Shown one piece after another: positions 1 through 64,000 of a stretch of DNA of 64,000 nucleotides (the first letter of the stretch is position 1; each line of letters begins with the position of its first letter). The DNA lies in the NCBI GenBank assembly GCA_030053925.1, contig JASGCX010000009.1, forward strand, positions 1-64,000, given 5' to 3'. A program made the position numbers and the translations under genes. The DNA is from Flavobacterium sp. (GTDB taxonomy: Bacteria > Bacteroidota > Bacteroidia > Chitinophagales > Chitinophagaceae). The notes beneath the pieces were generated by a model. That model did not search any database, had not been told where the DNA came from, and was given only the letters and a program-made list of their open reading frames with translations.

Positions 1-39
1 TTTAAGTGTTTGAAAATACCCTTAAAACGGTCAACTTAT

Positions 40-236
40 TTCAGGCGCTAACAAACGTGAAAGGTGAAAAGTGAGACGTGAAATGTGAAAATGTGAAATG
101 TGAAAACGTGAAAACGGGAAAGGTGAAAAGTGAGATGTGAAACGTGAAAGGTGAGATGTGAAAGGTGAAATGTGAAAAGTGAAAGGCGAGACGTAAAAGA
201 TGAAACTTGAAACTTGAAACTTGAAACTTGAAATGC
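40..236. repeat. Low-complexity intergenic repeat of short 'gtgaaa(a/t)gtga' units
   Basis: Visible repetition of gtgaaaggtgaaaagtgagacgtgaaatgtgaaa-like units, ending in 'aaacttg' x4. Confidence 0.85.
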
Positions 237-1126
237 TACCCTCTCAACTTAAAATTAAAAACAATCGTTCCTGTTTGTTCATCTTCTGTGCCAACATTCA
301 ATTTTAGTTCTCTTGCTTTGCGCAGTGCAATACTACGAATACTACTGTTGGTGGTGGTAGTGCCTCTTGGATTTACTGTTGCAGAAGTTACATTACCGCT
401 TTTATCAACCACAATATCTACGGCTACTTTTGCAGGTTCGTTAAATTCGTCTTCAAAGCTTGGTAGCTTAAAAAAACGTCTGCCAGCAAGGCCACTTCTA
501 ATGGTTACACCACTATTGCCGGTGCCTCCATTACCTGTATAACTATCACTATTGGTATTGCCATTTGGCTTGCCCTGATCACCAGTACCACCTGCAATAC
601 CTTCATTTTTTACTCCATTGTAAGTATCGCCATTATTGCCGCCTGTACCACTACCGCCAGAATATTTACCCATTTGTGCACGTGGTTTTGGTGCAGGTGG
701 TGTTGGTGGTACTTCGGCTTTTGGCTTTTTTGCAACTACTGGTGGGTTGTTGTTGGGCTTTGGTTTTACGTTGGTTTTTGTAGGTTTATTAACGGTTGCA
801 GCATCATCGGTTTCGTTCTCGTCTGTGGCAATATTTTGCGGTTGTTGTGCGGCTGGTTTTGCAGCAGGTGGGGTGTTAGCAACTGCTTCTTCAACTTTAG
901 AAGGTTCGCCAGGTGTTTGTGGTGCAATATCACCAATACCTGTTTCGCTGTTGCCTAAGTTTACTTCAATACCTTCTTCTTGTACGGGCGGTGGAATATT
1001 GGGTAACGACCATTGTACAAAAAAGAAAATGATAAACAATAAGCTGCATATCAATAGCGTAATGCCTGAAGCTTTTAGGTTCTTATTTCTTTCAAAATCT
1101 ACTTGCATGTGGGCATAGTTGTTCAT
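236..1126 (-). CDS. TonB-family energy transducer-like protein
   Basis: N-terminal TM segment, Pro/Lys-rich middle (PKPNNNPPVVAKKPKAEVPPTPPAPKPR), C-terminal domain with VDIVVDKSGNVTSATVNPRGTT. Confidence 0.75.
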   Translation of the reverse strand: MNNYAHMQVDFERNKNLKASGITLLICSLLFIIFFFVQWSLPNIPPPVQEEGIEVNLGNSETGIGDIAPQTPGEPSKVEEAVANTPPAAKPAAQQPQNIATDENETDDAATVNKPTKTNVKPKPNNNPPVVAKKPKAEVPPTPPAPKPRAQMGKYSGGSGTGGNNGDTYNGVKNEGIAGGTGDQGKPNGNTNSDSYTGNGGTGNSGVTIRSGLAGRRFFKLPSFEDEFNEPAKVAVDIVVDKSGNVTSATVNPRGTTTTNSSIRSIALRKARELKLNVGTEDEQTGTIVFNFKLRG

Positions 1127-1250
1127 ACAAACTTACACTTCTGTTGATGGATTATTTAGAATGTTGAAAATTACGCTCTTCAGCCTTATGTTGTAAACGG
1201 ATTGATGTAAAGTATGGTTAAAATGTAGCGATGATTTTATGATAGTACTA

Positions 1251-2375
1251 TTACTGTGTTAATTGATGGTACAAATTTGAGTAGGCTTTTACAGTATAAT
1301 TAATGTCATGTTTAAAACTCCATTCTTTACCAAAGGCTTGTAATAACTTGTATTGTGTATCATTTTGTAACAAGGCTAATACTTTATTTGCTAGGGCTTT
1401 TGCGTTTTTAATTTCTACAGCCAATGTTGCTTTATCTTCTAGGTCGGCCAATAAACCAACCCTTGTACCGCAAACAACGCAACCATTTGCCATTGCTTCA
1501 TTTACTACCAACGCTTGTGATTCTGATAAAGAAGTGAGTAAAAAAATGTGTGCTTGCTGATAGAATGTTTGCAATTCATTGAACGTAAGCATACCATGAA
1601 AAACAACTTTTTCGCTTAATCCTAAATCTTTAGAAAGTAGCTGTATTTGCCCATGTAAAGTATCAAAGCCTGCTATGTGCAAAACGCAATCAATTTGCGA
1701 TGAGAGTATTTTAAAAGCATGCAAAAGTGTTGTTTGGTCTTTTACTAAATTAAGATTGGCGGCATGAAAAAACTGATAGGGTGGTATTAGCAATTTTGTA
1801 ACGTTTATAGATATTTCACACGTATTTACACCACCATAAATGATGGTCAATTGATTGTATGGCAAGCCACTTTCTTTAATTTTTTCAAGATGGTAATTTG
1901 ATTGTGCCACCAAGCAATCGCTATGCTTAGTTACCTGCTTAAGTAGCCAGCACATTTGTTTTGAAGCCAATAATCCATAGCTAATTTCTGGTAAATTTAC
2001 CACTTCTGCACCTTTAAAAGTAGTAACAACCGGCTTGCCCGTTAACTTACCCATAATAGCTGCAAGTACCCCACCTGGAAAACCCCAATAAGCTTGAAAC
2101 AAGCTAAAGGGCTTACTAATATGCGTTTTGAGAAGTATTAGAAGTAGTAAAAAAAGTTTCAAGTACAAGTTGGTACTGTCTTTTACTGGCAATGTTTTTA
2201 CCGTATAATTTGGCGGTATAAAGCCTTTATTCAATTGCGTTAATGAGAAAACAGTTACGTCAAATTCATTAGCTAATTTAGCTACCAATTGCATCATTAC
2301 AGGTATGCCTTGCCCTCGATGGCCACCACCAATACCACCGTGTGTAATTATGGCAATGCGTTTTCTGTTACTCAT
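1251..2375 (-). CDS. Glycosyltransferase family 4 / GT-B type
   Basis: GGIGGGHRGQGIPVMMQLVAKLA N-terminus and C-terminal SLSESQALVVNEAMANGCVVCGTRVGLLADL, typical of GT4. Confidence 0.85.
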   Translation of the reverse strand: MSNRKRIAIITHGGIGGGHRGQGIPVMMQLVAKLANEFDVTVFSLTQLNKGFIPPNYTVKTLPVKDSTNLYLKLFLLLLILLKTHISKPFSLFQAYWGFPGGVLAAIMGKLTGKPVVTTFKGAEVVNLPEISYGLLASKQMCWLLKQVTKHSDCLVAQSNYHLEKIKESGLPYNQLTIIYGGVNTCEISINVTKLLIPPYQFFHAANLNLVKDQTTLLHAFKILSSQIDCVLHIAGFDTLHGQIQLLSKDLGLSEKVVFHGMLTFNELQTFYQQAHIFLLTSLSESQALVVNEAMANGCVVCGTRVGLLADLEDKATLAVEIKNAKALANKVLALLQNDTQYKLLQAFGKEWSFKHDINYTVKAYSNLYHQLTQ

Positions 2376-3472
2376 ACTAATTGGGCTAAAGCTGCTTCAA
2401 TATTATTGGCAATGCTACTTGGGCTCAAGTGCCGTTTGTATTGTTGTAATGTCTTGCTACTTTCTTCTTCAATTGCTACACTTACTGATGCTACTAATGC
2501 TTCAAACAAGGCATTTTTATTACCTACATTATACAACAAACCACAGTTATTACCTAGCATCTCGGCAAGTGTAGGTATATTGGTAACAATAGGTACACAA
2601 CCGCAAGACATGGCTTCCGACAATGTGAAACTAGTGCCTTCATGTAAAGAACTTGAGATGTAAAAATCTGCACTAGAATACCAATTGTACAAATCCTGAT
2701 GAGCTATTTTACCAACCAAAATAATATTGTTACAACGAGATTCATTTTGCCCCAAATAACTTGCAACTTCTTCTATTAAATTACTACTGTAAAATAGCAT
2801 GTATAACCTAGCTGTTGGTTGTACTTTTAAAAAACTAGCAAATGCTTGTATTGCTTGTAGTGGTTGCTTTTTAGCATCTAATCTCCCAACCCAAATGTAA
2901 GTAGGATAGCCATTTACCTTAGTAAATAATCTCGCATTTACCCTATCAATTTGTTGAATAGTAGATGCCCCTTCATAAATTGTGAAAATAGGTTTTGCAC
3001 TATCAATATTACCTTCTGCTTGCCATATTTTGCCAGTTTTTTTTGATGGAAAAAAGTAGGCATCTACAAAAAATGAAGCAATTTTTTGCACCATCTTTTT
3101 TATGCCTTTAAATGGAAGTTCGGCATGATGTTGTACAACAATAGTAACGCTTTTGCCAACTACTAATTTTAATAAAATGGTTTGTATTGGAAATACTGTA
3201 CCATGAATAATAATTACATCTGCCTGTAACTTTTTTACAAAATGGCTTAAGCGAAAGGGTAGAAGTGTTGTTTTCTTATAGAAGTTTACAAATCGATAAT
3301 CAACCGAGTGCCTTTTAATTTCGTCATTGTAATTTATCTGCTGCACAGAAATTACAGTATGCTTTTTGGCTAGTTCTTCTAGCACAACATTTACAGGTTG
3401 CATTTTAGCCAACCAATCTTCTGGCTTATCGTATTTTTTTGAGCAGAAATAATTTAAGTACACTATTCTCAT
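2372..3472 (-). CDS. Glycosyltransferase (GT-B, family 4-like)
   Basis: YIWVGRLDAKKQPLQAIQAF and SSSLHEGTSFTLSEAMSCGCVPIVTNIPTLAEML motifs; 4-bp overlap with the downstream GT. Confidence 0.85.
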   Translation of the reverse strand: MRIVYLNYFCSKKYDKPEDWLAKMQPVNVVLEELAKKHTVISVQQINYNDEIKRHSVDYRFVNFYKKTTLLPFRLSHFVKKLQADVIIIHGTVFPIQTILLKLVVGKSVTIVVQHHAELPFKGIKKMVQKIASFFVDAYFFPSKKTGKIWQAEGNIDSAKPIFTIYEGASTIQQIDRVNARLFTKVNGYPTYIWVGRLDAKKQPLQAIQAFASFLKVQPTARLYMLFYSSNLIEEVASYLGQNESRCNNIILVGKIAHQDLYNWYSSADFYISSSLHEGTSFTLSEAMSCGCVPIVTNIPTLAEMLGNNCGLLYNVGNKNALFEALVASVSVAIEEESSKTLQQYKRHLSPSSIANNIEAALAQLV

Positions 3473-3608
3473 AAGCGTTAAGCCTTGTATTTATATAGTT
3501 CAACTATTAAAAAAGGTTGCTTTTTTTTATTTAAAATTTAAAAAGTATTGGCAACCATTGCTTATTCAATTACGATTAACTAGTTGAATAACAATAAAAA
3601 AGTTAAGT

Positions 3609-4547
3609 ATGTCGTTAGCTGTTGCATATCTCAAATCGAGACCTTTAGTATCGGCTGATGCAGCAATAGCACTAAAGGTGCTTATTTATTCTGATATTTT
3701 TAGTTATCCTTTAACGCTTACTGAAATTTTTGAACGCAGCGATATTGATGCTATTGAATCTTTAAAGCCTGCACTTTGCGAGCTTGTGAGGGGTGGTTAT
3801 GTTTATTTTATCAATGGTTTTTATTTGCTGCGCAACGATAAAAATTTGGTAGAGCAACGTTTAATAGCCAATAAAAAAGCAAAGAAATATTTACGTATTG
3901 CCAAATGGGTTACTGCGCTTATCAAGCATTTTCCTTTTGTTAGAGGTGTTATGTTATCTGGTTCTATTTCTAAAAACTATATCGACAAGCAATCTGATAT
4001 TGATTATTTCATCATTACAGCACCTAATCGTTTATGGGTTTGTAGATTGTTTTTCATTATTTGCCAAAAGCTTTTATTCTTCAATCGTTGTAAGTTTTTT
4101 TGCTACAACTACATGATAGATGAGCAGCATCTTGCTATTCAACATCGCACTTATTATTCGGCCATAGAAATTGTAACCTTAATACCAACTTACAATGGTA
4201 AAATCTACCGAATATTTCAGCGTTACAACGATTGGACGAAGCAATATTTCCCTAACGCAAACCAACATACTACGCAGTACGTACCTTATACGCAAAGCAT
4301 TTTGCAGCAAACATTTGAAGCACTCTTTAATAATAAATTTGGTGAGTGGGCCGATAAAAAATTGATGTTGTTAACACAAAAAAACTGGCGCAAAAAAATG
4401 GCTAAAAGTAAGTTTACAAATGCTAATGAACTTGAACTGAAACGCTTTACAGCAAAGGCGCACACGCAAAACCATTATGGTTCTATTATGTCGCTTTTTA
4501 CCAGTCGTATGCAGCAATATGAAAGTCTTTTAAATATCAAGTTTTAA
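3609..4547 (+). CDS. Nucleotidyltransferase-fold protein
   Basis: VMLSGSISKNYIDKQSDIDYFIIT resembles the GSxxxG...SDIDxxI nucleotidyltransferase motif. Confidence 0.6.
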   Translation: MSLAVAYLKSRPLVSADAAIALKVLIYSDIFSYPLTLTEIFERSDIDAIESLKPALCELVRGGYVYFINGFYLLRNDKNLVEQRLIANKKAKKYLRIAKWVTALIKHFPFVRGVMLSGSISKNYIDKQSDIDYFIITAPNRLWVCRLFFIICQKLLFFNRCKFFCYNYMIDEQHLAIQHRTYYSAIEIVTLIPTYNGKIYRIFQRYNDWTKQYFPNANQHTTQYVPYTQSILQQTFEALFNNKFGEWADKKLMLLTQKNWRKKMAKSKFTNANELELKRFTAKAHTQNHYGSIMSLFTSRMQQYESLLNIKF

Positions 4548-4588
4548 CTCGCATTTGCAAATTCGTTTCATCAATAAATAATTACACG

Positions 4589-6028
4589 TTGAAGGTACTT
4601 TTTACAAACGCATATTTCTATAGGCTTGATGAAAAACAATGGCAATTACAAAAGCCTTATCCACCATACGGTACTATTGTTGCAGCAGCAGTGGCTCAAA
4701 AAGATGGTCACGATGTAGCACTTTTTGATAGCAGCTTAGAAACTTCACCCAATAATATTCAACCAATTATTGCAGCATCTAAACCTTATTACTTTGTAGT
4801 GTACGATGATAATTTTAATTATCTCAGTAAGATGTGTTTAACCGTTATGCGCAATGCTTGTTTTGAGATGATGGCTCTTGCAAAAGCTGCTGGCTGTAAA
4901 GTATTGGTAAATAGTTCAGATGCTACAGATAATCCGTTTTTGTATTTGCAAGCTGGCGCAGATGTAGTAATGAATGGTGAAGCAGAATTGACTTTGCTAG
5001 AACTTTTGCAAGAAGATACACCAATTGAACAATGCTTAGGCATAAGCTATCTTGTAAATGAACAGTTGGTTACAAACCCTAAAAGGCAAGTACTTACAAA
5101 CCTTGAGTTGCTACCAATGCCAGCCTGGGATTTGATAAATATCTACAGCTATAGAACTATTTGGATGCAGCACCACGGTTACTTTTCACTAAATATTGCA
5201 ACTACAAGAGGCTGCCCTTTTAAGTGTAATTGGTGCGCTAAACCTATTTACGGTAATAGATATAATACCCGTGATGCAGCATCTGTTGTGGCAGAATTAA
5301 ATATGCTGTACGCAGTGCATGATGCACGGCACTATTGGATTTGCGATGATATTTTTGGACTAAAACCCAGTTGGCTTACCGAGTTTAACAAACTTTTAAA
5401 AACAACCAATATTAAGCCCAAACTTAAAATACAATGCAGGGCAGATTTATTGCTGAAAGAAGATACCATTAAAAATTTGCTAGAAGCCGGTTTAGATGAA
5501 GTTTGGATGGGGGCAGAAAGCGGCTCACAAAAAGTGCTTGATGCTATGGATAAAGGCACTACTATTCAGCAGATATACGAAGCAACAACACTTTTAAAAA
5601 AGCACGGTGTAAAGGTTTGCCTGTTTTTGCAATACGGCTACTTAGGTGAAAATGCAAGTGACATTAATTTAACATTGCAAATGCTGAAAGACTTACTACC
5701 ACACGATATTGGCATATCTGTGTCTTATCCTTTGCCTGGTACAGGCTTTTACAACAAGGTAAAAGAGCAACTGAAATACAAACAAAACTGGACCGACTCC
5801 GACGACCTAGCCATGATGTATAAAGGTACCTTTTCGCCAAGTTATTACAAGCACTTATATAGCCACACACATAAAGTATTTCATTTGCAAAAGAGTAAAT
5901 TTAATCTTCAAAATATTGGTAAATTACTACGTAAAAAAGATGTTACACGATTAAAGGCTGCAACCAAATTACCTTACTATTGGTTAGCTGAAAAATGGAG
6001 TTATTTGAAACTTAAATCTTTAGCCTAG
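4589..6028 (+). CDS. B12-binding domain-containing radical SAM protein
   Basis: TTRGCPFKCNWCAKPIYGNRY gives CxxxCxxC; N-terminal cobalamin-binding-like region; GLDEVWMGAESGSQKVLDAMDKGTT; TTG start. Confidence 0.9.
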   Translation: MKVLFTNAYFYRLDEKQWQLQKPYPPYGTIVAAAVAQKDGHDVALFDSSLETSPNNIQPIIAASKPYYFVVYDDNFNYLSKMCLTVMRNACFEMMALAKAAGCKVLVNSSDATDNPFLYLQAGADVVMNGEAELTLLELLQEDTPIEQCLGISYLVNEQLVTNPKRQVLTNLELLPMPAWDLINIYSYRTIWMQHHGYFSLNIATTRGCPFKCNWCAKPIYGNRYNTRDAASVVAELNMLYAVHDARHYWICDDIFGLKPSWLTEFNKLLKTTNIKPKLKIQCRADLLLKEDTIKNLLEAGLDEVWMGAESGSQKVLDAMDKGTTIQQIYEATTLLKKHGVKVCLFLQYGYLGENASDINLTLQMLKDLLPHDIGISVSYPLPGTGFYNKVKEQLKYKQNWTDSDDLAMMYKGTFSPSYYKHLYSHTHKVFHLQKSKFNLQNIGKLLRKKDVTRLKAATKLPYYWLAEKWSYLKLKSLA

Positions 6029-6843
6029 TGTCTGTACCATTTGACTATTTAGCTAATAGCTACGACAATAGTTTTACCAACTCGGCCGTTGGTTTAGCAC
6101 AGCGAAAGCAAGTGTGGCAGCATCTTACAGAAATTTTACAAGATAAAACCAATGTGCAAGTGCTAGAATTAAATTGTGGTACTGGTGAAGATGCCAAATG
6201 GCTTGCTCAAAATGGAGCTACGGTTTTAGCAACAGATATTTCAAGTGAAATGATCAAAATTGCCGAAGCTAAAATTGCAAGCAATCATTTACAACAACAA
6301 GTTGTTTGTAAGCAAATGGATATTCGCAACATAGGCTGTTTGAACGGTGAACAAGAAAAATTCGATATTGTTTTTTCAAATTTTGGTGGCTTAAACTGTA
6401 TTGCACCTAACGAGTTTAATACTTTTTTACAAACGCAATTACCCAAACTTTTAAATACAAATGGTAAAGCTATTCTTGTGATAATGCCTCGCTTCTGCTT
6501 GTGGGAAACATTGTACTATACAGTGAAACTGAAATTTAACCACATTTTTAGAAGGCTTACCAAACATAACTTACAGGCATCATTGGGCAACAACAACAGT
6601 ATTGCAACTTGGTATTATTCACCAAAATGGCTACAACAACATTTACCATCAACCTTATACCAAAAGGCATTATTGCCAATTGGTTTTTTTCTGCCACCAT
6701 CTTATGTCAATGGTTTTTTTACAAAACATTTAAGACTTTTAAAAGTACTAGAACAATTAGAAAGTATTGCCAATAAATTACCCATTTTAGCTTTTGCGTC
6801 AGACCATTATTTAATTCATTTGCAAACCAAAGCACAAGCATGA
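6028..6843 (+). CDS. Class I SAM-dependent methyltransferase
   Basis: VLELNCGTGEDAKWLAQNGATVLATDISSEMIKIAEAK SAM-binding motif; GTG start overlapping the upstream stop. Confidence 0.9.
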   Translation: MSVPFDYLANSYDNSFTNSAVGLAQRKQVWQHLTEILQDKTNVQVLELNCGTGEDAKWLAQNGATVLATDISSEMIKIAEAKIASNHLQQQVVCKQMDIRNIGCLNGEQEKFDIVFSNFGGLNCIAPNEFNTFLQTQLPKLLNTNGKAILVIMPRFCLWETLYYTVKLKFNHIFRRLTKHNLQASLGNNNSIATWYYSPKWLQQHLPSTLYQKALLPIGFFLPPSYVNGFFTKHLRLLKVLEQLESIANKLPILAFASDHYLIHLQTKAQA

Positions 6844-8243
6844 TAGTATTAACACACGGCTATTTTTTGCAGGATGATGAGCGAGAAAAAACAATCATGA
6901 AACCTTATCCGCCATTAGGTATCTTGTATCTATCAGCTTTTTTAGATGCCCACATGCTAGCTCACGAAGTGTTCGATACAACATTTTCTTCAAGAGACAT
7001 TTTCGAGAACTATTTACTAGAAAAACAACCAACCATACTAGCCATTTATGTTAACTTGATGACTAAAGTAAATGTGGTAAAAACAATTCAGTTTATTCAA
7101 TCGCAGCCAAGTTTACAGCACACAAAAATTATTCTAGGTGGCCCAGATGTGCGGTACAATAAAGAGCAACTATTAAACCGCGGTGCACATTTTTTAGTGG
7201 TGGGTGAGGGCGAAGAAACCTTTTATGAACTAGTGAATGCATTGTATCAACAGCAAGATTATCTAGCTATACCAGGCATCTCGTTTAAAAATACTGATGG
7301 TACAATTATTATTAATCCCGAAAGAACACTGCGTAAAAATTTAGATGAATTACCTTTTCCTAATAGGCAAAAAATAAACCTTGAAGCTTATTTACAAACT
7401 TGGAAAAAGCACCACGGATTCAGTTCGGTTACGGTAAGTACCATGCGTGGTTGCCCATATAGTTGTCATTGGTGTAGCCGTGGCGTTTATGGCAAAAGCT
7501 ATCGTCGTAGGTCGCCACAAAACGTAATTGACGAAATAAAATTCATTCAGCAACAATACAAGCCAGACAATATTTGGTTTGTAGATGATGTATTTACCGT
7601 AAGCCACAAGTGGCTAGAAGAATTTACACAATTGGTAGAATTACAAAACATAAAAGTGAATTACGAATGTATTACTAGAGCAGATAGATTGAATGAAGAC
7701 GTGATTCAATTATTAAAACAATCGGGCTGTTTTAGGGTATGGATTGGTGCAGAAAGCGGTAGCCAAAAAATCATTGATTTAATGGATAGAAGGGTAGATG
7801 TGATGGTGGTTCAACGCATGATTAATGCGGCTCAAAAAGCAGGTATTCAGGCAGGTACATTTATTATGTTAGGCTATCCATCAGAAACAGAAGATGATAT
7901 AAAAGCAACACTGCAACATTTAAAAAAATCAAACCCACATTGGTTTACCATTACGGTTACATATCCTATTCGTGGTACCGAATTGTTTGAAGAAGTTGAA
8001 GCCGTTAGCAATGCCAATGATATTAATTGGGCTGAAAATACCGACCGTGATATTGATTTTAAAAGAACCTACAACAAACGCTATTATCATTTTGCCGTAA
8101 AATGGATTGTGCATGAAATGGCATTTTTTCAGCGCAAGCAAAAACAATTGAACTATATAACTGCTGCCAAAGCCAAATTACAAGCCATAACTGCAAGGGC
8201 TGGCATGATGCTAGAGAAAAGACGCACATTGCTTGCATCATAA
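6840..8243 (+). CDS. B12-binding domain-containing radical SAM protein
   Basis: TMRGCPYSCHWCSRGVYGKSYRRRSPQNVIDEI (CxxxCxxC) and ILGGPDVRYNKEQLLNRGAHFLVVGEGEETFYELV. Confidence 0.9.
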   Translation: MIVLTHGYFLQDDEREKTIMKPYPPLGILYLSAFLDAHMLAHEVFDTTFSSRDIFENYLLEKQPTILAIYVNLMTKVNVVKTIQFIQSQPSLQHTKIILGGPDVRYNKEQLLNRGAHFLVVGEGEETFYELVNALYQQQDYLAIPGISFKNTDGTIIINPERTLRKNLDELPFPNRQKINLEAYLQTWKKHHGFSSVTVSTMRGCPYSCHWCSRGVYGKSYRRRSPQNVIDEIKFIQQQYKPDNIWFVDDVFTVSHKWLEEFTQLVELQNIKVNYECITRADRLNEDVIQLLKQSGCFRVWIGAESGSQKIIDLMDRRVDVMVVQRMINAAQKAGIQAGTFIMLGYPSETEDDIKATLQHLKKSNPHWFTITVTYPIRGTELFEEVEAVSNANDINWAENTDRDIDFKRTYNKRYYHFAVKWIVHEMAFFQRKQKQLNYITAAKAKLQAITARAGMMLEKRRTLLAS

Positions 8244-8279
8244 TATTATTCATCTTTGTCACTTCAAATTTTCTTAGTT

Positions 8280-8765
8280 ATGGCAATATTAATACTGGTT
8301 ACAGGTGGCACTTTCGATAAAGAATACAATGAATTAACAGGCGAATTATTCTTTAAAAATACACACTTGCAAGAGATGCTAAAATTGGGTAGAAACCTTG
8401 CAGATGTTAGATCGCACACTTTAATGATGGCCGATAGTTTGCAATTAACCGAAGCCGATAGACAAACCATTGTACACTATTGCAAAACTGCCAAAGAAAC
8501 CGAAATTATTATTACACATGGTACAGATACAATGGTAGAAACCGCAAAAAAATTAGCTGCGCAAATAACCAATAAAACCATTGTATTAACTGGCGCTATG
8601 ATACCTTATAAATTTGGTAGCTCAGATGGGTTGTTCAATTTAGGTAGCGCTTTGGCATTTGTACAAACCTTGCCCAAAGGTGTGTATGTTGCTATGAATG
8701 GTTGCTATTTTGAGGCAAACAATGTACGTAAAAATAGGCAGGATGGCATTTTTGAAGCCTTGTAA
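8280..8765 (+). CDS. Single-domain asparaginase-like protein
   Basis: ILVTGGTFDKEYNE and THGTDTMVETAK motifs of asparaginases; likely start is the internal Met at 8280. Confidence 0.8.
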   Translation: MAILILVTGGTFDKEYNELTGELFFKNTHLQEMLKLGRNLADVRSHTLMMADSLQLTEADRQTIVHYCKTAKETEIIITHGTDTMVETAKKLAAQITNKTIVLTGAMIPYKFGSSDGLFNLGSALAFVQTLPKGVYVAMNGCYFEANNVRKNRQDGIFEAL

Positions 8766-8851
8766 ACAAAAGGTATAAAGCTTTAAGCATTTGCAATATT
8801 TGTTTCATATATTCGCTTGGCATAAAAAAACTCAAAAAAGCATTATTTTTT

Positions 8852-9589
8852 ATGAAAGTATTATCTCTGCTTGTCTTTACTGTTATTATTTCTCTTAATC
8901 TATCTGCACAAAATGATACGCTTTATCAATTTTATAATAATAAAGGAATTGTTTGTAGCAAAGACTCTGCTTATATCGTAACTAAAGTATTTGTCATCGA
9001 AAATTTTTGGCAAAGAACTAGAACAAAAATTAGTGATAGTAACATATTTACTAGAGAAAGTTTTCTTGATAAAAACTGTAAAATAAAACAAGGTTATTCT
9101 TATCAGTATTCAGATGAAGGCAAGATGATTAGCAGCTTTTATTATGAGAATAATAAAATATTAAATGGTAAATATTTTTACCCGAATGGAAGAATAAATG
9201 GCGAAGCACTTTATGATACCACAGGCATAATAACTTTTCAAAGAGGTTACGATTCGACAGGTAACGTTTTGCAAAGCTATATATTCATGAGAGATGCCGA
9301 GATTATTGGTGGACAAGCTGCTTGGATTAAGTATTTACAAAATAATTTAGATCCAGATATTCCAGCAAAACGAAATGCACCTAAAGGCAGTTATAGAGTT
9401 GTTCTGACCTTTATTGTAGATAATGACGGAAATATTTCTGATATTACAGCTAATGATCCAGGCTATGGCACTAAGGAAGAAGCAATGAGGGTAATAAAAA
9501 AAGGCCCCAAATGGATACCTGCAATAGAAAATGGAAGAAATGTTACTTCAAGAAAACGACAAGCGATTTCCTTCAACGTATCAAATTAA
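8852..9589 (+). CDS. Secreted protein with MORN-like repeats and TonB C-terminal-like domain
   Basis: Signal peptide, NGKYFYPNGRINGEALYD, C-terminal RVVLTFIVDNDGNISDITANDPGYGT...WIPAIENGRNV. Confidence 0.65.
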   Translation: MKVLSLLVFTVIISLNLSAQNDTLYQFYNNKGIVCSKDSAYIVTKVFVIENFWQRTRTKISDSNIFTRESFLDKNCKIKQGYSYQYSDEGKMISSFYYENNKILNGKYFYPNGRINGEALYDTTGIITFQRGYDSTGNVLQSYIFMRDAEIIGGQAAWIKYLQNNLDPDIPAKRNAPKGSYRVVLTFIVDNDGNISDITANDPGYGTKEEAMRVIKKGPKWIPAIENGRNVTSRKRQAISFNVSN

Positions 9590-9656
9590 TACCTCAAAAA
9601 TTCTTCGTTCCAGAAGATATTTCCCATAACTTTCCATCTCAATTAACAATTGTAAA

Positions 9657-11399
9657 ATGGGAGATTTCAACATTAAAAAGCAGCCAAAGCAATACGATGC
9701 TGTTATTGTAGGTTCTGGTGCCGGTGGTGGCATGGCTGCCTATGTTTTAGCAAATGCTGGTTTAAAGGTTTGCATTATTGAGGCTGGTGCCATGTACGAT
9801 CCTCAAAAAAACATTACACAACTTAAAAATCCTTGGGAAAGCCCTCGCCGTGGTGCTTCTACAAAGCATCGCCCCTTTGGCGACTTTGATGCCTGCTACT
9901 GGGGCTGGCAAATTGACGGTGAACCCTACACCAAAGAAAATGGCACCGATTGGGATTGGTGGCGAGCTAGAATGCTTGGCGGACGTACCAATCACTGGGG
10001 CCGAATTTCGCTACGTTTTGGCCCCAAAGATTTTAAGCGTAAAAGTATTGATGGCCTTGGCGACGACTGGCCAATAGGCTATGAAGATGTAAAACCTTAC
10101 TACGATAAAATAGATAGATTGATTGGTATTTTTGGTACCAATGAAGGTTTAGAAAACGATCCTGATGGCGTTTTTCTAAAGCCACCAAAACCTCGCTTGC
10201 ACGAATTGTTTATTAAACAGGCAGCAACTACTGCCGGGGTAAATGTAATTCCTTCTCGCATGTCTATCCTTACCCAAAAATTAAATAATGATAGGGGGCA
10301 ATGCTTTTTTTGTGGCCAATGTAACCGCAACTGTAGCATGGCTAAAGCCGATTTCTCTGCTACCAACGTGTTAATTTATCCAGCCTTAAAAACAGGCAAT
10401 GTAGATATTGTGGCTAATGCAATGGCTCGTGAAGTACTTACCAATGCCCAAGGTTTGGCTACAGGTGTTTCCTACATTAATAAAGATGATGGCATGGAAT
10501 ATCAAGTAACTGGCCGCACAGTAATTGTAGCTGCTAGTGCTTGCGAAAGTGCAAGATTATTACTCAATTCAAAGTCGGCACATCATCCAAATGGCCTAGC
10601 CAATAATAGCAATGTTGTAGGTAAATATTTACACGATAGCACCGGTGCTGCATTGGGCGGTGTATTGCCAAAACTCTTTGATAGAAAGCGTTACAACGAA
10701 GATGGTGTGGGCGGTTTACACGTGTATAGCCCTTGGTGGTTAGATAATAAAAAACTTGATTTCCCTCGTGGTTACCATATTGAATATTGGGGCGGTATGA
10801 GCCAACCCGCTTATGGGTTTGGTGGCTCTATCCAAATGTTAAATGGCAAATATGCCGTACACGGTACACAAAAACAGCCCGGTGGTTATGGTGCAAGTTT
10901 AAAAGAAGATTACCGCTATTTCTACGGCGCAAGTGTAGGTATGGCTGGCCGTGGCGAAGCCATTCCTTTAGAAACAAACTACTGTGCTATTGACCCTAAT
11001 GTGGTTGATAAATATGGTATTCCTGTGTTGAAGTTTAATGTAAAATGGAGCGAACACGAAATTAATCAAGCCAAGCACATGAAGGAAACCTTCAAGGAAA
11101 TTATGCACAATATGGGTGCAGTAATTACTTGGGGCGGTAACGATGATGCTAGCAATAATTATGGTCTTGAAGCTCCTGGTAAAATTATTCACGAAGCCGG
11201 TACAGTACGTATGGGTAACAATCCTAAACGTTCTGCTTTAAACAAACACAGCCAAGCACACGATTGTAAAAACTTGTTCTGTGTAGATGGTGGGCAGTTT
11301 GTAAGCCAAGCCGATAAAAATATTACTTGGACAATCTTAGCATTATCAATGCGTGCAAGTGAATACATTATTGACGAAATGAAGAAGCAGAATATTTAA
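9657..11399 (+). CDS. GMC family oxidoreductase
   Basis: YDAVIVGSGAGGGMAAYVLANAGLKVCIIEAG FAD-binding motif; C-terminal GMC region HEAGTVRMGNNP...NLFCVDGGQFVSQADKNITWTILALSMRASEYI. Confidence 0.9.
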   Translation: MGDFNIKKQPKQYDAVIVGSGAGGGMAAYVLANAGLKVCIIEAGAMYDPQKNITQLKNPWESPRRGASTKHRPFGDFDACYWGWQIDGEPYTKENGTDWDWWRARMLGGRTNHWGRISLRFGPKDFKRKSIDGLGDDWPIGYEDVKPYYDKIDRLIGIFGTNEGLENDPDGVFLKPPKPRLHELFIKQAATTAGVNVIPSRMSILTQKLNNDRGQCFFCGQCNRNCSMAKADFSATNVLIYPALKTGNVDIVANAMAREVLTNAQGLATGVSYINKDDGMEYQVTGRTVIVAASACESARLLLNSKSAHHPNGLANNSNVVGKYLHDSTGAALGGVLPKLFDRKRYNEDGVGGLHVYSPWWLDNKKLDFPRGYHIEYWGGMSQPAYGFGGSIQMLNGKYAVHGTQKQPGGYGASLKEDYRYFYGASVGMAGRGEAIPLETNYCAIDPNVVDKYGIPVLKFNVKWSEHEINQAKHMKETFKEIMHNMGAVITWGGNDDASNNYGLEAPGKIIHEAGTVRMGNNPKRSALNKHSQAHDCKNLFCVDGGQFVSQADKNITWTILALSMRASEYIIDEMKKQNI

Positions 11400-11501
11400 G
11401 CAGTTTGGTGTTTGAAGTTTGGAGTTATAAAACACAAAACCAAGAACTCAAAACTCAAAACAAAAAATTACAAATTACAAATCCCAAATCCCAAATTCAA
11501 A

Positions 11502-12212
11502 ATGGATAGGAGAAAATCGATAAAAGCATTATTAGTTGGTTCTGCATCTGCAGGCTTGGTTATACAAGCTTGTAAAACGCCTACGGCAAAAGAGCCACAA
11601 GCAGGTGCAGATGCATTTGCAGGTTTAGATAGAATGAAAGAAGAAAAAGCCGCTTACGATAAAGTAATGGCAGAGCCTACCTTTTTTACAAACCATGAAA
11701 TGAAAACCATTGTAGTACTTGAAGATATTATTATACCAAAAGACGCAGTAAGTGGCAGTGCTTCCGATGCCAAGGTGCACAACTTTATTGAGTTTATTGT
11801 AAAAGATAAACCCGAGTTACAAACGCCTGTGCGTGGTGGTTTGCGTTGGCTAGATATGGAAAGCTTTAAGCGATTTAACGCATCGTTTGTAGATGCTTCG
11901 CATGAGCAGCAAATACAAATTGTAGATGATATTGCGTATCCTGAAATAGAATTTCAAGACGAAAAAGGCATAACAGTTAAAAAAGGAAAAGTGAAACCCG
12001 GGCTAGAACCAGGTGTTGCTTTTTTCTCTAAAATGAGAGACTTAGTAGCTAGTGGCTTTTACACATCAGAAATAGGCGTGAAAGATGTAGGTTATATGGG
12101 TAATGTGCCTAATCAATGGAACGGCGTACCCGATGATGTATTGAAACAATATGGCCTTGCGTACACTGAAAAAGAATTAAAAGAATGTGTGCATTTTGAT
12201 GTTGTGAAATAA
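11502..12212 (+). CDS. Gluconate 2-dehydrogenase subunit 3 family protein
   Basis: MDRRKSIKALLVGSASAGLVIQAC Tat/lipobox-like leader, adjacent to the GMC gene; start placed at 11502 because upstream ORF codons are low-complexity filler. Confidence 0.75.
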   Translation: MDRRKSIKALLVGSASAGLVIQACKTPTAKEPQAGADAFAGLDRMKEEKAAYDKVMAEPTFFTNHEMKTIVVLEDIIIPKDAVSGSASDAKVHNFIEFIVKDKPELQTPVRGGLRWLDMESFKRFNASFVDASHEQQIQIVDDIAYPEIEFQDEKGITVKKGKVKPGLEPGVAFFSKMRDLVASGFYTSEIGVKDVGYMGNVPNQWNGVPDDVLKQYGLAYTEKELKECVHFDVVK

Positions 12213-12310
12213 TTGAAATGGCTGTCTGTGCTTTCAATATTGTGTATGTATTTTAAAATCTCTAACAGCTATATGCTTATTCTACTTACCTTTCGAGCTC
12301 AATTAGTACA

Positions 12311-13045
12311 ATGAAATTTTTTAGATATTTATGTTTAATGCTTGTAGCCGTGCAAATAACTAGTTGTAGCAAGCATACAGAAACCTTAAACCTTACTACT
12401 GCCAAAGAATTGTATCCAATTAAAGTAGGCAAAACATTTACGTATAGGCTAGATAGTACAGTGGTTGCTACATTTGGCACAGCACTACAAAAAACTTACT
12501 ACTTAGCTAAAGATAGCGTTGAGAGTAGTTTTTTAGATAATCAAGGTAGGCAATCTTATCGTATTTACAGATATATTACCGATACACTTGCTAGTAAACC
12601 ATACCAATATGCTGCTACTTACTTTGCCGTAATTGATAACAATAAAATTGAGTACGTAGATGATAATTTGCGCTTTATTACTTTGGTAAATCCTGTGTCT
12701 TCTGCAACCACCTGGAAAGGCAACAGCTATATTAATACCACTACCAACATCACCAACTATTTCTTAAACAATTGGCAATACCAATACCAAGATATTGATG
12801 CCGCTTATACAGTAAAAAAGGGTAGCATCAATAATACTGTAACGGTTTTGCAGCAAGATGAAAGCAGCAGCCCAACTTTTAATCCTAATTTTTACTACAA
12901 TAAAACTTACTCGGTAGAAGTATATGCTAAAGGTATTGGACTTATTTACAAAGATTTTCTACATTATACCTACCAAGTAACACCGTCTAAATTTTACGAA
13001 ACAGGTAGTTATGGTATTAGGCTTAGTTTGGTTGATTACAAATAA
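12311..13045 (+). CDS. Predicted lipoprotein of unknown function
   Basis: MKFFRYLCLMLVAVQITSCS lipobox. Confidence 0.6.
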   Translation: MKFFRYLCLMLVAVQITSCSKHTETLNLTTAKELYPIKVGKTFTYRLDSTVVATFGTALQKTYYLAKDSVESSFLDNQGRQSYRIYRYITDTLASKPYQYAATYFAVIDNNKIEYVDDNLRFITLVNPVSSATTWKGNSYINTTTNITNYFLNNWQYQYQDIDAAYTVKKGSINNTVTVLQQDESSSPTFNPNFYYNKTYSVEVYAKGIGLIYKDFLHYTYQVTPSKFYETGSYGIRLSLVDYK

Positions 13046-13070
13046 ATTTTCATCACAAACACACATATTC

Positions 13071-13405
13071 ACTTATAAAATCTGTGCAAATCTGCTTAAT
13101 GCGTGTTATCAGTGTTCCACTTTTAAAATCTGCTTAATGCGTGTAATCAGTGTTCCACTTATAAAATCTGTGCAAATTTGCTTAATCCGTGTTATCAGTG
13201 TTCCACTTTTAAAATCTGCTTAATCCGTGTTATCTGTGTTCCACTTTTAAAATCTGTGCAAATCTGCTTAATGCGTGTTATCAGAGTTCCACTTTTAAAA
13301 TCTGCTTAATCCGTGTTCCACTTTTAAAATCTGTGCAAATCTGCTTAATCCGTGTTATCAGTGTTCCACTTTTAAAATCTGCTTAATCCGTGTTATCAGT
13401 GTTCC
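13071..13405. repeat. Eight-unit intergenic repeat array alternating ~48-bp and ~38-bp units
   Basis: Units acttWtaaaatctgtgcaaatctgcttaatSCgtgttatcagtgttcc alternate with acttttaaaatctgcttaatSCgtgttatcagtgttcc (the short unit lacks 'tgtgcaaatc'). Confidence 0.9.
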
Positions 13406-13421
13406 TATCTATTATCGCATT

Positions 13422-13895
13422 ATGAAAATTATTCTATACAGTATTGGTAAGCCACACGAACCCTATGTGCAAGCAGGTATTCAAGATTTTACAAACCGTA
13501 TAACCAAATATTTTCCTGTAGAATGGGTTATTATTACGCCTCCTAAAAATGCCGCCGTTTTATCAGACATTGATTTGAAAAAAGCTGAAGGTGCTATCAT
13601 TCAAAACCAATTACAAAAAGATGATTTTCTAGTGTTGTTAGATGAACGTGGTAAAAATATTGCTTCACCAGATTTAGCCAATTTAATACAGCAACGAGCC
13701 AATGAAAGCACCAAGCGATTGATATTTTTAATTGGCGGTGCTTTTGGTGTAGATGAAACCTTGTTTAAAAGAGCCAATTTCACTTGGTCTTTATCTAAAT
13801 TGGTATTTCCGCACATGTTGGTGCGCTTAATGTTAGCCGAGCAAGTGTACCGTGCTTGTAGTATTTTGCGCAACGAGAAATACCACCATGTTTAA
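13422..13895 (+). CDS. rlmH: 23S rRNA (pseudouridine1915-N3)-methyltransferase RlmH
   Basis: MKIILYSIGKPHEPYVQAGIQDFTNRI... LLDERGK... FLIGGAFGVDETL...LSLSKLVFPHMLVRLMLAEQVYRA...YHHV. Confidence 0.95.
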   Translation: MKIILYSIGKPHEPYVQAGIQDFTNRITKYFPVEWVIITPPKNAAVLSDIDLKKAEGAIIQNQLQKDDFLVLLDERGKNIASPDLANLIQQRANESTKRLIFLIGGAFGVDETLFKRANFTWSLSKLVFPHMLVRLMLAEQVYRACSILRNEKYHHV

Positions 13896-14012
13896 CCTCA
13901 TTTAAAACAACTACCTTGAGTTGTATGAAAAAACATAGGCTTTGAGTTGTAACTAGTTTTTAAATACACTAAGAAAACCACAATAAAACCATTCAACCAT
14001 TTAACCATTTAT

Positions 14013-14660
14013 ATGCTCAACGTCACACTTATCATCATCATTATTACTTGTATTGTTTCTTTTGCAGCTTTTCAAAAAGAATCCTTGATTGATGCGTTGA
14101 TTTTTTACCCGCCTGCTATTAATAACCAAAAGCAGTGGTATCGCTTTATTACTTGTGGTTTTATTCATGCCGATTTTATGCACTTGGCATTCAATATGTA
14201 TGCGTTATGGATGTTTGGTGGTGCTGTTGAAAATGCTTTTACCCGCATTTTTGGCAATATGGGTGAGGCTTATTACATCTTGCTGTACATATCTTCGTTA
14301 GTGGCTTGCTTAATGCCCACTTATTCAAAAAATATTGATAATTACTATTACAGAAGCCTTGGTGCTTCAGGGGCCGTTTCTGCTATTGTGTTTACCTTTA
14401 TTTTTATAGAACCAAGCAAAAATTTGGGATTAATACTATTACCAATGATTGAGGCGCCAGCTTTTTTATTTGCTATAGTATATTTGGGCGTATCGGCCTA
14501 TTTATCTAAAAAAGGTACAAGTAGTATCAATCACTCTGCCCACTTATGGGGTGCTATTTATGGTATTATTTTTCTTATTGTTACCAGTTATTTTTTTAGT
14601 AGTTTCAGAGCCGTTTCTTGGTTTATTCAACAAGTAACTAGCTATTTGCATAGCTTATAG
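14013..14660 (+). CDS. Rhomboid family intramembrane serine protease
   Basis: FITCGFIHADFMHLAFNMYALWMFG and RSLGASGAVSAIVF (GASG serine motif), SAHLWGAIYG. Confidence 0.9.
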   Translation: MLNVTLIIIIITCIVSFAAFQKESLIDALIFYPPAINNQKQWYRFITCGFIHADFMHLAFNMYALWMFGGAVENAFTRIFGNMGEAYYILLYISSLVACLMPTYSKNIDNYYYRSLGASGAVSAIVFTFIFIEPSKNLGLILLPMIEAPAFLFAIVYLGVSAYLSKKGTSSINHSAHLWGAIYGIIFLIVTSYFFSSFRAVSWFIQQVTSYLHSL

Positions 14661-14702
14661 TGGCCTACAGCATTGGTTGTAGTAATAATCATAACCAGGT
14701 TT

Positions 14703-14849
14703 TTTATTAAAAACTGCCTATTGTTTAATAAAAATTAAGCCCACTTTAATAAAAATAAGGCTCATCTTAATAAGAATTTCCTTTGTTTTAATAAGAAAAT
14801 TGGCATTTTTAATAAGAAATTAGCTTAGTTTAATAAGAAGTTTTGTGTT
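14703..14849. repeat. 21-bp periodic array (tttaataaraa cores)
   Basis: TTTAATA or variant cores at 14703, 14724, 14745, 14766, 14787, 14808 and 14829, exactly 21 bp apart. Confidence 0.9.
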
Positions 14850-14858
14850 GTAAGTGCA

Positions 14859-16229
14859 TTAACCCAAGCTTATCGTCAATATATTCTTAGTACTCGGCTT
14901 TAGCTTAAAACGATTATCAATTCTATGCCCAATTACCCAAACTATTCGCTTATCGCTCTCAATTACCCAAATATGTTCTTTCTCTGTTTTAGATAATTTA
15001 AGGTCAATAAAAAACTTACTTAGCTTTTTCTTTTTAGCCATGCCTAAAGGGTAAAAGTAGTCTCCTGTTTTGTAGGGGCGCAATAATAAAGGAAAGCTAA
15101 TTGTAGCTGCATCTATGGTAGCAATTGTGTTATCGGTTGATGGTTTACGGTCAGCAGTCAACAACTCAAATACCAATTTACCTGCGCTAAACACCACTTC
15201 GTTTGTACCCGCTTCTATCAACACATTAGTAGCTTCTTCGGCTTGTTTTGGGGCAATAATTAACCAGTTTCTATTAACAATTAAGCGGTGCGTTGCCGAA
15301 GCCATAAAGCTGCCATTACTAGCATCTAATAGTTTTAGCACTTCATCTACCTGCGTGGCTTCAAAGCCAAAATCTTTCACTATTTCGTACACAATACTGC
15401 GCAGCGGTTGTTGCTTTTTTAGCTTTAAAATTGGTAGGTGCGTTTCATTGCCTTTTACTGCTAGCAACTTAGTTTTTATACTATTTATGGTTTGGTTATA
15501 CACCATTTCTACTTCTTTAAAGCGCTCAATATTGCCTAGTAAATTATCGTCTACTTTTGGGTAAATGCTTTGCATTAAAGGCATTATTTGATGCCTAATA
15601 TAATTGCGTGAATATTTATCGGTGGCATTGCTGCTGTCTTCTACCCAAGTTAAATTTTGTTCGGCTGCATAAGCCAAAATCTCTGCTCTTTTAGCAAATA
15701 ATAATGGCCTAATAATAGGCCCTTGCTTGGGTAAAATACCATGCAAACCACTAATGCCACAACCTCTAAAAAAGTGCATTAATAAGGTTTCTATATTATC
15801 ATCTGCATGGTGGGCGGTAGCTACAAAAGCCGTACAGAGCCCACGGTCTACAGTCCACGTTAAGCCATCGTTTGTGGTTTGTGGTCTATCAACTAGTTCT
15901 TTAAACCACCCATAACGCAACGCTCTTGCAGCTACTTGAATAGATAATTTATTGTTGGTTGCGTAGGCTTTTGTATCAAATTGTTTTACCAAAACTTCTT
16001 TATTGTAAGTTGTACCAAGTTGCCTTACAAAGGCTTCATCTCTAGCACTTTCTGCGCCACGTAGTTGAAAATTGCAATGTGCAATAGTGAAGTTAAAACC
16101 AGCTTTTGCAAACAAGTTTACCATTACCACACTATCTATACCACCACTTACGGCTAGTAATAGGTGGTGGTGCGTAGGTGATAGGCCAAAGTTGTCAGTA
16201 ATGTATTTTTTAAATCTTTCTAGTAGCAT
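14859..16229 (-). CDS. tilS: tRNA(Ile)-lysidine synthetase TilS
   Basis: LLAVSGGIDSVVMVNLF PP-loop; TAHHADDNIETLLMHFFRGCGISGLHG; YSRNYIRHQIMP. Confidence 0.95.
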   Translation of the reverse strand: MLLERFKKYITDNFGLSPTHHHLLLAVSGGIDSVVMVNLFAKAGFNFTIAHCNFQLRGAESARDEAFVRQLGTTYNKEVLVKQFDTKAYATNNKLSIQVAARALRYGWFKELVDRPQTTNDGLTWTVDRGLCTAFVATAHHADDNIETLLMHFFRGCGISGLHGILPKQGPIIRPLLFAKRAEILAYAAEQNLTWVEDSSNATDKYSRNYIRHQIMPLMQSIYPKVDDNLLGNIERFKEVEMVYNQTINSIKTKLLAVKGNETHLPILKLKKQQPLRSIVYEIVKDFGFEATQVDEVLKLLDASNGSFMASATHRLIVNRNWLIIAPKQAEEATNVLIEAGTNEVVFSAGKLVFELLTADRKPSTDNTIATIDAATISFPLLLRPYKTGDYFYPLGMAKKKKLSKFFIDLKLSKTEKEHIWVIESDKRIVWVIGHRIDNRFKLKPSTKNILTISLG

Positions 16230-16243
16230 GGTTTTAAAATAAA

Positions 16244-16273
16244 AACCCGTCTGCTTGTATTTTCAGACGGGTT
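16244..16273 (-). terminator. Rho-independent-type hairpin between the coiled-coil gene and tilS
   Basis: AACCCGTCTG-cttgtatttt-CAGACGGGTT perfect 10-bp stem; T-run when read on minus strand. Confidence 0.75.
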
Positions 16274-16293
16274 GCAAAAATATAATTTGAGAA

Positions 16294-16578
16294 TTAGTGG
16301 CTTAATCTTGCAAATGAAATAATTAAAGCAACAATAGTAATAGCTGTTGCAATTAACCATTTAATCAAATCTACTTTTGCATCACTAATTGTAGATAACA
16401 ATTTACCCTCAACTTTTGCTAAATCTTCTTTTGTTACGAAAACGTTGGTTTTTTCTTGCAATTTACTATCCACCTTACGTTCAATGATTTCAATAAACGC
16501 CTCGGCTTCTTTTTCGCCAATTTTAGCTTTAAGAAGTTCGTATAATTTTATTTCAGAAATAACTAGTGCCATCTTCAA
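16294..16578 (-). CDS. Small coiled-coil protein with C-terminal TM helix
   Basis: EAFIEIIERKVDSKLQEK...KWLIATAITIVALIISFARL. Confidence 0.6.
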   Translation of the reverse strand: MKMALVISEIKLYELLKAKIGEKEAEAFIEIIERKVDSKLQEKTNVFVTKEDLAKVEGKLLSTISDAKVDLIKWLIATAITIVALIISFARLSH

Positions 16579-16673
16579 AAATTTATTGCACCAAATATAC
16601 CAACAATAATCAAATTTATAAGTACCACAAAAATTATGGCAAACATGTTAATCATTTAATTAGCGGTAGCAAA

Positions 16674-18329
16674 TCACTTATTCACCTTTGCCCAAGTATC
16701 TTTTAGTGTAACCGTTCTATTAAATACTAGTTTGTTGGCAGTGCTATCTTTATCTAGGCAAAAATAGCCTTTGCGTAAAAACTGAAAACGGTCTGCCAAT
16801 GTTGCTTCTGCTAGTGCAGGTTCTGCGTAAGCTTTGGCTATTACTTGCAGCGAATTTGGATTGATATAATCTTTAAAATCGCCTTCTGCATTACCTATAT
16901 TTTCTTCGGTAAACAAGCGGTCGTATAAGCGTACTTCTACTGGCAATGCAGTTGCAGCGCTTACCCAATGTAGCGTACCTTTTACATTAATGCCACTTGT
17001 ATCGTTACCACTTTTACTTTCTGGTAAATAGCTGCATCTTACTTCGGTAATATTGCCGTGAGCATCTTTTACAAAGTCGTCGCATTTTATTATGTACGCA
17101 CTTTTTAAGCGAACCATTTGCCCCGGTGCCAGGCGAAAATACTTTTTAGGTGCTACTTCCATAAAATCTTCACGCTCTATATAAATTTCTCTGGTAAAAG
17201 GTAGGGCTCTGTTACCGCCATTTTCATCTTCGGGGTTGTTTTCGCTGCTTAGTGTTTCCCATTCATTAAGGTAGTTTGAAATGGTAACTTTTAAAGGATC
17301 AAATACCACCATTCTGCGCTTTGCTATTTTGTTTAAATGCTCTCGTACACAAAACTCTAGCAAGCCAAAATCAATTAAATTCTCTCTTTTGGCCACACCT
17401 ATTTTGTCGCAAAACGCTCTAATGCTTTCCGGCGTAAAACCTCTACGTCTCATAGCACTAATGGTAGGCATACGTGGGTCGTCCCAACTTGTAACATAAC
17501 CATCATTTACCAATTGCAACAATTTACGCTTACTCATTACGGTGTAAGTCATGTTAAGGCGTGCAAATTCGTATTGCTTAGATGGGAAAATGCCCAAATT
17601 CTCAATGCACCAATCGTACATTGGTTTATGTGGTATAAATTCTAGGGTACAAATAGAGTGGGTAATATTCTCTATGCTATCGCTTTGGCCGTGGGCAAAG
17701 TCGTACATAGGGTATATGCACCAAGCATTGCCTGTGTGGTGGTGGTGGGCATGTTTTATACGATAAATAATGGGGTCCCGTAGTAGCATATTGGTGCTAG
17801 CCATATCAATTTTGGCACGCAGCACTTTCTCGCCATCTTTATACTTGCCAGCACGCATATCGGCAAATAATTGTAGGTTATCTTGTATGCTTCTACTGCG
17901 GTAAATATTAGCTACACCAGGTTGTGTAGGTGTACCTTTTTGTGCGGCAATATCTTCACTTGTGCTATCATCTACATAAGCCAAATCTTTCTTAATAAGG
18001 TCTACAGCAAAGCCATATAATTGCTCAAAATAGTCAGAAGCGTATAGTTCTTTTGCCCAATTAAACCCAAGCCATTGCACATCTTCCTTAATGCTGTCTA
18101 CGTATTCGGTGTCTTCGGTTACAGGGTTGGTGTCATCAAAACGTAAATTGGTTTGTCCGCCATATTTTTTTGCCAGGCCAAAATTTAAGCAAATGCTTTT
18201 TGCATGGCCCATGTGCAGGTAGCCATTGGGTTCTGGTGGAAACCTAGTAAGAATGTTTTTGTATTTGCCGCTTGCTAAATCTGCTTCAACAATTTCTTCT
18301 ATAAAATTCAAACTTTTTTCTTCGCTCAT
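16674..18329 (-). CDS. glnS: Glutaminyl-tRNA synthetase
   Basis: TRFPPEPNGYLHMGHAKSICLNFG HIGH-type motif; MSKRKLLQLV KMSKS-type motif. Confidence 0.95.
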   Translation of the reverse strand: MSEEKSLNFIEEIVEADLASGKYKNILTRFPPEPNGYLHMGHAKSICLNFGLAKKYGGQTNLRFDDTNPVTEDTEYVDSIKEDVQWLGFNWAKELYASDYFEQLYGFAVDLIKKDLAYVDDSTSEDIAAQKGTPTQPGVANIYRSRSIQDNLQLFADMRAGKYKDGEKVLRAKIDMASTNMLLRDPIIYRIKHAHHHHTGNAWCIYPMYDFAHGQSDSIENITHSICTLEFIPHKPMYDWCIENLGIFPSKQYEFARLNMTYTVMSKRKLLQLVNDGYVTSWDDPRMPTISAMRRRGFTPESIRAFCDKIGVAKRENLIDFGLLEFCVREHLNKIAKRRMVVFDPLKVTISNYLNEWETLSSENNPEDENGGNRALPFTREIYIEREDFMEVAPKKYFRLAPGQMVRLKSAYIIKCDDFVKDAHGNITEVRCSYLPESKSGNDTSGINVKGTLHWVSAATALPVEVRLYDRLFTEENIGNAEGDFKDYINPNSLQVIAKAYAEPALAEATLADRFQFLRKGYFCLDKDSTANKLVFNRTVTLKDTWAKVNK

Positions 18330-18427
18330 GTCTTCTTTAAGTTGTGTTTACAAATATAAGGTTTCAGGTGTAAGGTGCTTTATGAATAATGAATAATTAA
18401 TAATTTATTCATTTAAGGGGTAGTTCT

Positions 18428-18529
18428 CGCAGCGGTTGTGGATTTACGCCGATTGAGAATAGGGTGTCTCGCAGAAATCGCAGAAATCGCTGAATACTAA
18501 ATACAGGCTCTTGCAGCGGTTGTGGATTT
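18428..18529. repeat. 17-bp direct repeat pair GCAGCGGTTGTGGATTT
   Basis: Identical 17-mer at 18429-18445 and 18513-18529. Confidence 0.8.
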
Positions 18530-18580
18530 GCATCACCTTGTTGGATGCAGCCTAATAGTTTAAAGTGAATAAAACATATT

Positions 18581-19552
18581 CTATCCAAGAGATAAGTGAT
18601 TGATAAAAAGCGTATGTGGTGCAGACACTAAATTAATATCGAACTTCAATGAAGGTTCTATTCTTGAACTTGCATTATGGATTCTAAAAGAAATTTGCCA
18701 GCCTTCTGTCAATGACACTAACAATGTAGTTTGAGAATTGTCTTGGTAGACAATTTCAATAAGACGATTAGGTAATTTTAGTTTTTGCAATTTCAACTTT
18801 GGCTTGATACTTTCAAATGGCAGACTTAGCGTACCATGTAAATTATAAGCTTGTATTTCAACTTTATTTTTTCCTTTTATGACCTTATAAAAATCTTGAT
18901 TTCCAATTAAATATTCAACAAGCCTTTGTGCCACAATACCAGGGTTTTCCTTATCAAGTCTTATAAGTTCTTTCTTAAAAGCATCAAGAATAGGAACATA
19001 AACAGATGTATGATAATCACCCAAGGTTGACCATTTTTGAGTTGCTTTACTTGCAGTTCTCAACTTTTCTAACTCATCAAAAATTGGTTTTATTTCTGAA
19101 AAATAGTTTTCTGAGCATGGTACACCTAGCCACTTTTCACCGAAGTTTATATCACTCGACAAACGAGAGTGTTTTACAGCACGATGGTTGTTTTTTGCAG
19201 AAATTCCTATTTCCCATTTCTGCAAAGAACGTATTGCCAAAACATCTCTTACATCACCAATTTGACCTTGTTTATCAGAAACAATTTCAAGTTGCAAAAC
19301 ATCGTTTTTATTTATACCTTTTGACAAACGTGGTTCTAAATCAATAAGAAAATTGAGAGCAAAACTTGCATTCAAATTATACAATCCTTTGTCAGTATTA
19401 TTGAATGTATCAAAGCATTTTTTCGTAGTTTTTAAAGGATCATTTTCGATGACTATTACATTAGTTATAGTTTGCAATCTTTCTAAGAAAGCATTTAAAA
19501 GTGCAAATTCAAATGCCTTACCAGTTATTGTTTGTTTTGCTTCTTTTGGCAT
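18581..19552 (-). CDS. HaeIII-family restriction endonuclease (predicted GGCC)
   Basis: GKAFEFALLNAFLERLQTITNV...DVLQLEIVSDKQGQIGDVRDVLAIRSLQKWEIGISAKNNHRAVKHSRLSSDINFGEKWLG resembles R.HaeIII from memory; adjacent to an M.HaeIII-like gene. Confidence 0.88.
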   Translation of the reverse strand: MPKEAKQTITGKAFEFALLNAFLERLQTITNVIVIENDPLKTTKKCFDTFNNTDKGLYNLNASFALNFLIDLEPRLSKGINKNDVLQLEIVSDKQGQIGDVRDVLAIRSLQKWEIGISAKNNHRAVKHSRLSSDINFGEKWLGVPCSENYFSEIKPIFDELEKLRTASKATQKWSTLGDYHTSVYVPILDAFKKELIRLDKENPGIVAQRLVEYLIGNQDFYKVIKGKNKVEIQAYNLHGTLSLPFESIKPKLKLQKLKLPNRLIEIVYQDNSQTTLLVSLTEGWQISFRIHNASSRIEPSLKFDINLVSAPHTLFINHLSLG

Positions 19553-19555
19553 TAT

Positions 19556-20647
19556 CTAATGTGTTACGGCATTTACAATTTCAAGCATTTTTTTACGAAC
19601 AACATGACCATTAAAAAATTCACTGCTCTTTAAAATGCTTTGTTTTTTATTTATTTTCAAGTTGCTTAAATCATTATAAATTTTTTCGGCTAACACTTTT
19701 CCCATACGAACAGGAACAGCATTGCCAATCATTTTATAACCTGCAACAACACTATTATAATAAAAAGTAAAACTATCAGGAAAAGTTTGAATTCTTGCAC
19801 ATTCTCTTACGGACAATCTACGATACAAATGCTCTTTTCCTTTCACAAACTCACGTAGATTTTGCTCAATAAATTTCATTTTTGGTGCTTGTGGATGAAT
19901 TGGTGCATGACGACCACCAGCTTGTATTGTAAAAGAGACTTCATCCCAAGAACGCACCCTATTTCTTGACATAAAAATTGAAGAAAACCCACCAATCATA
20001 TACTCATGATTTTTAACTGTACAGTTTTCACCGTTAGTGTAGTTGCCTTCTTTCGCAGGTAAAACATTATCCTTTAAATCGCCAATAGCTTTTTCAAGTG
20101 TAATCTTTTTTTCAGGTGTTGTAGCAAGTGGGAATTGAAATTTTAAACCTAAATCTTTTCTATAGCCAATGAAAAATACACGTTTTCTATCTTGTGGTAT
20201 ACCAAAGTCAGAGACATTCAATAACTGAAACGACAAATCATAACCAATATCAGTAAACATTTGCTTTATGTTGGCCAGTGCTTCTTTATGTGCAGGCAAC
20301 AACATACCAGACACATTTTCAGCTAAAAAAAACTTAGGTTTTTTATCTGCAAGTATTCTCATAAACTCATAAAAAAGTTGACCTCTTTTATCGGCTATTC
20401 CTTTTTTAGAACCAGCTTCAGACCAACTTTGGCATGGTGGACCACCAATAATTCCATCACAATCTGGAACTTCATTTGAAGGAATATCAACGATACTTCG
20501 TCTATCTAAAACTGTATTTTTATGGTTCTTCTCGTAGGTTTCCCATATTTCTTTGTCGTATTCATTAGCCCAAATGACATCAAAACCAACTTTTTCAAAA
20601 CCTAAATCAAGACCGCCAGCACCAGCAAAGAATGACACAACTTTCAT
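19556..20647 (-). CDS. C5 cytosine DNA methyltransferase, M.HaeIII-like
   Basis: FFAGAGGLDLGFEKVGFDVIWANEYDKEIWETYEKNH, IIGGPPCQSWSEAGS, FFLAENVSGML, MIGNAVPV; likely start is internal Met at 20647. Confidence 0.93.
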   Translation of the reverse strand: MKVVSFFAGAGGLDLGFEKVGFDVIWANEYDKEIWETYEKNHKNTVLDRRSIVDIPSNEVPDCDGIIGGPPCQSWSEAGSKKGIADKRGQLFYEFMRILADKKPKFFLAENVSGMLLPAHKEALANIKQMFTDIGYDLSFQLLNVSDFGIPQDRKRVFFIGYRKDLGLKFQFPLATTPEKKITLEKAIGDLKDNVLPAKEGNYTNGENCTVKNHEYMIGGFSSIFMSRNRVRSWDEVSFTIQAGGRHAPIHPQAPKMKFIEQNLREFVKGKEHLYRRLSVRECARIQTFPDSFTFYYNSVVAGYKMIGNAVPVRMGKVLAEKIYNDLSNLKINKKQSILKSSEFFNGHVVRKKMLEIVNAVTH

Positions 20648-20824
20648 TACTAATAATTTTAGCACAAAGTAAAGGCTAAGATTGACTTGGTCAAATTTTT
20701 TTACTGACAATTGTAAAAGCGTAACCACTCACCCCTAAATAATCTGCGTTATCTGCGAAATCTGCTAGTACCAAACCTCAATTTACCATAAGTTCCTTAG
20801 CTTGCTACCTCATAAGATAACACT

Positions 20825-21763
20825 ATGTACAAATTCATTGCTTTTGCGCTGATAATTATTGCTTCTAATAGCCAAGCACAGGTACGCTGGCAAAATGTAG
20901 ACAGCCTTTATGGCCCTTTGCCTCCATCGGTGCATGTGTATTGCACCCACGATAGTATTGATGGCAAGCCCAATATTGCCTATTATGTATCGGCTGAACT
21001 AAAAGACAAAACCCTTGATTTTACTGCACAAATAGGCTATGGCAAGCGCTTTACACCTAGTCAATATTTTGAAACAGAAGGCAAGCCACTGCTTGTGGTT
21101 AACTGTACCTTCTTCGAATTTGTACACAATAGCAATCTTAATTTAGTGATAAACAATGGGCAACTATTGGCTTATAATAATGCCGCTATTGCTGGTCGGG
21201 GTAAAGATACATTTACCTACCGGCACGCTTTTGCAAGTGCCATAGGCATCACTAAAAAGCGCAAAGCCGATGTAGCTTGGCTGTACACCGATAGTAGCAA
21301 GCCTACACCTTATGCCCTGCAGGTAGCACTGCCGCCTGTAAAAGATAGTAGTGCCAAATTTGTGTACCCAACCACAGGCCTTAGAAAATGGAAAATGCAA
21401 ACGGCTGTAGGTGGTGGCCCGGTACTACTGCAAAACGGTACTATTGCCATTACTAATAACGAGGAATTAAAATTTGCTAACAAAACAGGGCTTACAGATA
21501 AGCACCCACGCACTTGTATGGGCTATACTAAAGATGGCAAGCTGATAATAATGTGCTTACAAGGAAGATTTCCAAATATTGCCGAAGGGGTAAACCTAAC
21601 CCAAGAAGCAGAACTGCTTAAAAACCTTGGCTGTACCGAAGCACTAAACCTAGATGGCGGAGGTAGTAGTTGTTTATTGGTAAATGGCAAGCCTACTATA
21701 CAAGTAAGCGATAAAGAAGGGCAAAGACCTGTACCTGCTGTGTTTATGATTAAGGTAAAATAG
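20825..21763 (+). CDS. Secreted phosphodiester glycosidase (NAGPA-like) family protein
   Basis: Signal peptide; HPRTCMGYTKDGKLIIMCLQGR... LLKNLGCTEALNLDGGGSSCLLVNG. Confidence 0.85.
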   Translation: MYKFIAFALIIIASNSQAQVRWQNVDSLYGPLPPSVHVYCTHDSIDGKPNIAYYVSAELKDKTLDFTAQIGYGKRFTPSQYFETEGKPLLVVNCTFFEFVHNSNLNLVINNGQLLAYNNAAIAGRGKDTFTYRHAFASAIGITKKRKADVAWLYTDSSKPTPYALQVALPPVKDSSAKFVYPTTGLRKWKMQTAVGGGPVLLQNGTIAITNNEELKFANKTGLTDKHPRTCMGYTKDGKLIIMCLQGRFPNIAEGVNLTQEAELLKNLGCTEALNLDGGGSSCLLVNGKPTIQVSDKEGQRPVPAVFMIKVK

Positions 21764-21905
21764 CTAGCTAATATTATAAAACAACGCTACAATACTAGGG
21801 TTTTGCTACTGAGTATGCAGCTAAACTTTCAAAACATTTTAAAAGGTTTTCTGTATATTTTTCTTTACTTCTTAATGATTAGTGTAAGGCTTTAAAATAA
21901 TTTGT

Positions 21906-22283
21906 TAGCCTTTTTAAACACGATGGTAGCCTTTCTAAACACGATGGTATAGCTTTTAAAAGCTGGTGTAGCCTTTCTAAACACGATGGTAGCCCATCTA
22001 AACACGATGGTAGCCTTTCTAAACACGATGGTAGCCCTTCTAAATACGATGGTAGCCCTTCTAAACACGATGATAGCCTTTTTAAACACGATGGTAGCCT
22101 TTCTAAACACGATGGTAGCCTTTCTAAACACGATGGTATCCCTTCTAAACACGATGGTAGCCTTTCAAAACACCATGGTAGCCCATCTAAATACGATGGT
22201 AGCCTTTCTAAACACGATGGTAGCCTTTCTAAACACGATGGTAGCCTTTCAAAATACCATGGTATAGCTTCTAAAGGCTGGGG
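21906..22283. repeat. 21-bp tandem repeat, 18 units, consensus TAGCCTTTCTAAACACGATGG
   Basis: 18 consecutive 21-bp units read by eye with no indel; units 3 and 18 are a shared divergent variant (tatagcttYtaaaRgctgg.g). Confidence 0.97.
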
Positions 22284-22483
22284 TAGGCTTCCTAAAATGG
22301 TTACAATTGGTACTAAAATACAGTCAACCTATTACATATATACAGGTAAACCAAGTATGCTAGGGGGGTAAACTATTAAACGATAGTTCATGTACATCTT
22401 GTGAATAATGTGTGGATAAAATATAGCGAATACGAATACGTTGGAATAAAAGCAACCGTTATCTTAGTGCAAAAATAAGCACT

Positions 22484-23422
22484 ATGGCAACTACACCACT
22501 TATTATTACGGTAAAAATTGAAGAAGTAACACCAATTGGCAAGTTTATAATAGACGCTTTTGAGCGAGACATTGCCTCTATTACCGACAAATACACCAAG
22601 TACGATGCGCCCTTATTGGCCAAGCTAAAAACAAACTATGCAGCCATTAGGCAACTCATTAATCCGCAGTTGATAACTGGTAAAATAGCCAAACAAACTA
22701 GCGACATTTATACGACCCTTATGCCCTTGCTAGGCTTGCTAGATATTGTAGAAGGCTATATACATATTGCACAAGACCTTAGCGTAGCACCAAGCTATTT
22801 TGGTATTTCGGCGGTACGAAAAGCTAAAAGCAATGGCGATTTAGAAGCCATTGCCGATAAATTAAAAACCCTGTTGCAAGTAATAAACGAAAACAAAGCA
22901 GCCCTTACTGCCGAAGGTCTTAAAGCGGCTGATATTACCGCCCTGCAAAACATACAAGATACCATTGTAAACACCAAAGCCGCTAGGGCATTGCTAGAAA
23001 GAGAGAAGCAAAGCCTGATAGACAATAACCACATTGCTATTAACGATTTTTGGACTAGTCTGCTAGACATTTGCGACAAAGCCAAGCGTGTATTTAAAAC
23101 CACCGATCCTATAAAACTGCCCGACTATACCATCACGAGCTTAAAGCAAAAAGTGAGCAGAACGCTACGGCTAAATGGCATAAAAGGCAAGGTACAAAGC
23201 AATGGCAAGCTAATAGCTAGTGCTGTGGTAGAACTGCTACCGTTAGAAGCCGGTCGCCGACGTGCACACCGCACCAAAACCGATGGTTTGTACGAGATAG
23301 GTAGTGTAACTGCAGGGCCCTACCTTGTAAATGTTTCCGCCAAAAACTACCAAACCCTTACCCAAAACATTACCATAGAAAATGGGGTACTGCTAGAACA
23401 AGATTTTGAATTGATAGGCTAG
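22484..23422 (+). CDS. Hypothetical protein with C-terminal carboxypeptidase-regulatory-like domain
   Basis: C-terminus GIKGKVQSNGKLIASAVVELLPLEAGRRRAHRTKTDGLYEIGSVTAGPYLVNVSAKNYQTLTQNITIENG. Confidence 0.75.
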   Translation: MATTPLIITVKIEEVTPIGKFIIDAFERDIASITDKYTKYDAPLLAKLKTNYAAIRQLINPQLITGKIAKQTSDIYTTLMPLLGLLDIVEGYIHIAQDLSVAPSYFGISAVRKAKSNGDLEAIADKLKTLLQVINENKAALTAEGLKAADITALQNIQDTIVNTKAARALLEREKQSLIDNNHIAINDFWTSLLDICDKAKRVFKTTDPIKLPDYTITSLKQKVSRTLRLNGIKGKVQSNGKLIASAVVELLPLEAGRRRAHRTKTDGLYEIGSVTAGPYLVNVSAKNYQTLTQNITIENGVLLEQDFELIG

Positions 23423-23657
23423 GAGAAAGGGCTAACAAGTAAAAGCCGTTTAGCCGCTGTTGGGGATGCTTTTAACAATAGTTTTTTGTAATAGTTGTTG
23501 GTTGAAGACACAACAACGGCTACATAGCCTCTGCCGTGCTTGGCGACCTCACGAAACACAGAAAGTTTGCGTATAAATGGTATGTGAAGGGAGGTGTTGG
23601 GCGTAAGTTTAAACAGCATCCTACTTAAATTCAAGTTCGCATGACTTTACCGACACA

Positions 23658-23777
23658 ACCCAACGCACCAAGTCAAGCACATTTGCAAGGCACACAAAGC
23701 CGAAACACAAAAGCCAACCTTGCAAAAAAGCCTGCCTTGTGCCAACTCACAGCCCACCGCACCCCGGCTGACGAATA
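23658..23777 (+). repeat. Left copy of a divergent ~115-bp boundary element flanking the GTPase/PNP operon
   Basis: Head ACCCAACGCACCAAGTCA, tail CGGCTGACGAA; 106 bp between head and tail starts; matches the element at 30393. Confidence 0.55.
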
Positions 23778-23862
23778 TCAATTATTTTTATTGCAACTGC
23801 ATAAAACACACTTTATTCCTAACTTTGAACTTTAGACTTTCATATTTAAAAACAACAACAAT

Positions 23863-25131
23863 ATGGACGATAAATTTTTACAATCACTTTTAAAAACAGG
23901 GCTGTTTGATATTGGTGACAGCGATGAAAGGTTGAAATGGCTTCAACAATCCATTACAGACTTACAAAAGAAATTGGAAGAGGATTATTCTCTTTTGCCC
24001 AAACATACTTTGGTTGCACTTGACCCAAATATATCTGACACTGAGCCGATACTAATTGAAACAGAACTAATTGTTACTGCCTACTGGAAAGCTCTTAGGG
24101 GAAAATACCCAGAAATGCCGCGGAATATTCTCAGAGGTGTAATTCTGAATTCATTAAATAATGTTGGAGTTGCAGCCCCTATCGCTGCAAGAATCATTTA
24201 CTTGACTGCACTAAATTTTTTCCCTTATGCTAAACTTAATAATGAAAAAGGTTTAGTTGAAACAATGCTAAATGAATTGGGAGAAATAGCAGAAATAAAT
24301 GCAATGGAAGAATGGTCATTGATAGAAGAAGAACCATCTCTCAAACTTGGAACCTTGAAAATAACTGACTTTAAATTCAATAAAGTAGAGCTTGATAAAT
24401 CTGAACTTAAGGCTGGAATGTTAGTGGCTATTCAAAATGGCGGAACTCAGGGGTATGGCTCAAACCATGGTGGAAATAGTACATGGGGAGAACACTTCGC
24501 AGTAAGTTCAAGCGAAGCAATAACTACCTCATTTATGAAGACATTCGATCAGTTTAACAAATCACTTACCCCAACGGCTTTTGAAACACCTATAAATAAA
24601 TTTTTTGCAGAATTCAAAAAGGCTTTAGATGCAAATCTGAAAACATCATTTGCTTCTTTGACAGCCGTTGAACGAAGGAGTAAATTGTTATGGTGGAAGG
24701 AAACTTTATATTCCCCATCTTTAAAAAGAAGTTACAGAGGATTAGATAAAAATGTATTACCAATAATAATGGGTGCAGACTTAAATAATCAAGTTCCCGA
24801 AATAACACCTATCAGTGCTGATTATCTTTTAAGAGATACATTGCTTTTATTGAACGAGAAGAAAGATGATTTGATAAAATTCACTGACTACCTGACTGCA
24901 ATTTCCGAGAACACATTGAAGTCAATTCTGAAAAATTATCTCACAACTTTGAATGAGATTGAAGGTAGAATTTCTATAACAGATTTTATCGCATTATTAC
25001 TGAACGACAGAGTGAAAATAACCGAATTATTTTCCAAAACAGGGATTAAAGAAGACGAGCAAATTTCATTAAGTGATTTATCGGTTGCGATTTTACATGA
25101 CCTTTTAACTAAAAGACTAATTTCTGAATAG
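23863..25131 (+). CDS. All-helical protein of GTPase-associated conflict system (GASH-like)
   Basis: 422 aa, largely helical in appearance, first gene of a tight operon with two GTPases and a GAP1-like protein; call rests mainly on context. Confidence 0.6.
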   Translation: MDDKFLQSLLKTGLFDIGDSDERLKWLQQSITDLQKKLEEDYSLLPKHTLVALDPNISDTEPILIETELIVTAYWKALRGKYPEMPRNILRGVILNSLNNVGVAAPIAARIIYLTALNFFPYAKLNNEKGLVETMLNELGEIAEINAMEEWSLIEEEPSLKLGTLKITDFKFNKVELDKSELKAGMLVAIQNGGTQGYGSNHGGNSTWGEHFAVSSSEAITTSFMKTFDQFNKSLTPTAFETPINKFFAEFKKALDANLKTSFASLTAVERRSKLLWWKETLYSPSLKRSYRGLDKNVLPIIMGADLNNQVPEITPISADYLLRDTLLLLNEKKDDLIKFTDYLTAISENTLKSILKNYLTTLNEIEGRISITDFIALLLNDRVKITELFSKTGIKEDEQISLSDLSVAILHDLLTKRLISE

Positions 25132-25132
25132 T

Positions 25133-26098
25133 ATGGCAGGCAAGTGTTCACATCCATCATGTTTTCCAAACGACACAGGTTGTAATGTTGAAGGCTGTTC
25201 TAACTTATCGGAATGTAAATATTACGAGAAGGGAGATACATCGGAAGAAAATCAACCAGCGGAGGAGGAATTTTATAGAATCCCGTGGACTGGAAATACT
25301 CTTGGTTTATCCGACCTCAATTTTCTGACCGCATCTACAAAACCAATTCTTGTTGGCATTGCAGGTGTTGCAAGTGCAGGAAAAACAACATTCCTAGCTT
25401 CACTCTATTGCTTGTTAAGGCATGGAAAAAAAATCGGTGGCTATAGTTTTTCAGGTTCCTTAACTCTTAATGGCTGGGAAAATATTGCATGGTATTTAAG
25501 TTGGAAAAACAATGGCAACATTCAATTCCCACCTCATACAACCAACAACTCAGGCAGAGTTCCCGGATTATTGCATTTGGCTTTGAAAAATAAAAATGGA
25601 GAAAAAAAAGATTTGATTTTTACTGATGCACCCGGAGAGTGGTTTGACCATTGGAGAAATAATGTAAATAGTGAAAACGCAAAAGGTGCAAAGTGGATAC
25701 ACGATAATTGTGATGCCTTTTTACTTTTTGCCGATTGCGATATGCTTGCAGGAAGTAAGAGAGGACAAGCAAAGTTGCAAATCAATTCAGTTGCTGATAG
25801 ATTGTTTGAAAGAATTGGTGACAGACCTTTTGGTTTAGTGTGGTCAAAATCAGATGTGGCTATATCTGACATAACCAAGGAACAAATTCTTTCACACATA
25901 AAAGAAAATCTGCTAACGCATTTCATTGAGTTTGCAACAAGTGTAAACGAAGGTGAAGGAGGTGTTTTTCATCAGAACATTTGCGAATCTATGAATTGGA
26001 TAATTGAAAAGTTAGACAGCAATATGAATATCATTCCAAAAATTTCATCCTTCAAACAAGAGGATATGTTTCTTTCAAAAAGATCAGTCAATGGATAA
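25133..26098 (+). CDS. TRAFAC-type P-loop GTPase with N-terminal Cys cluster (double-GTPase system, first GTPase)
   Basis: GVASAGKTTF (G1), FTDAPGEWF (G3), LVWSKSDVA (G4); Cys-rich N-terminus KCSHPSCFPNDTGCNVEGCSNLSECKYY. Confidence 0.8.
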   Translation: MAGKCSHPSCFPNDTGCNVEGCSNLSECKYYEKGDTSEENQPAEEEFYRIPWTGNTLGLSDLNFLTASTKPILVGIAGVASAGKTTFLASLYCLLRHGKKIGGYSFSGSLTLNGWENIAWYLSWKNNGNIQFPPHTTNNSGRVPGLLHLALKNKNGEKKDLIFTDAPGEWFDHWRNNVNSENAKGAKWIHDNCDAFLLFADCDMLAGSKRGQAKLQINSVADRLFERIGDRPFGLVWSKSDVAISDITKEQILSHIKENLLTHFIEFATSVNEGEGGVFHQNICESMNWIIEKLDSNMNIIPKISSFKQEDMFLSKRSVNG

Positions 26099-26948
26099 TA
26101 TAAGCGATAATAATGTTTTAATAATTGGCGGGCCTCATGCAGGTAAAACCCATTTTGGAGGACAACTGTATGGACGGCTTAACAGCCGTCAATTCAATTA
26201 TAAAATTGCACCTCAAAACAGACCTGCTGACCTTACTATATTCCAAGACGTTTTAGATAAATTATCGGAAGGTAAAAGAGCAGGTCATACGGAAGCATCA
26301 GCCAACAGAAACATTGAATTGAAAATTGATGATTCTAAAGGCAACAACATTGTTTTTGCTTTTCCCGATTACGCAGGAGAGCAAGTTAGAATGATTGTAG
26401 ATAGCAGAAGAGTAAATACTATTTGGAAAGAATACATTGACCAAAGCACTTCGTGGATGTTATTTGTCCGCTTAGATGAAGTACCAACAATTGAAGACAT
26501 AATTAACAAAGGAATTCCCAATGCAGAAGAAATAAAAAAAAGAAATGCTCAACCACCGCCAGTTAGAATTTCGGATGCTGCACATTTTATAGAATTACTT
26601 CAAACATTTTTATACATCAAAGGTGTTCCTTCATTTAATAAAGTAACCAAACCCAATTTGACAATTGTTCTTTCATGTTGGGATGTTTTGAATTTAGAGG
26701 GTAATGTTATTCCATCTGACTTGCTAAAGGAGAGATTACCATTGCTATTCGATTTTGTAAGTAATTCATGGCAAGAAAATTCACTTTCTGTTTTAGGGCT
26801 TTCATCTACAGAAAAAACATTAACAGATGAACCTGATGAAGATTATATTGAAAGGACACCAATAAATTTTGGGTATATCATTAACGCCAAAGGACAAAGA
26901 GAAAATGACTTAACATTATCAATTGCAAATTTCATTGGAAGAAAATAA
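26091..26948 (+). CDS. P-loop GTPase (double-GTPase system, second GTPase)
   Basis: LIIGGPHAGKTHFGGQLY (G1), FAFPDYAGEQVRMIV (G3), VLSCWDVL in the G4 position; 8-bp overlap with upstream gene. Confidence 0.8.
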   Translation: MDNISDNNVLIIGGPHAGKTHFGGQLYGRLNSRQFNYKIAPQNRPADLTIFQDVLDKLSEGKRAGHTEASANRNIELKIDDSKGNNIVFAFPDYAGEQVRMIVDSRRVNTIWKEYIDQSTSWMLFVRLDEVPTIEDIINKGIPNAEEIKKRNAQPPPVRISDAAHFIELLQTFLYIKGVPSFNKVTKPNLTIVLSCWDVLNLEGNVIPSDLLKERLPLLFDFVSNSWQENSLSVLGLSSTEKTLTDEPDEDYIERTPINFGYIINAKGQRENDLTLSIANFIGRK

Positions 26949-29900
26949 AATCATTATTCAACAAGCATACTACGGAGAAGTAAACAGGGCTCATTCATGT
27001 ATAATACAAACAACAAATGATTCCGAACTCACCTCTTTATTAATTGCTTTTTCAGACAGACCAGCGGCATTGCCGCCTGGAGTTGAACTAACACCTTACC
27101 TTTCAGGAGTAGCTTTTTCAAAGCAATATATTTTCACAAAAACTTTTCCCGACCCATTTGCAACAAGGGCAGGTATGGTTTTTACACATGCTTTAATACT
27201 CAATTTTTATGACATTTCTTCTGTCAATAATCTTGATGATATTCTATACTACTTTGTCAATGAAGTTCCAAAAGAAAGAACTGAATTGAAGCCGATAACC
27301 ATAAGCATTTCAAAAGAGAATTCAATTTCAGCGAATAGAGTTCAACCAAAATTTATTCAAGAAACTATTGCTGCTTTTATTAGCGGAACTTATCCAGTTT
27401 TATTTTCAGGAAGTATTGACTCATTTAAGATTGCACTTCAGAAAATTTGGAATTCACCAAATACCGAGTTTAGAAAAAAAATAAAATTCAGAACAAGTTT
27501 TACTCCATCGGATTTGGACGGAACAAAAGACTTGACAATAGTTTCCATACAAAAAGAATTTTTACCAAAATGGACAGGACAAAAAATCATTCAATCTGAA
27601 AACAATAAGCAAGTAGAAATCACTTCACATTCAGAGGCACTTTTTTTAGGGCATAAAAAAGACAACCCCTTTTATTCATTTTTAATTGAGTTAAATGTAA
27701 TTCAATCAGACTTTCAAGTTTTTGGTCAATGTGATAAGGTTTACAATGACTATATCAGTTTGGATAAAGTTGATGATGCCAATATTTTGAGACAAGACAT
27801 AAGATTGCTTACAAAAATATCTCCATCCCCAAACGATGGGAGAAAAGTTAAAGAACGCTTCATTAAAAGGTTGGAAGAACTTATTCAAAATGGAAAGGAT
27901 TCAAACATAAAAGCGTTAAGAAATATTGAGTGGTCAGCATTTGACAATGGAGAAGCAAAAGGAAAAGGAATTGTTTATGATTTTATTGCAAACGAACTTT
28001 TTAAAGCAACGAAGATTCCTTTATTATCAGAACTTCTAAATATTGCTTGCAGTGAGCAGCCAAAAATTTGGTGGCATAACTCAATTCAAGAATATTTTAA
28101 AATTCCACTTGCGAATTACACAAAACCCTTACTTGAGAACCTTTGGAAATTGATAGACGATTCCGAACAGTCTTGTAAAAATGTTTTTTCTCTTGTAAAT
28201 GTTTCAACTGAGAGTGAACACTCTTTGAGAAATAGTATTCCAGTAAAAATAAAGGACGAAACCTCAAAGGCACTTGAAGCCATTTCCAAAAAAAGAAAAT
28301 GGTTCTTATTTCATGCTGACCTTCTACTGAAACATTTGCTGACTGATAAAGCCATTGTAAAACAATTGGTGATTGAAGAATCTTTAAGCCTTAAAGATTC
28401 TGTTGGAGTAAAATATCTTTTCGAGAAATTAAATGATAAAGAACTAATTGCCCTAACATTATCAACCATTGACACCAAGCTAATCCAACTTACAGTAGAA
28501 AGAATTTCAAAAGATAAATCACTTCTAAAGGAAATAGATGTTAGTATTCCTTGCTGGCTAACTATCTGGTCAATGACATTGAACAAAACGAGGAACATTT
28601 CAGCAGGTATTGAAGGTAAAGAACAGGCAATAATAAATTCCGTTTTTGACTTATTGGTAAAAGAAACCCCAATTCAAGAAGTCATAATTGAGTTGATTGC
28701 AAGTTCAACTTTTGCTGACATTACGAATTACAAACAAAGAGATAAACTTTGGAAAGTTATTCCGACAAAGTTTACAGAAATATTTCTTTCTGTAACTTCA
28801 AAAAAGGTTGTGCAACAACTGTTGTCAGGAAAAGTTGATGTAAGCACAATTGAAAATCAGCTTTCAACAAAGATTACTTCTGATTCCTTCATGTCCAACT
28901 TTCTTGATGAACACAAAAACGATATTGGTAGCGTAATTAAAGTTTATGAATCATTTCCAAATCTGAAAGACGATTTTCTTTCTGAGTATATTTCATATTA
29001 CAGAAACTCAATTATAGAAATCGATGCAAAAAACCTTGGAACTTTAGTTAGCAAAAATAAATTCAACAAGTCGGCTAAAAGCATTTATGAGAAATCAAAA
29101 TACAATCACACTTTCAGGGCTGCATTTGAAATTTGTAAAGACTTGGTTACTATTGGTTTTTGGGACTCGTTTTTTCCCTCATCCGATAAACAAAAGAAGT
29201 ATAAACACGAAACAAGTAATATGCCTCAAAGCAAACAAAATGATTTACCTACTGTAGTGATTCTTACCGCAATTCAGGAAGAGTATTTAGCAGTTAAAGA
29301 ACACCTTACAAATGTTGTTGATGGTGATAGGAATAATACCGATTATGAAATCGGCATTTTTGAATATAATGGGAAAGGAATTGCAAATGTTATTATTCGT
29401 GAGTGCGGAGCAAAAAATACAACAGCTTCACAAGAAACAGAAAGAGCAATAAATTACTTTAATCCAAACATGATGATGTTTGTAGGAATTGCAGGTTCAA
29501 GAAAGCCAAATGATTTTAAGATTGGCGATGTCATTTTTCCAGATAAAATCTATTACTACGAAGGTGGCAAAGCAGCATTAAATTCTTTTAAAGCAAGACC
29601 TGATGCCGTTTCTCCAACATTTGAATTATTAGAGAAAGCAAAGAAAGAGAGAAAGAAAAAAGATTGGAGGGCAATGATAAAAGGCAATTATTCAGATTCA
29701 GTAAAAGCGAACATCGGAATCATTGCATCAGGCGAACAATTAATTGACCATCACGATTCTGAAATTGGAAAACTACTTAACGTGCACTATAATGATTCAT
29801 CTGCTGTTGAAATGGAAGGTTATGGATTTGTCAAAGCAGCAAGCAGGCAGGGAAGTGAAACAAAAAATATTATCGTTGGAGTTGTTAGAGGTATATCAGA

Positions 29901-30030
29901 TATAATTGAATTACCAGCAGACAAAGAATCAGAAGTCAGTATTGACAGAAGACCCGACAATGCAAAACTATTTGCCTCTGATACTGCTGCTGCATTTGCA
30001 TTTTGGTTGATTTTAAAAACATACGAGTAA
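26923..30030 (+). CDS. GAP1-like GTPase-associated protein fused to C-terminal PNP/nucleosidase domain
   Basis: N-terminus QQAYYGEVNRAHSCIIQTT...ALPPGVELTPYLSGVAFSKQYIFTKTFPDPFATRAGMVFTHALIL; C-terminus VVILTAIQEEYLAVKEHL...MMMFVGIAGSRKPNDFKIGDVIFPDKIYYYEGGK...SSAVEMEGYGFVKAAS...VGVVRGISDI. Confidence 0.85.
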   Translation: MQISLEENKIIIQQAYYGEVNRAHSCIIQTTNDSELTSLLIAFSDRPAALPPGVELTPYLSGVAFSKQYIFTKTFPDPFATRAGMVFTHALILNFYDISSVNNLDDILYYFVNEVPKERTELKPITISISKENSISANRVQPKFIQETIAAFISGTYPVLFSGSIDSFKIALQKIWNSPNTEFRKKIKFRTSFTPSDLDGTKDLTIVSIQKEFLPKWTGQKIIQSENNKQVEITSHSEALFLGHKKDNPFYSFLIELNVIQSDFQVFGQCDKVYNDYISLDKVDDANILRQDIRLLTKISPSPNDGRKVKERFIKRLEELIQNGKDSNIKALRNIEWSAFDNGEAKGKGIVYDFIANELFKATKIPLLSELLNIACSEQPKIWWHNSIQEYFKIPLANYTKPLLENLWKLIDDSEQSCKNVFSLVNVSTESEHSLRNSIPVKIKDETSKALEAISKKRKWFLFHADLLLKHLLTDKAIVKQLVIEESLSLKDSVGVKYLFEKLNDKELIALTLSTIDTKLIQLTVERISKDKSLLKEIDVSIPCWLTIWSMTLNKTRNISAGIEGKEQAIINSVFDLLVKETPIQEVIIELIASSTFADITNYKQRDKLWKVIPTKFTEIFLSVTSKKVVQQLLSGKVDVSTIENQLSTKITSDSFMSNFLDEHKNDIGSVIKVYESFPNLKDDFLSEYISYYRNSIIEIDAKNLGTLVSKNKFNKSAKSIYEKSKYNHTFRAAFEICKDLVTIGFWDSFFPSSDKQKKYKHETSNMPQSKQNDLPTVVILTAIQEEYLAVKEHLTNVVDGDRNNTDYEIGIFEYNGKGIANVIIRECGAKNTTASQETERAINYFNPNMMMFVGIAGSRKPNDFKIGDVIFPDKIYYYEGGKAALNSFKARPDAVSPTFELLEKAKKERKKKDWRAMIKGNYSDSVKANIGIIASGEQLIDHHDSEIGKLLNVHYNDSSAVEMEGYGFVKAASRQGSETKNIIVGVVRGISDIIELPADKESEVSIDRRPDNAKLFASDTAAAFAFWLILKTYE

Positions 30031-30039
30031 GAACTGATA

Positions 30040-30387
30040 ATGGCAATAGACTCTTTACAAACTTTAGATGTGATTGAAGCAATGGAAAATTTCATTGCAA
30101 GAAAAAGACCACCTAAACAAATCAGACGTAAATTGGATTTAGGATATAAAATTGCAGAACAAAGTATCATTGTGTTTGAGATAAGACCACAGTGGGACAA
30201 GCCAGAATTAATCAGAGAACATCCTCTTGCCAAGACAACTTTCGTGAAAGCAAAAAATCAGTGGAAAATATTTTGGTTAACAGCGGATTTAAATAGGCAC
30301 AGTTATTCACCAAAGCCGACAGTCACAACAATAGAGGAATTCAATAAACTTGTTGAAGAAGATAAACATCATTGCTTCTGGGGATAA
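30040..30387 (+). CDS. DUF3024 family protein
   Basis: RPPKQIRRKLDLGYKIAEQSIIVFEIRPQWDKP...AKTTFVKAKNQWKIFWLTADLNRHSYSPKPTVTTIEEFNKLVEEDKHHCFWG; begins 10 bp after the previous stop. Confidence 0.8.
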   Translation: MAIDSLQTLDVIEAMENFIARKRPPKQIRRKLDLGYKIAEQSIIVFEIRPQWDKPELIREHPLAKTTFVKAKNQWKIFWLTADLNRHSYSPKPTVTTIEEFNKLVEEDKHHCFWG

Positions 30388-30392
30388 AAGGA

Positions 30393-30512
30393 ATCCAACA
30401 CACCAAGGCACAGGCAACACTCTAAGGTTGGACACAGACCCACATTATAGATAAACGAGGAGAAGGGCGAACGTACAACATGGGGTTTGCCAAAATACGG
30501 GCTGACGGAAGT
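30393..30512 (+). repeat. Right copy of the divergent ~115-bp boundary element
   Basis: Head ATCCAACACACCAAGGCA, tail GGGCTGACGGAA; 105 bp between head and tail starts. Confidence 0.55.
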
Positions 30513-30741
30513 TATCTTCAGCTTTTTGTAATTCTATTGTGCTTCATATCCAGCTTGTCGTAATTCTATTTAGCTTTTGTTTGTTATCTTCATCATCAGT
30601 TTTTCAATCGGCTTTAGTTGCCGGGCGGACACAGCAACAATTCCAGCCCTGCAGCAATACCTGCCCATTTGCAGTAATTTTTTTAAACTCTCAACTTTAA
30701 AGCTAAATATAATTTTAATAACACAAAAAACGACAACTGCT

Positions 30742-30837
30742 ATGAACAAAAAATTAATTATCTCTACCCTTAGAAAAAATGGTTATAAAGTTGGTGCAAT
30801 AAAACGAGCAATTGGAAGATTACATTCACCCAAATAA
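30742..30837 (+). CDS. Possible 31-aa microprotein
   Basis: MNKKLIISTLRKNGYKVGAIKRAIGRLHSPK; basic; the longer upstream ORF is not credible. Confidence 0.3.
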   Translation: MNKKLIISTLRKNGYKVGAIKRAIGRLHSPK

Positions 30838-30930
30838 TAATCGTTCAGACATAATTTGTGTTTATGGCAATTGGTATTACTAATAATACTCAAATTAGAA
30901 CACCGAGGGAAATTTTAAAACTAAATAATA

Positions 30931-31104
30931 ATGATTAACAATAAAACAATACCAGCACCAATAGTGGGTTTTAATGCCGTTGAAGCAATGCGTGAAGCAA
31001 GAGAAAAATTAAGCGAAAAATATTGGCAGCACACGGATGTATTAAAAAAAGACATGCTAGAAGTTAGAAAAAAATACAATTTTAAACCTTCAAAAACAAA
31101 TTAG
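30931..31104 (+). CDS. Possible 57-aa small protein of unknown function
   Basis: MINNKTIPAPIVGFNAVEAMREAREKLSEKYWQHTDVLKKDMLEVRKKYNFKPSKTN read directly from sequence; below the ORF track size cutoff. Confidence 0.4.
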   Translation: MINNKTIPAPIVGFNAVEAMREAREKLSEKYWQHTDVLKKDMLEVRKKYNFKPSKTN

Positions 31105-31359
31105 TGGTGTTTTCTTTAACACATTACATCTCATTTTATGGCAGCTACTACAGCAATCGTCCTGCAATCACAGCAGCAGCAATACATACATTCAACGATA
31201 TTTATACGGCACCTTCGGAATTCCTCAGCATTTGCCGGTTCAAACCTTGCAGGCGCAGTTAGAGATGTTGCAATTCAAGCAGTTATTCTCGGTGACAGCG
31301 TTGTGGATGATACACTTTTTGCTTCTAGTTTTTATATTTACTTGCCTAAACTTTACTGT

Positions 31360-31710
31360 ATGAATAACACACGAATATTTAAGTTGGCTTTTGCAAGTGT
31401 GTACCCTCACTATGTACAAAAAGCAGAGAAAAAAGGGCGTACAAAAGCCGAGGTAGATACCATTATTTGCTGGCTTACAGGCTACACGCAACAAGGGCTG
31501 CAACAGCAAATAAACCAAAGAACTAACTTTGAAACGTTTTTTGCTCAAGCACCACAAATAAACAACAACGTTAATAAAATTACTGGTGTTATTTGTGGGT
31601 ACAGAGTAGAAGATATTGAAGACAAATTAATGCAGCAAATACGCTACATGGATAAACTAATAGATGAATTGGCTAAAGGCAAAGCCATGAACAAAATATT
31701 GAGAAGTTGA
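31360..31710 (+). CDS. DUF2200 family protein
   Basis: [45 protein letters not shown]...[45 protein letters not shown]; start moved from 31138 to 31360. Confidence 0.85.
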
Positions 31711-31833
31711 ATGTTGCAATGTTTTTATTTGGCTTAGTAAGTGGTTGTTTTTATAATCTTGTAGTAATAACCCACCACTTGTTGTACAATATTGGCATTA
31801 CTTTGTAAAACTTGACAACTTTAAAATAACACT

Positions 31834-32196
31834 ATGCTAAACAATGCAACTTCTATAAGGCCATTTATTGGGTCAAAAAACTTTGTAGAGTCAAGTAATT
31901 TTTATAAAGATTTGGGCTTTCAAGAAGTGGTTTTATCGCACAACATGAGTTTATTTAAAACCAATAGTATTGCCTTTTATCTGCAAGATGCTTATGTGAA
32001 AGATTGGGTAGGTAATACCATGATTTTTGTAGAAGTAGCCGATGTAGAAGCCTTTTGGCAACAATTAGTATCGCTTAACCTAACAAGTAAATATCCCAAA
32101 GCCAAGCTAGTACCTGTTAAATATTTAGATTGGGGCAGCGAATGTTTTGTACACGACCCTGCCGGAAACTTGTGGCATTTTGGTATGTTTAAGTAA
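31834..32196 (+). CDS. VOC / glyoxalase-bleomycin-resistance family protein
   Basis: RPFIGSKNFVESSNFYKDLGFQEV...ECFVHDPAGNLWHFGMF. Confidence 0.85.
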   Translation: MLNNATSIRPFIGSKNFVESSNFYKDLGFQEVVLSHNMSLFKTNSIAFYLQDAYVKDWVGNTMIFVEVADVEAFWQQLVSLNLTSKYPKAKLVPVKYLDWGSECFVHDPAGNLWHFGMFK

Positions 32197-32369
32197 TAGC
32201 CACAAAGGCACTAATTAAATAAGTATCACTAACAAATACCTTGGGCAACTTTGTGTATTTCAGCTTTTTTGGCTCTTAATTGTTTATTTTCTAACGAATG
32301 TTAATTTAAAGTGACCAAAATTCCAGTAATTTTCAATTACTTTGGAGCGTTAACCAAAACGATTATAGT

Positions 32370-35264
32370 ATGCGTAAAACAAAACAACTGTTGCTAACAG
32401 CAGTAATCATCCTCTCTAGTATCTGTGAATTACTAGCACAATCTAAAATTAGTGGTAAGGTTACCGATAGTAAAGGTGCACCTATTGAAAACGCCACTGT
32501 TAAGTCTTTAACTACAAAGGCAAAAGCCATCACCAATAAAGATGGCACTTTTACAATTGCGGTAGCCGAGAACCAATCTATTGAAATTAGTTCTGTAGGC
32601 TATAAAACCAAAACTGTTTTGGTGAAAGGTGTTACTGTAAATGTAAGTTTAGAAACTGCTGTAGACAATCTTGACGAAGTGGTATTGGTAGGTAGTAGAA
32701 AAGGTGGGCGTGTAAAAACAGAGTCGCCTGTACCTGTTGATGTTATTAATATAAACCAAATAAGTGCGCCTACGGCAAAAGCCGATTTAACATCGGTTTT
32801 AAACTATGCAGCGCCTTCATTTAACTACAACAAACAAAGTGGTTCTGATGGTGCTGACCATATAGACCTAGGTACTTTGCGTGGTTTAGGTCCCGACCAA
32901 ACTTTGGTATTAATTAATGGCAAGCGCCGCCACCAAACTGCTTTTGCGGCCTTATTTGGTACAAGAGGTAGAGGTAATTCGGGTGTAGATTTAAACGCTT
33001 TTCCACAAGCTTCGGTTGATAGAATTGAAATATTGCGTGATGGTGCATCTGCACAATACGGTTCTGATGCGATGGCCGGTGTTATCAACTTAATTCTTAA
33101 GAAAAATATTAACCAATTAAGCGTAAATGCTGGCTGGAGCGGCTATTACGATACCAAGTTTAATGCATTAAACTTCAACGAAACCAATCAATATTACACA
33201 GGTAACAAAATTGATGGCGGTACTTTTAGTTTTTCAGCCAATAATGGTGCTGCTATTGGTAAGCATGGTGGTTTTATTAACGTATCAGTATCGTTTACAA
33301 ATCAAGGTAAAACCTTTAGACAAGTAGGCAACGAGAATTGGCAAACCAATGCGAATGCATTACCATTTGCCAATAGTGGTCGTAGAGCATTTGGTGATGG
33401 TTCTATTACCACTACGGGTGCTATGTACAATATGGAAATACCAACAAGTGCAAGCGGCAAAACCACTTTCTATTCATTTGGAGGTGTTAATTACAAAGCC
33501 TCAGATGCCTATGCTTACACAAGAAACTGGAGTAAGAAACCAGAGCGTTTTCCAGTAAACATAACAGGTTCAGATGGTCAGGGCAATTCAGTTGGTAGTC
33601 CTATATATGTACCATCTATTATGCGCAAAACAACCGATGGCGAAACTTATTACAATCCACATATTCAAACACATATCAGCGATCTTTCTTTTGCCGCTGG
33701 TATTAAAGGCGATGCGGGTAAAGAATGGCAATGGGATTTAAGTGATGTTATTGGCAGAAACGATTTTCATTATTTTGGAGATCAAACATTTAACACATCA
33801 AATATTGGCAATATTACCCAAACTCGTTTTGATGATGGCGGATTTAACTTTTTGCAAAATACCCTTAACCTAGATTTAAGTAAAACGTTTAAGCATGTTG
33901 CCGAAGGTTTAAATATTGCTTTTGGTATAGAACATCGTTACGAAAAATACACCATTTACGCAGGCGAAGAAGCGTCGTATAAAAATTATAGTACTAAACC
34001 TTTCCATTGGGCAAAGTTTGACAACAACGGTAACAAAGATTCGGTACGTTTTCAAGCCGCAGGCGCTCAAGGTTTCCCTGGTTTTAGTCCTTCAGATGTT
34101 GTTGCTGCCAATAGAAACAACGTTGGTTTCTATGCCGATGCAGAATTGAATGTAACTAAAAAATGGCTAGTAGATGGTGCTGTACGTTTTGAAAACTATT
34201 CAGATTTTGGTGCGGTAGCTACTTTCAAGTTGGCTTCTCGTTATAAACTTACTAGTAATTTTAACTTGCGAGGTTCTGTAAGTACAGGTTATCGGGCACC
34301 TTCATTACAGCAAATTTATTTCAGCAATACCTTAACCTCTTTCAGCGGTGGTAAGCTAGTGCAATCTCGTATTGCAAGCAATAAAGATGCCGTTACAAGA
34401 ACTGCTGGTATACCAGATTTGAAACAAGAAACATCTGTAAATACTAGTGTTGGTTTTAGCTGGAAAGCTGCTAAAAACCTAACCTTTACGGTAGATGGTT
34501 ATATGGTAAAATTAAAAGACAGAGTGGTGTTATCGGGCTTGTTTAGTGCAGGTGACCCAACTTTACCAACTGCATTTACCAATGCTTTAAATGCTATTGA
34601 TGTATCTACTGCTCAGTTTTTTGCAAATGCCGTAAACACTACCAATTATGGTGTTGATATTGTTGCAGATTATACCAAGAAATGGGGTAACAAAAGCCTG
34701 AAAGTATTATTGGCTGGCAACATGCAAAACATGACTATTGACGAAATACACGTGCCAACTGCCTTAAACAGTACGCCCTTAAACAGAAAAACATTCTTTA
34801 GCGATAGAGAAGAAGCTTTCTTAATTGCATCTGCACCAAAAGCTAAGTTTACTTTAAACATAGATTATACAGCGGGTAAATTAGGCTTAGGAACACATAT
34901 TACCTCGTTTGGTAAAATACGATTAATGGGCTTTGGCGACGCTGCTAGCCCTGCTGGCGACAACCCTAACTATTCGGGCATTAACCCAATGGTACCTACC
35001 GATGCTAACCCCAATGTGTATGTGCCAGAAGTGTTTAATTACAATGCTAAGTTTGTAACAGATGTATATGCTTCATACAAAATTTGTAAAAAAGCAACGC
35101 TATTCTTAGGTGCTGATAACTTGTTTAATGTACATCCCGATTTAGGTGTCAATCAACAAGCAAAATATTGGGCTGGCGACAACGAATCGGGCGGACCTTG
35201 GGATTCTGTACAAATGGGCTTTAATGGCCTACGTTTGTTTACTAAGTTGGTGATTAATTTTTAA
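32370..35264 (+). CDS. TonB-dependent receptor
   Basis: CarboxypepD_reg-like N-terminus (KISGKVTDSKGAPIENATVKSL), plug LRGLGPDQTLVLINGKRRH, IEILRDGASAQYGSDAMAGVINLILK, C-terminal barrel. Confidence 0.95.
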   Translation: MRKTKQLLLTAVIILSSICELLAQSKISGKVTDSKGAPIENATVKSLTTKAKAITNKDGTFTIAVAENQSIEISSVGYKTKTVLVKGVTVNVSLETAVDNLDEVVLVGSRKGGRVKTESPVPVDVININQISAPTAKADLTSVLNYAAPSFNYNKQSGSDGADHIDLGTLRGLGPDQTLVLINGKRRHQTAFAALFGTRGRGNSGVDLNAFPQASVDRIEILRDGASAQYGSDAMAGVINLILKKNINQLSVNAGWSGYYDTKFNALNFNETNQYYTGNKIDGGTFSFSANNGAAIGKHGGFINVSVSFTNQGKTFRQVGNENWQTNANALPFANSGRRAFGDGSITTTGAMYNMEIPTSASGKTTFYSFGGVNYKASDAYAYTRNWSKKPERFPVNITGSDGQGNSVGSPIYVPSIMRKTTDGETYYNPHIQTHISDLSFAAGIKGDAGKEWQWDLSDVIGRNDFHYFGDQTFNTSNIGNITQTRFDDGGFNFLQNTLNLDLSKTFKHVAEGLNIAFGIEHRYEKYTIYAGEEASYKNYSTKPFHWAKFDNNGNKDSVRFQAAGAQGFPGFSPSDVVAANRNNVGFYADAELNVTKKWLVDGAVRFENYSDFGAVATFKLASRYKLTSNFNLRGSVSTGYRAPSLQQIYFSNTLTSFSGGKLVQSRIASNKDAVTRTAGIPDLKQETSVNTSVGFSWKAAKNLTFTVDGYMVKLKDRVVLSGLFSAGDPTLPTAFTNALNAIDVSTAQFFANAVNTTNYGVDIVADYTKKWGNKSLKVLLAGNMQNMTIDEIHVPTALNSTPLNRKTFFSDREEAFLIASAPKAKFTLNIDYTAGKLGLGTHITSFGKIRLMGFGDAASPAGDNPNYSGINPMVPTDANPNVYVPEVFNYNAKFVTDVYASYKICKKATLFLGADNLFNVHPDLGVNQQAKYWAGDNESGGPWDSVQMGFNGLRLFTKLVINF

Positions 35265-35286
35265 TAGCAACCAAATTAAAGTATTT

Positions 35287-35313
35287 AGCTGGAGATTTTT
35301 CTCCAGCTTTTTA
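35287..35313 (+). terminator. Rho-independent terminator after TonB-dependent receptor
   Basis: AGCTGGAG-attttt-CTCCAGCT followed by TTTTT. Confidence 0.85.
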
Positions 35314-35330
35314 TTATCAAATAGTATTGT

Positions 35331-36230
35331 ATGAAGCAATTAGTAGCAATTTTAAGTGTTGTATTATTACTGGTAAATGGTGTAGCTGCCCAAAACAAAA
35401 CCGTGGTATTTCAATCAGATTTTGGATTGAAAGATGGTGCTGTATCGGCTATGAAAGGTGTAGCAATGGGTGTAAATAAAGACTTAAAACTCTATGATTT
35501 AACCCACGAAATTCCAGCTTACAATATTTGGGAAGCAGCCTATCGATTAGAACAAACCGTACCTTACTGGCCTGTAGGTACCGTATTTGTTTCGGTGGTA
35601 GATCCTGGTGTTGGTAGCAGCCGAAAGTCGGTAGTAGTAAAAACTAAAACAGGACATTTTATTGTAACACCAGATAATGGTACCTTAACGTTAATAGCCG
35701 AAAGCCTTGGTATTGTTGAGCGCAGAGAAATTGATGAAGCCGTTAATCGTAGAAATGGCTCGCAGCAATCTTATACTTTTCATGGCCGAGATGTATATGC
35801 TTTTACTGCTGCAAAATTGGCTGCAGGTATTATTACAATTGCCCAAGTAGGCAAGTTATTACCAACTAATGAAGTAGTAAAAATTTCGTACCAAAAAGCC
35901 GCTTTTGAAGGTGATAAATTAAAAGGCAATATTTCAATTTTAGATGTACAGTATGGCAATGTTTGGACCAATATTACTGCTGATTTATTCAAGAAAATGA
36001 ATGTTAGCTATGGTACAAAACTTTGGGTAAAAATTTATCACAACGGCATCATTGTATTCTCGCAACATGCACCATACGAAGCTACTTTTAGTGCTGTGCC
36101 TGTGGGTAAACCATTATTGTATTTTAATAGCTTAATGCAAGTATCAGTAGCACTTAATCAAGAAAGTTTGGCAGGTAATTATCATATAGGTAGTGGCAGC
36201 GAATGGAGTATTGAAATTTTGAAAATGTAG
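35331..36230 (+). CDS. SAM hydroxide adenosyltransferase family protein (DUF62-like)
   Basis: VVFQSDFGLKDGAVSAMKGV, LTHEIPAYN, VVDPGVGSSRKSVVVKT, FIVTPDNGTLT, FHGRDVYAFTAAKLAAG. Confidence 0.85.
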   Translation: MKQLVAILSVVLLLVNGVAAQNKTVVFQSDFGLKDGAVSAMKGVAMGVNKDLKLYDLTHEIPAYNIWEAAYRLEQTVPYWPVGTVFVSVVDPGVGSSRKSVVVKTKTGHFIVTPDNGTLTLIAESLGIVERREIDEAVNRRNGSQQSYTFHGRDVYAFTAAKLAAGIITIAQVGKLLPTNEVVKISYQKAAFEGDKLKGNISILDVQYGNVWTNITADLFKKMNVSYGTKLWVKIYHNGIIVFSQHAPYEATFSAVPVGKPLLYFNSLMQVSVALNQESLAGNYHIGSGSEWSIEILKM

Positions 36231-36260
36231 CAATAAGGCTAAAATATTTTTCTTTGTTTG

Positions 36261-36292
36261 AAAGCAGCTATCTTTTGAAAGCTGCTTTTTTG
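36261..36292 (+). terminator. Rho-independent terminator
   Basis: AAAGCAGCT...AGCTGCTTTTTT hairpin with T-run. Confidence 0.75.
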
Positions 36293-36394
36293 TTAAGTAA
36301 AACTTATTTTGTGCATAAACAGATACTTTATTTAACATAGTACCATTGTAAATATTATATTTGTAGCAATAAAAATCGCCAACCACCCATTTTT

Positions 36395-37492
36395 ATGCGC
36401 AAATTCTTATTATTCCTATCAAAAACCGATACTTCTGTAATTGAAAAATGTAGCGAAGCCACCAAAAATATTCAAGCATCTTTAGGCTTTTTTGTATTGC
36501 TAACAGGTGTTTTGGCTTTTATTTCGGGAAGTTTGGCCGTATCTAATATGTTTATTAATGCCAATGCAATAACTGGCAAGCCACAAATGGCATTTGTTGG
36601 TTGGCTGTTTTCTAGCATCATAGGTTTGGTGTATGCAACCTTAATAATGGCTATTGATAGAGAAATTGTAGCAGCTTCAACTAAGTGGGCTGTTGTACTG
36701 AGAATTCCTTTGGCTATCATCATCAGTTTGGTAATTTCAGTACCAATAGAATTACAATTGTTTGATGCAAGAATTACTAAGCGATTGGTAGAAAATATGC
36801 GTATTGAAAACCAGCAATTAGCCGAGAAAGTACACCAAAAAATGGTGCCTTTTGAAAGCCGTAGAGATACTTTACAGAAAATAAAAAATGCTGCATTAAG
36901 AGATCGTACCAATTGGAGCAACATTATGGATATAGAAGTAGTGGGCACATTACGTGATGGTAAACAACGCCCTGCTGGTAAAGGCAATGCCTATAATTCT
37001 GCCAAAAATAATAAGGATGAAGCCAACATTTTAATCAATAGAACCGATAGTGAATTGGTAAAAGTTCAGCAGCAAATTTGGGGGCTACAATCACAAACAG
37101 ATTCTACTGTAAAGGTGGATAGAATTGACCAATCGTACGATTTACTATCTAAATATACAGCCTTGCAGGAAGTAAAAGCGACCGATAAAACAGGGGCTGC
37201 CGGCACAATGAGTTTGGGTATAACATTGTTGTTTTTATTGTTTGAACTCATTCCTTCCATCATGAAATTATTACTGCCAAAAACTGAATATGATATCTTA
37301 ATAGACATCAGACGAAACCTAAACATTAACACGGCCAATAAAATATTTACCCAAGCCAATACAGAATACAATGGTTTAAATATTGATGCCATTACTGCAA
37401 GAAATCCAGTAATTATTAGCAAAGTGTTTCAATCGCAAGGCGATGTGATTTTAGAAGATTTGGCAAAAGAAAATAAAGCAACAACAGTGTAG
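36395..37492 (+). CDS. DUF4407-like integral membrane protein
   Basis: Several TM helices, MAIDREIVAAS, long coiled-coil central region. Confidence 0.65.
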   Translation: MRKFLLFLSKTDTSVIEKCSEATKNIQASLGFFVLLTGVLAFISGSLAVSNMFINANAITGKPQMAFVGWLFSSIIGLVYATLIMAIDREIVAASTKWAVVLRIPLAIIISLVISVPIELQLFDARITKRLVENMRIENQQLAEKVHQKMVPFESRRDTLQKIKNAALRDRTNWSNIMDIEVVGTLRDGKQRPAGKGNAYNSAKNNKDEANILINRTDSELVKVQQQIWGLQSQTDSTVKVDRIDQSYDLLSKYTALQEVKATDKTGAAGTMSLGITLLFLLFELIPSIMKLLLPKTEYDILIDIRRNLNINTANKIFTQANTEYNGLNIDAITARNPVIISKVFQSQGDVILEDLAKENKATTV

Positions 37493-37597
37493 TATTCTTT
37501 ATTTCGTGCATCATTCTGTTTAAATAATCAATCTTATCGTAAGTCTATCGTTATCATTGCATAAAATTGAGTATTTCTGCGCAGAGTTATTACCATA

Positions 37598-40500
37598 TTG
37601 CTAGGTTGTTGTTGTGTTTGGGTAAATGTACAGGCTCAATTATCTAACATTACCACCAAAAAAATTGCCGCTAAAGGCGTGGTTAAAGTTGATAGCAAAA
37701 CCATAGTGCCAAACTCGGTTAGCATCAACAATATAGATACTTCTTTTTACACTATCAACCCTGCAAAAGGTGAGTTGATTTGGCGCAAAAACTTAGCAGT
37801 TGATAGTGTAACAATTACCTACAGAACATTGTCTCTTGCTTTTAATAGTACCGCAAGCAGGTTTAACTATGATAGTGTAAAAAATAATTTTTTAGCACCA
37901 CAACCTTTTGTATTTAACAGAAATAATCAGCAAAAAAATGGCAATGGATTGTTCGATTTTGGTACCATAAACTACAATGGTAGTTTTGGCCGAAGCTTAA
38001 GTTTTGGCAACAATCAAGATGCCGTTTTTAACTCACAATTAAACTTGCAAATAAGTGGTTTTATTGGCGATAGCATACAAATTTCGGCTGCTATTACCGA
38101 CAATAATATTCCTATTCAGCCCGATGGTACAACGCAGCAACTGAACGAGTTTGACCGCATTTTGCTACAATTTAAAAAGCGTGATTGGGAACTAAATTTA
38201 GGCGATATTGACATTAGGCAAACCAATGCTTATTACCTTAATTTTTACAAACGATTACAAGGCGTATCATTTGCGCAAGCCAATAAAATAGGCAAGCAAG
38301 GCACCAACAAATTGCTAGTAAGTGGCGCTATTGCAAAGGGTAAATTTACACGTAATATTTTTCAAGGGCAAGAAGGCAACCAAGGGCCTTACAGGCTTAC
38401 AGGTGCTAACAACGAATTGTATTTTGTGGTTTTGGCAAATACAGAACGCATATTTATTGATGGTGAATTAATGCAGCGTGGCGAAGACCAAGATTATATT
38501 ATCAATTACAACACCGCTGAAATTACATTTACGCCCAAGCGAATGATTACCAAAGACAAGCGTATTCAGATAGAGTTTGAGTACGCTGATAGAAACTTTT
38601 TAAACTCGCTTGTTTATGCCAATGATGAGTTTGAATGGCATAATAAACTAAAGGTAAATATTGGTGTGTATAGCAATAGCGATGCTAAAAGTTCGCCTAT
38701 AAATCAAACACTTAAAAATTCACAAAAACAGTTTTTAGCAAACCTTGGCGACAGTATTCAAAATGCGTTTTATCCCGTAGCAGATACCGATACTTTTTCT
38801 GCTTCTAAAATTTTATATGCACGCATCAAACTCAGTAATAGCAACGATTCTATCTATTATTATTCTACCAATAAAGACAGTGCTAAATACAGTTTAAACT
38901 TTGTAGAAGTTGGAGCTAATAAAGGCAATTATATACCATTGCTTAACAGTATTAATGGTAAAGTGTATCAATACATAACACCTATAAATGGCGTGCCACA
39001 AGGCAATTATGAACCAGCCACATTTTTAGTAACACCTAAAAAACAACAGTTAATCAACTTGTCTACTCAGTATCAATTTAATGATAAAACGGTTTTAAAA
39101 ACCGATATGGCTTTAAGTAATTACGACGTAAATACGTACTCGCAAAAAGATAAAGCTAACAATACCGGCTATGCCACAAAGTTTCAACTTGAACGAAAAA
39201 GTTTATGGCATTTTACCAACAAAAAAGTACAGCTAAATACCAAACTTGGTTACGAATACAACGATGCGAACTTTAAACCACTTGAGCGATTAAGAGCCGT
39301 AGAATTTACCAGAGATTGGGGCTTGAATTTATTAAATAATACTACATCAGAAAGTTTGCCAACGGCTATAATAGAAATAAAAGACGATAGTAGCAATACG
39401 CTACAATACACAGCCGCAGGCTATTTTAGAGGCGATGGCTACAGCGGTTTTAGGCAATCATTATTACATCATCATAACATTAAAGGCTGGCAAATTGCTA
39501 GTAGTTTAAACTTAACTAATAGTAATGCTGCGCTAACAAAAGGCTACTTTTTAAAACCAAGTATTACAGTAAATAAGCTGTTGCCTAGGTTTAAAAATTT
39601 TGAAATAGGTGCCGGCTATGCACTAGAACATAATTTGCAAAAAAGCAGTACCGCCGACACTGTAAATACCCTGAGCTTTGCTTTTGAAACCATAACTGCA
39701 TTTGTAAAAAGTAATCAACAAAAAGATAATCGTTGGACGATTTCGTACAATACTCGAAGTAACAAAATGCCCTATAATCAAATTTTATTAGCTACCGACA
39801 GAAGCCATAATTACAATTTTCTAGTAGAACTTTTACAAAATAAAAAACACCAAGTAAGAGGTAACATTACTTACAGACAATTGCAAGTAGTAAATGAAAA
39901 AATCACCAATTTGAAAGCAGATAATAGTTTGCTTGCTAGGGTAGAATATGTGATTAATGAATGGAACGGCTTAGTAACTGGTAATGCTTTATATGAAATT
40001 GGTGCTGGTCAAGAACAGAAAAAAGACTTCTCTTACATAGAAGTACAAGCCGGTAGAGGCCAATACACATGGAACGATTATAACGCAGATAGTATTCAAC
40101 AATTGAATGAATTTGAACTTGCACAGTTTCAAGATCAGGCAAAGTTTATACGCATATTTACCCCAACCAATGTGTTTGTAAAAGCCAATTACACACAGTT
40201 TAATTATAGCTTATTACTTAGCCCAAGAGCTTTGGCTAATAAAATTAATAATAAGCATTTTAAAAATATCATTACGCGTTTTAGTGTTCAATCTGCCCTG
40301 CAAACTGGCAAAAAAATATTAGCGCAAGGTAATCCTGAATTTAATCCTTTTACTGGTAAAATTGCAGATACTGCTTTAATTAGTTTGTTACAAGTGATAA
40401 GTAATACCTTATCGTTTAATCGCTTTAGCAGCAGTTGGGGTGTTGATATAAGCAATGTGTCTAATTTCTCAAAAAGCCTTTTAACATACGGTTTTGAAAG

Positions 40501-41032
40501 CCGCCAACTAAATGAATGGTCATTTAGAGGTAGGGTAAATATTAAACGTAGCTACACATTTGAAATACTACAAAAAGTAGGTACCAATAATTTGCTAACG
40601 CCCAATTTTAACAATAGAAACTATGCATTAAATGCAGTGAGTAGCGAGCCAAAATTTACTTATATCAATGGCACTAAGTATCGTGTACAAACAAGCTATC
40701 AGTATTCGCAAAAAACGAATAGTATTTTATATGGCGGTGAAAAATCTGTTACACACTCGCTAAATATAGAAGGCAAATACAATGCTGTGCAAAACACAAG
40801 TTTTACAGCCAAATTCACCTACAGTAATATCTCATATACAGGTGCTACCAATACTACTGTTAGTTACATTATGCTTGATGGATTGCTACCGGGTAAAAAT
40901 TATTTATGGAATATTGAATTTACCAAACGCCTAATAAACAACCTAGAAATAAGCTTTAGCTACGAGGGTAGAAAGCCTGGTGAAACACGTACTATCAATA
41001 TTGGCCGAGCATCAATAAGAGCACTTTTATAA
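37598..41032 (+). CDS. Large secreted/outer-membrane beta-rich protein of unknown function
   Basis: 1144 aa; signal-like GCCCVWVNVQAQ; many amphipathic beta-strand-like stretches; non-ATG start (TTG at 37598, or CTG at 37574). Confidence 0.6.
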   Translation: MLGCCCVWVNVQAQLSNITTKKIAAKGVVKVDSKTIVPNSVSINNIDTSFYTINPAKGELIWRKNLAVDSVTITYRTLSLAFNSTASRFNYDSVKNNFLAPQPFVFNRNNQQKNGNGLFDFGTINYNGSFGRSLSFGNNQDAVFNSQLNLQISGFIGDSIQISAAITDNNIPIQPDGTTQQLNEFDRILLQFKKRDWELNLGDIDIRQTNAYYLNFYKRLQGVSFAQANKIGKQGTNKLLVSGAIAKGKFTRNIFQGQEGNQGPYRLTGANNELYFVVLANTERIFIDGELMQRGEDQDYIINYNTAEITFTPKRMITKDKRIQIEFEYADRNFLNSLVYANDEFEWHNKLKVNIGVYSNSDAKSSPINQTLKNSQKQFLANLGDSIQNAFYPVADTDTFSASKILYARIKLSNSNDSIYYYSTNKDSAKYSLNFVEVGANKGNYIPLLNSINGKVYQYITPINGVPQGNYEPATFLVTPKKQQLINLSTQYQFNDKTVLKTDMALSNYDVNTYSQKDKANNTGYATKFQLERKSLWHFTNKKVQLNTKLGYEYNDANFKPLERLRAVEFTRDWGLNLLNNTTSESLPTAIIEIKDDSSNTLQYTAAGYFRGDGYSGFRQSLLHHHNIKGWQIASSLNLTNSNAALTKGYFLKPSITVNKLLPRFKNFEIGAGYALEHNLQKSSTADTVNTLSFAFETITAFVKSNQQKDNRWTISYNTRSNKMPYNQILLATDRSHNYNFLVELLQNKKHQVRGNITYRQLQVVNEKITNLKADNSLLARVEYVINEWNGLVTGNALYEIGAGQEQKKDFSYIEVQAGRGQYTWNDYNADSIQQLNEFELAQFQDQAKFIRIFTPTNVFVKANYTQFNYSLLLSPRALANKINNKHFKNIITRFSVQSALQTGKKILAQGNPEFNPFTGKIADTALISLLQVISNTLSFNRFSSSWGVDISNVSNFSKSLLTYGFESRQLNEWSFRGRVNIKRSYTFEILQKVGTNNLLTPNFNNRNYALNAVSSEPKFTYINGTKYRVQTSYQYSQKTNSILYGGEKSVTHSLNIEGKYNAVQNTSFTAKFTYSNISYTGATNTTVSYIMLDGLLPGKNYLWNIEFTKRLINNLEISFSYEGRKPGETRTINIGRASIRALL

Positions 41033-42169
41033 TTATTTTTTTGGTGGTGCTTGATACTCTAAAACTACTTTAGCGTTCTTTTTACTGTCCGATGTAATAT
41101 ATACTTCATAACGTGTTTTACCTGCTGTAATTACCATCAATGCAGTGTTTGGTGGTGTATCACCTAAGTTTTCAGCTACTGTAATTAGCTCGTATGTTGG
41201 GTTTTGCTCGTCTAAATAAACAGTAAGCGTAAGTGGGCGTGTATCTAATCTGCCTCTATTTATAAGCACTTGGTTATTATGGTAAACCGTAATGGTATCA
41301 TTGTCTACCTGACCATTATCGTAGAAATCAATTCTTACTTCTTGCTGGTCTACAATCAAGGTTTTTTGTAAATTATTCTCTCTTTCTAACAATATTTTAG
41401 GCACTTTAGCAGTAGGTGCTATTTTATTGGGTAGAGGTATTGTTGGCACCAATACTTTAGGCTTTATTACTGTATCTAATGTGGCAGGCATTGTTGGCGA
41501 TGGTGCTTTTGGGGCATCATTTTTAGTAATTACAAAACCTTCGGCACCAGGTTTTATTTTAGGTAAAACACTGCTATTTGTTAATGGTTTTTGATTTGGT
41601 GTAACTGGCTTTGCAGGTGTTACAGGCTTTTTTGTAGGTATTTCAGGCACTTTTTTTTCTAAAGCCGCCCGTTCTTTTTTAGTCAATAAAAATGGTTCTT
41701 TTTCAAATTCGGTAGTGGTTACTTTTTCAAGAAATACTGTACCAGAACCGCAGTCGTTATTTTTTTCGCCTATGCTTGTAAAAGTACCTGTTAAGGTTTC
41801 TTTACCATTTATTTTTTTGAAATCAAAATAGCATGTCATTAAACAAGGGGAGGTATTGTTAGAAATTTTTAGCTCCAACATTTTTACCTCTTTTATAATG
41901 AGATTTTTTGTTTTTTCAGTGTAAATGCCTTGCATGGCAGTTTTGCCATAAAAAACGGTTGTTTTATAAGAATAAGTAACGCCTTCAATACTATTGTTAG
42001 ATTTATTATCAATTTGTATCTCGTATTTATACTTATCTTCCGTGGGTTTGCCTCTGTATATATCAAAATCTTTCTGAATAAAATAACCACGCCAAATACC
42101 TGTAAGGCTTTGTGCTTTACCAAAAATAACTGACAGTAAAACAATGAATGAAGTAAACGTTAATCTCAT
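41033..42169 (-). CDS. Secreted hypothetical protein
   Basis: Signal peptide; Pro/Lys-rich linker; C-terminal RIDFYDNGQVDNDTITVYHNNQVLINRGRLDTRPLTLTVYLD. Confidence 0.55.
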   Translation of the reverse strand: MRLTFTSFIVLLSVIFGKAQSLTGIWRGYFIQKDFDIYRGKPTEDKYKYEIQIDNKSNNSIEGVTYSYKTTVFYGKTAMQGIYTEKTKNLIIKEVKMLELKISNNTSPCLMTCYFDFKKINGKETLTGTFTSIGEKNNDCGSGTVFLEKVTTTEFEKEPFLLTKKERAALEKKVPEIPTKKPVTPAKPVTPNQKPLTNSSVLPKIKPGAEGFVITKNDAPKAPSPTMPATLDTVIKPKVLVPTIPLPNKIAPTAKVPKILLERENNLQKTLIVDQQEVRIDFYDNGQVDNDTITVYHNNQVLINRGRLDTRPLTLTVYLDEQNPTYELITVAENLGDTPPNTALMVITAGKTRYEVYITSDSKKNAKVVLEYQAPPKK

Positions 42170-42301
42170 ATTATTATTTAATTGTGCAAATTACACATCG
42201 CTTATACTAAAGAAGCGTTAAAGGTTGTTGAAACACTAAAAAGTAAGGATAATTGGGAAATAATCGCACATTTTTTTTAGTTATACATGTATTTTAAACC
42301 A

Positions 42302-42718
42302 TCAAATGGTATATTGTCTTAAAAAATCTTCTGCATTAAGTACTGGAATTTCAGAAAAGTGAAAGTCGCTTTGGTTTTGAGTAACTATGCAACCGCAGTT
42401 TGCATTTAGTGCCGCATAATATTCCAATCCATCCTCAAAGTCAAGAATTTGTTGATTATTAGATACTTTCAATACATCACTTTGCTTGTTTTCGGCAACT
42501 TGAATTTTTTCTGCCAATAATGCTAATTTCTTTTTTGCCAAAACAGCACCATTTTTTTTACAAGAAAAATAAAATGCAATGGCAAAACAAATAGGTGAGG
42601 TGTATAGCTGAAATTTTGGATTATCGGCAAGGCTTAAAACCCTAGCTGCATAGCTAAATGCAGGGTATTCTTTGTTTAAAACCGTTACTAAAATATTCGC
42701 ATCAAGAAATACCTTCAT
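42302..42718 (-). CDS. PIN domain toxin
   Basis: MKVFLDANILVTVLNKEYP...DFEDGLEYYAALNANCGCIVTQNQSDFHFSEIPVLNAEDFL. Confidence 0.85.
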   Translation of the reverse strand: MKVFLDANILVTVLNKEYPAFSYAARVLSLADNPKFQLYTSPICFAIAFYFSCKKNGAVLAKKKLALLAEKIQVAENKQSDVLKVSNNQQILDFEDGLEYYAALNANCGCIVTQNQSDFHFSEIPVLNAEDFLRQYTI

Positions 42719-42721
42719 CGC

Positions 42722-42979
42722 CTACTTTCTTGATTGATAAAATTCGTCTTTTAATTTCTTGCTGTTTTTGCGTTGTGAAACGTATTCTGCAGGCCCTTCG
42801 GCAGCAATATTTATCCAATCAGAAACTGGTAAATCTTCTAATGAAGTGTAATTGTTTTTGGTAAGCTTACTGTATAAAAACTCTGTAAGCCTCGATAGGC
42901 TTATGTTTTGGCTATCGGCAAAGCGTTTTGCTTTTGCAATTACATTTTCATCAAAGCTTAAAGTAATTTTAGCATCCAT
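42722..42979 (-). CDS. DUF6364-family antitoxin
   Basis: MDAKITLSFDENVIAKAKRFADSQNISLSRLTEFLYSKL; immediately upstream of PIN gene. Confidence 0.8.
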   Translation of the reverse strand: MDAKITLSFDENVIAKAKRFADSQNISLSRLTEFLYSKLTKNNYTSLEDLPVSDWINIAAEGPAEYVSQRKNSKKLKDEFYQSRK

Positions 42980-43030
42980 GGCATTTATTTTTATACCACA
43001 AAAGTATAAATTTTACACGTGAAAATAAAA

Positions 43031-43762
43031 TTAAAAATTTAGTTGCCTTTTATATTTCTGAACAGCATTTTCGTAACCCATATAAAGGGCATCGCAAACT
43101 AGGGCATGGCCAATGCTTACTTCATCTAGCCAAGGTATTGTTTTTGCAAAATATTGTAAATTATGTAAGTCTAAATCATGACCAGCATTTAAACCTAAGC
43201 CTAATTCTTTGGCTTTTAATGCAGCCGCTAAGTATGGTGCTACTACCAATTGTTTATTATCTATTGTTAATTCTTGGTAGCCTTTTGCGTAGCTTTCTGT
43301 GTACAGTTCAATTCTGTCTGTACCAGTTTGCGCAGCACCTTCAACCATTTCTATAATTGGGTCTACAAAAATGGATACTCTAATACCAGCATTTTTAAAA
43401 ACACTTACAATATTTATCAAATAATCTTTGTGTACAATTGTGTTCCAACCATGATTACTCGTTATTTGCCCCATTGCATCGGGTACAAGCGTTACTTGAT
43501 GTGGCTTTACCGCTAGTACTAGGTCAATAAATTTTTGCTCTGTAGGGTTGCCTTCTATATTAAATTCTGTAGTAATTATTGGCATGATGTCGTAAACATC
43601 TTGGTACGTAATATGTCGTTCATCTGGCCTAGGATGTACGGTTACGCCATCGGCCCCAAATTGCTGTGCATCAATAGCAGCTTGCTTTACATTAGGATTG
43701 TTACCGCCACGGCTGTTACGTATTGTGGCAAATTTGTTGATATTTACACTCAGCTTCGTCAT
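43031..43762 (-). CDS. pdxJ: Pyridoxine 5'-phosphate synthase
   Basis: LSVNINKFATIRNSRGGNNPNVKQAAIDAQQFGADGVTVHPRPDERHI; GLNAGHDLDLHNL; VSIGHALV. Confidence 0.95.
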   Translation of the reverse strand: MTKLSVNINKFATIRNSRGGNNPNVKQAAIDAQQFGADGVTVHPRPDERHITYQDVYDIMPIITTEFNIEGNPTEQKFIDLVLAVKPHQVTLVPDAMGQITSNHGWNTIVHKDYLINIVSVFKNAGIRVSIFVDPIIEMVEGAAQTGTDRIELYTESYAKGYQELTIDNKQLVVAPYLAAALKAKELGLGLNAGHDLDLHNLQYFAKTIPWLDEVSIGHALVCDALYMGYENAVQKYKRQLNF

Positions 43763-43810
43763 GTTGCAAAATTATTGGCATTAAGTTGTAATTTTGATGA
43801 AAAGAATTTT

Positions 43811-44458
43811 ATGGAAGCGGTTTTAAATGCCATCATCAAATCGCATAAGCTACCACAATACATTAGTGAATTACAGCAAGTGCTTAAAAAAGAGAAGCAA
43901 CATCGCATTCAATTTTACAATAGCATTTCAGAAGATGATAAGGCTGAATATATTAATGGCGAAATTATTTTACATTCACCAGTAATGCTAAGGCATAATC
44001 TTGCAACATCTTTTATGTCAAGAGTATTTTCTACTTATGCCGACTTAAAAGATTTAGGCATCATTGGAATTGAAAAATGCATGATAGAATTAAGCCGTAA
44101 TAGTTACGAGCCAGATATTGTTTTTTGGAAAAATGATAAAGCTGAAAAGTTTACTGCACAGCAAAAAATATTTCCCGTACCAGATTTTATTATCGAAGTG
44201 TTATCAGATTCAACCGAAAAAAACGATAGGGGAATTAAATTTGAAGATTATGCCTTACATTGCGTAAAAGAATATTGGATTGTAGACCCAATAAAGGAAA
44301 CAATAGAACAATACTTATTACAAAATGGAGTTTTTGAGCTTGAACTTAAAAGTAAAGAAGGGTATATTAACTGCCAGGTATTAAAAGGGTTGGCATTTTA
44401 TATACCTGCGGCCTTTAATAAAAAAGATAATGTAGAACTACAGAAGTCTATTATTTAA
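43811..44458 (+). CDS. Uma2 family (DUF820) endonuclease-like protein
   Basis: EYINGEIILHSPV...YEPDIVFWKNDKA...PDFIIEVLSDSTEKNDRGIKFEDYALHCVKEYWIVDP; start moved to 43811. Confidence 0.85.
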   Translation: MEAVLNAIIKSHKLPQYISELQQVLKKEKQHRIQFYNSISEDDKAEYINGEIILHSPVMLRHNLATSFMSRVFSTYADLKDLGIIGIEKCMIELSRNSYEPDIVFWKNDKAEKFTAQQKIFPVPDFIIEVLSDSTEKNDRGIKFEDYALHCVKEYWIVDPIKETIEQYLLQNGVFELELKSKEGYINCQVLKGLAFYIPAAFNKKDNVELQKSII

Positions 44459-44636
44459 CTCAATAATTTTCTTGCTTATCAAACCAAAATTTCCTGCGCA
44501 ACAAATTTATTTTCATCCGCATGAAATTATCATTTCCTGCGCAGCAAATTTTAAACCCTACTTAATAACCATTTTATAATCTACACGGTTTAGCTTTGAT
44601 GCACAACCTTTTGTCTTAAAAACTGTTAATTAATAT

Positions 44637-46628
44637 ATGTCGTATTCATCTTTAGAATCTTGCTTACTCGATTTAGAAAAAAACAACCAACTCGTTCGTA
44701 TTAAGGAAGAAGTTGACCCATATTTAGAAATGGCAGCTATTCATTTGCGTATGTACGAGGCAAAAGGGCCAGCTATTTTATTCGAAAACGTAAAAGGCTC
44801 AAAATTTAGAGCTGCGTCTAACATTTTTGGCACGCTTAACCGTAGCAAATTCATTTTTAAAGACACACTTAAATTGGTACAGCAGCTAATCAATTTAAAA
44901 GGCAATCCAATGGAAGCCTTAAAGCATCCGTTGCAAAATATACAAACTGGTTTAGCCGCATTAAAAGCGTTGCCTTTAAAAAATCCAATTAGCAAACCCG
45001 TCTTGTATCAGCAAATAAATATTTCCAATTTACCGCTCATTCACCATTGGCCAATGGATGGCGGCGCATTTGTAACCTTACCACAAGTATATACCGAAGA
45101 TGCCGATAAACCAGGCATCATGCAATCAAATTTAGGTATGTATCGCATCCAATTAACTGGTAACAATTATCAATTAAACAAAGAAATTGGCTTGCATTAC
45201 CAATTGCATCGTGGTATTGGTATTCATCAAACAAAAGCTAATAAAAAAGGCTTACCGTTGAAAGTAAGTTGTTTTGTTGGCGGCCCACCATCGCACACTT
45301 TAGCCGCAGTTATGCCTTTGCCCGAAGGTATTAGCGAAATAACTTTTGCCGGCGTTATTGGTGCAAGACGATTTAGATATACTTATGAAGACGGATTTGC
45401 GGTAAGTACCGATGCTGATTTTGTAATTACTGGCGAAGTTTATATAAATGAAAACAAGCCCGAAGGACCTTTTGGCGACCACCTTGGTTACTATTCGTTA
45501 CAGCACGATTTTCCACTAATGAAAGTGCATAAAGTATATGCAAGAAAAAATGCTATTTGGCCTTTTACGGTAGTAGGTAGGCCACCACAAGAAGACACCA
45601 GTTTTGGCCAACTAATACACGAAATAACAGGCGCAGCCATACCGCAAGAAGTACCAGGCTTAAAACAAGTTAATGCCGTAGATGCAGCAGGCGTGCATCC
45701 TTTGTTGCTAGCTATTGGTAGCGAACGCTATACACCTTACACACCTACTAAACAGCCTGCCGAACTATTAACCATTGCCAATCATCTGCTTGGCACAGGG
45801 CAACTAAGTTTAGCCAAGTTTTTATTTATTACAGCAGACGATACCAACCAATTAACCACCCATAATGTGCAGCATTTTATGGAATATTTATTGGAAAGAA
45901 TAGACCTTACAAGAGACGTTCATTTTTACACCAATACCACCATTGATACACTTGATTACAGCGGTACAGGCTTAAATACTGGTAGTAAAGTTGTATTTGC
46001 TGCCTACGGCGAAAAACTAAGAGACTTGTGTAAAGAAGTACCTCAACAGTTAAAAGAACTGCGTGGGTTTGTGAATCCACAATTAGCTATGCCTGGTGTA
46101 ATTGCCATTGAAACCTTAACATATAAAGAGTGCGTAGACCAAGATATATATAGAATTTCCGAAGATGAAGATGAAAACAGCGAACAAAAAGAATGGTACA
46201 ATGATCCACTTAGGCATGGTTTTGGGATAAGCGATTTAAGACATGCCCTAAATCCTAATGACCCTATTTACGACATAGAACTTGGTGAAAAAAGCTACCA
46301 TAAAAGCTTATTTGAAATAGATTTGGAAGATGAATCTGTTGCATTCTTAAAAAATGTTGCAATAATCGTTTTGTGCGATGATGCTAATTTTGTATCGAAA
46401 ACCTTAAATAATTTTTTATGGGTAACGTTTACCCGTAGCAATCCAGCTGTTGATATTGATGGCGTATTCTCATTCACTTTAAACAAACACTGGGGCTGTA
46501 GAGGGCCATTAATAATTGATGCAAGAATAAAACCGCACCACGCACCACCAGTAGAAAAACTGCCAGAAATTGAAAAGAAAATAGACCGATTGTTTGAAAA
46601 AGGCGGTAGCCTTTATGGTGTGTTGTAA
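44637..46628 (+). CDS. UbiD family decarboxylase
   Basis: EGPFGDHLGYYS, VVGRPPQEDTSFGQLIHEITG, WVTFTRSNPAVDIDG...WGCRGPLIIDARIKPHHAPP. Confidence 0.9.
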   Translation: MSYSSLESCLLDLEKNNQLVRIKEEVDPYLEMAAIHLRMYEAKGPAILFENVKGSKFRAASNIFGTLNRSKFIFKDTLKLVQQLINLKGNPMEALKHPLQNIQTGLAALKALPLKNPISKPVLYQQINISNLPLIHHWPMDGGAFVTLPQVYTEDADKPGIMQSNLGMYRIQLTGNNYQLNKEIGLHYQLHRGIGIHQTKANKKGLPLKVSCFVGGPPSHTLAAVMPLPEGISEITFAGVIGARRFRYTYEDGFAVSTDADFVITGEVYINENKPEGPFGDHLGYYSLQHDFPLMKVHKVYARKNAIWPFTVVGRPPQEDTSFGQLIHEITGAAIPQEVPGLKQVNAVDAAGVHPLLLAIGSERYTPYTPTKQPAELLTIANHLLGTGQLSLAKFLFITADDTNQLTTHNVQHFMEYLLERIDLTRDVHFYTNTTIDTLDYSGTGLNTGSKVVFAAYGEKLRDLCKEVPQQLKELRGFVNPQLAMPGVIAIETLTYKECVDQDIYRISEDEDENSEQKEWYNDPLRHGFGISDLRHALNPNDPIYDIELGEKSYHKSLFEIDLEDESVAFLKNVAIIVLCDDANFVSKTLNNFLWVTFTRSNPAVDIDGVFSFTLNKHWGCRGPLIIDARIKPHHAPPVEKLPEIEKKIDRLFEKGGSLYGVL

Positions 46629-46757
46629 CTGTTAAACTTTCACTTTCAAATACTAAAATGCAGTATTCATGCGTTAGATAGTTATATTCGCTATTCTAAA
46701 AATAATATCTACACCGTTTGCCTATGGCTAAATAGTTTACCTAAAGTTTTCAAAAAT

Positions 46758-47483
46758 ATGCAGATTCAAGATTTTTTAAAATGGGGCTTACTAGCTTTTG
46801 TAATGGCGTTTACTTTTAACCGAGCAGCCATTACTTCAACCGACAACCACACAACAGTACTTGCAACTACGCCTATTAAACCCGGTTCTATCCAGTGTTT
46901 TTTGTACGATAGCTTGCAGCTAAATCTTAAAGGGCTATCTAAAGAAGCATATAACTATGCTTTACTTGGCTACAACAAACTATTACAAGCAGGTAAAATT
47001 AAAAACAACGAAACCCTTACCATTATCGATTTCAGTTTGCCATCTACCGCAAAAAGATTATTTGTTATCGATTTAAAACTTGGCGAGGTATTATTTAACA
47101 CCCTAGTATCGCATGGCAAAAACTCGGGCAAAGCCATCGCATCGCAGTTTTCTAATAAAGCGCATAGCTTTAAAAGCAGCTTGGGCTTTTACATTACTAG
47201 CAACACATACATTGGCAAACATGGCTTATCGCTACGCTTAGAAGGCGAGGAAAAAGGCATTAACGACAATGCTTTAAACCGAGGTATAGTAATGCATTGC
47301 GCCGATTATGTTACACAAGATTTAATTAACTCGCAAGGTTATATTGGTAGAAGCGAAGGCTGCCCTGCAGTGCCACAGCAAGAACACAAAGCCATTATTA
47401 ATACTATTAAAGATGGTAGTTGCTTATTTATTTACAGCCCAGTAAAGCAATACCTTACTAACTCAAGATTAATAGAAAGTTAG
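46758..47483 (+). CDS. Murein L,D-transpeptidase catalytic-domain family protein
   Basis: LGFYITSNTYIGKHGLSLRLEGEEKGINDNALNRGIVMHCADYV...GYIGRSEGCPAVP. Confidence 0.85.
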   Translation: MQIQDFLKWGLLAFVMAFTFNRAAITSTDNHTTVLATTPIKPGSIQCFLYDSLQLNLKGLSKEAYNYALLGYNKLLQAGKIKNNETLTIIDFSLPSTAKRLFVIDLKLGEVLFNTLVSHGKNSGKAIASQFSNKAHSFKSSLGFYITSNTYIGKHGLSLRLEGEEKGINDNALNRGIVMHCADYVTQDLINSQGYIGRSEGCPAVPQQEHKAIINTIKDGSCLFIYSPVKQYLTNSRLIES

Positions 47484-47587
47484 TAAGCCCAGCCAAACAT
47501 ATTATTGCCACAAGTACGCAAGACAAGATTTTATCTATATCTGAGCATGCTTGTGGCAATGTCTATTTTATAAGGTAAGTGTTTAGT

Positions 47588-48376
47588 TTAGTTTACTTCC
47601 ACCCAAGTATGGTCGGCTAGTAAACGTACCGAAGCTAAAAATTGTTTGAACGGCCCATTACCGCCCCATTCTTTTGGCGATACTAGCGATAACAAATGTG
47701 TGCCATCTTGCTTCTCGTACAAATGATACACATGACCAATTTGTGGTTTAAAACGCAGCATCGCTTCGTATATCATCAAGCTTAGTTCTTTGCGCTTATT
47801 TATTTCCTGTGCTTGCCTTGCAAGTAGTTCTATTTGTTGTTTTATTTGGTCAAGCTGCATATTGGTTTGCTCTTCCATGGCACTCAAAGCTTTGTGCTTA
47901 ATCACGCCTTCTTTGGTGGGTTGTATAGCCACGCTGCCAGCACTCGATGCGTAGGGCAACACACTCATTTGCTTGTGGTAAATTTCAATATTGGTAAATG
48001 GTTCGCCGTTTTCAAAGCCCTTGTGCGTTACTTTCATGTAGCCGTTGGCCAAAATCTCGTTAGTTACAGCAAGCACCAATTGGTCATCTTTAAAAAACTG
48101 CGTTTCTATGGTAGAAGCATTGGTAATATCCGCCACAATTGTATCAGCCAAATCTTGGTTGTCAAAAGGTTGCTTTTCGCCATTGGGGTTTACGCTGTAT
48201 TGTGCATAAAACGCATCGTTAGTTACCGAAACCCAATTGGTACTAATGCTTAATGCCTTGCCATTATTTGCGCTATCTATTTTATAATTACCGCTTTTAG
48301 GTGCTACACCAAATTGAAAATCACATTTTTCGGGAAACAACTGCCAGGATGCCAAAAAATTATACGCTTGTACCAT
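47588..48376 (-). CDS. Protein with C-terminal DUF2452-like domain
   Basis: C-terminus RFKPQIGHVYHLYEKQDGTHLLSLVSPKEWGGNGPFKQFLASVRLLADHTWVEVN; start likely MVQAYNFLASWQLFPEKC. Confidence 0.65.
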   Translation of the reverse strand: MVQAYNFLASWQLFPEKCDFQFGVAPKSGNYKIDSANNGKALSISTNWVSVTNDAFYAQYSVNPNGEKQPFDNQDLADTIVADITNASTIETQFFKDDQLVLAVTNEILANGYMKVTHKGFENGEPFTNIEIYHKQMSVLPYASSAGSVAIQPTKEGVIKHKALSAMEEQTNMQLDQIKQQIELLARQAQEINKRKELSLMIYEAMLRFKPQIGHVYHLYEKQDGTHLLSLVSPKEWGGNGPFKQFLASVRLLADHTWVEVN

Positions 48377-48500
48377 AATGCTTGTAATAACGCTAAACCA
48401 TCTTAAATGTTGAAAACAGCCACAAAGGAACAAACATTGCCAAATAGATACGTGAGATTTTTTTGGTAACTAGCAGTAGAGCTACTATTTAGTTTTATGA

Positions 48501-49550
48501 AGCCTGTGCCAAGTTTACGAAGCACCTAATGCAAGTGGTAAGAGTAATATTTTTGAGGCGTTGGAGTTTTTAAATTATTTTCTAAAATATAGTTTTACTG
48601 CTGCCGATTTTTTGGGTGGAAAGGAAGCTTTGCTATCCTATTCAAAAAAGGAAATTTTACTAAAAGAAGAAATTTTAAGAGTTAATACGCCCGAACCCGA
48701 CTTGTCTTTTTTTATAGGATTTGATGATAAAATTTTTATAAATCCATCAATGCACTTTAGCAGTGAAAATAATCGAATTGCGGATGTTTGGCATTTTAAT
48801 TATTGCGATTCTGGCCCAGAAAGCAAGCCTTTTGACCCTTTTGGAATTAATAATTTTAATGAAAGAGAAGCGTTCAAAAAGAAATGGATAGAAGATGGAT
48901 ACATATATAATAATAATTACGAGATATTTTATGACAATTTCTCTAGAATATTCGTTGGAAAGCCTGACCTAAAAAAAATTAACCAATCCTCTAACAAACT
49001 ATTAATTGACGCTTCAAACACCGCTCAAATTCTTGGGCAAATTTTCCAAGACGAAACAAAAAAAGAGGATTTTATAGAATGGCTGCGTATTCTAATACCT
49101 GAATTTGAAAATATTGAGGTGAAGAAAAATGAATTTGATGGCAGCTTTCACATTTTTGTAAAAGAAAAAAGTCACGACAAACATTTTCCTGCAACGCTAT
49201 TATCAGACGGTACAAAAAATATATTGGCATTAATGGCTGCTGTGTACCAAAGTAACCAGCCACAGTTTTTATGTATTGAAGAGCCTGAAAATGGGTTGCA
49301 TCCTCATGCTATAGAATTACTCGTTGACTTTTTTAGAGAAAAATGCGAAACAGAAGGGCATCACATTTGGCTAAATACCCATTCACCTACACTAGTGCGC
49401 TGCCTAGCTATAGATGAAGTAATTACCGTAAACAAAATAAACGGCGAAACCAAGGCAAAACAGTTTAAAAAAGAAGAAGCGGTAAACATGAAAATGGATG
49501 AAGCTTGGCTTACCAATACATTAGGAGGAGGTGTGTCATGGTCAAAGTAG
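48501..49550 (+). pseudogene. 5'-truncated AAA-family ATPase (OLD/AAA_21-like)
   Basis: Same frame upstream of the listed ORF reads EAPNASGKSNIFEALEFLNYF (Walker A) after in-frame TGA at 48498 with no start codon; LCIEEPENGLHPHAIELL Walker B and WLNTHSPTLVRCL H-loop retained. Confidence 0.75.
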
Positions 49551-49854
49551 GCTTTATTTGTGAAGGTAAAACTGAAAGAAAATTATTGGGATCTGCTAAT
49601 TTCAAAAGTTGTCTTCAATCAATTAATCTTGAGCAAGTAGATGAGGTAATTAATGCTGAAAGTTCTGGTAACTTGTTACCGCACAATATTAAAGTCTATA
49701 CCGAAGGTTTAAAAAGTAAAGGTGCAAGCTAAATCTGCTAGGTAAGCTACGCTCATTAAATTTAGATGTACGTGAAGCCGCAAAACATCTCAATTGCCCA
49801 AGTGCAGCCTATTTTGTTAATAAACTTCGGCAAATTGTCACTGTTAATTCCTAA
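49538..49854 (+). pseudogene. Internally deleted, frameshifted ATPase-partner gene
   Basis: N-terminal MVKVGFICEGKTERKLLGSANFKSC...LPHNIKVYTEGLKSKGAS-stop (49732), then a C-terminal piece in another frame from 49735: LLGKLRSLNLDVREAAKHLNCPSAAYFVNKLRQIVTVNS-stop. Confidence 0.7.
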
Positions 49855-49888
49855 TAATGAGTTAAAAAATTCACATATATATAAGTAT

Positions 49889-50134
49889 TTACCAATATTG
49901 GGTTCAATAGTTCATCGGCTAATAATTGATTCCTGATATTGAGTTCAAAAGTTCACAAGCAAGTTTTTTCTTCCTGATATTGAGTTCAACAGTTCACAAG
50001 CAAGTTTTTGCTTCCTGATATTGATTTCAAAAATCTACAAGCAACTATTTGCTTCCTGATATTTAGTTCAACAGTTCATAAGCAAGTTTTTGCTTCCTGA
50101 TATTGGGTTCAAAAATTCATGTGCTGCTTTTTGC
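49889..50134. repeat. 41-bp tandem repeat, 6 units
   Basis: Units start at 49889, 49930, 49971, 50012, 50053 and 50094; consensus ttcctgatattgagttcaacagttcacaagcaagtttttgc. Confidence 0.93.
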
Positions 50135-50203
50135 ATTTTAAAAAATGCCAGTAATTATTTTATTGAGTTGTTTTATTGTAATACTTTAGTTCAAAAAATT
50201 AGC

Positions 50204-50566
50204 ATGATACATTTAGATATTGCCAAAGTATGCCAAAGCAAGGGCATAGATAAACCAACCGAATACCTAGTAAATAGAGGCTTTACAACAAGTACGGCTT
50301 ATAGATTAGTAACACAACCACAAGAACGTATTAGTTATCAAATGCTTGAGCAGTTATGTTTAGCTTTTTACTGCACACCTAACGAATTGCTATCGTGGCA
50401 GCCAAATAGTAATACTACAGTTGATAGCAATCATCCCATACAAAAGCTAAAACCTGTAAAACAAGACACTTCAATAGTTGGCAGACTTAGAAAATTGCCA
50501 CCAGAAAAACTAGAAGAAGTACAGAAATTTTTAGAGGGCTTGGCAGGCGAAGCAACTGACAAATAA
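50204..50566 (+). CDS. Cro/C1-type HTH DNA-binding protein
   Basis: MIHLDIAKVCQSKGIDKPTEYLVNRGFTTSTAYRLVTQPQERISYQMLEQLCLAFYCTPNELLSW; start moved to 50204. Confidence 0.8.
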   Translation: MIHLDIAKVCQSKGIDKPTEYLVNRGFTTSTAYRLVTQPQERISYQMLEQLCLAFYCTPNELLSWQPNSNTTVDSNHPIQKLKPVKQDTSIVGRLRKLPPEKLEEVQKFLEGLAGEATDK

Positions 50567-50963
50567 TAGCAAAATCACTACGCTACAATAAAAGCTGCGC
50601 AGCAAACAGAACGCACAAGTGTAGATGCTTTGTAAACTCGGTACAGGCTATACCTAAGCTCAATAGTAAGCCTACTGCAGGTTACATAAAAACTAATTGC
50701 TCAATAGGGTAGTATAAACTTTTGTATTGGCTAGCGTTAGATGCTTCCCCCCAAAAAAAATTGGGGCAGGCTGTTCCTCTGCATAACAATTGTTGCGCCC
50801 TTGCCTTCTTTGCTAATGTGTGTGAAACAAAAACACAATGTGCATAGCCTTAAACTGGTAGCAATTATTTTCCCCTTCTCAACATTATCACTGTGGTAAA
50901 TGTTATTGCTTTGCATTAATCAATATTTTTACACCGTTCTACTAGCATTATAAATACGCTTCA

Positions 50964-51902
50964 ATGATTGAATTACCTGTTGTACCGCAACCATTTACCG
51001 CAGATACGATACTTAAAAAACCAAATTGGCTACGTGTAAAACTGCCTATTGGCGAGAGTTACAAGCACGTTCGTGGTTTGGTAGATGACCATAAATTACA
51101 TACCATTTGCGAAAGCGGCAATTGCCCTAATATGGGCGAATGTTGGGGCGCTGGTACCGCTACATTTATGATACTTGGCAATGTGTGTACCCGTAGTTGT
51201 GCCTTTTGTGCAGTAGCTACTGGTAGGCCCGATGCAGTAGACTGGGACGAACCGCAACGGGTAGCAGAAGCCATTAACCTAATGAAAGTAAAACATGCAG
51301 TAATTACTAGCGTGGATAGGGACGAACTGAAAGACGGCGGCTCTATTATTTGGTACAATACTATTAAGTCGGTAAAAGTGCTAAATCCTGATACAACTTT
51401 AGAAACCTTGATACCAGATTTTAGAGGTATTCAAGAGCAAATTCAACGCATAATAGATGCAGCACCAGAAGTGGTAAGCCACAATATGGAAACGGTAGAA
51501 CGTAATACTAGAAAAGTACGTATTCAAGCCAAATACAACCGTAGTTTAGAAGTGTTGCGCTTGCTAAAAGTAGGCGGTATGCGCACCAAAACAGGCATGA
51601 TGCTTGGCATTGGCGAAACCAAAGAAGAAGTAGTTGAAACCATGAAACACTTAGTAGATGTGGGTTGCGATGTATTAACACTTGGTCAATACTTACAGCC
51701 AACTAAAAAGCACTTACCAGTGTTGCGCTATGTACACCCTAATGAATTTGCCGAACTAAGAGAAATAGGCTACGAGCTTGGTTTTGATTATGTAGAAAGT
51801 GGGCCATTGGTGCGTAGCTCTTACCACAGCGAAATGCACGTAGTAAAAGGGTATGGCCGTAATAAATGGCAAGAAGAAAAAGCATTATTAGCAACTGTAT
51901 AG
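50964..51902 (+). CDS. lipA: Lipoyl synthase
   Basis: [13 protein letters not shown] and [15 protein letters not shown] cysteine motifs; [14 protein letters not shown]. Confidence 0.97.
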
Positions 51903-51920
51903 TATGCCAAATATGCCACA

Positions 51921-51966
51921 AAGCCACTGAAACACGCATTTTTATTGACCGTTTCAGTGGCTTTTT
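51921..51966 (+). terminator. Rho-independent terminator after lipA
   Basis: AAGCCACTGAAAC...GTTTCAGTGGCTT 13-bp perfect stem followed by T-run. Confidence 0.9.
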
Positions 51967-51986
51967 TATGTGTTTTAACTTTTAAG

Positions 51987-52045
51987 TTTCTGTGCTTCGG
52001 TGGCAAAAAATATTCTCTGCGTTTCTGTGCTTCGGTGGCAAAAAA
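51987..52045. repeat. 25-bp direct repeat pair gtttctgtgcttcggtggcaaaaaa
   Basis: Identical copies at 51987-52011 and 52021-52045. Confidence 0.85.
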
Positions 52046-52048
52046 AAC

Positions 52049-52480
52049 TTAAAAACCAGGAAAAATTTGTAGCATTTTGCAGTTATCGTTCACATGCCAC
52101 CCAAAAATGGATAAACCATTGGTAATAAACAGATAGGCAACAGGTATTGCCATATTGTAGCGAAGCACTTGCTGCAATACGCTTTCGGTTAAAGCTACAT
52201 CCATGGCTTTACATTCAATCATTAGCCAAGGTTGGTGTTGCCGATTGTACACTAAAATATCAAAACGCTTTTTTAGTTCTCCTAGTTTCAATTCTTTTTC
52301 CACAGCAATCAAGCTAGTAGGGTAGTGCAGGCTTTGTAGTAAATATTGTATGGTATTTTGGCGCACCCATTCTTCAGGCGTTAGTTTTACCCACTGTTTT
52401 CTTATCTCGTCAAATATTACTTCTTTACCCACCTCGCCTTTAATTTTAAAGTTAAAAGCTGGGTACGCAATTTTTATCAT
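52049..52480 (-). CDS. Stand-alone HsdR N-terminal-like (PD-(D/E)XK) protein
   Basis: GELKKRFDILVYNRQHQPWLMIECKAMDVALTESVLQQVLRYNMAIPVAYLFITNG. Confidence 0.8.
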   Translation of the reverse strand: MIKIAYPAFNFKIKGEVGKEVIFDEIRKQWVKLTPEEWVRQNTIQYLLQSLHYPTSLIAVEKELKLGELKKRFDILVYNRQHQPWLMIECKAMDVALTESVLQQVLRYNMAIPVAYLFITNGLSIFGWHVNDNCKMLQIFPGF

Positions 52481-52546
52481 CTAGTAAAAGTAAAAACTTT
52501 ATTTTTACAAAAGCCCTTTTTAAAACGAGAATAAAAACATATAAAT

Positions 52547-53317
52547 ATGAAGACAAAAGAAGAAATAGTTAATAACTGGTTGCCACGTTATACAGGCGAG
52601 GTTTTAGAGAATTTTGGTGCGTACATTTTGTTAACCAACTTTAGTAATTATGTACAAATGTTTGCCGATTGGAATAATGTAGAAGTGATAGGAAGAGATA
52701 GGCCTTTTCAATGTGCAACGGCACAAGGTATTACCATTATTAACTTTGGTATGGGTAGCCCAGGAGCAGCAACTGTAATGGATTTGCTAAGTGCCATTAA
52801 GCCCAAAGCGGTATTGTTTTTGGGTAAATGTGGCGGCTTAAAAAGACGCAATAAAATAGGCGATTTAATACTACCAATTGCAGCAATAAGAGGCGAGGGT
52901 ACAAGTAACGATTATTTTCCACCAGAAGTGCCAGCAATGCCAGCCTTTGCCTTGCAGAAAGCCATTTCAACAACTATACGTGATCACAATACCGATTATT
53001 GGACAGGCACAGTTTACACTACCAACCGCCGCGTATGGGAACACGATGAGCAATTTAAAGAACACTTACAACGTGTGAGGGCTTACGCAATAGACATGGA
53101 AACCGCCACCATTTTTATGGTTGGTTTTTATAACCATATACCAACTGGTGCGTTATTATTAGTAAGCGATAGCCCAATGGTACCCGAAGGTGTAAAAACA
53201 GAAGCTAGCGATAAAGCTGTAACATCAAAATTTGTTGAAAGCCATTTGAAAATTGGCATCGATTCGTTGAAACAATTAATTAATGATGGTGCAACTGTAA
53301 GGCATTTGAAATTTTAA
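52547..53317 (+). CDS. amn: AMP nucleosidase
   Basis: PNP fold: INFGMGSPGAATVMDLLSAIKPKAVLFLGKCGGLKRRNKIGDLILPIAAIRGEGTS...IDMETATIF. Confidence 0.9.
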   Translation: MKTKEEIVNNWLPRYTGEVLENFGAYILLTNFSNYVQMFADWNNVEVIGRDRPFQCATAQGITIINFGMGSPGAATVMDLLSAIKPKAVLFLGKCGGLKRRNKIGDLILPIAAIRGEGTSNDYFPPEVPAMPAFALQKAISTTIRDHNTDYWTGTVYTTNRRVWEHDEQFKEHLQRVRAYAIDMETATIFMVGFYNHIPTGALLLVSDSPMVPEGVKTEASDKAVTSKFVESHLKIGIDSLKQLINDGATVRHLKF

Positions 53318-53364
53318 ATCGTTTGCCTTGTTTTAAACTACAATAACTATAAACAAGCAAGGCA

Positions 53365-54078
53365 ATGACTAATTTTTTAACAGCAGAATGGCGTAAATTA
53401 ATAATGGCAAATTATGCCGTAGCCCCCAATATTTTAACCCCACTGTTGCCCAAAGGCACTAAACTAGATATTTTTGAAGGTAAAGCCTACGTAAGTTTAG
53501 TAGGCTTTATGTTTTTAAATAGCCGCATTTTTGGTGTACCCATACCTTTTATGGGCAGTTTTGAAGAAGTAAATTTGCGCTTTTACGTGAAAAGATGGGT
53601 AGATAACGAATGGCGCAGAGGTGTTGTTTTTGTAAACGAAACAGTGCCTTTTAAAGCAGTGGCAGTAATTGCCAATTGGTTGTATAAGGAACATTATACA
53701 GCAATACCTACCAAACACAAATGGCTAATTAACAATACAAAGCAAGCTATTAATTACTATTGGAAAAAGAACGGCATTTGGAACGAACTGAATGTTGAAG
53801 CTAGCGCAACTAGCCAAAAAATGCAACTAGGCAGTGCCGAAGCGTTTATTTTTGAGCATTACTTTGGCTACACAAAAGTGGATGCAGCTAGCACCATTGA
53901 GTACCATATAGCTCACCCAAGTTGGGAAATTTATCCTGTTGAAAAAGTGACTGTTAGGTGTAATTTTGGTGCTATGTACGGTGCTAACTTTGCACACTTA
54001 AGCCATGTAAAACCCAATTCAATAATGCTTGCAGAAGGTTCCGATATTGCAGTAAAATGGAAACGAAATAGCTTGTAA
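53365..54078 (+). CDS. DUF2071 (YqjF-like) protein
   Basis: ILTPLLPKGTKLDIFEGKAYVSLVGFMFLNSRIFGVPIPFMGSFEEVNLRFYVKR. Confidence 0.85.
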   Translation: MTNFLTAEWRKLIMANYAVAPNILTPLLPKGTKLDIFEGKAYVSLVGFMFLNSRIFGVPIPFMGSFEEVNLRFYVKRWVDNEWRRGVVFVNETVPFKAVAVIANWLYKEHYTAIPTKHKWLINNTKQAINYYWKKNGIWNELNVEASATSQKMQLGSAEAFIFEHYFGYTKVDAASTIEYHIAHPSWEIYPVEKVTVRCNFGAMYGANFAHLSHVKPNSIMLAEGSDIAVKWKRNSL

Positions 54079-54116
54079 AAGCCCTTAATTGGTGTAATTT
54101 GTGCTAAGTAGAGGTG

Positions 54117-54560
54117 CTATTTTGCTAGGTAACGCTTAATTTCTTTTTGGGTATCTCTTTCCTTTAAAGTTTCACGTTTATCGTGTATTTTTTTACCTCT
54201 GCCAAGGCCAATTTCTACTTTCACAAATTGGTCATCTGTAAAAAATATTTTTAAAGGAACAATTGTATAACCACGTTCCTTCATGCTTGCTTCTAGTTTC
54301 TTTAATTCTTTTTTGTGAAGTAACAGTTTGCGGTCGTGTACGGCAATATGGTTATTGGCTGTACCTAGTTTATACTCGGCAATGTACACACCACGCATCC
54401 ACAATTCATGCCTATCAAACACGCAAAAAGCATCGTTAAAGCTTACTTTGCCTTCACGTATGCTTTTTACTTCGGTACCCATTAAAGCTACGCCAGCAAT
54501 ATATTTGGCTTCTATGGCATAGTTAAAATAAGCCTGCCTATTGTTCATTTCTTTTGCCAT
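54117..54560 (-). CDS. smpB: SsrA-binding protein
   Basis: NRQAYFNYAIEAKYIAGVALMGTEVKSIREGKVSFNDAFC...KIFFTDDQFVKVEIGLGRGKKIHDKRETLKERD. Confidence 0.97.
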   Translation of the reverse strand: MAKEMNNRQAYFNYAIEAKYIAGVALMGTEVKSIREGKVSFNDAFCVFDRHELWMRGVYIAEYKLGTANNHIAVHDRKLLLHKKELKKLEASMKERGYTIVPLKIFFTDDQFVKVEIGLGRGKKIHDKRETLKERDTQKEIKRYLAK

Positions 54561-54603
54561 GCCACTAACCCCTAAATGGGGTAATTTTAAAATAAATTCG
54601 CTA

Positions 54604-55527
54604 TTAATTCTTAAACAAAGTAATCAATTGGCTTAAACGGTCTTTTAATGTTTTTCTATCAACAATAAAATCTAAGAAGCCATGTTCTACTAAAAATTCA
54701 CTGCGCTGAAAGCCAGGAGGTAAATCTTTTTTAATGGTTTCTTTAATTACACGTGGGCCAGCAAAACCAATTAATGCGCCAGGTTCTGCAATGTTCAAAT
54801 CGCCAAGCATACCAAAACTTGCCGAAATGCCACCAAAAGTAGGATCGGTTAATAAAGAGAAGTAAGGTAATTTGGCATCGCTAAGTTGCGATAATTTACC
54901 ACTAGTTTTTGCCAACTGCATTAGGCTAAATGCACTTTCCATCATTCTTGCACCGCCACTTTTACTAATTACCAAGTAAGGCAGTTTATGCTGTATGCAG
55001 TAGTCAACTGCTCTGCTAAATTTTTCGCCCATCACACTACCAAGGCTACCACCAATAAATTCAAAATCCATACAGGCAATTACCAATTGTTCACCGTTTA
55101 CTTTACCTACTGCTACACGCATCGAGTCTTTTAAATCGGTTTTAGAATGAATATCGTCGAGGCGTTTTTGATAATTTTTTAAATCGGTAAAGTTTAAAAA
55201 ATCTTTACTACGAATATTATCAAATAGTTCGGTAAATTCTAGGTTGTCAAAAATAATATCGTAGTATTCATCGCTACCAATACGGTGGTGGTAGTTACAT
55301 TTTGAACACACAAACAAATTCTCTTTTAAATCTGATGTGGTAGATATAAAGTTACACTCGGGGCATTTGTTCCAAAGGCCTTCGGGTGTTTCTTTTTTAT
55401 CGGCAGAAGACGTTAAAATTCCCTTTTTTCTGCGTTTAAACCAACTTCTTCTTCCTGTTTCCTCTAATTGTTTTTCCTCTTCACCTGTAAGATTTGTTTC
55501 AATATCTAATTCTAAGTCTTTTTTCAT
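54604..55527 (-). CDS. accD: Acetyl-CoA carboxylase carboxyltransferase beta subunit
   Basis: LWNKCPECNFISTTSDLKENLFVCSKCNYHHRI zinc finger; SGGARMMESAFSLMQLAKTS; LIGFAGPRVIKETIKKDLPPGFQ. Confidence 0.95.
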   Translation of the reverse strand: MKKDLELDIETNLTGEEEKQLEETGRRSWFKRRKKGILTSSADKKETPEGLWNKCPECNFISTTSDLKENLFVCSKCNYHHRIGSDEYYDIIFDNLEFTELFDNIRSKDFLNFTDLKNYQKRLDDIHSKTDLKDSMRVAVGKVNGEQLVIACMDFEFIGGSLGSVMGEKFSRAVDYCIQHKLPYLVISKSGGARMMESAFSLMQLAKTSGKLSQLSDAKLPYFSLLTDPTFGGISASFGMLGDLNIAEPGALIGFAGPRVIKETIKKDLPPGFQRSEFLVEHGFLDFIVDRKTLKDRLSQLITLFKN

Positions 55528-55672
55528 CTCTCAATAATGTTTGTTCAGTTGTTTTACTAGCTAAACAAATGTTTTTAAGTAGTTAATAAACAAATAGCTA
55601 CGTTGTAAAATCCCTAATTAACGGGCGGTGAAGATAATGATAATTTGATTTTACACATCTTCTAAAAACAAA

Positions 55673-55778
55673 TGGGTGCATAAACAATTTTCCATTTTTT
55701 GCTTGATTTTTAAATGTTTGCCAACCTTTAAAAGGTTGGCAAACATTGGCTCTCGGCAGAAAAAAATTTATGCACCCA
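55673..55778. mobile_element. Candidate MITE/REP-like element: nested inverted repeat with possible flanking duplication
   Basis: Outer 12-bp IR TGGGTGCATAAA/TTTATGCACCCA; inner perfect 33-bp palindrome 55714-55746 ATGTTTGCCAACCTTT-A-AAAGGTTGGCAAACAT; AACAAA directly outside both ends. Confidence 0.55.
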
Positions 55779-55829
55779 AACAAATACAACCTAAAGGGGT
55801 TGTTATGCTTAGTATAAAGGTATAATGGC

Positions 55830-56897
55830 TTATGCGTTACGGTTAATGCAGTTTAAATCTTCAAAAGCTACTTCTAAGCGCTTGCTAAAGTTTTCTTCTG
55901 CTTTACGCAACCACACACGTGGATCGTAGTATTTTTTGTTAGGGCTATCTGCACCTGTTGGGTTGCCTAGTTGACCTTGTAAGTAAGCCTCATTTTTGGT
56001 GTAAAATTGTTGGATGCCTTCCCAGAAACTCCATTGTAAGTCGGTATCAATGTTCATTTTAATAGCACCATAACCAATGGCTTCTCTAATTTGGTGTTGA
56101 GGCGAGCCGCTACCACCATGGAAAACAAAGTACACTGGTTTTTCAGTAGTACCGTATTTCGCTTGAATAAAGTCTTGGCTATTTTTCAAAATTTCGGGTC
56201 TTAATTCTACATTACCGGGTTTGTACACACCATGTACATTGCCAAATGCGGCAGCAACTGTAAATAAATTACCTACTTTACCCAATTCTTCGTAAGCGTA
56301 AGCTACATCTGTAGGTTGTGTATATAATTTATCGTTTTCTACATCGCTATTATCTACACCATCTTCTTCGCCGCCGGTTACGCCAAGTTCAATTTCTATG
56401 GCCATACCAAGTGGTTTCATTCTTTTGTAAAATTCAACCGATGTACCAATGTTTTCTTCAATTGGCTCTTCGCTTAAATCTAACATGTGCGAGCTAAACA
56501 AAGGCTGACCTTTTTCTTTGTAAAATTGTTCGCCTGCATCTATTAAACCACTAATCCATGGCAACCATTTTTTAGCGGCATGGTCCGTGTGTAACACAAC
56601 TGGTACACCGTATGCTTTTGCTACATTATGAATGTGCAATGCACCAGAAATGCCACCTAAAATATTAGCTTGTAGGTTATCGTTAGGCATGCCTTTGCCA
56701 GCTATAAACTGTGCGCCGCCGTTAGAAAATTGTATAATTACGGGTGAATTTACTTTTGCGGCAGTTTCTAACACGGCATTAATAGTGTTAGTGCCAATGG
56801 TATTAACTGCAGGCAATGCAAACTGATTTTCTTTTGCATCTTTTAATAATGCTTCTAACTCTTTGCCAAAAAGTACACCTGGTTGGTATTTTTTCAT
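55830..56897 (-). CDS. fbaA: Class II fructose-bisphosphate aldolase
   Basis: LPAVNTIGTNTINAVLETA, VVLHTDHAAKKWLPW, FVFHGGSGSPQHQIREAI, KMNIDTDLQW. Confidence 0.95.
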   Translation of the reverse strand: MKKYQPGVLFGKELEALLKDAKENQFALPAVNTIGTNTINAVLETAAKVNSPVIIQFSNGGAQFIAGKGMPNDNLQANILGGISGALHIHNVAKAYGVPVVLHTDHAAKKWLPWISGLIDAGEQFYKEKGQPLFSSHMLDLSEEPIEENIGTSVEFYKRMKPLGMAIEIELGVTGGEEDGVDNSDVENDKLYTQPTDVAYAYEELGKVGNLFTVAAAFGNVHGVYKPGNVELRPEILKNSQDFIQAKYGTTEKPVYFVFHGGSGSPQHQIREAIGYGAIKMNIDTDLQWSFWEGIQQFYTKNEAYLQGQLGNPTGADSPNKKYYDPRVWLRKAEENFSKRLEVAFEDLNCINRNA

Positions 56898-57034
56898 AAT
56901 GTAAAATAGTTTTGTGATGAATGAGGTCGCAATATAACCTAAGTTTCAACTTAATGCTTGTCAAAAAGCAATAAATCAACCATTTTTTAAACAATATTCA
57001 ATTGCAATCGTTTGCTTTGGGCTAGATATGCTAT

Positions 57035-57832
57035 TCAACGCTTATCTAAGTGTATTGTTTTCTGCAAGGTTTTAAAATAGGTTGCGGCTTCTAGCAATCG
57101 GCTGCCATACCAGCTAAACATTTCGCCATCTACCAATAAAATTTTTGTATTTGGCATGGCTGCTTGTAGTTCTAAAATATGTGTTTGTTTAAAAGGGTAG
57201 GGCTCGCTCGATAAAAAAAGTAGGTTGCAATTTGCTTTGGTTAATTGCTCAATTATAATGGTTGGATAGCGTTTTTCATTTGCAAAAACATTCTCAAAAC
57301 CAGCATATTGTAGCATGTTATTAATATAGGTATCGCCACCAACTGTCATGTAGGGCTTGCGCCAAATTAAGTAACAAGTTTTGAGTTTGTGGTTTGGTGT
57401 TTTTAGTTGATTGAAGCGAGTTACAACTTCTTCAATTAGCTTTTCAGTTTTTGGGGTGGTGTTGGTAATTTTTCCAACCGCTTCAATCATCGCTAAAGCA
57501 TCCTCTAAATTATTTATATCGCTTACCCAAACTGGCGCAATGGCTTCTAGTGCTTCAATTTGTTCTTTTACGTTTTCTTCTTTATTGGCAATAATAATAT
57601 CTGGTTGCAGTGCTTTTACTGCATCGATATTTACATTTTTAGTACCACCAATTTTTGGCTTGGTTTTAAACCATTCAGTTGGGTGTACACAAAACTTTGT
57701 AATGCCTACCACTGCTTGCTTTAAACCCAAGTAATGCAACAATTCTGTTTGCGATGGCACTAACGACACTATGCGTTTTGGTGGATTTTCAAGACGGTGT
57801 TTTCTGCCTAATTGGTCAATACTTTCAAACAT
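57035..57832 (-). CDS. Helical-backbone metal receptor / BtuF-like substrate-binding protein
   Basis: PKRIVSLVPSQTELLHYLGLKQAVVGITKFCVHP...KIGGTKNVNIDAVKALQPDIIIANKEEN. Confidence 0.85.
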   Translation of the reverse strand: MFESIDQLGRKHRLENPPKRIVSLVPSQTELLHYLGLKQAVVGITKFCVHPTEWFKTKPKIGGTKNVNIDAVKALQPDIIIANKEENVKEQIEALEAIAPVWVSDINNLEDALAMIEAVGKITNTTPKTEKLIEEVVTRFNQLKTPNHKLKTCYLIWRKPYMTVGGDTYINNMLQYAGFENVFANEKRYPTIIIEQLTKANCNLLFLSSEPYPFKQTHILELQAAMPNTKILLVDGEMFSWYGSRLLEAATYFKTLQKTIHLDKR

Positions 57833-57903
57833 TAACTAAAGATAAGCAGTGTACGTGTATGGAAAAATATTGTTGCAGCATCTAGCACAAAAATCTCAAC
57901 TAA

Positions 57904-58665
57904 ATGAAACCTTTTCTACTGCTTACAATGGTAACTTTTTGTGTGAGTTGTAAAACTGCTACACAACCCAACACATTGCTATTGCAACCTAAACAAATTG
58001 CTGAAATAGCTTTGCCTAAAGGCTTTCAGCGCATAACTACAACACCCAATACTTTTGAAAATTGGCTGCAACATTATCCTTTGCTAAAAGATAATACCGT
58101 GTATTTATACAATGGTAGCATCAAAGCCAATCAACAATTACATGCTGCGGTACTAGCTGTTTCTATTGGCACCAAAAACTTACAGCAATGTGCCGATGCG
58201 GTGGTGAGGCTAAAAGCTGAGTATCATTTTGCAAGAAAAGAATACAGCAAAATTGTGTTTAACGCTGGTAAAACCGTATTTGATTTTAACACATTTGCCA
58301 GTAAAAAAAATTGCTTTAGCCACCAATGCCTGCTTGAATTTTTAGAGCATGTGTTTAATAATTATGGCACTTACAATTTAGAAGACCAATTGCACGATAT
58401 AACAAACTATACCAACTTAACCATAGGCAATGTATTTATAAAAGGTGGTGCACCCGGCCATGCGATGTTGGTGGTAGATGTTGCAATTAATGCTTCTACA
58501 GGCGAGAAAATATTTTTGCTAGCGCAAAGTTTTATGCCTGCACAAAGTGTACATGTGGTTAAAAATATCAACCATTCGCAGTTAAGTCCCTGGTATAGTT
58601 GCAATGATGTAGAAATTGCAACACCCGGCTGGACATTTAAACAAGGGCAACTAAAAAAGTGGTAA
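57904..58665 (+). CDS. DUF4846-like lipoprotein
   Basis: Lipobox; FQRITTTPNTFENWLQHYPLLKDNTVYLYNGSIK...GHAMLVVDVAINASTGEKIFLLAQSFMPAQSVHVV. Confidence 0.8.
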   Translation: MKPFLLLTMVTFCVSCKTATQPNTLLLQPKQIAEIALPKGFQRITTTPNTFENWLQHYPLLKDNTVYLYNGSIKANQQLHAAVLAVSIGTKNLQQCADAVVRLKAEYHFARKEYSKIVFNAGKTVFDFNTFASKKNCFSHQCLLEFLEHVFNNYGTYNLEDQLHDITNYTNLTIGNVFIKGGAPGHAMLVVDVAINASTGEKIFLLAQSFMPAQSVHVVKNINHSQLSPWYSCNDVEIATPGWTFKQGQLKKW

Positions 58666-58715
58666 AAAATATAAAGCCGTATTTGGTAAACTATTATTTT
58701 TATTAAAAATTAATT

Positions 58716-60293
58716 ATGAAGAAGCTATTGATTATTTGCTTGCTATTACAAGCAAAAGGTTTTGCACAATCAACGTATTGGCAACAAGATTTGCAGTACA
58801 ATATTGATGTGGCGTTAAACGATGAGGACAAAGTGTTAACTGCCTCAGCAACGATTGTTTACAAAAACAATTCGCCCGAAACGCTCAGTTTTATTTGGTT
58901 TCATATTTGGCCCAATGCTTACAAAAACATGAACACAGCCTTGTTTAGGCAGTTAAGCACCGATGAAGAACGTAAGAAAAAACTTGAAAAAACAAGCTTT
59001 GGTTATATTGATGGTTTGGCTTTTACCATTAATGGCAAGCCTGCTACCACAGAAGCGCATCCTAACCCAAGTTATATCGACATTATTAAACTGGTATTAC
59101 TAGAACCTTTAAAACCTAGCGAATCTATTACCATTGCTACGCCTTTTAAAGTGCAATTACCATCATATTTTTCTCGCTCAGGCTTTGCCGATAATGAAAT
59201 AATGGCTTGCCAATGGTATCCTAAACCAGCCGTTTTTGATAAAGATGGCTGGCACGAATTTCCTTACCTTGACTATGGCGAATTTTACAGCGAATATGGT
59301 TCTTACAAGGTAAATATTACCGTACCGTCTGACTATATTGTAGGTGCTACAGGTGTGCTACAAACTGCTAGCGAGCTAGACCAATATAAAACCCTTGGCA
59401 AGGCTAATGCGCTTACAAGAAACAATAAACCACAACTGTACAAAGCCGATAAAACCAATGCTACTAAAACGCTCACTTATGTACAAGACAATGTGCCAGA
59501 CTTTGGCTGGTTTGCCGATAAAGATTTGGTAATTCAGTACGATACCGTGCAGTTGGCTTCGGGTAAAATTGTAGATGCGTTTAGCTATTACCACAACAAA
59601 AAAAATACACTTTGGGTAAATAGTATAGACTATGTAAAAGATGGCACAAGAAAGTATAGCGAATGGATAGGCGACTACGCTTACCCAGTGGTGCAAGCCA
59701 TTGAAGGGCCAAAAAACAATTCAAGTGGTGGTATGGAATACCCAACTATTACGCTAATTACAAGCCCTGATGCTAAAACAGAAACCCTTGATGGCGTGAT
59801 TGCACATGAGGTAGGACACAATTGGTTTATGAGTATGCTAGGTAGCAACGAGCGCTTACACACTTGGCAAGATGAAGGCTTAAACTCGTATTTTCAGTTT
59901 AGGTACGAGGCCGAAAAATACCGTCTCAACTCAATATTTGGCAACGCATTACCAGCAAGTTTTAAAGAGAAAAACGTAGAAGACTTTTTAGCCGCTATTT
60001 ACATGGGCTTATCTAGAATACCTATGGAACCAGCTATAGAAACACCCGCCGATAAATTTGCCAATAGCCAAGATTATGGTTTGGTATCGTATGTAAAAGC
60101 CGCTTTGTGGATGTATATAATTGAAGCCTCTACCTCTAGAGAAGTGGTAGACAAAGCCTTTCATATTTACTTTGATAAATGGAAATTTAAACACCCACAA
60201 CCAAGCGATTTAAAAGCCGCTTTTGAAGAAGCATCGGGCAAAAAGATGAATACTTTGTTTGACTTGTTGAATAAAACAGGGGCGTTTCAGTAG
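58716..60293 (+). CDS. M1 family metallopeptidase
   Basis: VIAHEVGHNWFMSMLGSNERLHTWQDEGLNSYFQ zinc motif HExxH...E; GGMEYPTITL. Confidence 0.93.
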   Translation: MKKLLIICLLLQAKGFAQSTYWQQDLQYNIDVALNDEDKVLTASATIVYKNNSPETLSFIWFHIWPNAYKNMNTALFRQLSTDEERKKKLEKTSFGYIDGLAFTINGKPATTEAHPNPSYIDIIKLVLLEPLKPSESITIATPFKVQLPSYFSRSGFADNEIMACQWYPKPAVFDKDGWHEFPYLDYGEFYSEYGSYKVNITVPSDYIVGATGVLQTASELDQYKTLGKANALTRNNKPQLYKADKTNATKTLTYVQDNVPDFGWFADKDLVIQYDTVQLASGKIVDAFSYYHNKKNTLWVNSIDYVKDGTRKYSEWIGDYAYPVVQAIEGPKNNSSGGMEYPTITLITSPDAKTETLDGVIAHEVGHNWFMSMLGSNERLHTWQDEGLNSYFQFRYEAEKYRLNSIFGNALPASFKEKNVEDFLAAIYMGLSRIPMEPAIETPADKFANSQDYGLVSYVKAALWMYIIEASTSREVVDKAFHIYFDKWKFKHPQPSDLKAAFEEASGKKMNTLFDLLNKTGAFQ

Positions 60294-60316
60294 GTTTGTT
60301 TCAGGAATAGCGTAAG

Positions 60317-60838
60317 TTATTTTAGATATTTCCTCAACCAAAATTTACTATTACAAAAAGTGTGAAAATTATTTATGTATTCAATTTCTCTTTGTTTTTG
60401 CTTTGGCTTAATGTGTCGATGTCTAATTGAAATCTGCCTAACTTCTGGTTTAATTTTCAAATCATAAACTCTGTTTAAAGTGGATATTATATATTCTGCA
60501 AAGCATTTTCCTGCGCTTAATTGTTTGGTAACATTATGTTTTCCTTTCTTTAATTCAATCAATAGTACATACAATTTATTATTTTCCTCCGAAAAAATAA
60601 CATAATCGCAGAAGGCACAAACACTAGCCTCGCCTCTGTTAAAAAAAGGAAAAAGTCCTTTTGGAAAATCTTTATTCGGAAGTTGCTTATCGAAAGAGAA
60701 TGATAGATATTTTTTATTATCACTTATAAATTCAACCTGCATCCCTTCTTTAATTTCTTGCAGCCTGGATATTTTATCCTCTTTAAAATAATCATCAAGA
60801 ATATTTGAAATCTTAATTAAGTTATTCATCCTGTCCAC
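60317..60838 (-). CDS. Small protein with possible PD-(D/E)XK-like nuclease core, partner of the upstream ATPase
   Basis: CDYVIFSEENNKLYVLLIELKKGKHNVTKQLSAGKCFAEYI (D...ELKKG...Q); start overlaps ATPase stop by 17 bp. Confidence 0.55.
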   Translation of the reverse strand: MDRMNNLIKISNILDDYFKEDKISRLQEIKEGMQVEFISDNKKYLSFSFDKQLPNKDFPKGLFPFFNRGEASVCAFCDYVIFSEENNKLYVLLIELKKGKHNVTKQLSAGKCFAEYIISTLNRVYDLKIKPEVRQISIRHRHIKPKQKQREIEYINNFHTFCNSKFWLRKYLK

Positions 60839-62213
60839 TATATTTTAAGCCATAAAATAGTTCTTCGGCAATCCTATTTTGTTCATCAATTGCGTCATTA
60901 ACAGATGGTATTTCGAAACCTGTTTCATCTATTTCTAAAGCCTCAATTGTAACTTGTTTATTTTGTTTATTTTTTTTTGGATAGTTAAAGTAATAAACAC
61001 CAATATCATTTCTATCAATTAACTCTTCATCCTTATATTGAAATTGTGATTTGAGCTTTTTTACTTCTGGTTTATTAGAAGAAAGCATAATTAGATTATT
61101 TATTTCTCTAACAATATAATCACTATGAGTACTAATGAGAAGTTTGAAACCTTTATTTATTAATCTAGCAAATAATTTAGTAAGAAGAATTTGATTATCT
61201 GGATGTAGGTTTATTTCGGGTTCATCAATTATTATTAAATCATGCTTTATTGCGATGTGCTTTAGGTAAACAACAAGGCTTGATAATGATTTAATAATTG
61301 AAGCTGTCATGTGTATTGGGAGTAATTTTTTAGGCGATTTTTCAGATTTGAATGTTATCTCACCGTTGCTAGTTATTTGTACTTTACCATGTAATAATTC
61401 GTTCTCTAATTCAACTGCAAAATCATAAAAATCACTATTTTTTTTCTTTATTTCAGTTAGGTCATCAGCAATTAGAAGTCCATCTTTAATAGGTAATGGA
61501 TAGCGAGTGGTAGTTTTGAACAATAAATCAAATTTATCAACCTTTGTTTCTTTATTAGCCATAGCATGAAGATGATCTACAGCTTCTTGTTTTCGAATAG
61601 ATAATTCTTTGCTAAATGTAAAAATTGAATTTCTCTCTACAGGTAATATATAAGTTGAACTTATAGGATAAGTTGCACAAAGTGATAACAAAGCCGAATA
61701 TAAGAAGAAGCTAAAGTATTCAATATCTCTACTGGATATTACTTTATCACCTAGTGCTAAATTCAAATAACTTGTATTCTTTTTTTTAGATACAAGTACG
61801 GTAATGTTGTTGATTATGATATTTTTTTCAAAACTAGCCTCGTGAAACTGTGCATGTAATTCTTCCTCAGTTTCCCCAAATTCAACAACTGTATTTTCAA
61901 AATATTCACTTGCTAACTCTTGTCCAATTCCAAAAATACTATCATACTCTGTTTTCAAATTATTTTGTAAATCACTTCTATACTTGTAGAGTATCGAATA
62001 GTTAATTTCAAAAACTGTTTCTTTTTTATCTATCAATTCTGTTGCCATTTTTTCATTACTACCAACATGAATACTTGATTTCATTAAAGCATAAATGATA
62101 TATGCCATGTAGGTTTTTCCTGTACCATTTGGCCCACAGAAAACATTTATTTTCTTGGAAAGATCAATTGTACCCTCTTTTATTGCGCCTAATTCCTTAA
62201 CATGAATTTTCAT
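60822..62213 (-). CDS. AAA-family / ABC-like ATPase
   Basis: INVFCGPNGTGKTYMAYI (Walker A), HDLIIIDEPEINLHPDNQ (Walker B), LLISTHSDYIVREINNLI (H-loop). Confidence 0.88.
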   Translation of the reverse strand: MKIHVKELGAIKEGTIDLSKKINVFCGPNGTGKTYMAYIIYALMKSSIHVGSNEKMATELIDKKETVFEINYSILYKYRSDLQNNLKTEYDSIFGIGQELASEYFENTVVEFGETEEELHAQFHEASFEKNIIINNITVLVSKKKNTSYLNLALGDKVISSRDIEYFSFFLYSALLSLCATYPISSTYILPVERNSIFTFSKELSIRKQEAVDHLHAMANKETKVDKFDLLFKTTTRYPLPIKDGLLIADDLTEIKKKNSDFYDFAVELENELLHGKVQITSNGEITFKSEKSPKKLLPIHMTASIIKSLSSLVVYLKHIAIKHDLIIIDEPEINLHPDNQILLTKLFARLINKGFKLLISTHSDYIVREINNLIMLSSNKPEVKKLKSQFQYKDEELIDRNDIGVYYFNYPKKNKQNKQVTIEALEIDETGFEIPSVNDAIDEQNRIAEELFYGLKYSGQDE

Positions 62214-62463
62214 TTTACTTAACTTTTTTATTGTGTCACATTTAGTTCTACTTTTTTTAATTTATTTACTCACCTTACGCACAATGCAGAAACAGTTACT
62301 GCCGTTAAAATTGTAGAAATCATAGTTGTTATTTTGTATTTAGTTTTTGCAATTTATTTTGCTAAAATATGGTTCTATTGTATGCTATCAAAGTATTTTC
62401 TTTCATCTATACCTGTACTATTGTCTACTACTTAAAAGTGTCATTTTTGCCAATGGCAAAATC

Positions 62464-62573
62464 AAAGGAGGTTTTAGTAAAAACCAAAGGAGGTTTTACC
62501 TAAAACCAAAGGAGGTTTTACCTAAAACCAAAGGAGGTTTTGGTAGCTGCCAAAGGAGGCTTTATTTGGCTCG
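62464..62573. repeat. 22-bp tandem repeat, 5 units, consensus aaaggaggttttacctaaaacc
   Basis: Units start at 62464, 62486, 62508, 62530 and 62552 without indels. Confidence 0.93.
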
Positions 62574-62674
62574 CTGATTTCGCTGATGGTTTTGAGAGTA
62601 ATGGTTAAGTATATTAAACACTATCATTGATAACTTCTGCGTTATCAGTGCCATCTGCGAGGCATCCCAACCAC

Positions 62675-64000
62675 TTACTTCGCCAAGCTATGTATCACAT
62701 CGTACTTAGTAACAATGTGGTAGTTGCCGCTATCGTCTTTGGCTAATACTGCACCGTTTTCTTTGGTAATTAAACTGCCAAGTTTTTCTACGGGCGTTAA
62801 AAAATCAACTATGGTAGGTGCTGCTTCCATTACGCTTGCTACAGTTGCAAATTTAATGTCGGGGTTACTAAATATTTTTTGAAACAAACCGCCTTCGCTA
62901 AGGCTGCCTACAAGATTGTTGTTGTGCAATACTGGTATTTGTTCAATGCCGTATTTCTTCATTAGTTCTACTGCTTCGGCTACGGTATTGGTAGGTTCTA
63001 CAGTAATTAGTTTTTTGCCAGCACGGCTACTAACTATGTCTTTAAAGGTTTTAACTTCCAAAAAGCCTCTTTCCATCATCCATTGGTCGTTGTATATTTT
63101 ACCTACATAGCGGCTGCCATGGTCGTGAAAAATGCAAACTACTACATCGTCTTTGGTAAGGCTAGCTTTCAACTGCATCAAGCCTTGTATGCAGCTACCG
63201 GCACTATAACCGCAAAACAAACCTTCTTCTTTGGCTATTTTTCTAGCCATTACCGCACCGTCTTTATCAGTAACTTGTACAAACTCGTCTATCACGCTCA
63301 TATCGTAGTTCTGCGGCACAAAATCTTCTCCAAAACCTTCAGAAATATAAGGGTGTACAAAGCCCATATCTATATTGCCTGTTTTAAAATAATTGGTAAG
63401 CAACGAGCCATACACATCTACCGCCCATATTTTAATGTTGCAATTTTTTTCTTTTAAATACATGGCTGTACCAGTAATAGTACCGCCGGTACCAGCAGTG
63501 CAAACAAGGTGTGTAATTTTTCCTTCGGTTTGTGCCCATATTTCGGGGCCGGTGCTTTCGTAATGTGCTTTACGGTTAGCCAAATTATCGTACTGATTCA
63601 TGTACATACTGTTAGGCACTTCTTTACCCAAACGCTTTGCCACACTGTAATAGCTTCGAGGATCTTCGGGCAAAACATTGGTAGGGCACACAATTACTTC
63701 GGCACCTACGGCTTTTAATATGTCTACTTTCTCTTTGCTCTGTTTATCGGTAGTTACAAAAATACATTTGTAGCCTTTTACGCAAGCTGCAAGCGCCAAA
63801 CCCATACCAGTATTGCCACTTGTGCCTTCTATAATAGTGCCGCCAGGTTTCAATTTGCCTTCTTTCTCTGCTACTTCTACCATTTTTAAAGCCATACGGT
63901 CTTTAATAGAATTACCTGGGTTGAAATAGTCAACCTTAGCCAAAACGGTAGCAGGAATATCTTTGGTAATTTTATTTAACTTAATTAAAGGCGTATTGCC
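62675..64000 (-). CDS. PLP-dependent cystathionine beta-synthase/cysteine synthase-like enzyme with C-terminal CBS domains (5' end outside window)
   Basis: Frame continues past the listed start to the window edge (GNTPLIKLNKITKDIPATVLAKVDYFNPGNSIKDRMA); EGTSGNTGMGLALA; VCTAGTGGTITGTAMYLKE; CBS-like VEPTNTVAEAVELMKKYGIEQIPVLHNNNLVGSL. Confidence 0.92.
   Translation of the reverse strand, partial: GNTPLIKLNKITKDIPATVLAKVDYFNPGNSIKDRMALKMVEVAEKEGKLKPGGTIIEGTSGNTGMGLALAACVKGYKCIFVTTDKQSKEKVDILKAVGAEVIVCPTNVLPEDPRSYYSVAKRLGKEVPNSMYMNQYDNLANRKAHYESTGPEIWAQTEGKITHLVCTAGTGGTITGTAMYLKEKNCNIKIWAVDVYGSLLTNYFKTGNIDMGFVHPYISEGFGEDFVPQNYDMSVIDEFVQVTDKDGAVMARKIAKEEGLFCGYSAGSCIQGLMQLKASLTKDDVVVCIFHDHGSRYVGKIYNDQWMMERGFLEVKTFKDIVSSRAGKKLITVEPTNTVAEAVELMKKYGIEQIPVLHNNNLVGSLSEGGLFQKIFSNPDIKFATVASVMEAAPTIVDFLTPVEKLGSLITKENGAVLAKDDSGNYHIVTKYDVIHSLAK

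What the first reader, a model, noticed from the sequence alone, without database searches (positions are those of the whole stretch)
23658..30512. Matched ~115-bp direct elements bracketing the GTPase/PNP operon: a candidate cassette boundary of unknown type
Seen: left ACCCAACgCACCAAGtCA...(106 bp between head and tail starts)...GGCTGACGaA, right ATCCAACaCACCAAGgCA...(105 bp)...GGCTGACGgAA. Ends and spacing are conserved in the same orientation while the middles are diverged. The left middle contains TTGCAAGG/CCTTGCAA inverted copies. Conserved ends with a variable foldable middle recalls integron attC sites, and both heads fit RYYYAAC, but I see no clear GTTRRRY partner box and no integrase. 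Inference: a recombination-associated site that delivered the operon as a unit.
Basis: partly seen in the sequence, partly recalled or inferred. Interest (0 to 1): 0.72.

Follow-up and report, generated by a model that had tools for sequence, protein, structure and literature searches.

The report
Defence operon in an integron-type cassette
The two repeats mark the ends of a roughly 7-kb gene cassette that carries an anti-phage-type operon; the cassette belongs to an integron-like gene-capture system, run by a recombinase that lacks the standard integron-integrase domain, which I find in many Bacteroidota genomes and which the surveys I could read would have missed.

Summary
The left element (23660-23749) is a covarying hairpin, here called B, found in Chitinophagaceae-type genomes. 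Related loci show these are ends of gene cassettes. In 107 cassettes the bases after G^TT are complementary to the cassette's own end (6.2 of 7 variable positions; shuffled 3.08 +/- 0.13). Cassettes sit in arrays directly downstream of a co-oriented tyrosine recombinase and an attI-like site. The recombinase is Xer-like, lacks the IntI additional domain in 28/28 cases, and has an unassigned N-terminal domain found in 52/297 Bacteroidota genomes. The core site is GTTRNNNGYNA, not GTTRRRY. Cassettes without B: median 0.8 kb, one gene. With B: median 5.3 kb, 4 genes, mostly restriction-modification and other defence operons, many with their own promoter motif. The window copy is a lone, partly decayed cassette (about 23597-30667) carrying a GASH/DO-GTPase/GAP1-PNP/DUF3024 operon. 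I found no clean empty site, and what B does is unproven.

The parts
23596..23606 (+). Left cassette boundary: GTTGGGCGTAA, crossover inferred between G23596 and T23597
   Evidence: Fits the core GTTRNNNGYNA derived from 107 cassettes. It does not match the window's own right end (ACGTACAAC), so the two ends may come from different cassettes.
23607..23659 (+). Conserved cassette leader (TAAACAGCATCCTACTTAAATTCAAGTTCGCATGACTTTACCGACACAAC)
   Evidence: Aligned to leaders of other B cassettes; B begins about 50 nt from the cassette start in complete cassettes.
23660..23749 (+). Hairpin B, left copy: outer stem AAGTCAAGC/GCCTGCCTT, inner stem TTTGCAAGG/CCTTGCAAA
   Evidence: HMM hit, 90 bits; stem pairing and compensatory arm classes; single-strand folds.
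23820..23827 (+). Bacteroidota-type -7 promoter element TAACTTTG, 36 nt before the first gene
   Evidence: TAnnTTTG lies between B and the first gene in 15 of 24 comparable units, expected 1.2, opposite strand 2. Its role as promoter is from general knowledge.
23863..25131 (+). GASH protein gene (GTPase-associated system helical domain)
   Evidence: PF19994, E 1.9e-59
25133..26098 (+). DO-GTPase2 gene
   Evidence: PF19993, E 3.9e-62
26091..26948 (+). DO-GTPase1 gene
   Evidence: PF19975, E 6.5e-72
26923..30030 (+). GAP1-N1 protein with C-terminal PNP_UDP_1 phosphorylase-type domain
   Evidence: PF20012 E 1.3e-23 and PF01048 E 1.3e-19
30040..30387 (+). DUF3024 gene, last gene of the cargo
   Evidence: PF11225, E 1.1e-29
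30395..30407 (+). Remnant of the right hairpin B (CCAACACACCAAG); hairpin deleted, next to the stop codon of the last gene
   Evidence: Alignment to the C55 copy of the same genome; intact right B copies elsewhere.
30408..30470 (+). Conserved cassette trailer between B and attC
   Evidence: Collinear with the C55 copy, 91% identity over trailer and attC start.
30471..30677 (+). attC-like site: R'' ACGTACAAC 30471-30479, L'' GGGGTTTGCC 30482-30491, L' GCAATACC 30654-30661, degenerate R' ATTTGCAGTAA 30667-30677
   Evidence: HMM hit at 30468-30679, 159 bits. The window copy does not fold as a clean hairpin (z +0.8), whereas an intact relative does (z -4.2).

Best explanation
The operon is the cargo of a large gene cassette of an integron-type system (about 23597-30667). 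Shown from sequence: cassettes of this family run from T of one G^TT core to the next, their own start and end are complementary, they lie in same-direction arrays, and the array begins at an attI-like site just after a co-oriented tyrosine recombinase gene. Inferred: the recombinase (Xer-like, without the IntI additional domain, with an extra N-terminal domain) exchanges strands at G^TT between attI or an attI-like genomic site and the folded bottom strand of attC, so a circular cassette is inserted or removed as a unit. Multi-gene cassettes carry hairpin B at both ends: about 50 nt inside the start, upstream of the operon's own promoter, and directly after the last stop codon. My best guess for B is insulation (closing off transcription from neighbours and ending the operon's transcript), about 45%. 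The window copy lies alone, outside an array, and is probably no longer mobile, because its right B is deleted and its R' core is mutated. The confidence below is for the cassette reading, not for the role of B.
For: Start/end complementarity in 107 cassettes, 6.2 of 7 variable positions against 3.08 +/- 0.13 shuffled. Arrays directly after the integrase in L252, L255, L259, L260 and others, with the first cassette start about 97-220 nt after the integrase stop at CGTATATTTAcgTG^TT. The same layout in 14 of 16 distant Bacteroidota loci with a recognisable integrase ORF, chains up to 7 cassettes. Own-genome integrase on C25 beside era/der, as in G081. B-cassette size and gene number, covarying B stem, promoter motif, defence-type cargo. 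An integrase followed at once by a B cassette leader in L186 and L156.
Against: No empty site and no excised circle was seen. The window's start (TTGGGCGTAA) and R'' (ACGTACAAC) do not match each other, and its R' lacks the G. The window attC does not fold better than shuffles. No experiment shows that this recombinase acts on these sites. The size contrast between B and non-B cassettes is partly biased, because most loci were fetched with B or attC probes.
Confidence: 0.85

Rival explanations
1. Hairpin B is itself a second recombination site: cargo operons are swapped in and out of a fixed cassette frame (leader-B ... B-trailer-attC), giving nested mobility. This is compatible with the cassette reading and concerns only the role of B.
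For: The last stop codon sits within about 20 nt of the right B in most units, as genes sit beside attC. A fused cassette in C57 (L083:268-363) has an R-type left arm and an L-type right arm, so a crossover happened inside B. L183 and L245 share only the last gene at 94% identity.
Against: B has no GTT partner core. Left and right copies form separate sequence classes (BL-BR 0.68, BR-BR 0.79), and the same-unit excess is tiny (0.694 v 0.680). Crossover in a shared 90-bp repeat needs only homologous recombination. No triple arrays cargo-B-cargo-B were seen apart from the fusion.
Confidence: 0.25
2. The two 115-bp elements are themselves the attC-like sites that delivered the operon.
For: B folds, its outer arms covary, and it lies at both ends of the cargo.
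Against: A complete attC-like site with start/end matching lies outside B. Single-gene cassettes of the same arrays have no B. The right element in the window has no hairpin.
Confidence: 0.06
3. A non-autonomous transposon of IS200/IS605 or MITE type, with left and right end hairpins in the same orientation.
For: Same-orientation hairpins at both ends; no terminal inverted repeats seen.
Against: Ends coincide with attC cores and cassette complementarity. Units lie inside arrays next to a tyrosine recombinase.
Confidence: 0.03
4. Chance resemblance plus ordinary intergenic repeats.
For: The two quoted 115-bp elements alone barely exceed shuffles.
Against: Many copies in the genome and family; 34 distinct bracketed units.
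Confidence: 0.01

Closest known systems
Classical integrons (IntI / attI / attC), including sedentary chromosomal integrons
   Same: Tyrosine recombinase, attI beside it, same-direction arrays of cassettes, crossover G^TT, attC as a long imperfect palindrome whose outer arms match per cassette, stop codon beside the site
   Different: The integrase lacks the IntI additional domain (63-66 residues between GKxDR and HxLRHS in 28 of 28, against 105 in VchIntIA and 64 in XerA), has an unassigned N-terminal domain and is co-directional with the array. The core is GTTRNNNGYNA, not GTTRRRY (5 of 107). Large operon cassettes have paired B hairpins.
NF040815 recomb_XerA_Arch ('site-specific tyrosine recombinase/integron integrase')
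   Same: Best NCBIfam match of the array-linked recombinase over the catalytic part (211-219 bits, cut-off 220)
   Different: Extra N-terminal domain with WSxTxxxWyxP motif (two copies in L147), not matched by Pfam or by solved structures
Integron cassettes carrying phage defence in Vibrio and other hosts (from general knowledge)
   Same: Defence genes delivered as integron cassettes
   Different: Here large multi-gene operons (RM types I, II, IIG, III, HamA, TOTE-type, GTPase/PNP) bracketed by a dedicated hairpin pair
DO-GTPase / GASH / GAP1-PNP predicted conflict systems (Pfam families)
   Same: The cargo of the window has the full set of named domains
   Different: Ordinary member; what is notable is its carriage in a cassette

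Membership tests
Classical integron | Tyrosine recombinase gene next to the cassette array | tested here: met
   L252, L255, L259, L260 and distant loci; for the own genome only the truncated integrase on C25 is seen
Classical integron | IntI additional (patch) domain in the integrase | tested here: not met
   28 of 28 integrases have XerA-like spacing; TIGR02249 is matched in two broken pieces below cut-off
Classical integron | attI site beside the integrase where the first cassette starts | tested here: met
   Conserved CGTATATTTAcgTG^TT after the integrase stop; first cassette start matches its own R''
Classical integron | attC core RYYYAAC / GTTRRRY | tested here: not met
   GTTRRRY in 5 of 107; consensus GTTRNNNGYNA
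Classical integron | Cassettes as units with matching start and end | tested here: met
   for the window copy itself the two ends do not match
Classical integron | attC folds into a bottom-strand hairpin | tested here: inconclusive
   L102 attC z -4.2; window attC z +0.8
Classical integron | Integrase-catalysed cassette excision and insertion | not testable with these tools
   Needs an experiment
IS200/IS605-type transposon | Ends set by Y1 transposase hairpins; Y1 gene in the element | tested here: inconclusive
   Not among the listed Pfam families of the cargo, but only the top 25 families per set were shown; element ends coincide with cassette cores instead
DO-GTPase/GASH/GAP1-PNP conflict system | GASH, DO-GTPase1, DO-GTPase2, GAP1-N1 and an effector-type domain in one operon | tested here: met
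   Pfam matches

The most novel reading that the evidence does not exclude
Bacteroidota have their own integron class: a Xer-like recombinase with a new N-terminal domain replaces IntI and moves cassettes with a different core site, and one lineage has built dedicated operon-sized defence cassettes framed by paired hairpins.
Probability: 0.7. Interest if true: 0.85.

Novelty: new variant of a known kind. Interest (0 to 1): 0.74.

Why it matters
An early survey selected integron integrases by the IntI additional domain (PMC2426708, which cites Messier and Roy 2001 that this domain is necessary for activity), and a large later survey reports a complete integron in Bacteroidetes only for Salinibacter ruber (PMC9024848). 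A family that keeps the integron layout without that domain, with its integrase N-terminal domain seen in about one in six Bacteroidota genomes sampled, would mean that integron-type gene capture is far commoner in this phylum than recorded. It would give a second solution for cutting folded attC sites and explain how whole defence operons spread among these bacteria.

Tried and rejected
Rfam: no match for the window or for three loci rich in these sites. Empty site of the window and of the C118 cassette in relatives: no shared synteny on both sides. B in viral contigs: nine stretches with an exact 19-mer, all inside unrelated phage sequence and without hairpin context, so chance; integrase in viral contigs: none. 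B in plasmids: none; integrase with its N-terminal part on plasmids: only three records cover 80% of it. Single-sequence structure of the L147 integrase: unusable, pLDDT 35. N-terminal domain against solved structures: no credible match; a HARP-like fold, suggested by the W..W motif, is memory only and unsupported. RNAalifold on the full B alignment failed for alignment reasons and was replaced by direct arm pairing. Considered and dropped: IS200/IS605 ends, MITE, cargo island moved only by homologous recombination.

Full report
What was checked. The quoted strings exist, but the two 115-bp elements are not homologous over their length. Their global score barely exceeds shuffles (7.5 against -3.9 +/- 4.6, maximum 12.5). 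The left one is an intact hairpin, called B here. The right one is the first 13 nt of B, an 80-nt deletion, a conserved trailer and the beginning of a longer site.

Family. Left and right probes find 13 and 9 places in the own genome, a compound probe 31, and the compound probe matches in 35 of 100 genomes of the same family. Most named records with B are Chitinophagaceae or unnamed Bacteroidota bins. A few proteobacterial records carry little more than the bare 19-mer and look like chance. Left-type and right-type copies come in pairs in one orientation, with 2.3-10 kb of genes between them.

Cassette boundaries. Reading the copies side by side showed that right copies run into a long imperfect palindrome, about 147 or 211 nt, that ends in GTT. 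Left copies begin directly after such a GTT. HMMs of these sites gave arrays. For 107 attC-to-attC cassettes I compared the 7 variable bases after G^TT with the complement of the cassette's own end. The mean match is 6.2, against 3.08 +/- 0.13 when ends are shuffled among cassettes; 91 cassettes match in 6 or 7 positions, against 6 expected. This is the signature of circular cassettes joined at G^TT. The core consensus is GTTRNNNGYNA; the classical GTTRRRY fits only 5 of 107. One intact attC folds far better than shuffles on the bottom strand (z -4.2).

Integrase and attI. Arrays lie directly downstream of, and co-directional with, a tyrosine recombinase of about 345-490 aa in several genomes. 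The first cassette starts a short way after the integrase stop, behind a conserved CGTATATTTAcgTG. The catalytic part fits NF040815 and Xer models; TIGR02249 (integron integrase) is matched only in two pieces below cut-off. The spacing that holds the IntI additional domain is 105 residues in VchIntIA, 64 in XerA and 63-66 in all 28 integrases here. An N-terminal domain with a WSxTxxxWyxP motif has no credible Pfam or PDB match and occurs in 52 of 297 Bacteroidota genomes. Of 16 distant loci with a recognisable integrase ORF, 14 show the same order: integrase, attI-like site, cassettes with perfect 9-nt start/end matches, in chains of up to seven. By my own estimate a single such match near the integrase would arise by chance in roughly one locus in five, so the single-link loci are weak alone and the longer chains carry the weight. 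The own genome holds such an integrase on contig C25, cut off by the contig end, beside era and der as in G081.

B cassettes. Cassettes without B have a median of 776 bp and one forward ORF (n=88). Cassettes with B have a median of 5.3 kb and four ORFs (n=19); all 14 cassettes of 3.4 kb or more carry B. Most loci were chosen by B or attC probes, so this contrast is indicative only. B lies about 50 nt after the start and ends about 60 nt before R''. Its outer stem keeps pairing through several different arm sequences (34 distinct arm pairs; 7.0 of 8 paired against 5.1 +/- 0.25 shuffled), so the structure is probably under selection. Between the left B and the first gene a TAnnTTTG element is present in 15 of 24 units (1.2 expected). 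The right B follows the last stop codon closely in most units. The 34 distinct units hold 127 cargo proteins in 100 clusters. Among those matched, restriction-modification of several types dominates, with HamA, TOTE-type, DUF3375/DUF4194 and GTPase systems, and some metal-related genes.

The window copy. It is the only attC and the only B that the models find in the 64 kb. Its left core GTTGGGCGTAA fits the consensus. Its right R' (ATTTGCAGTAA) has lost the G, the right B is deleted, the attC fold is no better than shuffles, and start and end do not match each other. I read it as a lone, decayed and possibly chimeric cassette, inserted outside an array or left over from one. The cargo is a complete GASH, DO-GTPase2, DO-GTPase1, GAP1-N1/PNP, DUF3024 operon.

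What B does. Shown: structured, paired, at fixed places, two sequence classes (left and right). Inferred: insulation of a self-promoted operon is my first choice (about 45%); a second recombination layer is about 25% (a fused cassette in C57 shows a crossover inside B); the rest is unknown. None of this was tested.

Known or new. Integrons have been listed for Bacteroidota (PMC8618304), but the 2008 survey required the IntI additional domain (PMC2426708), and IntegronFinder 2.0 reports a complete integron in Bacteroidetes only for Salinibacter ruber (PMC9024848). I found no description of this recombinase class or of B in the open papers searched. Preprints and subscription papers were not searchable, so prior description cannot be excluded.

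Noticed in passing
window 21807-22352: Array of about 18 or more 21-bp tandem repeats that reads open on both strands (MVAFLNT / FRKATIV); similar short repeat ORFs lie near other loci (L345, L260).
   Followed up: no
window 18581-20728, minus strand: C-5 cytosine methylase-like gene (19556-20728) with a neighbouring unannotated gene (18581-19552) that could be its restriction partner, close upstream of the cassette; judged by eye only.
   Followed up: no
L083:268-363 (G000 C57): Fused cassette: gene, chimeric B (R-type left arm, L-type right arm), second cargo, B, attC; a crossover inside B seems to have removed a trailer-attC-leader stretch.
   Followed up: partly
L082:9219-9334, L087:8752-8860, L084:13694-13772: In the own genome several B copies have the inner arm replaced by a small hairpin TCCCGCTTTTGGCGGGA; L153 has a comparable CGATAGCCATCGGG insert.
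   Followed up: no
L147:4041-5504: Integrase with two copies of the N-terminal WS..W domain.
   Followed up: partly
L084:5330-5380: The C118 cassette begins inside what looks like the start of a peptidyl-prolyl isomerase-like gene, at GAA^TTGTAC, a sequence that resembles the cassette start.
   Followed up: partly
window 30800-30900 and G000 C107:20493-20600: A further 100-bp stretch shared at 86% identity, just outside the cassette.
   Followed up: no
plasmids NZ_CP041688.1, NZ_CP094530.1, NZ_CP012644.1: Chryseobacterium and Rufibacter plasmids carry a relative of the integrase over its full length, so the system may also be plasmid-borne.
   Followed up: no

What the first reader, a model, noticed from the sequence alone, without database searches (positions are those of the whole stretch)
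23863..30387. Five-gene GTPase-centred conflict (probable anti-phage) operon with a fused PNP/nucleosidase effector
Seen: genes of 422, 321, 285, 1035 and 115 aa on one strand, with overlaps of 8 and 26 bp and gaps of 1 and 9 bp. Two are P-loop GTPases with recognisable G1 and G3. The 1035-aa protein joins a long GAP1-like region to a C-terminal PNP-fold domain (VGIAGS, AVEMEGYGF, VRGISD). Established knowledge: double-GTPase/GAP1/GASH gene sets were described computationally as NTP-dependent biological conflict systems by the Aravind group, and PNP-fold nucleosidases act as ATP-cleaving effectors in CBASS, Detocs and related systems. Inference: the GTPases sense or regulate and the C-terminal domain depletes a nucleotide on activation. 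I am not aware of an experimental characterisation of this architecture.
Basis: partly seen in the sequence, partly recalled or inferred. Interest (0 to 1): 0.85.

Follow-up and report, generated by a model that had tools for sequence, protein, structure and literature searches.

The report
GTPase-switched nucleosidase defence operon in a cassette
Four neighbouring genes form a predicted bacterial immune switch (two GTPases, a helical partner and a scaffold carrying a nucleotide-destroying enzyme) of a type already described by computer, and the operon sits in a hairpin-bordered DNA cassette whose borders also enclose restriction and other anti-phage systems elsewhere in this genome and in related ones.

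Summary
In detail: the five ORFs and their spacing are exact. Pfam confirms GASH, ZnR-DO-GTPase2, DO-GTPase1, and GAP1-N1 fused to a PNP_UDP_1 domain with all MTAN-type catalytic residues. This is the GAP1-N1 GTPase-centric conflict system that Kaur et al. 2020 (PMC7159879) predicted, PNPase effectors included. Gene 5 (DUF3024, PADLOC candidate PDC-S43) is a passenger, found in none of 88 other loci. Core order GASH>DO2>DO1>GAP1 holds in 77 of 80 loci; the other three are cut by contig ends. The effector varies: caspase-EAD1, PNP-EAD1, TIR and others. The fused GAP1-PNP form is one clade (10 rows, SH-aLRT 99), nested among loci that encode PNP-EAD1 as a separate gene. No experimental test was found.

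Less expected: the five genes lie between attC-like hairpin sites of a dispersed family (covarying outer stem, ACA/AGA spacer). In this genome five other same-strand site pairs enclose type I, II (two) and III-like R-M and a Septu-like system. In relatives 5 of 11 pairs enclose R-M or Wadjet. The same hairpin flanks the four-gene operon in Rhodonellum and Luteirhabdus. No integron integrase passed the curated cut-off. Function and mobility remain inferred.

The parts
23863..25131 (+). GASH: GTPase-associated system all-helical protein (422 aa)
   Evidence: Pfam PF19994 1.9e-59; AlphaFold pLDDT 88.2, nearly all helical, no PDB fold match at E<=0.001
25133..26098 (+). DO-GTPase2 with N-terminal Cys-rich (zinc-ribbon-like) segment (321 aa); G1 AGKT, G3 DAPGE, G4 WSKSD
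   Evidence: Pfam PF19993 3.9e-62; G83 K84 T85, D165, G168, E169, K239 and D241 invariant in 9 divergent relatives
26091..26948 (+). DO-GTPase1 (285 aa); G1 GPHAGKT, G3 DYAGE
   Evidence: Pfam PF19975 6.5e-72; Walker A Lys and the Glu of DxxGE invariant in 86/86 sequences
26935..30030 (+). GAP1-PNP fusion (1031 aa from TTG 26935, or 1035 aa from TTG 26923): GAP1-N1 + helical solenoid + disordered linker + PNP/MTAN-fold domain (DNA about 29251-30027); catalytic residues E787, M964/E965, D993 in the 1035-aa numbering
   Evidence: PF20012 1.3e-23 and PF01048 1.3e-19; invariant E, ME and SD in 20 PNP domains; AlphaFold pLDDT 91.5 with a disordered linker at 747-766 of the 1031-aa model; Foldseek to MTANs E 6e-12, TMt 0.84
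30040..30387 (+). DUF3024 protein (115 aa), passenger inside the same cassette
   Evidence: PF11225 1.1e-29; PADLOC PDC-S43 1.5e-42, full length; absent from 88 other system loci
23601..23657 (+). left extension shared with other left-border sites
   Evidence: similarity at C55, C8, C118 and C76 of the same genome
23660..23750 (+). left border hairpin: outer stem 23670-23678/23730-23738, ACA/AAA spacer, inner stem 23682-23690/23718-23726, 27-nt loop
   Evidence: model R1 E 1.5e-22; hairpin scan and pair counts
30395..30660 (+). right border: collapsed site (CCAACACACCAAGGCACAGG) running into the right extension 30403-30660
   Evidence: right extension 80-89% identical at C55, C57 and C76, where it directly abuts the left hairpin

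Best explanation
The four genes 23863-30030 are a GAP1-N1-type DO-GTPase conflict system. GASH and GAP1 form the platform, the two DO-GTPases are a paired nucleotide switch that keeps the complex off, and the PNP/MTAN-fold domain tethered to GAP1 by a flexible linker is the effector. On an invasion signal (sensor step unknown; GAP1's helical solenoid or GASH are candidates) the GTPases change state and release or cluster the nucleosidase. It then hydrolyses the N-glycosidic bond of a purine nucleotide (ATP/dATP most likely by analogy) and arrests the infected cell. The operon, with a DUF3024 passenger, is cargo of a cassette bordered by attC-like hairpin sites. Shown here: genes, domains, conserved active sites, constant core with variable effector, fused clade nested beside two-gene EAD1 arrangements, transfer of the operon as a unit, cassette borders. 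Inferred: GTPase gating, substrate, cell arrest, anti-phage role, mobility of the cassette.
For: Domains. Core complete and in order in 77/80 loci, the other three being contig-end cuts; median intergenic distance -4 bp. PNP in 28 of those 80 loci, in three arrangements: fused to GAP1, downstream gene, upstream gene. EAD1 sits on both GAP1 and the separate PNP protein in L049 and L050, and neither EAD1 is found in the fused proteins. Other loci carry caspase (33 of 58 flanking genes scanned), TIR, SEFIR or SLATT instead. Fused clade of 10 rows, SH-aLRT 99, nested beside loci with a separate PNP gene. MTAN fold and catalytic residues. Transfer as a unit: Luteirhabdus and Rhodonellum, of different families, share 87.9% DNA identity over the operon plus about 100-140 bp each side and nothing else in 17 kb. 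Systems also on conjugative plasmids and a Leptospira phage record. Cassette borders.
Against: No phage challenge or enzyme assay exists for this architecture in the papers searched. The core four proteins have no strong PADLOC match; only the PNP domain does. Closest solved structures are MTA/SAH nucleosidases, not ATP nucleosidases. No SLOG domain as in Cap17. DO-GTPase1 lacks the Lys of a canonical NKxD G4 (SCWD), so guanine specificity of that subunit is uncertain.
Confidence: 0.62

Rival explanations
1. The PNP domain is a signalling enzyme, not the killer: it makes a nucleotide-derived second messenger, and a separate effector responds.
For: Kaur et al. propose this for PNPase domains in sister systems and note SLATT pore partners in some GAP1-N1 systems. 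One SLATT_1 match among 58 flanking genes here.
Against: No SLATT or other responder lies in the window operon or in the compact fused relatives; DUF3024 has no known ligand-binding fold and is not conserved with the system. The PNP domain occupies the place of direct effectors such as caspase in sister loci.
Confidence: 0.2
2. The system is a stress or housekeeping regulator using an MTA/SAH-type nucleosidase, not an immune system.
For: The nearest solved structures are MTANs.
Against: Patchy distribution (about 1% of sampled genomes of the phylum), recent cross-family transfer, plasmid and phage-record carriage, variable effectors, and defence-rich cassette company.
Confidence: 0.1
3. All five genes are one system and DUF3024 is an essential effector or immunity factor.
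For: 9-bp gap, same strand, inside the same borders; PADLOC lists the family as candidate PDC-S43.
Against: No DUF3024 in 88 other system loci, including ten with the same GAP1-PNP fusion; on plasmids it occurs beside unrelated genes.
Confidence: 0.07
4. The border hairpins are ordinary dispersed repeats or terminators with no role in moving cargo.
For: No recombinase gene was found linked to them; many single copies; some enclosed segments are not defence genes.
Against: Same-strand pairs enclose discrete accessory operons in many genomes; left and right flanks are joined without the operon at three other places; diverged hairpins mark the edges of a transferred operon in other families; no U-tract as in terminators.
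Confidence: 0.3

Closest known systems
GAP1-N1-containing GTPase-centric conflict systems (Kaur, Burroughs, Iyer, Aravind 2020, eLife, PMC7159879)
   Same: GAP1-N1, GASH, two DO-GTPases of which one with a zinc-ribbon N-terminus, variable effector; PNPase effectors and effectors fused to GAP1 were already described
   Different: Here: phylogenetic evidence that the GAP1-PNP fusion is a derived clade in which both EAD1 domains are gone, and evidence for a hairpin-bordered cassette
PNP-domain ATP nucleosidases of CBASS/Detocs and others (Cap17; Rousset et al. 2023, known here through PMC10952713 and PMC11249213)
   Same: PNP superfamily effector domain within a defence-type operon
   Different: No TIR/PNP-associated SLOG domain and no two-component or cyclase partners; the domain is attached to GAP1; substrate unknown
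MTA/SAH nucleosidase (MTAN)
   Same: Fold and catalytic E/E/D residues
   Different: Small free-standing metabolic enzyme; here a C-terminal module of a 1031-aa scaffold protein
Integron gene cassettes and attC sites
   Same: Single-strand hairpin site at cassette ends, stem-spacer-stem-loop plan with variable stem sequence, mostly accessory cargo, same-strand sites
   Different: No IntI over cut-off in 17 site-bearing genomes; no complementary RYYYAAC/GTTRRRY ends; multi-gene cassettes of 2.5-10 kb dispersed round the genome, not in an array

Membership tests
GAP1-N1 DO-GTPase conflict system | GAP1-N1 domain protein downstream of a DO-GTPase gene | tested here: met
   PF20012 1.3e-23; gene order
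GAP1-N1 DO-GTPase conflict system | GASH protein | tested here: met
   PF19994 1.9e-59
GAP1-N1 DO-GTPase conflict system | Two DO-GTPases with a conserved Glu after the Walker B DxxG | tested here: met
   PF19993 and PF19975; DxxGE invariant
GAP1-N1 DO-GTPase conflict system | N-terminal zinc ribbon on one DO-GTPase | tested here: inconclusive
   Cys-rich N-terminus in the window and most relatives, but no Pfam zinc-ribbon hit
GAP1-N1 DO-GTPase conflict system | Variable effector fused to GAP1 or coupled by EAD1/GAAD | tested here: met
   PNP fused here; EAD1 and GAAD versions in relatives
GAP1-N1 DO-GTPase conflict system | Acts against invaders such as phages | not testable with these tools
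   Predicted only in the source paper as well
PNP-superfamily nucleosidase | PNP_UDP_1 fold with catalytic Glu, Met-Glu and Asp | tested here: met
Cap17/Detocs-type ATP nucleosidase | SLOG (PF18178) domain with PNP; Detocs or CBASS partner genes | tested here: not met
   no PF18178 in the 1035-aa protein and no such genes in the operon
Cap17/Detocs-type ATP nucleosidase | Cleaves ATP to adenine and ribose-5'-triphosphate | not testable with these tools
   needs an enzyme assay
Integron (for the cassette) | Integron integrase IntI in the genome | tested here: not met
   TIGR02249 over cut-off in 0 of 17 site-bearing genomes; drafts, so absence is not final
Integron (for the cassette) | attC with inverted R boxes RYYYAAC/GTTRRRY | tested here: not met
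   CCAAC-type left ends with no complementary right end, by reading the sites
Integron (for the cassette) | Folded stem-spacer-stem site with variable loop | tested here: met

The most novel reading that the evidence does not exclude
Bacteroidota carry an unrecognised class of mobile gene cassettes: multi-gene accessory operons, rich in anti-phage systems, bordered by dispersed attC-like single-strand hairpin sites and moved by an unidentified recombinase other than a standard IntI. The DO-GTPase/GAP1-PNP operon is one such cargo.
Probability: 0.4. Interest if true: 0.85.

Novelty: new member of a known kind. Interest (0 to 1): 0.6.

Why it matters
The operon is a compact test case for a predicted but apparently untested class of bacterial immunity, a GTPase switch controlling a nucleotide-destroying enzyme, with switch and effector in four genes and obvious point mutants. 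The border sites matter more if they prove mobile: they would explain how unrelated defence systems (R-M, Septu, Wadjet, DO-GTPase) spread as units among Bacteroidota, where complete integrons are rarely found (PMC9024848), and the sites could be used to find new defence systems by their address.

Tried and rejected
A genome-contig scan with the single GAP1-PNP protein found nothing; an alignment of DO-GTPase2 gave 80 loci. PADLOC does not recognise the core four proteins. GASH fold search in the PDB gave no significant match. The top 50 PDB fold matches of GAP1-PNP are all MTAN-type nucleosidases aligned over about 260 columns, so they say nothing about GAP1 itself. E. coli genomes: no DNA match. 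Rfam: nothing in the window. Integron hypothesis: IntI-like tyrosine recombinases exist, but none passes the cut-off and only one site lies near any of the 17 regions fetched; one such gene is followed by a gene that resembles an IS91-type transposase by eye. 'Cassettes always carry defence' was rejected: 6 of 11 relatives' pairs hold other or unclear cargo (TonB/PepSY-like, metal/CrcB-like, Hsp70-like, kinase/PP2C-like, MazG/UDG-like, a large secreted protein; most named by eye). RNAalifold on the mixed site alignment A10 found only 3 pairs; the stems appeared only when sites were aligned by their hairpin arms.
Full report
OBSERVATION. Pfam assigns them without ambiguity: GASH, DO-GTPase2 with a Cys-rich N-terminus, DO-GTPase1, GAP1-N1 plus a C-terminal PNP_UDP_1 domain, and DUF3024. 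The 1035-aa protein more likely starts at the TTG at 26935, because relatives begin at the matching residue.

WHAT THE OPERON IS. Kaur et al. 2020 (PMC7159879) described GAP1-N1-containing GTPase-centric systems: GAP1, GASH, two DO-GTPases (one with a zinc ribbon) and variable effectors that include PNPase and TIR, sometimes fused to GAP1, sometimes coupled through EAD1 or GAAD. The window operon meets the sequence-testable features, with the zinc ribbon only suggested by its cysteines. Later papers found in the library do not test it; most subscription journals and most preprints are outside that library.

CONSERVATION. A scan of 85,488 species genomes with a DO-GTPase2 alignment gave 80 loci in Bacteroidota, Balneolota, Proteobacteria, Actinobacteria, Myxococcota and other phyla. 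In 77 the four core genes stand in the same order on one strand with a median spacing of -4 bp; L081, L093 and L121 are cut by contig ends. DUF3024 is beside the system only in the window. In the sampled phylum the GAP1-N1 domain occurs in about 1% of genomes.

EFFECTOR MODULARITY. Of 58 genes flanking the core in relatives, 40 match EAD1, 33 a caspase domain and 8 PNP_UDP_1, with TIR, SEFIR, SLATT, alpha/beta-hydrolase and others once or twice. PNP occurs in three arrangements: fused to GAP1 (11 of 86 tree rows), downstream gene (10), upstream gene (11). On a tree of the concatenated GTPases, ten fused rows, the window among them, form one group (SH-aLRT 99), next to loci with a separate downstream PNP gene (L049, L050, L051); one distant verrucomicrobial locus (L054, long branch) looks like a second fusion. 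In L049 and L050 both GAP1 and the PNP protein end in EAD1 (weak matches, E 0.02 to 4e-6); the fused proteins have none. The simplest reading, an inference, is that a PNP-EAD1 partner recruited in trans became covalently attached and both EAD1 copies were lost. The tree was built with the quick method and warns of long branches.

EFFECTOR CHEMISTRY. Twenty PNP domains keep E787, M964-E965 and D993 (window numbering) invariant. A profile of them finds MTA/SAH nucleosidases in the PDB (E to 1.5e-22), and AlphaFold (pLDDT 91.5; disordered linker 747-766) plus Foldseek give MTANs (E 6e-12, TMt 0.84). PDB entries titled Glu12Gln and Asp197Asn MTAN mark the equivalent catalytic residues. So the domain should hydrolyse an N-glycosidic bond. 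ATP as substrate is an analogy with Cap17/Detocs effectors, which carry a SLOG domain that is missing here.

SWITCH AND SCAFFOLD. Both GTPases keep Walker A and DxxGE; DO-GTPase2 has a WSKSD G4 motif, DO-GTPase1 has SCWD. GASH is predicted to be helical at high confidence and matches nothing in the PDB. GAP1 is an alpha/beta N-terminus followed by a long helical solenoid. Gating by the GTPases and sensing by GAP1 or GASH are inference.

MOBILITY OF THE OPERON. Luteirhabdus pelagi (Flavobacteriaceae) and Rhodonellum psychrophilum (Cytophagaceae) share 87.9% DNA identity over the four genes plus 100-140 bp either side and nothing more in 17-kb loci. Related systems sit on conjugative plasmids, and a Leptospira phage record holds GASH, both GTPases, GAP1 and a PNP gene followed by an integrase.

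THE CASSETTE. The noncoding DNA on both sides of the five genes recurs round the same draft genome. At C55, C57 and C76 the left-border and right-border sequences are joined without the operon. The motif at the left border occurs only at 23660 and 30395 in the 64-kb window and 29 times in the genome against 2 for the reversed control pattern. A model of the site (R1, mostly sequence; built from 12 own-genome copies) gives 16 own sites at E<0.01. Five same-strand pairs enclose, in order: a PtuA/PtuB Septu-like module (C55), a C5-methylase plus HNH type II R-M (C8), a type II R-M with two methylases (C57), a type III-like R-M with a Schlafen-AlbA protein (C76) and a type I R-M (C118, HsdR by Pfam and the other subunits by sequence reading). 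The window operon is the sixth; its right site is collapsed and recognised by its right extension.

TEST IN RELATIVES. R1 hits 26 of the 151 genomes searched, the window's own included (E<=0.001), most in the same family. Of 11 same-strand pairs there, five enclose clear defence systems (two type III R-M, two type II R-M, one Wadjet JetC/JetD); six enclose other or unclear cargo, mostly judged by reading. So the sites border accessory modules, rich in but not limited to defence. I did not measure the background rate over random segments.

SITE STRUCTURE. Sites fold as outer stem (9 bp, variable), ACA/AGA spacer, inner stem TTTGCAAGG/CCTTGCAAA, loop mostly 24-28 nt. On 15 distinct sites, 92.6% of cells pair, 13 of 18 pairs show changes on both sides (45 cells against 13.8 in shuffles, 0 of 500 as high), and sliding the register destroys it. 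Caveat: the scan kept only sites with at least 7/9 and 6/9 pairs, which inflates these figures, and 12% of random stretches also pass that filter; single-sequence folding z-scores are modest (-0.7 to -2.3). The same hairpin plan with different stem letters stands at both ends of the transferred block in Rhodonellum, and at the right end in Luteirhabdus by the same filter; R1 alone scores the left ones only weakly (E 0.005-0.017), and these loci are homologous, so they count as one observation.

WHAT MOVES IT. Integron integrase TIGR02249 passes its cut-off in none of 17 site-bearing genomes, and of 17 regions fetched around IntI-like genes only one has a site nearby. Classical integrons are very rare in Bacteroidetes (PMC9024848). 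The mover, if any, is unknown. Most genomes are drafts, so missing genes are weak evidence.

VERDICT. The unexpected result is the border sites and the company they keep.

Noticed in passing
18581-20728 (-): HaeIII-type restriction endonuclease (PF09556) and C5-cytosine methyltransferase just upstream of the cassette, not enclosed by its border sites.
   Followed up: partly
21906-22264: Tandem array of 17 copies of a 21-bp unit (TAGCCTTTCTAAACACGATGG) that is open in frame on both strands (NTMVAFL-type and FRKATIV-type repeats).
   Followed up: no
22484-23422 (+): 312-aa protein with a C-terminal CarboxypepD_reg domain, between the tandem array and the cassette's left border; role unknown.
   Followed up: no
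13070-13405, 49895-50119, 53-233, 62458-62541: Further tandem repeat arrays (periods 86/38, 82/41, 7 and 22 bp) in the window.
   Followed up: no
L262 (relative G128): Hairpin-bordered 10-kb module with kinase-, PP2C- and FHA-like proteins (judged by eye); possible uncharacterised conflict system.
   Followed up: no
L265 (relative G809): Hairpin-bordered module with an Hsp70-like ATPase and partners (judged by eye; no PADLOC match for the Hsp70-like protein).
   Followed up: no
L122 (KF114878.1 9594-22382): Leptospira phage record carrying a whole DO-GTPase/GAP1/PNP system beside an integrase gene.
   Followed up: partly
30577-31104: Short broken-looking ORFs between the cassette's right border and the DUF2200 gene, partly repeated elsewhere in the genome.
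   Followed up: no
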